The translations under genes were made by a program, and so were the position numbers. Source: Antedon mediterranea (Eukaryota; Echinodermata; Crinoidea; Comatulida; Antedonidae). Taken from it: a stretch of 64,000 nt of DNA. Of the stretch, positions 1 to 64,000 are shown one piece after another (positions within the stretch are counted from its first letter, which is position 1; each line of letters opens with the position of its first letter). Below the pieces are notes generated by a model. It saw only the letters and a list, made by a program, of their open reading frames with translations, searched no databases and was not told where the DNA came from. The stretch is taken from the NCBI RefSeq assembly GCF_964355755.1, contig NC_092670.1:22691201-22755200 (forward strand), given 5' to 3'.

Positions 1-3000
1 ATACGAGCACGTAGAATTGAACAATTTGCGCGCGTTTTTGAAGAAAAAGTTCAAAAATTCGTCAAAATTATGCCTTTTTTAAAACAGTCATAGATTCTAA
101 ACTCCGAGGTGAAAATATTTAAAATTTCAGATTCTGGAAGTAGATGAGTTGTTTTTCTCGAATCATGCATTGATATGGCTAACCAGACATTGTGACGTCA
201 TCGTATGGCCACCCGAATATAAAATATAGGATTTTTTTCTCTTTCGTCATAGCTCGTCAATTTAATAGAGCGCATCTCTACTTATCCTTATTCCATTTCA
301 CTCAATTTTTTTATATTGTCTAGATCAATCAATTACCTTTCGCATGATCCACCATTTTAAAAATTGTGATGACGTCATCATATTCAAATGCGTCAATAAC
401 TTTGGTCACTTATTTTCACCTATTCTGCACTGTATGTAGTACGTATACAGTATATAGTGTTATACCGTATATACTTAGACGCGACGCAACATAGAGAGCG
501 CACTAACATTTTTCAATGCCATAATCGTTTTATTTTTTTGCGCGCACTATTCTAACGTATGACGTGCACGTGGCTTTTGCACTGCGGATAACCTAACTCG
601 TCCGTAGTGACGAGTTCAAATCTAGTTGGTTATCCGCACTTGGCGGATAACCCCTTGTTATTGTCAGGATCTTTTTTTTTTTTTTCGATATTCTTCTTTC
701 TTTCCACGAATTTTGTTCGCAGCGTATCTCTACTTCTAGCCAACATATGATTCTATAACTTTGTTATAAGATTGGCCTGTAGCTGTAGATGTGCAGGACA
801 TTTTTTTTTTCGAATTTTGAGTCGCGCAGCGTAAGTTACGCGCGATTTTATGAATTTCAATGATTGATCATAGATTAAAAACTAAAAGTCATTTTGTATT
901 GAAACTCGGTGAAAATTTAAGTCATATCATGCGCAAACTTTCTATGGATTAAAAATGGCATGTTTCACATAAAGTTACGCGCGCACGTGCGTTTAAAATT
1001 TCAAAATGCGTAAAATTAATTTCTAATCAACTTTCTACGCGTTCCAGGTCATTTTGAACATTTCAAAAATTCCCACGCATGCGCAATTTTTTTACGCGCG
1101 CGTGCGCACTTAGGGCAAAAACATCTTTTTTTTGCTTGATTTTTGTTTTTTCAGCCTTTTCTAGTAAATTTACCAATTTTCAATCAATTTCGACTTAAAA
1201 TCACGTCATACGAGCACGTAGAATTGAACAATTTGCGCGCGTTTTTGATGAAAAAGTTCAAAAATTCGTCAAAATTATGCCTTTTTTAAAACAGTCATAG
1301 ATTCTAAACTCCGTGGTGAACTTTTTTTAAATTTCAGATTCTGGAAGTAGATGAGTTGTAGATAAAAAATCATTTATCAATATGCCTAACCGGACATTGT
1401 GACGTCATAGTATGGCCACTCGAATATAAAATATAGGATTTTTGTCTCTTTCGCATAGCTCATCACATTTAATAGAGCGCATCTCCACTTATCCGTGTTT
1501 CATTTCCTCCCATTTTGTTATATTGTCTAGGCCAATCGATTATCTTTCGCATAATCTACGATTTTTTAAATTGCGATGACGTCATCATGTCCAAAAGCGT
1601 CAATAACTTTGGTCACTTATTTTCACCTATTCTGCACTGTATGTAATACGTATACAATATAATAGTGTTATACCGTATATACTTAGACGTGACGCAAAAT
1701 AGAGAGCGCACTAACATTTTTTCAATGCCGTAATCGTTTTTTTGCGCGCAATATTCTAACGTATGACGTGCACGTGGCTTTTGCGCTGCGGATAACCTAA
1801 CTCGTCCGTAGTGACGAGTTCAAATCTAGTATTTATTTCTTTCTTTCCACACTTCTCTCCCATTTTTTGTGGGCAGCGTATCTCTAATTCTAGCCAACAG
1901 AAGATTGTATAACTTTGTCAAAAGATTGCCCTATATCTGTAGATGTGCAAGAAACTTTTTTTTTCAAATTTCGAGTCGCGCAGCGTAAGTTACGCGCGAT
2001 TTTATGAATTTAAATTATTGATCATAGATTAAAAACAAAAAGTCATTTTGTATTGAAACTTGGTGAAAATTTAAGTCATATAAAGCGCAAACTTTCTGTA
2101 GATTAAAAATGGCAGGTTGCACAAAAAGTTACGCGCGCACGCGCGTTTAAAATTTCAAATTGCGAAAAATCAATTTCTAATCAACTTTCTACGCGTTTCA
2201 GGTCATTTTGAGCATTTCAAAAATTCCCACGCGTGCGCAAATTTTTTACGCGCGCGTGCGCACGTAGCGCAAATACATCATTTTTTTGCTTGATTTTTGT
2301 TTTTCCTGTCTTTTTTAGTAAATTTACCAACTTTCAAACAATTTCGACTTAAAATCACGTCATACGAGCACGTAGAATTAAACAATTTACGCGCATTTTT
2401 GATGAAAAAGTTCAAAAATTTGTCAAAATAATGCCTTTTTTTAAACAGTCATAGATTCTAAACTACGTGGTGAACTTTTTTAAAATTACATATTCTGAAT
2501 GTAGATGAGTTGTAGATATAGAATCATGCATCGATTTGGCTAACCGGACCTTGTGACGTCATCGTATGGCCACACGAATATCAAATATAGGATTTTTTAC
2601 TCTTTCGTCATAGCTCGTCACATTTAACAAAGCGCATCTCCTTTATCCGTGTTCCAATTCCCCCATTTTGTTATATTGTCTAGGTCAATCAATTATCTTT
2701 CGCATAATCTACCATTTTTTAAATTGTGATGACGTCATCATGTCCAAAAGCGTCAATAACTTTGGTCACTTATTTTCACCTATTCTGCACTGTATGTTGT
2801 ACGTATACAGAATATAGTGTATACCGTATATACTTTGACGTGACACAAAATAGAGAGCGCACTAACATTTTTTCAATGGCATAATCGTTTTTCTGCGCGC
2901 AATATTCTAACGTATGACGTGCACGTGGCCTTTGCGCTGCGGATAACCTAACTCGTCCGAAGTGACGAGTTCAAATCTAGTTTCTTTTTCTTTTTCTTTG

Positions 3001-4900
3001 TTCTTCTTTCTTTCCACGAATTTTGTTGGTCGCATATCTCTAATTCTGGTAAATATAACATTGTATAACTTTGTCATAAGATTGACCTGTAGTTGTAGAT
3101 GTGCAGCCAAGCTTTTCGACGATTTCGGAGTTGCGCAGCGTAAGTTACGCGCAATTTTGTGAATTTCAATGATTGATCATAGAATAAAAACTAAAAGTCC
3201 TTTTTTATTGAAACTTGGTGAAAATTTAAGTCATATAATGCGCAAACTATCTATGGATTAAAAATGGCATGTTTCACAAAAAGTTACGCGCGCACGCGCG
3301 TTTAAAATTTCAAAATGCGAAAAATCAATTTCTAATCAACTTTCTACGCGTTTCATGTCATTTTGAGCTTTTCAAAAATTCCCACGCGTGCGCAATTTTT
3401 TTTACGCGCGCGTGCGCACGTAGCGCAAAAACATCATTTTTTTGCTTGATTTTAGTTTTTTCAACCTTTTCTAGTAAATTCATCAATTTTCAATCAATTT
3501 CGACTTAAAATCACGTCGTACGAGCACGTATAATTGAATAACTTGCGCACGTTTTTGATGAAAAACTTCAAAAATTCGTCAAAATTAGACCTTTATTTAA
3601 ACAGTCATAAATTCTAAACTACGTGGTGAACTTTTTTTAAATTACATATTCTGGAAGTAGATGAGTTATAGATATCAAATCATGCATAAATATGGCTAAC
3701 CGGACATTGTTACGTCATCGTATGGCCATTCAAATATAAATAATAGGATTTTTGTCTCTTTCGTCATAGCTCATCACATTTAATAGAGCGCATCTCCAAT
3801 TATCCGTATTCCATTGCTCTCCTTTTTTTTATATTGTTTAGGTCAATCAATTATCTTTCGCATGATTTACCATTTACATTTTTTTTATGACGTCATCATG
3901 TGCAAAAGCGTCAATAACTTTGGTCGCTTATTTGCACCTATTCTGCACTGTATGTAGTACGTAATAACAGTATATAGTGTATACTCTCTATACTTAGACG
4001 TTACACAAAATAGAGAGCGCACTAACATTTTTTAAATGGCATGCTCTTTTTCCTGTGCGCAATATTCTAACGTATGACGTGCACGTGGCGTTTGCGCGGC
4101 CGATAACTTAACTCGTTCGTAGTGACGAATTCAAATTTATTTTTTTAATTTTTCTATATTCTTCTTTCTTTCCACGAAATTTTTTCGCAGTGTATCTCTA
4201 ATTCTGGAAAACATAAGATTGTATAACTTTGTCATAAGATTGACCTGTAGCTCTAGATGAGCAAGAAGCTTCGTTATATGATTTTAGAGTCGCGCAGCGC
4301 AAGTTACGCCCGATTTAATGGAATTTATGGTTGCTTATAAATTCTCAACACAAATTTATTTTTATTTTTTTATTAAGTGCATTTCATAATATTTAGCAAC
4401 TTTTTGTCATGATAAAAATGGCTTGCTACGTAAAAATTACGCGAGTAGATTTGAATTCATATACATATTTTGTCTATCTATGTCATGACGTCATCATATG
4501 ACCAGTTAAATTCAAAAAAGTCAAATTAGAGCGCATCTCAGTTTCATGTTTCCAAAATCCAAATTTTTATTAAAGTAATTATTTAGATAATTAAATTATA
4601 TAACATATACAGTGTATTCTGAAATATGCTGTCAGCACTGTAAACATATTTATGTCATACTCATAGGATGGCATAATAATTGCCAGCGTGCCCAATATTC
4701 TTCAACTTCTAAGAATATAATTAGTTAGATAATTATTCTCTGAAGTTGTTACCTTCATGTTTTATTTTGATGACGTCAACAAGTGAAAATTTGAATGAAA
4801 ATATGGGTCTCGTAATATTTTCTAAGCTTCACTGTAATATATACCAGACGTATGACACAAAATAGACACAATTCATTAAAATCTCACTTTTACCTACCTG
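1..4900 (+). mobile_element. Tandem array of non-autonomous Helitron-like units (~1.1 kb each)
   Basis: Four to five head-to-tail copies of one unit, all in the same direction. The phrase 'atacgagcacgtagaatt' recurs at 1, 1208, 2362 and (changed) 3518. Each unit appears to start TCTCTA after an A (726, 1881, 3033, 4195). It ends with a perfect 8-bp hairpin, AACTCGTC/GACGAGTT, followed 5 nt later by CTAG and then T (CTAG at 622-625, 1826-1829, 2977-2980). TC...hairpin...CTRR between A and T is the classical Helitron signature. The first unit is cut by the window edge. The fourth has a mutated end near 4140. The fifth decays gradually to about 4.9 kb. No coding capacity is seen. The 30-odd bases before each TCTCTA are also partly shared, so the exact left end is uncertain. 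Confidence 0.7.
595..652 (+). repeat. Helitron 3'-end hairpin plus adjacent second palindrome
   Basis: Stem AACTCGTC (595-602), loop CGTAGT, stem GACGAGTT (609-616), then CAAAT and CTAG (622-625). Directly after it, GGTTATCCGC (628-637) pairs perfectly with GCGGATAACC (643-652). That second 10-bp palindrome is absent at the other unit junctions. Confidence 0.65.
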
Positions 4901-5700
4901 AATTTCCTCAAAATTTCAACATGTTGTTGCTCAGAACAATTTTCGTATCGGATGCTGTGAGGTCATGCTATGGGGTCATGCTAAGGTAATAGTAATTGGG
5001 AAGGTATGATTTTTATTTGTTTTTTGGCATAGTTCATCATTTCAACATATTACAAATCTCAGTTGTACCTTCTAAATTTGCTTTTTAAATAAAATGTATT
5101 ATGTTTTCGTTAAGAGGAATTCTTTGATCTGATCAATTATCTCAGTTACCAGTGAAACTTGCTCCAATAGATATAATATTTCTGATAAAACTAATATCAC
5201 CCCATAACTGTTAAAAATAATCTTTTATTTCAAACAAAATGAAGAAAACACACAAATATGTATAAAGTCTGTGTATTTATAAAAGCTTTCATTGGTTATT
5301 GCAAATTGCACACAATTGTTAACATAATATAGTAGGCTGTTTATACTATACAGTAGTTCATGCACACGTTCGTGATCAGTAATTTTACTTAGTACATTAT
5401 ATACATGTTAATTTGTTAGTTGTGGATTTATTAAACACATATTTATTTACATATTTATAGAAGCTTCTTAATTATTAACTATAAATAATATAATTAATAA
5501 TTGAATCATTTGCTGCGTTTAGACAATTGATATGAAAGAGCAAATGACTGCATTACTGACTGCCTAAAAATCCAGATCCCATTTTGATTGAAGAGATGAA
5601 ACCATTCTATTGAACACCTAAAAACCAAAACAAAGTAAATTGTTGTTATTCTTGCAAATGAGTAAATTATTAGTAATTTCACGTGAAACTGAAACAAAAT
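4900..5700. other. Intergenic AT-rich stretch, no gene seen
   Basis: Low-complexity AT-rich sequence between the decayed end of the Helitron array and the repeats flanking the Helentron. No ORF with recognisable protein and no clear repeat structure was seen. Confidence 0.5.
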
Positions 5701-5712
5701 AATATAAAAAAC

Positions 5713-6416
5713 AATTATACAACTGAAATTATGTATAGACCTAATGAAGTATTGGTAATCGTATAAAACAAAACATATTTTTTCTTCTGTAAAATGCAAC
5801 ATTTTATTTTTAACATTACTTGAATACTGGTAGATATTGAAAGATTATCATGTGCAAAGATTGCAACATTGCATATTCAAATTCAGAACAATATTTATAA
5901 TAATATAACTCACATAAAAACAAGATTAAATTGTGTTTACTCACCAGATATTGTTTCTCCTATACAGGAGACTGACATGGGTTGAAGTTACAGATTATTC
6001 GCTGCCCCTCTTGCATAGATAATAAATTGATTATTCTTCCACATGAGTAAATTACTGTATTAGTAATTTCATGTGGACCTGGAAAGAAAAAAAAAATAAT
6101 ATAAAAAAACAATTATACAACTGAAATTATGTATAGACCTAATGAAGTATTGGTAATCGTATAAAACAAAACGTATTTTCTTCTTCTGTGAAATGTAACT
6201 TTTTATTTTCAACATTACTTGAATACTGGTAGATATTGAACGATTATTATGTACAGAGATTGCAACATTACATATTCAAATTCAGAACAATATCTATAAT
6301 AATATAACTCACATAAAAACTAGATTGAAATGTGTTTAGACACCAGATATTTTTTTTCCTATACAGGAGAATGACATGGGTTGAAGTTACAGATTACTTG
6401 CTGCCTCTTGTGCATA
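5713..6416. repeat. Direct duplication (~310 bp, offset 398 bp) on the 3' side of the Helentron ORFs
   Basis: The segment starting 'aattatacaactgaaatt' at 5713 recurs at 6111 with a few substitutions, running to about 6020 and 6416. Each copy contains a small hairpin: TCTCCT-ATAC-AGGAGA at 5956-5971, with a shortened stem in the second copy. Lying just downstream of the - strand ORFs, the pair may be subterminal sequence of the element or a terminal duplication. Confidence 0.6.
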
Positions 6417-6545
6417 GAGGGTCATAATGATTTTTAGCTTGTTTTTATCAAATTGTTTTTTTTAATTTGTATCCAGTTCTATTTTCAATTCCTAAAAAAG
6501 TTTTTACAGAAATATAATTCAAATACTTAAAAGCCATTGATGCAA

Positions 6546-9500
6546 TTAAAATTTAATTTGAATGGCTTCATGATAGCTATAATAAATTGGAATTACTTCA
6601 GCCTGTACTGAATCAAGACCTTTGCTATAAACATGATCAATCAATGTATTGTTTTCAGTTGTAGAACATGTAACATGTTGTTTGTACTCATTCTCTGCCA
6701 TTAAATTATTCACTCTGGAAGATTGTTTGAAAAGATTTTCATTAAAATCACCCATTACAATACATTTTGTGCTCATTTTATGTAACTCTTCCAAATGTTT
6801 TCTCAAATTTTGACAGAATTGATTAATATCATAACTTGGGGGTCGATAAATTACTGACACGGCAAAAGAAATCGGACTTGTTATTAAAAATGAAACTGCT
6901 TCTATATCCTTATTACATATGTTTAATCTGCTTGAAGACGTGTTCTTGGCATACACTGCAACGCCACCATGAGCCCGATGTTTTATTTTGGAACTGAGAT
7001 CATTTGTATTAGAATACGAATCATACCTTGCTTGGTGATAAAATTTATACGGCTCAATGCGTACGTCAAAAACATCATCATCCTTGTTTAACCATGTTTC
7101 AGTTAGACATATGATATTAGAATTCATAAACAAATCATTACACTGAAGATCAACAAAATGTTGTTTAAGCCCTTGAATGTTATGTAACATTATTGAAAAT
7201 CTAGAAGCCGAATCATGACCTTGTTTATCACATTGTACGTATGAATCCATATTATTTAAGCACTTCTTTATGTTTGGATCACAATAAATCAGACTAGGTT
7301 TAAAATTTTCAATAGTAAGTCCAGTTATTGAAGTAACACGACTGAGGCCTACATATGCTTGACCATGCGTAAAAGTATCTTTAAGGCAAACCACCGCTTT
7401 ATCCATTGTCATTCCTTGCACTTTATGAACTGTGCATGCATATGCTAATTTGAGAGGAAATTGTTTTCGACTGTATTTTTTCCCCATAGATTCTTTAAAC
7501 ATTTCAATTGCCTGAATACCAATGTCATTATTGTCAAATTTTACTTTAATAGATACTGGTTCGGTGTTATGATCAGGTTTGACTATTTCATCAACATGTC
7601 CCATACATCCATTCGTTAAGCCTTTTTTAACATCTACATTTTTAATCAACATCACTCTGGCATTAATTGCAATCCATAAATAATTTAGTAAACTAGTTTG
7701 ACGTGAATTCCGAGGTTTGTCACAATTTTTGCTCTGTTTCTTGCTATTTACTACACTATCTTCTGCTTTAATGCATACAATGTCTGTACAGGTTTTGTGC
7801 AACATTTTTTTATTCCATTCATCAACTTGTTTGTTGCGTGGGTAAATATGAACAGCATCTTCACATTCTTCACCTGTTTCACGTGATTTTAGAACTAATA
7901 AATCGTTATCAGACAAACAATCATGTTTTTCTTTTGTACGCAATTTGTTTAACAATAAAGCAAATTGTTTATCTTCTTTTTGCCTCATGATTTGATCTAA
8001 CTGTACTTGCTTAAAGTTGTCTATCCACAGTGAGCTTTCCAATGTGTCTTTATATAACGAACTGCCCATCACCGGGGGTAACTGATAAAAATCACCAACA
8101 GCAATTACTGAAATGTTACCAAATGGACTATCGTTGCGTACTTGTTTTATTTGCCTTAATCGTCCGTGGATATACCAAAGTAACCTTTGATTTACCATTG
8201 ATATTTCATCTATAATAACAATTTGCAACTGGCCCAATTTATTACGAAGTGCACTTATTTTTTCTTCTCCAAGTGGTTGATACGGAAGTGAAATATTAAT
8301 TGGGATCGACAAAGCGCTATGAATAGTTTGGCCTTTAATATTATATGCTGCGATTCCTGTAGGAGCTAATTTCAATATTGACAAATCATCGGGATTTTCC
8401 ATAATCTTTCCGAGAATACGTGTCGCTTCATTATAAATACAATTTACCAAATGACTTTTTCCTGTACCAGCGCCTCCAGTTATGAAAGTGTAAAATGCTT
8501 CAGGTTTTTTACCATTAACTTTGTCTAAACACCATTGTCTTGTCTTATAAAATATATGTTGTTGTTTTTCATTTAAAGATCGAATCATTTTGTTCAATTC
8601 TGGTCTTGGAATATTAAATGAATTAGACTCTACTTTAGATGTTTGATTTTTTTGAATTCCAAAATCTGGAATGAAAAAGTCATCTTCTTCATCATCAACC
8701 TCTACATTTGGCTTTGGGTTGTCTAACCTTTCTTTTTCGCTTTCTGGACATAATAGGCTCCATGCATCTTCTTGTGGTCCAAATTTTGATAAACATTCCT
8801 GTGCTTCTTCTACATCATCAGAACTTTTTTCATATTGTTCCATGTTTCCATGAACTATTGACTTTACCGTTTGTAATTGACAGCCACATAATTTCACACA
8901 TCCTTTCTCATGAAATTGTTCATACGTTTCAAAATTTGGAGGTTTTAACTGTTCATCTTTTCGAAATGGTAGAAATAACTGAAGTACACTCAAAAAATAT
9001 TTCTCAGGTGCTGTATCCATTGGAAATCGAGGGTATCTTACTATAGCATTACTAGTTCGTGTTCTTTTTTGGATGAATCCATACTGTTTTTTTAACTGAA
9101 ATACATTCTTTTTTTGTTTGTTTCCTTTCATTTCTGATGAACTCAATATTCTATATTCCGAACAAAATTTTGCAAGGCACATTTTATTAAATTCAGAACT
9201 ATTAGGTCGAGCTTTATATTTGTCGATCTTATTTGGCAACCATGCACTTACATCATCATCTGCTTTGTTTTTAATTACACTTAGTGGTAAACTCATTCTG
9301 ACAGGATTAGGTCCTACTGGGATAAATTCAACTTTTCTTGAACATTCTTTTAATCTTAAACTACAAACGCGATAAATACTTTCTTGTGCAGACACTTCTC
9401 GGTTATTCATATAAACATTACCAAGTTTTCGCAAACTTTGTCTAGCATCTTCATTGCCTTCTTTCACTTCTGATGCTGCATGAGATAAAAGTAAGCCCAT

Positions 9501-11402
9501 TTCCCGTTCAGATTTAGACATGTATCCTATAACGTAAATAATACATGCATATACATTTGTAATATACTGAATATCCATATTAGCATTCCATGCTCTCAAT
9601 AAGGAAGGATTATATTGATTTACCCACACATCTTGAGGGTTTCTCTTTATAACAATTTTTTCCTCAGTAGCTACACAATTATTTGCTTTCTCAAATGCAC
9701 TCTGTGTAATACCTAAACTTTGAAAAAGTTCTATTGCATTTCTATATGTTTCTTCATTACTCACAGCATCTTTTACTGAGGTTAACAGCTCCATTGCTTG
9801 TTTATTGTCATCATTATCATCATTGTCTTTATCCACAATTGTAGGTCTCATAACAAATGTATTTCCAGAAGGTTGTCTGGGGAAGTTAAATCTGCAATTT
9901 GTTCCCTTTTTTTTACATGATTTAGAATGTCTTTTACTGTGAATTTGCACACTTTTAACAATTTCATTCATTTCAGGATCTACAGTTTCACATGGCACAG
10001 CACAAGAAATATATTTATCGATAAAATTAATAACTTCTTTATCTTTATCTGTACCAAAAATAGGAGCATTTTCAACCCATACTAACATATGAACATGCGG
10101 ACTTCCTCTCATTTGAAATTCAATTCGGTAAAAATAATCTATGACTTTACCAATAGGCTGTGCTTCAGACAAAATTACATTTTTCAAAAAAGTATGAAAG
10201 CGTTTGTCAAACATTCTGGCAACAGTCACTGGATTTGATTTCAACAAATTACATTTATCTGCCCATTCCAATTCTTCAATGTTTCTTAGGTCTCCTGACT
10301 GACTTAACAATGTCGTCATTATTTCTTTCCAACGGAAGTCAGCACTTGAGAATGAAAGAAAGAATGTTGGCTTTCCAATCTGTCTAACCATTGCTATTAC
10401 ATCTTTCTGTGTAGCTTGCCAGTACGGTGGAGTTCCTCGAATTTGTTTTAAAAATTTATAACCCCTATCAGATTTTAAAATTTCCTCAATTTTGGTAACA
10501 TTTTTCAAATCGGATACAGTAACTTTGCTAAAATCATCCTTTTTACTTGACCCTTTTCGCAATGCAATAGAAATACTTGATAAAATTTGTTGAAGTTCAT
10601 ATAAAGATTGAGCATAAAATATGTATTCTGCATTTTGTGCAAACCTGTTATCTATATGCATTAATCTATTATGAAAATAACGTCCGAGTGTTATTTTAAC
10701 ATCTCTCGTGTCATGGAATGTTGGTTGGCCTGTTGGAAATAGCACTGGAAATGATTTTGCTTCATTGCTTTTATTACTTAATAATGCAATAGGGCTATTA
10801 TTTTCACACGGTGCACAACAAATTATGTCATTAAAATATTCATCAACCAAATTTTGTCGCCTATCAACAGGTTGGAGACTTGTATCAAAGATAGCACCAC
10901 ACAATCGGTCTTCTACTTCTTCCTCTTCTTCTTCATTGTTTTCTACACATGTTTGATTTTCATGTACCTTAGTATTTGCATTTTCGATATTTTCTTCAGA
11001 TAAATAATTATGCCATTCTTCATTAATAGCTATATCAAAATAGCACTTGTTATGATCTTGTAAATATCTAAGAGCTTGAATAACATTGGCAGTGTTAACA
11101 AATTTATATTTGTAATAACCTTTGTAAGACAACTTTCGCTTCAATTTTACGGAAATTAATTGATCATCAACCTGTGGTCTAGGCAACATTTTTACAGTTT
11201 CAATAGTATTTGATGGTACACATACGACTGGTCCATGTATTCCATTCTGTCCACCTTTTGGTAAATTTATTAATTTCATAAAAGGAATGTTTAATCCAAT
11301 CAAATGCTGCTCTAAATTATTTAAACACCTGAGCTCAGGAGGAATTTCGTGTAGTTGTAAATTGTTTGAATTGGCTTCTGCGGGAACTTTCCCGTTTAAC
11401 AT
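6546..11402 (-). CDS. Helentron Rep/helicase-endonuclease (C-terminal 1,618 aa of the polyprotein)
   Basis: Expected to nick, unwind and join transposon DNA by rolling-circle replication in the nucleus. Seen in order: the end of a DUF6570-like region (residues 1-130, with NGKVP, IPPEL and IPFMK); Helitron-like N/Rep with the HUH motif HVHML near 434 and the tyrosine-region motif YVIGYMSK near 620; PIF1/Pfh1-type superfamily 1 helicase with Walker A GGAGTGKS near 979, DEISM, GDFYQLPP and HKVQGMT; then an exonuclease-endonuclease-phosphatase domain from about 1407 (HNIQG, TETW, VIYRPP, GDFNE, TLIDHVYS). The ATG start is unlikely to be the original one: the same frame continues upstream through a single TAG into the 11427-15875 ORF, and the residues in between (ICFTCHRKM) match the family. 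The last endonuclease motif reads SYHE where the family has SDH, so nuclease activity may be lost. Confidence 0.9.
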   Translation of the reverse strand: MLNGKVPAEANSNNLQLHEIPPELRCLNNLEQHLIGLNIPFMKLINLPKGGQNGIHGPVVCVPSNTIETVKMLPRPQVDDQLISVKLKRKLSYKGYYKYKFVNTANVIQALRYLQDHNKCYFDIAINEEWHNYLSEENIENANTKVHENQTCVENNEEEEEEVEDRLCGAIFDTSLQPVDRRQNLVDEYFNDIICCAPCENNSPIALLSNKSNEAKSFPVLFPTGQPTFHDTRDVKITLGRYFHNRLMHIDNRFAQNAEYIFYAQSLYELQQILSSISIALRKGSSKKDDFSKVTVSDLKNVTKIEEILKSDRGYKFLKQIRGTPPYWQATQKDVIAMVRQIGKPTFFLSFSSADFRWKEIMTTLLSQSGDLRNIEELEWADKCNLLKSNPVTVARMFDKRFHTFLKNVILSEAQPIGKVIDYFYRIEFQMRGSPHVHMLVWVENAPIFGTDKDKEVINFIDKYISCAVPCETVDPEMNEIVKSVQIHSKRHSKSCKKKGTNCRFNFPRQPSGNTFVMRPTIVDKDNDDNDDNKQAMELLTSVKDAVSNEETYRNAIELFQSLGITQSAFEKANNCVATEEKIVIKRNPQDVWVNQYNPSLLRAWNANMDIQYITNVYACIIYVIGYMSKSEREMGLLLSHAASEVKEGNEDARQSLRKLGNVYMNNREVSAQESIYRVCSLRLKECSRKVEFIPVGPNPVRMSLPLSVIKNKADDDVSAWLPNKIDKYKARPNSSEFNKMCLAKFCSEYRILSSSEMKGNKQKKNVFQLKKQYGFIQKRTRTSNAIVRYPRFPMDTAPEKYFLSVLQLFLPFRKDEQLKPPNFETYEQFHEKGCVKLCGCQLQTVKSIVHGNMEQYEKSSDDVEEAQECLSKFGPQEDAWSLLCPESEKERLDNPKPNVEVDDEEDDFFIPDFGIQKNQTSKVESNSFNIPRPELNKMIRSLNEKQQHIFYKTRQWCLDKVNGKKPEAFYTFITGGAGTGKSHLVNCIYNEATRILGKIMENPDDLSILKLAPTGIAAYNIKGQTIHSALSIPINISLPYQPLGEEKISALRNKLGQLQIVIIDEISMVNQRLLWYIHGRLRQIKQVRNDSPFGNISVIAVGDFYQLPPVMGSSLYKDTLESSLWIDNFKQVQLDQIMRQKEDKQFALLLNKLRTKEKHDCLSDNDLLVLKSRETGEECEDAVHIYPRNKQVDEWNKKMLHKTCTDIVCIKAEDSVVNSKKQSKNCDKPRNSRQTSLLNYLWIAINARVMLIKNVDVKKGLTNGCMGHVDEIVKPDHNTEPVSIKVKFDNNDIGIQAIEMFKESMGKKYSRKQFPLKLAYACTVHKVQGMTMDKAVVCLKDTFTHGQAYVGLSRVTSITGLTIENFKPSLIYCDPNIKKCLNNMDSYVQCDKQGHDSASRFSIMLHNIQGLKQHFVDLQCNDLFMNSNIICLTETWLNKDDDVFDVRIEPYKFYHQARYDSYSNTNDLSSKIKHRAHGGVAVYAKNTSSSRLNICNKDIEAVSFLITSPISFAVSVIYRPPSYDINQFCQNLRKHLEELHKMSTKCIVMGDFNENLFKQSSRVNNLMAENEYKQHVTCSTTENNTLIDHVYSKGLDSVQAEVIPIYYSYHEAIQIKF

Positions 11403-11426
11403 TTTCCTGTGGCACGTGAAACAAAT

Positions 11427-11429
11427 CTA
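11427..11429 (-). other. Single in-frame TAG dividing the Helentron polyprotein
   Basis: Read on the - strand, the upstream ORF ends PRCRL-TAG and the same frame continues ICFTCHRKMLNGKVP into the second ORF. Related Helitron proteins have an aromatic residue (Y/W) followed by IC..CHR..L..GK at this place. The stop sits inside a conserved Cys-rich domain, which favours a nonsense mutation over a natural gene boundary. Confidence 0.85.
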
Positions 11430-14400
11430 TAAACGACATCTTGGTGATTCGACAAATTCACAAGGTTTATTACATTCATTGTTGCAAATATGCAAATACT
11501 TTTCATTTATACAACCCTTATTTTTGTATTTAGCTTTGATGCACTTCATAACTTGATCTTTGAATAACAATTTAAAGCATACACAACAAACATATTCAGG
11601 ACCACGAGAAACTGTTTTCCTGAAGTTTTCTAAAACAATCTCAAAATTAGTGTTTTCTGTTTTGATTTTTTCCCGATTCTTCATGTTTTTCTTCATGATT
11701 TTGTTTCGGAACCCTTCATCACCATGATACTTTTCTGTAAATCTTTGCTTACACCTTTGCCAAAATTTTAAATTACCTCGATATTTCTCAGCCAATTTTT
11801 GTTTACAGTTTTGTCTAAATTTCAAATTACTCCTATACTTTTCTGCCAATTTGTCTTTGCATTTTTGTCTAAATTTCAAATTACTCCTATACTTTTCTGC
11901 CAATTTGTCTTTGCATTTTTGTCTAAATTTCAAATTACTCCTATACTTTTCTGCCAATTGGTCTTTGCATTTTTGTCTAAATTTCAAATTACTCTGATAC
12001 TTTTCAGCCAATTTTTCTTTACAGTTTTGTCTAAATTTCAAATTACTCCAATACTTCTCTGCCAATTTCTGCTTACGGTTTTGCCGAAATTTCAAATTAG
12101 TCCGATACTTCTCTACCAATTTATGCTTAAGGTTTTGTCGAAATTTCAAATTACTCCGATACTTTTCTGCCACTTTTTGGGTAAGGTTTTCTCTGAATTG
12201 TGAATTATTACAATACTTCTCTGATAATATTTGCTTCAAATTTTGTCGAAATTGTGGATCATTGTGATACCTCTCCTTACTTCTTTGTTTATTATTTTGT
12301 ATAGTTGTATGCCTAAACATTGTATCATTGTTGTATCGATTCTTTTTGGTTTCTTTTTTGGTTGTTCGGTAATCCAAATTAATGTTGTAGTTATGTCTAG
12401 CTTTATTTCGTACCTTCACATTATATTCAGGTTCACATTTATACATTTTGTGTTGTCTTTCTTTGTTTTCCTTCCTCTTTTGGAATTTATAATCATCATC
12501 ACCATATCTTATTTTTTGTGCCTCTTTTACTTTGCGTTTTTTTTCCTCTCTGTATACAGAATCACTTTGATATTTGTTTCCGATTTCATTTGTTTCTTTT
12601 GAATTATTGTTTTCTTCTGTTTCCCGTTTAATTTTTTGTCGATTCTTTTCTCTTTCTTTTTTAATTCTATAAGATTGTTTTCGTTTTCTGCTCAATATTT
12701 TTACTCTGCTTTCTGAACAAGGTTTTTCAACATTTTTACTCTGTTTGGGTTTTGGTTCTATATCTTCAAATGTGTCACAAGTTTCTTTTCCTGTTTGCTT
12801 TCGTTTCCTTGTTGTCACATTCATATCAACTTGTCCTGTTGTTTCCTGAACATTAGTTTGACTCACATTGACAGATTCTACTACATTAAAATGTACATTC
12901 ATGGTGTACAAAATATATATACCATTGTCAGTTGTAACATCATCTATTCTTCCCGGCTTTTTAGCAGAAAACAATTGCCACGTCAAAAGTTGATCATTAA
13001 ATGAATAAATATCTGTATTAAGCAAGTTTGCCATTGCACTTATTTCAGTATTGGATGCCCACGTTCCATTATCCATTACTCTTTTTTTAAACACATATTC
13101 CTTAACTGATCTATATTCGTGACTAAATGTATTAATAAATAAGTCATCAGTTTCCAATAAATGATTAGTAATTGCTCTTCTTAAAAGTAAATGATTATTT
13201 TCAGTCCCAGAAATAATGTATGAAATTGCACGATAAAAACAATTACCATCACCTGTAATATTTGTAATTTGAAGAGGATGTCCAATCTGACTAGCTCTGT
13301 TAATACCACAATTCATATCGGTATGTTCACAATGAATGCCTACTTCATTACACATGTTTTTCTTTTGTGCTTCTGAGGTAGGAATAAATTTAAAATTCTT
13401 GTCAGGTCTTTCTGCATACTGAACATTAACAATTTCAATATCACTATCACTTTGCCATCCATTACTTGATGAGACATGACCTTCTTTATTATGTTTTTTG
13501 CCTTTAACGTTAGAATCAATATTCTTGTCTGGTAATCTTGTACTACATTTATACTGATAAGACGTACTAGGTTCATCAACGTCGACGTTTCCCAAGTTTC
13601 TTTGTTCACAATTATCATCGAGCACAGAAGCGGAACATAACATCATAGACTTATTTTCAATATTTACACCAGTCAGTTCAAACTCGGTTTCATGTATATT
13701 ACAGTTCATTGACCTTGCTAATCTTATACAATAATCGTACACACCTTGCCAAGATGGACTGTAAAGTAAAATACTCTTTCCATGTTTACTAACACAACCA
13801 AATCGATCTCTTGCATGTGGATCAAATATAAGAAATCCATTTACACGTTTGATAATAGAAAATGTGCTTCTGTTGAAATTCATAAAAAATGCATCATGTT
13901 GGTGTAATTCTTGTTCAAGAGCTTGGTTTAATGACAAGGCTCCATATTCAGCCATAAATTCGAGATTTCCATCTATTATGCCAAAAACTGATTCTTTGGG
14001 AGATATTACAAATGTGTTATCCAAGATATCCAATTCTTTCGGCAGTTCAGAAATCATTAAAAGGTCCTCGTGCATAGTGGAATCTTTCTGAATGTAACGG
14101 TACAACTCGTTTCCAAGAGTCAATATTGTATCAAGGTCTTTGGTGTAAAATTCATTTCTATTCCTCTTTGTAGAATAAAGAATAGCTACAAGACTATTTG
14201 CAACACACTGTTTACCACTTGCAAAGCCAAATCTATAATTCCCTTGAATAAAATTACCCTGTGCTACAGTTATATTTTCATTACTATTATATACTTGTAA
14301 TTCATTTATTGATTGTGTTTTCTGCCTTTTTCGTGTATTTTTTTGTTTTGGTACATCATCGATTATGAATTCTTCCGAAAAATTATTTTTTGTTAAAACT

Positions 14401-15875
14401 TCAATATCCACATCGATTGTATGTTGGTCACATTTAGGTTTAGTATGGGACCTAATTTTTTCAGTCACTGCTTTTTTGCATCCGTCATCAATTATCAATA
14501 CTTCATTTTCCTCAAATTCACAACTTGCACATGTTTGATTTTTATGATCTGTACCATTACTATCAATTATTCTACTTCTGTCATTCATTTTGCTATTATT
14601 TTGTGCTTTCGCATCGTCAGTCGCTGTGTTGTCGTTTTCTACAGTACATTCTATTTTAAAATCCTCGTCAGTTTTCGTTTCAGAATTGTCATTATTACCC
14701 ATGTTCTTTATATCTTTCATAGTATCGCAATCATTCTTTAAATTCACATTACCTTGTGCTTTTTTGTTATCAATCTTCTTAGTTTTGACAAAACGACCCT
14801 TGTTATTTCGTAAACGTTTCGAACCACCACCTGATTGTTGTTGTATTCCGTTTGTTACTTTGGTATTTTTCAAAACATCACACATAGGCCTACCACTGTC
14901 GTCAATTATTGTTTGTGAATTTCCCAATACATTCGTTTTAGCATTTTCTTTGTTGTATTCTCTGTAAGTATTTGTATTCATATTCCATTCCATTTTGTTA
15001 TTATTTCGTCTTTCATAGAAATCTTTTACACCTTTGCCAATATATTTTACACCTGGTTCTATACTTATACCATTTATAACGCGCTTTCTCCTTTTCTTAT
15101 TTCCTCTATTTTTACATCTTTTTTTTCTGTTGTCGGTTCTTTTCTTTGATTTTACCCTTATCCAATCACTACCAAGTAAATCTTCACTTCCTGTTTGTTG
15201 ACATTTTTTTAATTTGGCATTATTACGTTTTTCCTTATTTTTCGTTAAGTCTGCAGTGACAGATTCATCAGGTTCTAGAATCGTATATCTATTGAAATGA
15301 CAGGGAATACCTATTTCACCCAATATGTTATCAACAAAATTACTATACCCACACATTGAACAAATCCAAATTACTCTGGAATCACATAGTTTGTCTTCAA
15401 AAACATCTCTTACACATTTCACATGAAAATATTGACTACAACAGTCACATGTTATGCAATTGTCGTCTGCTTTCACTTCAATACTACACAAATCGCATGT
15501 ATCATCAAACTCTGAAGCGACCTCTGTACTATAAGATAATATGTTTATGATATCATCAATTATTTGTTTAAATTCCGTTGTATCTTTGATAACTTCACAA
15601 TCGACATTACATGTATCATCATTTTCCAGTTTTATAGTGCTCATGTCTTTGACATTCTTAGATAAGCAACATTGGTCAAGTAGGTCCAAGATTTCATCAA
15701 TGACTGTTTCAAATTCTGTTGTATCTATAATACCACTATCAACATTACCAGCTGTATTGACATTATTGTACCCTTTATTTGTATTTTCTTTATTATTCTT
15801 AAAAAAGCACCATAACATTAAGAAGAACATTAAAAACAACATACCAATAATAAAGGTTATTAATAGTGTATCCAT
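11427..15875 (-). CDS. Helentron N-terminal polyprotein part: PHD, C76-like and OTU proteases (1,482 aa)
   Basis: Upstream half of the element's protein. Residues 5-26 are a strongly hydrophobic stretch, an unexpected membrane segment. Residues ~125-178 are a Cys/His-rich PHD-like finger (CDLC, CDCC, FHVKC, CSMC). Residues ~540-720 resemble a C76-type deubiquitinating cysteine protease, with a probable nucleophile in GKQCVANSL and an Asp-Pro-His in FDPHARDRFG. Residues ~868-995 are an OTU domain with GDGNCFYRAI and a late His in VHFNVV. Residues ~1190-1385 are about ten copies of a basic 17-residue repeat (LAEKYRSNLKFRQKCKD type) encoded by 51-bp DNA repeats. The C-terminus has Cys pairs (EYVCCVCFKLLF) belonging to the DUF6570-like region that continues past the TAG. 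Domain calls are by eye; OTU is the firmest, C76 moderate. Confidence 0.82.
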   Translation of the reverse strand: MDTLLITFIIGMLFLMFFLMLWCFFKNNKENTNKGYNNVNTAGNVDSGIIDTTEFETVIDEILDLLDQCCLSKNVKDMSTIKLENDDTCNVDCEVIKDTTEFKQIIDDIINILSYSTEVASEFDDTCDLCSIEVKADDNCITCDCCSQYFHVKCVRDVFEDKLCDSRVIWICSMCGYSNFVDNILGEIGIPCHFNRYTILEPDESVTADLTKNKEKRNNAKLKKCQQTGSEDLLGSDWIRVKSKKRTDNRKKRCKNRGNKKRRKRVINGISIEPGVKYIGKGVKDFYERRNNNKMEWNMNTNTYREYNKENAKTNVLGNSQTIIDDSGRPMCDVLKNTKVTNGIQQQSGGGSKRLRNNKGRFVKTKKIDNKKAQGNVNLKNDCDTMKDIKNMGNNDNSETKTDEDFKIECTVENDNTATDDAKAQNNSKMNDRSRIIDSNGTDHKNQTCASCEFEENEVLIIDDGCKKAVTEKIRSHTKPKCDQHTIDVDIEVLTKNNFSEEFIIDDVPKQKNTRKRQKTQSINELQVYNSNENITVAQGNFIQGNYRFGFASGKQCVANSLVAILYSTKRNRNEFYTKDLDTILTLGNELYRYIQKDSTMHEDLLMISELPKELDILDNTFVISPKESVFGIIDGNLEFMAEYGALSLNQALEQELHQHDAFFMNFNRSTFSIIKRVNGFLIFDPHARDRFGCVSKHGKSILLYSPSWQGVYDYCIRLARSMNCNIHETEFELTGVNIENKSMMLCSASVLDDNCEQRNLGNVDVDEPSTSYQYKCSTRLPDKNIDSNVKGKKHNKEGHVSSSNGWQSDSDIEIVNVQYAERPDKNFKFIPTSEAQKKNMCNEVGIHCEHTDMNCGINRASQIGHPLQITNITGDGNCFYRAISYIISGTENNHLLLRRAITNHLLETDDLFINTFSHEYRSVKEYVFKKRVMDNGTWASNTEISAMANLLNTDIYSFNDQLLTWQLFSAKKPGRIDDVTTDNGIYILYTMNVHFNVVESVNVSQTNVQETTGQVDMNVTTRKRKQTGKETCDTFEDIEPKPKQSKNVEKPCSESRVKILSRKRKQSYRIKKEREKNRQKIKRETEENNNSKETNEIGNKYQSDSVYREEKKRKVKEAQKIRYGDDDYKFQKRKENKERQHKMYKCEPEYNVKVRNKARHNYNINLDYRTTKKETKKNRYNNDTMFRHTTIQNNKQRSKERYHNDPQFRQNLKQILSEKYCNNSQFRENLTQKVAEKYRSNLKFRQNLKHKLVEKYRTNLKFRQNRKQKLAEKYWSNLKFRQNCKEKLAEKYQSNLKFRQKCKDQLAEKYRSNLKFRQKCKDKLAEKYRSNLKFRQKCKDKLAEKYRSNLKFRQNCKQKLAEKYRGNLKFWQRCKQRFTEKYHGDEGFRNKIMKKNMKNREKIKTENTNFEIVLENFRKTVSRGPEYVCCVCFKLLFKDQVMKCIKAKYKNKGCINEKYLHICNNECNKPCEFVESPRCRL
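11760..12300 (-). repeat. 51-bp coding tandem repeat in the Helentron ORF
   Basis: About ten copies of a 51-bp unit encoding a basic 17-residue motif (AEKYRSNLKFRQ...). The central copies (11830-12000) are nearly identical while the outer ones diverge. This suggests recent expansion by unequal exchange inside the coding region. Confidence 0.85.
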
Positions 15876-16151
15876 TATGTATGGTTAATCAAATCCAGAA
15901 ATTGTTTTCAAATTCTATACAATTGATGTATTCTACTTCGTAATTACTTTATACAAATATGTTTTTTTTCCTGCTAAACTTATATTTATCTTTCCAAATT
16001 GTGTTTCGAGACAACTAATGTTTATATTCACTACGCCTAACTTTTTTGGTTCTGCAAAAGCCTTGATAAAGTTTCTATAGATAATAGAAAGATAGATAGA
16101 TTTAGATAGATAATAGACTGCTGTCTATAAAAAGATTTGAGATTTCGTTTT

Positions 16152-16205
16152 ATTCATCCAGTGGAGATTTTGCTTAAAATAATTCATCCAGTGGAGATTT
16201 TGCTT
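16152..16205. repeat. Short direct repeat upstream of the Helentron ORFs
   Basis: The 24-bp segment beginning 'attcatccagtggagatt' occurs twice with a 30-bp period (16152-16175 and 16182-16205). It lies between the first ORF and the hairpin cluster. Confidence 0.8.
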
Positions 16206-16249
16206 TAAATTTGCTTTCGTTGTTGCTGATATGGAATACTTATAATCGG

Positions 16250-16329
16250 TTAATCCTCGTTGGTACTCTCTTTCGGAGAGCAGGATCTCTTTCGGAGATC
16301 CGGGTCTCTTCTGAGACCCAGCGGATTAA
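16250..16329. other. Cloverleaf-like cluster of three hairpins inside an outer stem
   Basis: Outer stem TTAATCC (16250-16256) pairs with GGATTAA (16323-16329). Inside are three perfect hairpins: CTCTC/GAGAG (16266-16280, loop TTTCG), GGATCTC/GAGATCC (16283-16301, loop TTTCG) and GGGTCTC/GAGACCC (16302-16319, loop TTCT). The last two stems differ by a compensated A-T to G-C pair. It lies about 375 bp upstream of the first Helentron ORF. It lacks a T-loop or anticodon arrangement, so it is not an ordinary tRNA. Confidence 0.8.
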
Positions 16330-16896
16330 TTCTTCAAAACTCTGCAATAAAAGAGAAAGAAAAATTATTAATAATGTTATATATTTTTTCTACCCCATGA
16401 CTTATAAGAGAAAATTCTTGCATAGTATTAGTAGGCATGCTCAAGCAGCATAATTGTAATACGCATGATATAATCATTCACTTCACAATCTTTGTGCGAG
16501 TTAATCGCTTAATTAAACTCATTAGTAGTTAGAGATGATAGATCAAAGAAACATACTATGTTGTGAGTCATAACTTGAAAATAATGTAGTCCAAACTATA
16601 TGATTCTAGTTGGTATCTTTTACATAACCCAATTTTTTTTATAGGTTAAAATAAACTACAAAAACTAATGTATTTTTTTTAATAAGGCCCTGTCATAGGT
16701 ATCATGTAAAATGAATAATGATTAATCGGCAGCACACGTGACTCATAATACACAAAATACTGTATAACACATTTCATGGTAGCTGTAGTAGATTTTACCG
16801 ATTTTAAATGATGTAAACTTTATTTTGCATTTTTAACAATTTGTAATGTATTTGTTTTATCACATCTTGATATTAACTGTATCAAGGGGTGTAATT

Positions 16897-17425
16897 GCTT
16901 CTTAATCAATGTCTGAAAAATTAATAAATTTCCTCAAAATGACTTTGGGTATGAGACGGCTGATTAGGGCCTACATGTAGTCTCAATGCTAATTTCATTT
17001 AATATTCACAAACAATAAAATCTGAATTATGTAAATGTTTCATAATAGAAAATGCCTACAAAATAACAGGCAACAGTTCACAAAGTAAGGAAAATATGTT
17101 TTCTCCGTTTAACAGATAATCTACTAATACTCACAGCTGTAGCTGACACTGTAGGCCTATGTTTTCTACAATCTAAAAAATACAAGTAAAAACATTAATA
17201 ATGGCAATAAACAACATAAAAACTTTTTCCAAATCAACATGCTTCTTAATCAATGTCTGAAAAATTAAGAAATTTCCTCAAAATGACTTTGGGTATGGGC
17301 CGGCTGATTACATGTGGTCTCAATGCTAATTTCATTTAATATTTTAATCACAAACAATAAAATCTGAATTATGTAAATGTTTCATAATAGAAAATAATGC
17401 CTAAAAAATAAAAGGCAACAGTTCA
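16897..17425. repeat. Direct duplication of ~185 bp (offset ~344 bp)
   Basis: The sequence starting 'gcttcttaatcaatgtct' occurs at 16897-17081 and 17241-17425 with small changes. The spacer has no recognised feature. No gene is seen between 16340 and 17620. Confidence 0.75.
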
Positions 17426-17633
17426 CTCCCAATCATGAGGCCATTAATCATCTCTACAAATTATTTATTTTAATTTATGTACACTACTTACGATATTCTA
17501 GAGATTATGAAGTAAAAACAATGTTATTACACTATTGTTTATCTCTTCCAACAGCTACAAGACAAAAATATATTCTATAAAATATATTATAAAAATCAAT
17601 ACAAATTGTGATCAAAACAGCCACAACATTTGG

Positions 17634-18205
17634 GCGCTAGTTCTGTTTCGCACCTGTCATTTATTTCGATTCAAAATTTGTTTAGTAACTTTATCGTGAG
17701 TACCACACCTTAGAATTAGGCCTCAAATACTTTTATGAAGGAGATCACACAAAAAGTAAAAAATAAATCCTTTAAATTGATGAATTTACAGACGTGTTTC
17801 TCGCCCATCGGTTCGTGAATTTCGCATAGGCCTACGCCATGTTCAATGTTGTTGTGTCTATGGAGCGCCAATTCACATTGGCAAAATATATTAAAATTGA
17901 ACGTAATTTTCACTAATAAATGCATTAAATATACGCATTATAATAATTGAGTTTTCAGCTCTCTATTATGATTGCTCTTTTGGCACTCCATAGAAACAAC
18001 AACATTGAACGCAAAATTCACTAACCGATGTGCGATAACTGTAAATTCATCAATTAAAAAAATGTATTTGTTACTTTTTGTGTGATCTTCTTCGTAAAAG
18101 TATTTTTGCGGCCTAATTATAAGTTGTGGTACTCACGATAAAGTTACTAGGCCTAAACAAATTTTGAGTCGAAATAAATGACAGGTGCGAAACGGAACTA
18201 GCGCC
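17634..18205. mobile_element. Long foldback (inverted-repeat) element
   Basis: The left end 'gcgctagttctgtttcgc' is mirrored at the right end by 'gcgaaacggaactagcgc'. Similarity continues inward along both ~280-bp arms with almost no spacer. Internal matched pieces include the 'caatgttgttg' and 'aaattcatcaatt' blocks. Degenerate copies of the end motif appear again near 18230 and 18388. No coding sequence; superfamily not determined. Confidence 0.75.
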
Positions 18206-18209
18206 AACA

Positions 18210-18920
18210 TTTGTAACAATGAGATAAGACAGGTGCGAAAGGGAACTACGCTGACCTACACTACTACTAGGACTACTAGACTGACCTACAACATGCTATA
18301 ATTGTAAGCTCATTCAACGAGTCGTTGTTTCTTCTCTTTAATTAAGAACTTATAAACTAAAAACTAAAGTTAATATATATATCCAAGGTGCAAAAGGAAA
18401 CTAGCACCGTTTAGTCCTACTAAAAACAGGCTAGGCCTAGGTACACTGTGTAGTAGACCTATTTGTTCATATTTAACATACACATCAGGCCATACACGAT
18501 TGTCGTGCTGCTCCGGAAGCCATCGGGCAGAAAAACTTCACGACGTTTGTCATCTCTCAAACTACAGCCTTCCCGTATGGTGTATAGCACACTAAACACA
18601 TGCCTCTATATCATTAGGCCTAGCTAGCCTAGAGGGTAAGTAGAAATTACAAAACAACTACAAATTAAACAATCCACATAATTTCTTACCTATTTCTAAA
18701 CAAACTTGAGTTTGTTATCAAGTTTGTTATTTCTTAATATTCGTTATATATCAAATAGTATTTGTAATACAGTATTATCAAAGTTATTAATATAGTTTTC
18801 TTGTATCTTGTATCAGAACGACTCTGTACAAACCAACATGGAGTTATCAACACATGAAGTATGGCATGCAATCCTCGCCAAAATTACCAATATGTAACGA
18901 ATAAAGGAAATTAGTTGTGC
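18210..18920. other. Intergenic region, no gene seen
   Basis: AT-rich DNA with short 'taggcct' words and remnants of the neighbouring foldback end. A GGTAAG at 18634-18639 could be a splice donor of an upstream non-coding MMD exon, but nothing else supports this. Confidence 0.35.
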
Positions 18921-18928
18921 ATCGCGTA

Positions 18929-19960
18929 TCTCTAAAACGTGTAAACATAACATTTCATAACTTTGACAGCATATGGGCATTTACGTGAAGTTGTGCACCT
19001 CCTATTTTTAAATGACTTCAGAGTTGCGCAACATGACTTACGCACGTTTTTACGAAATTCGCGTATTTAACATAGATCGAAAACCATTATAACAATTTAA
19101 AGTTTAATTTATATCTTGCGCTAACTGACTATGGAAAAATGGCATGTTTCACGCGAAGTTACGCGCGCACGTGCGTTTAAAATCTAAAAACGCAAAAAAT
19201 CTATTTCTAATCAATTTTCTACGCGTTTCATGTCATTTTAAACTTATAAAAATTCCCACGCGCGCGTAGCGTTATTTTTGTTTTCTAGCCTTTTCTAATA
19301 ATTTTACCAATTTTAAAACAATTTCGACTTAATATCACGTCATACGAGCACGTAGAATTTGACAATTTGCGCGCGTTTTTGATGAAAAAGTTCAAAAATT
19401 CGTCAAAATTATGCTTTTTTTAAACAGTCATAAATTCTAAACTACACGGTCAACTTTTTGTGGATGACATATTCTGGAAGTTGATGAGTTGTAAATATCG
19501 GATCATGCATCAATATGGCTAACCGGACATTTTAACGTCATCGTATGGCCACTCGAATATAAAATATAGGATTTTTGTCTCTTTCGCATAGCTCATCACA
19601 TTTAATAGAGCGCATCTCCACTTATCCGTATTCCATTTCCCCCCATTTTGTTATATTGTCTAGGCCAATCAATTTTCTTTCGCATAATCTACCATTTTTT
19701 AAATTGTGATGACGTCATCATGTCCAAAAGCGTCAATAACTTGGGTCCCTTATTTTCACCTATTCTGCACTGTATGTAGTACGTATACAGAATATAGTGT
19801 ATACCGTATATACTTTGACGTGACACAAAATAGAGAGCGCACTAACATTATTTCAATGGCATAATCGTTTTTCTGCGCGCAATATTCTAACGTATGACGT
19901 GCACGTGGCGTTTGCGCTGCGGATAACCTAACTCGTCCGAAGTGACGAGTTCAAGTCTAG
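18929..19960 (+). mobile_element. Solo copy of the Helitron-like unit
   Basis: Same unit as the 1-4.9 kb array, in the same orientation, about 1.03 kb. It starts TCTCTA after an A (18929). It ends with hairpin AACTCGTC (19930-19937)/GACGAGTT (19944-19951), then CTAG (19957-19960) followed by T. The right end is as well preserved as in the array; the left ~400 bp is more diverged. It lies just upstream of MMD exons. Confidence 0.75.
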
Positions 19961-20254
19961 TTTAATATAATCATTGTGTACTACAAAACTTTTCAGAGAC
20001 TGACTGAGTCAAGGTGTTTTTTAGACTCAGCCTTGCTAGTGTCTCAAGTGGAAAAAGGTTTACATTATGAGGTTTGTACACTTTTTAGTATTATTAATAT
20101 TATATTTAATCTTAATTGTGTATTTTTTCAAATAAAAGAGTTTTTAAATATAATTTTGTATAAAACACAACTTTCTGTGCAATTATAATTTGTTTCCATT
20201 ATAAAATATTTATGATTTAACAAATGTTAGTTTATGGTTTTATTTTTTAGACTA

Positions 20255-22793
20255 ATGAACAGACCAGCTGAACATGGCAGAATGTATGAGCCAACAAATA
20301 TTGAAAATATATTTAACATCATTACACATGGGGTAAGAATGATTAATATGGTTATTCTACTTATGCCTTTTCACACCTAAACAAATTTAGAGTTAGCTAA
20401 GACCTCAATTTTAACCATTACTTATTAAATTGGCAATCATGAAAATTGCATCATATAGGTGATGATAGTATGTTTAGAAATGATTGATTGATTTTTAAAG
20501 TTGTTTATATCAGCTGTTGCCTTTTCACTTTTTTCCGAAGGCTTTTCCAACTTTTGTCAGTCCTTGATTGATTGATTAAAAAGTGATTAAGACATAAAAA
20601 AATCAAAATAAACTTGAGTTTGATGAAAATTGTTTATATAATGTAGTTATGGATTCTGCCAAGTTGTCTTGGATGCGTATACATGTTACATCAGTCAACC
20701 AGCGTTCAACACCAAATCAGCGCTGTCATTTATGGCTTAGCTCTCATCTGTCTGTTTAGTGTTTCAACACTGTTTCACCTTGTAGCATGGAGTGGAAAAA
20801 AAGGGTATGAAAAGGATTCTACGATATTATTGATTATCTACTCGTACACAAAAACCAATCCGCTATTTATCAATTCTATGGACACTGATATTTACTAATT
20901 TCATATTTTGGTATTCACATAATTCAGATTTTTTTGGTCCTTGCTGAAATTCATGACAGGCACAATCGCTCCTTCTATTCACAAGTTTCCGCTTTTTGGG
21001 TTTAGCCGCTCTTATTTATAATTATTTAATAATAATAAAAATACTATCACTACACCGATTGCTTTCTAAGTGTGAGCAGTAGGGCCTACAGTAATGATGG
21101 CATTATTGATATTTCCATGTGATTCTAATTATGCTTTATTTTTTTTATATTTTTATCAAATTTCCCTGTGTTATCATTTTTTTACTAATTAATTTTTATT
21201 TCCTTTTAGTGCTCTACATTTTTATCTGCATGTCAGTGACAGAGCCGTTATCTACTTATTCATTGCCTCCTCATATACACCTTGGTAAGTTACTTCCCTA
21301 CCACCGTTCTCTAAAGCGTGGTTCCCACTAGCGACGCAACACAAGGACATAACGCAACGCAAGTGAATTGACCAATCACAAGCGATGACTTATTCGCTTG
21401 TGATTGCTAACTGTCTATAACTTCACTTGTCATTGGTTAAAACGGTTGCGTTGCGTTTACGTCCTTGCGTTACGTTCTAGTGGGAACCAAGCTTAAGAAT
21501 TTACCTTATACATGTTTGCTTCCTCAACTGTACCTTAACATACATTAAGCTCTGTCTACACTATCAAACTTTATGTGTCAAAAAAATGCGATGTGCCCAT
21601 ATATGGACAGGTTGATGTCATATCAGTACCATATTTAGGCATATTACAACCATATTTGGGCATTTCACACCTTTTTTTGGTCAAACTTTACACAACTCTT
21701 TTACATGTTCTTTAAAATTGGCATCATTCCCCTTTTCAGCACGCATTATATTTTTAGTAAGGCCATGGTTTCTTTGTTCAGCACTGTCAAGTGGTTTGAT
21801 AAATTGGTTTCAATGATATAATAGATTTGTTTATACTTTAGGCTATTGCTTCGTGACATGGGGCCGGCAGGAGAGCAGATGCGCTGGTTTATCTGGGTTA
21901 TGGCAATTCTTGGAATTTCATATAATTATTGTTTTTATGAAAAGTAAGTGTAAATACTTTAGAAGTTTTATCTAACACATGTCTTAAATACTATACTTAT
22001 GTTTATGATAAAGCCTAAAAAAATGTTATATTGAAAAAAAATCTTGGGTCAGCTTTATTTTAAATTGAACATATAGGCCTAGTATAAAAGTTATTGAACA
22101 TATGATGTACAAATTACATTAACTTTTCTATAGCGTCCTCTATTTTTTAATTTTAGGGTTTTTGCCCAGTAGGTTGTAGCAAAACATAACACAAAATAAA
22201 CTGTTAAAAAAGAGGAGGAGAAAAAAAAGGAAAAAACGGAATGGACACGGTTTTTTAAATTTTGGGTAGCATAACAATAGGTTTAGGTTCAATAACATTT
22301 CCTATCTTAACATGTTGTTTGATATCATTGCATACCATTTGTCTTCTGCTTGAATATTTATTTTTCTAATTCTAACCATTTGGCTTGTTTATAGATTTAA
22401 GAGGCTTGAAACGTGTTTCTACTTTGTAATTGGTTTTTTGCCTTTCATTTACATTATTATGACAACATCATTGGTAAGTTTTATTTTATTTTTTTACCAG
22501 CAGTCCAACCGTGTCTGATTCATTGAAAATTTTCACTGCACTTCACCAAATTTAGTAACCTTTATCAAATATAATGTTTTTTTACTTTTCAGTCTAAAAT
22601 CAACACAGATGGTTTATTTCGAATGGCAGTTGGTGGGTTTATCTACGTTACAGGCGTCTTATTCTTTAAGAGTGATGGTAAGATTCCGTTTGCCCATGCT
22701 ATCTGGCATCTGTTTGTCGCTGGTGGCGCTTATGCTCATTACTCCGCAGTCGCTACCTACTTATACGCTGAAAACTCACCTGACATTGAGTGA
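20255..22793 (+). CDS. MMD: Monocyte to macrophage differentiation factor-like PAQR protein (5' exon not found)
   Basis: Seven-transmembrane progestin/adipoQ receptor (PAQR) family member of the MMD/MMD2 (PAQR10/11) branch, a Golgi or internal membrane protein. Coding exons: 20255-20332, 20647-20804, 21210-21284, 21842-21943, 22395-22473, 22593-22793. All have GT/AG borders and join in frame to 230 aa plus stop. Family marks: STLFHLVAW (Ser and His of the zinc site), [28 protein letters not shown], and the C-terminal HAIWHLF with the paired histidines. Human MMD has 238 aa. The first exon shown begins at 20251 in mid-codon, with Leu before the Met. Vertebrate MMD has about ten more N-terminal residues on another exon, so the true start is probably upstream and was not identified. 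AATAAA at 23086-23091 is a plausible polyadenylation signal. It cannot be assigned to MMD versus MMD2. Confidence 0.88.
21311..21495. mobile_element. MITE family B copy (end GGTTCCCACT)
   Basis: Terminal inverted repeats 'gtggttcccactagcgac' and 'tagtgggaaccaagctt', with subterminal 'acgcaacgcaag' mirrored by 'cttgcgttacg'. It lies in the third MMD intron of the visible set. A second copy is at 25666-25824. Confidence 0.75.
21548..21691. mobile_element. MITE family A copy 1 (MMD intron)
   Basis: Left end AGCTCTGTCTACACTATCAA is intact. The middle carries the family's 'ccatatatgg' and 'ccatatttgggca' words. The right inverted end is decayed, keeping only 'ggtcaaactttac'. Confidence 0.7.
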
Positions 22794-23480
22794 TTAGATT
22801 TGTCAATGTTTTTTTTAATACTTAAAATTTAATCACAAACCATTGTTGTCTATTTGTGCCTAGCTTACCTGGATAAACTAATATTGGCCTATTTCTGTCC
22901 GAGAAGAACACTCCTCGAGTACATCAAAATGGTTGGGTTGCTCACACTTTATAAAGTATACCATTGTCTGATAGGGGGATTCAATGTATTTGAGTTATAG
23001 CACTCTTCCCTGAGAGAAATAGGCCATGTCGGTAAAATTTATAAATTGCATCAATTAGAATAAAGTTGTATATAATTCATTTTGTAATAAATAGATTTAA
23101 ACACTATTTTAAAAATTCAATTCAAAGATAACAAGAATACTTTTTAACCTGGAGAAATTGCAATATTATATTGTATTTAATTTAAATTATTATTTATTTT
23201 AATAGTTACGTACAATCATCTAATAGTGACACTCTTTATAATAAAATTATCGTAGATACTATTTTTACATTTAAATGTGAGGCTGTACATGTACTGTATA
23301 TAGAATCTTGCATTGTTGTGTTGAAAAGATGTCGCAACAATAATTTGTTTACAATCATGGCCAGATGTTTTGGTATCTTTGGCGTGCCATAGTATAATAA
23401 TCATCATTTATGTATTCATGTTTTTTTTCTCAGTAGATTTATTGTTAATACATCTATTATATAGAAACCATTTCAACCCT
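22794..23480 (+). other. MMD 3' UTR and downstream DNA
   Basis: AT-rich, no further coding exons. AATAAA at 23086-23091 probably ends the MMD transcript, before the 50-bp minisatellite starts. Confidence 0.45.
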
Positions 23481-23482
23481 AC

Positions 23483-25244
23483 TAGATTGTAACTTACCTA
23501 ATATCTTTGGACATTGTGGCACATAAGGCTGCTAGGTTGTAACTTACCTAATATCTTTGGACATTGTGGCACATAAAGCTGCTAGGTTGTAACTTACCTA
23601 ATATCTTTGGACATTGTGGCACATAAAGCTGCTAGGTTGTAACTTACCTAATATCTTTGGACATTGTGGCACATAAGGCTGCTAGGTTGTAACTTACCTA
23701 ATATCTTTGGACATTGTGGCACATAAGGCTGCTAGGTTGTAACTTACCTAATATCTTTGGACATTGTGGCACATAAGGCTGCTAGGTTGTAACTTACCTA
23801 ATATCTTTGGACATTGTGGCACATAAGGCTGCTAGGTTGTAACTTACCTAATATCTTTGGACATTGTGGCACATAAGGCTGCTAGGTTGTAACTTACCTA
23901 ATATCTTTGGACATTGTGGCACATAAGGCTGCTAGGTTGTAACTTACCTAATATCTTTGGACATTGTGGCACATAAGGCTGCTAGGTTGTAACTTACCTA
24001 ATATCTTTGGACATTGTGGCACATAAGGCTGCTAGGTTGTAACTTACCTAATATCTTTGGACATTGTGGCACATAAGGCTGCTAGGTTGTAACTTACCTA
24101 ATATCTTTGGACATTGTGGCACATAAGGCTGCTAGGTTGTAACTTACCTAATATCTTTGGACATTGTGGCACATAAGGCTGCTAGGTTGTAACTTACCTA
24201 ATATCTTTGGACATTGTGGCACATAAGGCTGCTAGGTTGTAACTTACCTAATATCTTTGGACATTGTGGCACATAAGGCTGCTAGGTTGTAACTTACCTA
24301 ATATCTTTGGACATTGTGGCACATAAAGCTGCTAGGTTGTAACTTACCTAATATCTTTGGACATTGTGGCACATAAAGCTGCTAGGTTGTAACTTACCTA
24401 ATATCTTTGGACATTGTGGCACATAAAGCTGCTAGGTTGTAACTTACCTAATATCTTTGGACATTGTGGCACATAAAGCTGCTAGGTTGTAACTTACCTA
24501 ATATCTTTGGACATTGTGGCACATAAGGCTGCTAGGTTGTAACTTACCTAATATCTTTGGACATTGTGGCACATAAGGCTGCTAGGTTGTAACTTACCTA
24601 ATATCTTTGGACATTGTGGCACATAAGGCTGCTAGGTTGTAACTTACCTAATATCTTTGGACATTGTGGCACATAACCCTCTAGATTGTAACTTACCTAA
24701 TATCTTTGGACATTGTGGCACATAAGGCTGCTAGGTTGTAACTTACCTAATATCTTTGGACATTGTGGCACATAAGGCTGCTAGGTTGTAACTTACCTAA
24801 TATCTTTGGACATTGTGGCACATAAGGCTGCTAGGTTGTAACTTACCTAATATCTTTGGACATTGTGGCACATAACCCTCTAGATTGTAACTTACCTAAT
24901 ATCTTTGGACATTGTGGCACATAAGGCTGCTAGGTTGTAACTTACCTAATATCTTTGGACATTGTGGCACATAAGGCTGCTAGGTTGTAACTTACCTAAT
25001 ATCTTTGGACATTGTGCCACATAAGGCTGCTAGGTTGTAACTTACCTAATATCTTTGGACATTGTGGCACATAACCCTCTAGATTGTAACTTACCTAATA
25101 TCTTTGGACATTGTGGCACATAAGGCTGCTAGGTTGTAACTTACCTAATATCTTTGGACATTGTGGCACATAAGGCTGCTAGGTTGTAACTTACCTAATA
25201 TCTTTGGACATTGTGGCAGCACATAAGGCTGCTAGATTGTAACT
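23483..25244. repeat. 50-bp minisatellite, ~35 copies
   Basis: Near-identical 50-bp units containing 'ttgtaacttacctaatatct' and 'ggacattgtggcacataa'. Two sub-types differ by 'aggctg' versus 'aagctg'. A third, 49-bp variant ('accctctagattg') recurs at 24677, 24876 and 25075, giving a 199-bp higher-order period at the right side. The complementary strand has a consensus splice donor (GGTAAGT) in every unit. No coding potential. Confidence 0.95.
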
Positions 25245-25665
25245 AATGCAAACAACTATATATAGATTTATATTACATACTTACATACTATAATAATAAA
25301 TAAGATGAAATTAAGTAACTTGTTTCTAAGGGAAGGGCTGGCTTGGCAACCAAGTTTGTTGGGGGACCAATTTAGAAGTTTGAGAAGAAGCTAACTGGGA
25401 AACTAGCTGATTTGAATAAAGTTTTTTATTTTCTAATGTATTCTATCTATATTATTAAAATCCTTAAAACCTTGGCAATGGCTTTGTACCTCAGAATATT
25501 CCAATTGTTTTAATTAATACCTCATAAATTCACTTTAAAAAAACCAGTTTATCGCTGAATTTTACTTTCATACATAGATATAAACATTATAGTATTTATA
25601 ATGTAGAGTATGTACATTGCAAAATACTGTGTTGTGTGTGACTTCTATACTCAATCATTAATGTG

Positions 25666-25824
25666 TTAAGCTTGGTTCCCACTGGGACACAACAGAAGGA
25701 AGTAAATGCAACGCAAGCTAGTTGACAAGTGATGGTTTCAAATAATCCATTGCTTTTGATTGGTCAAATTACTTATCTTGTGCTTATGTCCTTGCGTTGC
25801 GTCCTAGTAAAAACCATGTTTTAA
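25666..25824. mobile_element. MITE family B copy 2
   Basis: Starts TTAAGCTTGGTTCCCACT and ends in a decayed mirror ('cctagtaaaaaccatgtttt' then AA). Subterminal 'gcaacgcaag' and 'ccttgcgttgcg' match the copy at 21311-21495. Confidence 0.65.
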
Positions 25825-26118
25825 TAAGATACAGTATTTTGATATGCAGTAATCATGTGCAATAGAGTAGATTGGAAAAATAAGTTATAAATAATTACTG
25901 AAATTGCATTTTACAATCACATGACACATATTGTTATAAAACAATATAATGAAATATTATTTTGTGTTTTTGATACCTTTACGAAAACCACCAAAATGTC
26001 TGTGTATGATGGATGGAATTGTTTTCTTGCTGTTTACTATGTCTCGTCTTTTCTTTGTGTAGATATGTAATAGTTTAAAATGTACTTAATAGATTAGTAC
26101 GAATGTTTTCAGATAAGG

Positions 26119-26427
26119 ATATACTGTATAATGCAATATACTGTATAATGCAATATACTGTATAATGCAATATACTGTATAATGCAATATACTGTATAAT
26201 GCAATATACTGTATAATGCAATATACTGTATAATGCAATATACTGTATAATGCAATATACTGTATAATGCAATATACTGTATAATGCAATATACTGTATA
26301 ATGCAATATACTGTATAATGCAATATACTGTATAATGCAATATACTGTATAATGCAATATACTGTATAATGCAATATACTGTATAATGCAATATACTGTA
26401 TAATGCAATATACTGTATAATGCAATA
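26119..26427. repeat. 17-bp minisatellite, ~18 perfect copies
   Basis: Uninterrupted copies of TATACTGTATAATGCAA with no visible differences between units. Because 17 is not a multiple of three and the unit lacks stops on the - strand, all three - frames stay open and give artefactual 99-136 aa ORFs. Confidence 0.97.
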
Positions 26428-26488
26428 TCAAACAGAATTTTGCTTTATTGGACATTTCTTTAGCGTAAGTTATTTCTATGTTCACAAT

Positions 26489-26645
26489 CAGTGGTGTAAT
26501 GGTTTAGGAACCCTCAGTGGTCCTCCAATGCTGGAGGCCTCAGACGTTTTCATGCCTGTTTTTCCCTCTGGGCACTGCTCATGGTCCCATAAGCTCCAGA
26601 GCTCCTGGGTTTAGCCAGTGAGCGCTCATAGCCGTTACTCCACTG
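26489..26645. mobile_element. 157-bp hAT-like MITE with 8-bp target-site duplication
   Basis: Terminal inverted repeats CAGTGGTGTAATGG and CCGTTACTCCACTG are imperfect mirrors. The element is flanked on both sides by the identical 8-mer TTCACAAT (26481-26488 and 26646-26653). An 8-bp duplication and CAGTG-type ends are typical of the hAT superfamily. Confidence 0.88.
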
Positions 26646-27329
26646 TTCACAATTTTTCTTAAAATGGAACTTTTGTACTGTATTTTTAAATTATAATTAT
26701 TTACAACAATCAATTTGTACAGGTCTATAGTCATTAATAGTATTGCACTATATTCAATTTGATGTTTATGGTTCTAAAATTGTATTAATTCATATTTTTG
26801 TCATGCGTCTTTCTAGTTTTATACACTCATTTTTACGTTGACCTGTTAATTGCGCAATATAACACAATTCTTTTCTTTTAAATATAAATTTGTAATAATA
26901 ATCAATATTATAGTGATAATAATAATAATTTTATAATATTTTTATTTAGGTACTAATGAAAACTATTAATGTTATGTTGATAAAATATTTAGTACACTGA
27001 TAAAAAAAATATATTTAAAGTATCATTAAAACAATAGATTGGACGAAAGTATTTGGATGATTGTCATCTTTGTGTTAATGTTTTATTACTTGAGCTTGGA
27101 ATTTAGATTGAAATAATTTAATCGGGTATCCTGGCTTTAAACGTTATGACTTAAAAAAAACACATAGTGTTTATTTTGATAGGAAATCAATCAATGAATT
27201 TTGCCAAATTAATCATAAGGCAAAAATCAACTGGTTACGTACAACTAAATCTACAAAAGAAGAAGGCACTAACGGCGTTCCATACACAAAGTATCAAAAA
27301 CACGGTTTTTCGGCCGACAGCAAAAAAAA

Positions 27330-30300
27330 ATGCCACCAAAAGCTAGAAAGCGAATAACAGAAAAATGTAAACTTCATCAAAACTCTTCTAAAGATGATGC
27401 AACTGAGAATGGAAGTGGAAACGTGTAAGTAACAATACATATTATAGTAGGCTGCCCATCGAATTGCTAAAAGGTTTTTAGAGTAGGCCTAGTAGTAGTA
27501 GGGCTAGCCTAGCTTACGCAGTCGAGTCCGGGCGGGGTATTGGTAAGGTTTGAAGTGCGTCGCGATGAGTCGAGTTGGCCTAGCTTTTGGGCCTAGCTAG
27601 ATTCATGCCTAACTAGGTCAACATTTATTTATTCAATGAATTTTATTTAATTTCAAGCTAAAACTTAAATCGATTTATCTTAAAAGTAATTAATTAATTG
27701 TTTTTCTTCTTCACTGTTTCAGGCAACAAGATGACACAAATCAGGGGCGAATAAAGATACCCTGGAATCGTATGCTAATGAGGTTTGTTCTGATTGGTGG
27801 ATTGATATTTGCTATGCAAATGTTTTCAAAACAAGATGACTTGGTAGCCTTTGCAAAGCAGGATGAAACGGTTTCCAATCGACGGCATTCTGTGCCCTGC
27901 TCAAAAGATTATGCAGATGATATAAAGAAATTCAAAGGTGAATGAAAGGAGCAATTGTACTTACTGTACAGTACTTCCTGAACTTAACATTTGAGGGCTC
28001 AGTTATTTAAATGTTGACGAATATTTAGTTTTCTTTTGTTACAGACTGTGCCCCAAAGCATTGTGGGAGAGTTGTGATGGATGGTCTCATCAAAGACAGT
28101 GAAGCTAAGCAATTACTTAAGTAAGACTTACAGACAGGCAGACACATGCTACTGAGGACCTCTATACCCACCTAAGTTAGGGTATAAGCACGTTAATCTA
28201 AAAGCTCACCATTCAAGTGGCCCATGGTATTTTAGGCCTAAATATACTATCAGTATTATTAAAAAACATGTCCAAATATTTACATTAAATTGTATGTTGT
28301 TTTTCTATCTTTGTAGGATTGCTAAGCAAGGTCTTTCCCTTGGAGGCTCCAATGGTGGGGTAAGTATCATCGTTTTTGTATTAATTCATTTATTTTGCTT
28401 TTACTTACAACTTAATTTTATGAAAAATGTTTGCAATAGAATAATTGTTTTGATATTTTCAGGCATCAATTCTTGATCTTCACTCTGGGGCACTATCGAA
28501 AGGAGATGCATTTATTGATGTATACCAGTAGGTGTTATTGTTATTAAATGATTAGGTTTAAACCACAAGTCCTAGTCATCATCACCAATGTGTAATAAAT
28601 TGATTGAACTTTGTTTTTCTTTCAGATTGATTGATAGTCAAGGTTTGAATATATTTACAACAAAAGATTTTGATTTATATAAGTGAGTTAGCATTAGTAG
28701 AAGTATTAAGCTCTGTCCACACTATCAAATTGGTTTGACAAAAAAGTGTGATGTGTCCATATATGGTAGTGATATGAATGTCATCGAGCACATCACATTT
28801 TTATTTATCACATAAAATTTTATAGTGTAGCTTTAGGGTGCGAAAATTGTTGATCTCACATTGTGGCATCAATTAGATTTTCAAGTTGACTACTTCTGGT
28901 GTTTAACCCCATACCAGTTCAGAAAAAAATTTTTAAAAAATATCATAATGCAATGATTTAAATAAACAGTTTCATTCTTCAATTTTCAGGAGAGTTGCCA
29001 GTAAAATTCAGTTAGCCATCGCTGGTGAATTTTCAATTCCTGCTAACAGCATTCATTTAACTCATCCAACGTTTTTTTCTCGCATGACAAATAAACCAGC
29101 AAAAACAATACATGACGAATACTGGCATCCTCATGTTGATAAGGTAAAGTGTAATGTGTTCATTATAAGAGTGTGTACTGTAAACTTTATATCAACACTT
29201 GTTCATTATTTTTATGAAAATGTTAGCGATAATTATGGTATTAATTTTGAGTTAGAGATTATGATTTAGATGCAATTGCATACATGCCAACACATGTTTT
29301 GGCCGGGAGACTCTTGTATTTTAGACTCATCTTCCGGCCTAACATCGTGATCCTGGTTTTCCCCATTTTCTCCCGGATTACAAAGATAACTGAATTTTGA
29401 TGTATATGTGTTGTTTTCTGCATTAAAATACAACAAAAAGGCTTACACAAGCAAATTTACAAATTTTAAGACATTGTACGATCATCTGCTGTCATAATTT
29501 GTATTTATTTTTTTCTGAAGTGAAAGCCACCATGCGATACTGCTTGTCGCACTCTGAACTCCTTACATCTCCTGTTTTCAATATTGACCTAAAAAAACAC
29601 CACCTCCTGTTTTTGACTTCAGATGTTGTCATGTTATGTATGCAATTGTATACAATTCATATGCCAGAATGGGCTGATCTTGTTTATACAGTATAATACA
29701 AGATTGTGATTAAATATTAAATATAATAATTACTTTACAGATGTATATTATGCTAACATCAGGTTTATTTTGTTTCAGGAAACGTATACAACATTTGATT
29801 ATACGTCTCTGCTGTACCTAAGTAACTATGGTGATGATTTTGATGGAGGACGTTTTATATTCATTGATAAAAAAGCAAATTCAACTATTGAACCTAAATT
29901 AGGTAAAAAATATTCTTTGTTACTTATCACAATAATTTCATATGTTTAATCACTCTATCTGGTCTTTTAGAATTGTGAGACATCAGTGAATAGTGCGTTA
30001 TAAATGTTTATTATTAATATACAATAATATATTATTTTTGTATTTGATATTTAAAAATGCGAAAATTTGTATATTTTTAAGACACCATTTTTACAATTAT
30101 TTACACAAGAAACGTAATCGCACCACTACCAGAGATCTAACAAAATGCTCTGCCTCAGATTTGTGCTAAATATTGTCCAAAAACGTTACATTTATTAAAT
30201 CATATCTTTTATGTGTTTCAGGTCGTCTATCATTTTTTACATCAGGATCTGAAAACCAGCATTATGTTGAGAAAGTTAGCAAAGGAACCCGTTATGCAAT

Positions 30301-30361
30301 GACTATCTCATTTACTTGCAATAAAAAGGAGAAAATTAAATATCCAACTCTTCGAAAATGA
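27330..30361 (+). CDS. OGFOD3: 2-oxoglutarate and Fe(II)-dependent oxygenase domain protein 3
   Basis: Predicted type II membrane oxygenase. Exons: 27330-27424, 27723-27937, 28045-28120, 28317-28359, 28463-28527, 28626-28682, 28990-29143, 29779-29902, 30222-30361, all with GT/AG borders, joining to 322 aa plus stop (human protein about 319 aa). A basic N-terminus (MPPKARKR) is followed by a hydrophobic anchor near residues 52-66 (FVLIGGLIFAMQMF). A Cys-containing segment follows (CAPKHCGRVV). The catalytic prolyl-4-hydroxylase-like domain is next, with the iron ligands HPHVD (His232, Asp234) and His290 in NQHYVEK, and the 2-oxoglutarate-binding Arg300 in GTRYAMT. All key residues are present, so it should be active; its substrate is unknown. 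AATAAA at 30915-30920 may end the transcript. The fusion of two small exons with phase changes and the complete facial triad make the assignment strong. Confidence 0.92.
28709..28834. mobile_element. MITE family A copy 2 (OGFOD3 intron)
   Basis: Left end AGCTCTGTCCACACTATCAA; middle 'gtgatgtgtccatatatgg'; right end 'tatagtgtagctt', decayed. Confidence 0.7.
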
Positions 30362-30975
30362 ACTAAAATACATGTCTCCTTGCCATTATTATTTATTACA
30401 TTCCTGTTCCCCCTTCTTTCGATGTGACCTACATAAAAACATAGGGTCTGTTTCTGCTGCATAGCTCTGAGTAAACCGTTTATTTCAATATAGATTTAAA
30501 ATTTAAATTATTATATTGACTGCATTTCTGCTTAATGTTTGCACCAAAAAGCAAAAATCGTAGTGTAGTTGACTCAAGGTCAGCAGCTGTCAATCAAATA
30601 ATCATTATTTTGTGTTGCAGCTATAAAGCTGCCCAGCAATAACCGGTTAAATGATGTTCTAACACTGAATTGAACGGGTGTTTTTAACCATTATTTATAA
30701 AATTGTCCCTTTTCTGCTCCCAAGTAATTGGGGCTAATTCATTCACCATTTTTAACAGGTTATTTTTATGCAGCAGAAACAGGACCATAGTTTACATCAC
30801 TATGACAACTAAAACCTTGACCTTAATTCACCTAATGTCACCTTTAGTGTGTAGACCAAAGCTTCTGTCACCATATTCACCAATCACAATCAAGTGAGAT
30901 ACTTCCCTGAAGTCAATAAACATTGATTTCACTTATTAGTGGTATTCTGTAGAGAAATTGTTTTTGATAGTCTAA

Positions 30976-31132
30976 AGCTCTGTCTACACTATCAAACTAA
31001 GTTGGCAAAAAAGTGTGATGTGCCTAAATATGGTTGTGATATACCCAAATATGGTAGTGATATGACATCAGTGCCCATATATGGGCACGTCACATTTGTT
31101 GTCACATAAAGTTTGATAGTTTAGACAGAGCT
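30976..31132. mobile_element. MITE family A copy 3, both ends intact
   Basis: 157 bp from AGCTCTGTCTACACTATCAA to the mirrored 'gatagtttagacagagct'. The interior has repeated 'atatggtagtgatat' and 'ccatatatgggcac' words. Confidence 0.85.
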
Positions 31133-31859
31133 TAAAGTGTGAATGATGAATATGGCCACCGGGTTTTAGGATGCAATTTCTATAGTACTGATAAATTAAG
31201 GACCTTTTGTCTTTCGTTTTTTTTTAGAGGAATTTCCGTTTTTTTATATTTCAATTTGAGAAGGGTTTACTCGACTAAGTACTAATAAGCAGACATTTCA
31301 TATTGCAGAAATATTAAATTGTGCACAAAAATAAGAAGAAATTTTAAAATTAAGATTGATTTATATATTAATTGGTAGGCATATTAATACACTGTATTAA
31401 TCACTTTTTTTTATAATGCACCGTACTCAATATAAAAAAAAAATTCAATTTATTATAAATAAAAAAAATTATGAATATACTAAAAATAGAAAAACCAAAC
31501 TGGTTATCATGTAAACTATGATCATGAAAATAGTGTGTAATACTTTTTATAAATTTTAGAAATTCTCCATTTTGGACGTATAAAAGAGGGAGGTTACCGT
31601 TATTTTAAGTATATGGGATGATTACTCTTGAATACTAATATAAAAACACTAATGTATTGCAAATATTTCTAATAAAAACAAATTCACTTTTTTAAATTAG
31701 TATTTGAATTAGTTTACTTTATTTTGTGTTTATACTATGACTGTAGTAATGACCTAGATAAAGATATATATACAATGCATCTGTCTACTAAAAGAATGAA
31801 GAAAATGTACTTTTTGTGTCAAAAAAAATGCTGTTTAATTAAAAATTGTGTGTCGTCCT

Positions 31860-32039
31860 TGTTTTATCACCTTTGACCCATCGATCGCCAAATGATCGCA
31901 CACGATGTGTGTGTTGTTTGTAGAAAAGGGGCGTGTCTCATCTCATTCAATCTCTCGCCGCCGCCGCTCACACACTGCTGCTGCACACACAACAGAGCTT
32001 TGACGTTCTTCCTTCAAACAAAGTATTTATTTAACAAAT
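31860..32039 (+). promoter_or_regulatory. Probable PCYT2 promoter/5' UTR
   Basis: CpG-richer patch directly upstream of the PCYT2 ATG, with GGGGCGTGTC near 31928 (Sp1/KLF-like) and a 'cgccgccgccgc' run near 31957. No TATA box is seen. The start site is not determined. Confidence 0.4.
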
Positions 32040-39330
<7,291 letters not shown>

Positions 39331-42300
39331 AGAGTGCATGTAATATAAATGAAACCCAGACAGTTTGAAGTAGATGGGAAATGCTAATGACGACTGAGTT
39401 ACTGAAGAGTTTATGGTTTAATGTACAGGAGAATGTTTTTGAATGTCTTAACCCAACATGATTGTTGCCATACCATGGTCCAACCAGCTAATGGCCTGCT
39501 TTGTATTAACATCTACCAGTCTTAATCAAATTGCAATATTAAAAATACTATTAGCATAACTTTAAACCATTGCTTGCAAAGTAGGTGTTTAAGCTATTTC
39601 TTATTGATATAAGTAAATATGTAATGTATGTGTATAGATCTATTACAATCAATAGTACCAATATCATTGTTTGTCTGTTATCGATTGAGTAGACTTGGAT
39701 GTCCAGATGTGTTAATAATCAATTTGGTAACTTTGAATATTCCCCTTGAGTTCAGGGTAAAATATTTATATCAAAATATCAAATATAATATAATAATATA
39801 TATAATTTATACATAATAATTGTGTGTTCACAATATACAGTTTCTGACACTAACACTTGGTTGTTCCCTAAAGTCAACTTCTTAACTTTTTTTCACTGTT
39901 GCATGTGTGGTTAAATCATTTTTAATGTTATCCTAGACATAGTTTATCAAAACTTTACATATTTTACCGTTCATAATTCTTTATTATATAAAGTGCAGGT
40001 TTTATTTAGAAGATATAGATATATTTATTATCTCTAATAAAACATATGAATTATATTTTATTTGGGTTTATGGAATAAAAGTTTTAAATGTTTTTACATG
40101 TTTTTACATATTGTGTATAAATTATTTGTATAGATGGATCCATGAGGTATTAATTACACTATATAGATAACATGTGAATTTAAAAGAATTATTTTATTGT
40201 GATATATTAAATAAACTTTTCAAAATGTTAATAAGAATCACTGTTTTATTTTTTAAAGTTTTTGTACAGGCAAAAAAAATCTACCATACATTCCACCAAT
40301 AATTATCGATGTCGATTGATTCCCATATATTGATTTCTTTATGACACTTTTGGTCTTCTTAACTTAGTAACATCTTTATATTGCCATATCTTCCGTATGG
40401 TAGGCATATCCTTATTACAAACACACATCAGAATGCTTGAAACAAAGAGGTAAAGACTAAAATAGAGAACTAATCACCTATCAAATTGGTTCCAGGCTGT
40501 CAAGTTTGACAATAAAAGTGTGATGTTCCCAAATGTGGTATTGATATGACGTCATCCCATATATGGGCACATCACATTTTGTTCTCACAAAGTTTGCTTT
40601 TGGAAAGAGGCACGCATTTATTTTATTATAAATTATAGAGGGCGAGATGCGATTACTCTATTTGCATTTTTGCCACCTGGCCACACCTGACATTCCTAAC
40701 AACTTGTTGAAATACTACTTGATGGTCAGCAGATCTTTCCGTTTACGCGCGGCAGCCTTTTAGTCTAACTACTGTACAAAATAACTAAATGTAAGTTCTA
40801 TTAACAGTTAAAATATTGTTTAGGTAATATATATCGTTATTCTACAGACAGAAAGTATGTAAATAAGTCTAAATCAACGTTAAGAACGGCCCTTAAATTT
40901 AGTATTTATAGTCTACAGGAAACTACAGTAGACCAGTATCTGCAATGAAAGGTAATTTGATTAAAACGTTAACAAGATTTTACTAAGTAGAGGTTCAAAC
41001 AAACCTAACGATTGATTTAGTTAAATAATTATTTTCAGCGAATAATTAATTACAGTAAATTTTATACGGCCGGCCCACCCCAAAGAAATTTAATTTAAAA
41101 CAATCTTTAAAACAAAGAGGGCAGTAGAGTTACAGAAAATAAAGAAACAAAAAAGAAAATCTTGAATATGAACGACTTGAATAAAATCAATTATTAAAAT
41201 GGGTAAAACATCATTTTACAGCATCATGGAGGTAGGTTATAATTGTTTAAATATTTCTTTTAGAGTCTGTGTTCATAAATACTAATTTATGTTGTTTACA
41301 TTGGCCTAAAACAACTGATGATGTTAGGCCCTATAAAGATGAGGATGCCAGTTTAACACCATGCGGGTAAACAATCATCTTCTCCGGGAGTGTGAAACTC
41401 AAACGCACCACGCACAGAATACATGCAAGCCTAGCCTTGATTTAATCTCATCTATTTCTGATGTCAGTGTCCTAACGGTTGATAATCTACGATATTATCT
41501 AATAAGTACTTAATTTACTACACTTATGTTTATTTGCCATCTTCCAATAAATTATTTTTCTGAACATCTATTTTTACATTGAATCCGATTTGAACTCAGT
41601 TTTGATCGTTCACAATCACATGCCTTTTGATTAACATTGTTGATACAAATCCGGTTCTTAACTATATTAAACCAGAATAAAGTTGTAATAATTTATCTCA
41701 AGATAGTAAAAAAACCTCAAATCAATAATTGGCATTATTATGTTGTTTGTATTGTTTTAAAGCAAATATTGATAAAAGTACTGATATTAGATAATACTAA
41801 TTATACACCATCAGTTACTCTAGGGTGCCAATAAGTTATTTTTACCATGTTGAACTTAAATCACACCTTGCTGATGCCTGATAAAGTAGTATTGTACAGT
41901 AACTATAATTATACGCCAATGAATGAGCTCTGCGTGATCCAAGAATAGCATACCTCAAGTGAATCTATAAGGATATTGATCAGTAAATATTCATATACTG
42001 ATAAAGCATCATATATTTAGAACAAGTTGTTATTTTTAGACTATATTTAGGCCATAGCAAATAGATGAGATCGTTCTTGTCAGCCACCCGCTTGAAAAAT
42101 TTGGCACTGTATCAAAAAATTCCATCTTTGTTTTTTAAATAAATAAATGTTGTTCATTGTTCAAAAGTGAAAAATAATAATGATATTTGCAAAAATATGT
42201 TATTGACTTAATGTTACTGTAATCTAAAATTTATGGCTTAACTGGATGTAGACCTAACTAGCTTGTTGCTAACAGTTGCGATGCATTGAGTGTTTGCGCA

Positions 42301-44990
42301 TGCGACGCATTGAGGGTTTACGCATGCGACGCATTGAGCGTTTACGCATGCGACGCATTGAGTGTTTGCGCATGTGATGCATTGAGCGTTTGCGCATGTG
42401 ACGCATTGAGTGTTTGTGCATGGTAATAACAAAATTTAATTCGAGAATTTTTCATTTGAATTTTTATTTGCATGTCTATAAAATTCAGCTTTTAAGTGTA
42501 GTTTAACAGTTAATCATTGTTATAATGTTTCACCATGAAAACAAAGTGTCCATTTGATACGTCTTCACATTAGTGTTAGTTTGTGGTAAAACTGACCATA
42601 TTGCATTTAGATAATAGAATAGAAAGAGGCTGATTACTTTATTTTAGTTTGACTTCTATGAACTTTACTTAATTCACCACAATTCACTGAACTTAGAAAG
42701 GTTGTATATTTACCTTATAATACAAACTTAACTTAATTTTAGATTATGTGATTACCAACTTAGAAAACTAAAAGTTCATAGAAAACATTTGAAACATTGG
42801 AAACTATTAATATATTAGATTAAAATTGAAATGCATAATGGTTGAAAATCATGTTAATTATGGTAGTAATGACACTGAGATTGTCTGCTATTATAAGTTT
42901 GATATGATCTCTACATCTTTTCTGCAGAGTTTGTTTTATTTATTTATTATGTTAATTAGTGTTTTTTATTTTTCTATAAATAACTAAATTAATGGTGAAC
43001 ATACATTTATGTTGTTTCTGAAAGAAATTTTTTCTAAACTATTAAATAACTACTATTAGTACTACCAATGACAACAGAGGCTACAAGCCCAGTTTCAACT
43101 TTTTAGAAACATTCATCTCTCTGCACGTATTGTAATAATTTTCTTTATTTTCTATTTTTAGCTATAGACAGTAAATAACTATGTTTAACATTGTAATTAG
43201 ATGATATTTGTGATACAGGGTACATTAATAACATTAATAATGATGAGTATATGCAGTGCTTGATATGTTATGATAATGGCTATTGTTTTTCTATTTTTAG
43301 CCCAATTCTATGTTAACTCTTTAAATACTACATATGGGGTTTGTGATAGCTAGTTTTGCTTATGTTTCAAAAACATGCGATATATGCATGCATGGAGTAA
43401 TGCATGATATGCCAATAAAAGTCTATTTTCGTCCAGACTAATTATTATAATATCTTGGTTCATTTCTTATTGAAGTACTTATACTAACACAATAGCATAT
43501 TGTTTGATGCTAGCTACTTTATAGATAAGGATAACATTTAGTTATTGTATTCAGACAACATAATAATCAGATATAATATTTATAATCAATGATATGTTAT
43601 ATGGGGTCAATGTCGTGTCAAAATCTGAATCTGTGTGGATTTAAACGCTGCATTTGGTATAAAAATGTCTAAAGCATCGATCATACTTAATTTGGTCAAA
43701 TTAACTTGACCAAAAAAAAAAGTCCTGGTTTACAATTCCCTCAATTAATTGTTAATTATACTGATCACACCTGCCCAGTAGAACTCTCTATGTGGTCTGG
43801 GTAAAACCATGTGAGCTTAAAATTACGAATACTCCAGGAGTTTATAACATTCACCATGGAGGTTTCCTCCATGCATTCACCATCTGCTTCATTCATATGT
43901 TATAATGTCAGTTAAATTTTGAATGTGAAACCATAGTAAAACCAAGAAATATTTCTTACAAAAAACGCTGCTCGCTTATTGAAAAATATTTTTTATTTCA
44001 AATGTTTTTGAATGTGTCATTTTATTGTCACATAATAGATAGTTATTTTACCTGAAAAAATGTAATTTAAAGCAACAAATACTTAAATTGTCTGTCAGAC
44101 AATGGTTTTTGGGTTTCTTTTCATTTTTTATATGTGAATAAATATTACTTTTTTGTTACAGAAGTGAATACTCAATTTCTGTCACTTTAGTTAATTTTAT
44201 TGCTAAGGTCAAATCTGGGGGTCACTTCATCACCCTAGATATTTCAATTGTGAAGTATCCTATTACAAACACAAACTTTAATGGACTGTTTCGATAATAA
44301 TTCAATGAATATCTGACACTGACAGTGAATATAGGGATTTGTAATTTTAGCATGACATGTCCTAATAGACTCTTTCCCAGCCGTTTTTTGGGTCTACTGT
44401 AGCAGCTGGAATCAATAAATCATAGTGGAGTTTCCATTTTCACAAAACTGTCTGTCCTTAGAACTATAACTGCTGCTTGCTTTAGCTTCTGATTGAGTAG
44501 TCCTAATGGGACGTAGCGGGCTAGAGCAGCAGCGTGATAACCAAGGGGAAATTATCCAAGTGTGAACAATTGTCAAATTTACCGATGGCCTTGGGTAAAT
44601 TTACCATCTTTTAAGTTTAGTGCAAACAAGGCTTAAGTATCGCACACAGTGTATTCTCAAATTTATGTTGTGGTTAGATTCGGTTATGTAGACAGAAGTG
44701 TACATTTTAATGCAGAACAAACAAAAACCAAATTAATTTTGAATTGTCAAAATGAATTATTAAATTTGCCTATGATGACTAGACTTTTATACTCAAATTA
44801 TGAACAGCTTGAACAACAACCAATTTCATAAAACACCACAATAAAATATTGTGAATGAATATTAATTTTCATTTTTAATTCATGAATCAAGAAACGTATA
44901 CTGGTAGACGTAATCTAATTTGTATTATATGTAACTAGCTGCATTTACTTATTTTGCAGAAATAATTAATTATACAGTATCCCCTTTTAC
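39331..44990. other. PCYT2-FASN intergenic region, no gene seen
   Basis: PCYT2 3' UTR to about 40.2 kb, a decayed family A MITE at 40478-40593, a 24-bp tandem repeat (42277-42421), otherwise AT-rich DNA. No ORF here resembles a protein. A short ATG...GAG/gtaggt at 41199-41234 could be mistaken for a first exon but has no partner exon that I can find. Confidence 0.55.
42277..42421. repeat. 24-bp minisatellite, ~6 copies
   Basis: Units of the type 'gcgacgcattgagtgtttgc' plus 'gcat', moderately diverged. The length is a multiple of three, so the - strand reads as an 8-residue Cys-containing repeat (CVACVNAQ). This is an artefact of the repeat rather than a gene. Confidence 0.85.
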
Positions 44991-44999
44991 AATAATGGT

Positions 45000-45225
45000 A
45001 TCACCCATAATATGGGCTGATGTTATCGATTGCATCATAGCAAAGCGGGGCTTTTGATTGGCTAGAAGTGTGCTTGGTAAAAAGTGTGGTTAGGGTATGT
45101 TGAATGCCTGCTCAAGATGTGGTGTGATTCAGTTGTTCTTACTGACATTATTATCTGATGGCAAATACCGTTTTTTTCTGATATTTTCTGTGCAGTATAA
45201 AAAGGGTGGGATTTGAGGAAAGCGT
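45000..45225 (+). promoter_or_regulatory. Candidate FASN promoter: SRE-like, GC box, inverted CCAAT, TATA
   Basis: In order: ATCACCCATA (45000-45009), close to the sterol regulatory element ATCACCCCAC; GCGGGG (45045-45050), an Sp1-type box; GATTGG (45056-45061), an inverted CCAAT box for NF-Y; and TATAAAAAGG (45196-45205). This is the set of elements known from vertebrate FASN promoters controlled by SREBP, with Sp1 and NF-Y as co-factors. A start near 45230 would give a non-coding exon ending at the GAG/GTAGG donor (45353), spliced to the acceptor at 46500. Confidence 0.55.
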
Positions 45226-45353
45226 CAATTTTAAGACGAACGCTCGGTACTAGTGCATGCTTGATAGTAGTGCAGGCTCGTATTAGTACGCTTTTTTTAG
45301 AAGCAGTGTTGTAACAACAGCACTTCATCTCTTCTGTGCTTTTCTTCTCTGAG
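45226..45353 (+). other. Predicted FASN 5' non-coding exon
   Basis: Inferred from a TATA box at 45196-45205 about 30 bp upstream and a good donor GAG/GTAGGAT at 45353/45354. The next acceptor, 'ttttatgcag' at 46491-46500, lies 53 nt before the FASN ATG. No transcript evidence is available. Confidence 0.4.
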
Positions 45354-46371
45354 GTAGGATCAGTTTAAAAATTATTTTAAAATTAATTTTATGCAACTAG
45401 GCCGTAGATTAAACTTTAGTGTACAGTGGAGAAACATAGGCTAGAATAAACCTTGTGGTGTTTTAGTGTTATGTACATAATTTGTTTAAAATATTTTTTT
45501 GTGCTTAATTTCAATAACCTAAATTATTAATGATTGTTGTAGCAATTCACATTTAGAAATACTGTAAACTTAAAACAAAAAATATATTGGCACACTGTAC
45601 GAAATTTTGACAATTATCATTTAGTAGGTTAGCTAGTAATGATTATCCAAACCAAAGGTTTTTGGCAGGCGAATGCTAGTAATAACACTTGGGAGAGGTC
45701 CATCTAAATAAATTATTTGAAGTTGGCTTCTAACCATAATTTTACATTCAGTTTCTCATTTAGGCTTAATTAATTACGGTATAACTGTAAAATAAAACCA
45801 CATGATAAATATTCTCTTGTGTCGTGTAATTGGTGAAGTGCGAATAAAATAAACAACAATATTCCTGTTTATGAATAAACTATGCAGTAGAGAGAATGAT
45901 GAGGTGATATTTTAAAATGTTACGCCTCAGTGATTTCTCTCAGAGGAAACTCTTGAATGGGGAATACAGATTGGCTGTTTGCCAATTAATATTTCTATGG
46001 CAACACATATGAGGTGATTTTCATTCAGCTGATTCTTATGGGCTGATATTGATAAAAATGAAGTACTTTGTGGCAGATGGTATATTGTATTTCATCATTA
46101 ATGTTTATTTGAAGTTTTTATAGGTAATGAGATATATCTCACCATTTGTTTTGTATAAAGTTCCTCAGCCAATACATTTATAATTTTTTATTTTTAAAAT
46201 ACATTTCATACAAATCATAATTTTTTCTGTTTTAGTTTTTTATTGTAGTACTGTAATTGAATTTATATTTATTGGATAAAATAAATAAAATGGTGTTATT
46301 TAAATAGATGTTTTATGTCCAAACAAAAAACAAAAACAAAAATGACAAACCAGGATTGTCTTTTCCTTGCA

Positions 46372-46391
46372 CCCCTCCCCACCCCCCCCCC
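46372..46391 (-). other. C-tract / potential G-quadruplex near the FASN first coding exon
   Basis: Runs of 4, 4 and 10 cytosines separated by T and A on the + strand, i.e. GGGG-type runs on the - strand. It lies about 110 bp before the probable acceptor at 46500. Confidence 0.6.
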
Positions 46392-46553
46392 TATTTCATG
46401 AAACATGGGAGAAGATTTGGTTCAGTATTTCAATTTTTGTGCCTTTATAATTGTCTCCTTTTTAAAAAAACTTTAACTGCGATTTCTTGGTTTTATGCAG
46501 CAAATAAAGTTTTATTTTGTTTTTTTATGAACTACTTGATAGTCACAAGCAAT

Positions 46554-62822
<16,269 letters not shown>

Positions 62823-64000
62823 AAGCAATATTTAGCAGATAGTTTAAGTTATCTTACACCCTCTATTAAGAAATATCAAAATTTATTTAAAAAACAAAAA
62901 CATTTTTAAATATTTCCAATGATTTGTTTTTGCAAAAAAACTAGGATGGAAATTTAATATCTATGTTACAATTATTGTACAATTTATTTATAATCCTTAA
63001 ACCAATTGAATAATTTAAAACAGTACGAGTATAATTTTATAACTTTCACATTGACATTATTACTTTATATTAGACTACTTTTTCACTTCAATTTGGAAAA
63101 ACGCCAATGAATTGTTTGTTAACAATGATGGCAAATGAAAATAAAGTTTCGTAAATAAACATGTTAAATAGTAGATTGAATAATGTGAACTTCAAATTCA
63201 AATACACCAAAATTCCCTTATATTTTATTAGGTTTGGAAAAAAATAGAAAAAATTATAATACGAAAAAGGCAAGAGAATTGTTTTTTTGGTCAAAAAAAC
63301 AAAGATGGCAAATGTAAATATTTATATATAAATTCAGTATTATAGCAAATTACAAAATATATATACAAATACAAAATACAAATAAATACAAATTTACAAC
63401 TCATAAAAGAAGTTTATACTGCTGCGTTTAATATTTTTGTTTTAGTTGTACAAATGAAAATGTTTGCGATTGAATGAATTGTTTTTATTAAACTGAAAAC
63501 AAGGATAAAGATTGCAGATAAAAGTTTAGTACATGTATTTTTATTTCCGGAAACTTATTTGACAAAATATAATTATTTAAATTAATCTATTTAAATGATA
63601 AGTACAAATATTAATTGTTTTTGTGCAATATATCATTTATTTTATTTATGACCAATAAATATTGCACAGTAATCATATTTGCATATTTGATTTATCTTTG
63701 ATTGTTATTTAATAGTCATATTTTAATGGATATTTCACTACAATTCCAGGTATACAGATGTCTATTATAAAAAAAAATGATTAAGTACTTTGAAATTCAC
63801 TAAACTATACAGATATTAAGTCTTTATGTAGCTGTGTCATCGAGTTATGAAATCATGGAGTCACAAATAAATTATTATATATATTACTATTTGTATATAT
63901 TATGATTAAATGTAAATTTTGTTTAATATGACATCCACTAAGTGAAATAAATATCATTGGATTCAGAAAACATATTTGGTTGAGTTTGCATACACAAGTT
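62823..64000. other. FASN 3' UTR and downstream AT-rich DNA
   Basis: Candidate polyadenylation signals AATAAA at 63140-63145 and 63654-63659. No further coding exon or clear repeat was seen. Confidence 0.5.

Follow-up and report, generated by a model that had tools for sequence, protein, structure and literature searches.

An 80-bp cloverleaf at positions 16250-16329 of the window (the whole 64,000-nucleotide stretch of Antedon mediterranea DNA that was analyzed) is best explained as an RNA structure that acts in cis from the 5' edge of a leader exon in the mRNA of a Helentron replicase; this mRNA would encode an OTU-Rep-helicase-endonuclease protein. Judged from the sequences of the window and of related copies in the same genome, this reading is given a probability of about 0.68. 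It is built from three steps of decreasing firmness. Comparison of copies shows that pairing has been maintained and that wobble pairs fall on the sense strand, a splice acceptor and a scarcity of ATG triplets strongly suggest that the cloverleaf sits in a leader exon, and the structure may in turn adjust how the replicase mRNA is translated or spliced, or how stable it is.

The carrier element and the fold of the cloverleaf

The carrier of the cloverleaf is a Helentron, i.e., a Helitron2 element with an endonuclease, in agreement with the first-pass annotation of this DNA. The ORF list and domain searches placed a first ORF with OTU protease and Herpes_teg_N matches at 11427-15875 and a second ORF, encoding Helitron Rep, a PIF1-type helicase and an endonuclease, at 6546-11402 (domain matches: Helitron_like_N, 4.7e-36; PIF1, 3.3e-29; Exo_endo_phos, 3e-09). 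Because both ORFs lie on the minus strand, the cloverleaf is located upstream of them and its sense strand is the minus strand. A single open frame of 2,993-3,181 amino acids is present in 37 of the 47 ORF copies found in the genome, so the window copy, in which this frame is split in two at 11402-11427, is an interrupted one.

The ends of the element were recognized from sequence and from sampled copies. On the plus strand, the 5'-end hairpin and ATIR pattern, GGTTATCCGC-N5-GCGGATAACC, occupies 628-652, while the 3' end at 19919-19962 consists of the ATIR GCGGATAACC, the hairpin AACTCGTC/GACGAGTT and an end near CTAGTT. The carrier thus has a 5' ATIR with a hairpin and a 3' ATIR just upstream of a 3' hairpin, and hairpin and ATIR ends are features of Helitron2 and Helentron elements according to the available text of two reports (PMC3627910, PMC4067079). 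The direction of the ORFs opposes the 5'-to-3' direction of the element, an arrangement that the first of these sources, in the part available, describes for some Helitron2 elements (PMC3627910). Helentrons insert between T and T; at the six sampled places, the neighbor on the 5' side was T in every case (6/6) and the 3' neighbor was variable. Both ends were ~1.1-1.25 kb apart in five of the six sampled places, three of which look single (L073, L075 and L077) and two of which adjoin a further unit (L074 and L078).

These positions bear directly on the proposal that the cloverleaf is an end of the element. The available text of PMC3627910 describes hairpins at Helitron2 5' ends and reports that those of two related elements show compensatory changes, features that a terminal cloverleaf would share. 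The Helitron2-type ends of the carrier lie elsewhere, however, and the cloverleaf is internal, with similarity on both sides; seven other near-identical copies continue past it on its upstream side for ~1.1 kb to nearly 3 kb, as far as they were compared. A terminus, one of the roles raised in the first-pass annotation, is extremely improbable.

Several arrangements were observed around the carrier. Arrays of ~1.15-1.2 kb units, arranged head to tail, surround the autonomous element (window 1-4366 and 18915-19962; L011-L015), and the units are non-autonomous, HINE-like Helentron copies. The 5' hairpin is kept at some junctions of these HINE arrays and missing at others. Autonomous Helentrons themselves cluster head to tail, with ~20-70 kb between neighbors (C1 14.50-14.56 Mb; C4 19.88-20.03 Mb), and HINE arrays link neighboring autonomous elements in the stretches that were read. 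Elsewhere in the window (49555-51600), a ketoacyl-synthase domain of a fatty-acid-synthase-like gene is preceded by a dense 30-bp tandem repeat in which several frames are open.

On the coding strand, the cloverleaf is a four-way junction, as predicted by folding and by comparison and covariation among other copies. Its outer stem pairs TTAATCC (5' strand, 16323-16329) with GGATTAA (3' strand, 16250-16256), an assignment based on the coding-strand fold, a hand alignment and covariation. The fold and the hand alignment also define three arms of 7 bp each on the minus strand: arm 1 (16302-16319) with the loop AGAA, arm 2 (16283-16301) with the loop CGAAA, and arm 3 (16264-16282), which includes one G-U pair and again has the loop CGAAA. 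The plus-strand description given earlier, with hairpins of 5, 7 and 7 bp, two of them sharing the loop TTTCG, within the same 80-bp fold and outer stem, proved accurate; on the minus strand, the third hairpin grows to 7 bp through its G-U pair.

Both strands fold more stably than all 200 of their shuffled counterparts. The predicted RNA fold was -36.5 kcal/mol for the plus strand (z -4.32; 0/200 shuffles) and -36.8 for the minus strand (z -6.27; 0/200), and the plus strand folded as DNA gave -17.9 (z -4.76; 0/200). The most diverged carrier, L063, also had nearly equal values on the two strands (-25.8, z -2.45 and -26.0, z -2.75), and fold energies alone do not tell the strands apart in either copy. 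In L063, the outer stem, arm 1 and the full set of four conserved helices appeared only in the coding-strand fold. When five copies were folded in longer context, the arms were present in 10 of 10 folds and the outer stem in just 4 of 10, which may make the hairpin array the functional core.

Two other kinds of feature were considered. A tRNA was ruled out, as the first reading had held, by the lack of any ARAGORN prediction in the 64-kb window, and a known Rfam family by the finding of no family at the gathering threshold for the cloverleaf, where the weak overlapping matches (E 1.9, 2.9 and 3.4) were all far below gathering. An open frame crosses the cloverleaf in the window copy, yet a protein-coding exon fails as an explanation, because loop lengths vary by one base among subfamilies and L063 and L052 have stop triplets in the corresponding frame (read by eye).

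Maintenance of pairing among diverged copies

The distribution of the cloverleaf was established within a single genome and among related copies. When the first 200 residues were used as a protein query, 47 ORF copies matched over most of that length, with shorter fragments excluded, and the DNA upstream of all 47 was examined. The expectation that other copies would carry the cloverleaf with its stems maintained was borne out in 40 of them (8 in subfamily a, 27 in b, 4 in c and 1 in d) and not in the remainder, which comprised one expanded form, one remnant and five copies (L056 and L059-L062) in which no cloverleaf was found within ~4 kb upstream. The expanded form belongs to a broken copy (L028, C5:11493 kb) and has eight arms that match the pattern and, before them, one more recognized by eye, while the remnant, L027, retains the 3' end of the cloverleaf alone. 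Arm number ranges from about nine in L028 to one (L040:2643-2688) and two (L052:545-608), the last two being second copies. In the 39 copies measured, 455-1,086 nt separate the start of the cloverleaf from the ORF match. A tree of 13 copies, based on ~500 residues and rooted at its midpoint for drawing, places L059-L062 apart from all carriers and leaves the placement of L056 relative to L063 unsettled; a gain of the cloverleaf within the family is plausible. Neither protein nor arm-pattern searches of viral_contigs returned relatives outside the genome.

Several alignments and covariance models were used to assess pairing. A first model, R1, contained only 17 pairs, with misplacement of arm 2 of subfamily b by MAFFT the suspected reason, and was replaced by R2, a model of 7 rows from which subfamily b was left out. 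Alignment A2 comprised 7 of the 12 rows of A1, with four subfamily b rows and L040 dropped and both L017 copies kept. The R2 model recovered all 27 subfamily b copies (E 6e-19 to 5e-21), and its opposite-strand matches, 8 of 57, were weak (E 1.7e-5 or worse); the 57 matches, including these 8, make up alignment A3, which was left out of the counts. The counts come from A4, which holds 13 distinct rows from 11 chosen sources, including the two-arm second copy L052:545-608 and leaving out the one-arm copy of L040 and the L016/L028 array. Drawing rows from chosen sources means that identical copies count once.

Across the 13 rows of A4, standard pairs occupied 96.3% of 356 cells, a level reached by none of 500 shuffles, whereas slid controls paired at 27-52%. 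Two-sided changes affected 10 of 28 pairs and 25 cells, neither of which was matched in 500 shuffles. An unfitted 7-row alignment gave a similar picture, with 94.9% of cells pairing (0/500 shuffles) and five pairs showing two-sided change (1/500). The measure of "further pair types" was no better than in shuffled data in either alignment (301/500 for A4; 500/500 for the unfitted 7-row alignment). Judged from these aligned copies, compensatory change has preserved the pairing of the cloverleaf as the subfamilies diverged, and the earlier view that structure rather than sequence is conserved is upheld, with pairing retained while letters change across copies. The A-T to G-C exchange that had been reported between stems 2 and 3 is present as well; it lies between neighboring arms of one copy, and the paired exchanges between copies in the 13-row alignment carry more weight.

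The self-complementarity of the arms might instead have arisen by mutation, if the arms were kept paired, without function, by template switching in palindromes and by the copying of entire hairpin units. The arms within a copy are alike, their number ranges from one to about nine, and loop changes are common to neighboring arms within a subfamily, all of which would follow from such a process. The outer stem is harder to account for in this way, since its strands are separated by ~66 nt and it also has a two-sided T-A to C-G change. The process also fits poorly with G-T occurring without A-C (described below) and with retention of the block while the flanking leader aligns patchily between subfamilies. 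A purely mutational origin is unlikely.

The mismatched cells point to the strand that folds. Written for the coding strand, the non-Watson-Crick cells of A4 included 24 G-T at 8 positions and no A-C (the others were T-T, A-G, C-T and G-A), although fitting this alignment to a model of the coding strand tilts it in favor of G-T relative to A-C. In the 12-row hand alignment there were 21 G-T and one A-C, which occurred in L063 before a bulge was allowed there. A preference for G-T over A-C is not expected if the other strand or both DNA strands were used. As read from this wobble asymmetry, the folded strand is the sense strand.

A predicted leader exon in the replicase mRNA

A strong 3' splice acceptor is predicted just 5' of the cloverleaf (16342-16367, minus strand), with a pyrimidine tract of 18/20 ending in GCAG. 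An equivalent acceptor, with 17-18 of 20 pyrimidines and ending in CAG or TAG, lies 11-21 nt upstream of the cloverleaf in all 40 intact copies; at the window's own rate, the chance of such an acceptor in a 16-nt slot is 0.0009-0.0022. The acceptor and the ATG count together predict a 5' leader that spans 15876-16341 on the minus strand, between the acceptor and the first ORF. Donor-like sites are predicted upstream of the leader.

ATG triplets are scarce within these leaders. The window leader (subfamily a) has 2 where 6.2 are expected, a weak deficit when taken alone (P 0.055). The numbers seen and expected were 4/13.7, 1/11.4 and 2/12.5 in subfamily b, 0/11.9, 0/12.2 and 0/13.1 in subfamily c, and 2/17.5 in subfamily d; these rows are related and hence not independent, and the four subfamilies agree. 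On the upstream side, eight representatives had 8-25 ATG triplets against 11-25 expected. An ATG-poor stretch following an acceptor fits a 5' UTR that is scanned by ribosomes. Together, these features strongly suggest that the cloverleaf lies within the leader exon of the replicase mRNA, and a structured 5' leader is the one role suggested in the first-pass annotation that the acceptor, the ATG scarcity and the sense-strand wobbles support.

The copies that lack a cloverleaf share this organization. In L059-L062 the acceptor recurs and the leaders, 734-865 nt long, contain no ATG or one; the 425-nt leader of L056 contains a single ATG, which may be its own start. The leader can thus do without the cloverleaf, and the leader exon appears to be more widely distributed in the family than the cloverleaf is.

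When the upstream regions of the four subfamilies were compared, a block containing the cloverleaf was common to five of the six subfamily pairs and was not found between b and d. This block begins at the acceptor in the c-d and b-c comparisons, and the leader aligns only in patches between subfamilies (b-c, b-d and c-d). Subfamily a also shares other upstream pieces with each of the rest: 344-bp repeats with b, 3'-end sequence with c and a 330-bp repeat with d. The 344-bp tandem repeats lie upstream of the leader (window 16896-17426; L065), are ~90% alike and each hold an exon-like block; a possible upstream mini-exon is predicted within them at 17134-17172 on the minus strand (TTTTTTAG/ATTGTAG ... 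CAGCT/GTGAGT).

The cloverleaf might alternatively act at the level of DNA, as a Rep binding or nicking site or a secondary replication origin whose hairpin cluster forms in single-stranded or cruciform DNA. It folds as DNA too, the variable arm number resembles an iteron array, the two strands of L063 are similar in fold energy, and terminal hairpins are thought to be important in Helitron2 transposition (PMC3627910, available text). The cloverleaf is nevertheless absent from six sampled stretches adjoining terminal hairpins, five of which have both ends, and the genome contains 862 5' hairpins of the terminal type against ~42 cloverleaf loci (being identical to its reverse complement, the hairpin pattern hits the same sites in both orientations). 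The wobbles favor the mRNA-sense strand, and the strand displaced in rolling-circle replication would, by the end convention, be the other one. A DNA-level signal also leaves the acceptor and the ATG scarcity unexplained, and the origin or Rep binding site put forward in the first-pass annotation is quite unlikely.

Proposed function, parallels and meaning

For a structured leader in the replicase mRNA, a mechanism can be proposed. After splicing, the hairpin array would limit or direct replicase translation, or act on splicing or stability, with the outer stem probably closing the array for at least part of the time. A stable junction placed before a scanned leader should slow scanning. The apices of the arms are alike in the hand alignment, with loops that mostly end in AA and a conserved upper stem, and this repetition suggests a bound protein, so the array probably binds a protein, encoded by either the host or the element. 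More tentatively, these elements may form a Helentron clade with an RNA control device of its own, in which a multi-arm junction of repeatable hairpin units serves either as a switch operated by a bound protein or as a structure for ribosome entry, followed by an AUG-poor scanned leader, the replicase possibly binding its own mRNA.

Some plus-strand RNA viruses have 5'-terminal cloverleaves, in which a stem carries three arms close to the 5' end of a long leader, and their likeness to the Helentron cloverleaf is one of shape only. Within the same transposon group, the terminal hairpins of Helitron2 and Helentron elements, for which compensatory changes are reported in a pair of related elements, are described as short, terminal and common to non-autonomous copies in the available text of three sources (PMC3627910, PMC4067079, PMC5148889). 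The cloverleaf, in contrast, is a four-way junction, is internal and upstream of the replicase ORF, and is absent from sampled non-autonomous copies.

The IS200 tnpA mRNA offers the nearest functional analogy: its 5' leader folds into a stable RNA structure that reduces translation of the transposase, according to the available text of PMC12594629. The IS200 structure is a bacterial stem-loop that hides the ribosome-binding site (PMC12594629, same text), whereas the cloverleaf is eukaryotic, lies behind a splice acceptor and is 0.45-1.1 kb from the ORF; the analogy implies no homology. No report of a Helitron cloverleaf or structured leader was found among open-licence papers, which were covered in part, by title and the start of the abstract. 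Structured transposase leaders are known, and the eukaryotic multi-arm form, with variable arm number and a position behind a splice acceptor, adds a new variation to them.

To our knowledge, little is known of how Helitrons and Helentrons control or time their replicase. A conserved fold behind a conserved acceptor offers a concrete, mutable control point for this protein, for which natural variants with one, two, three and about nine arms exist alongside sister elements without the cloverleaf. The drop in ATG frequency, in turn, maps the Helentron leader exon from sequence alone.
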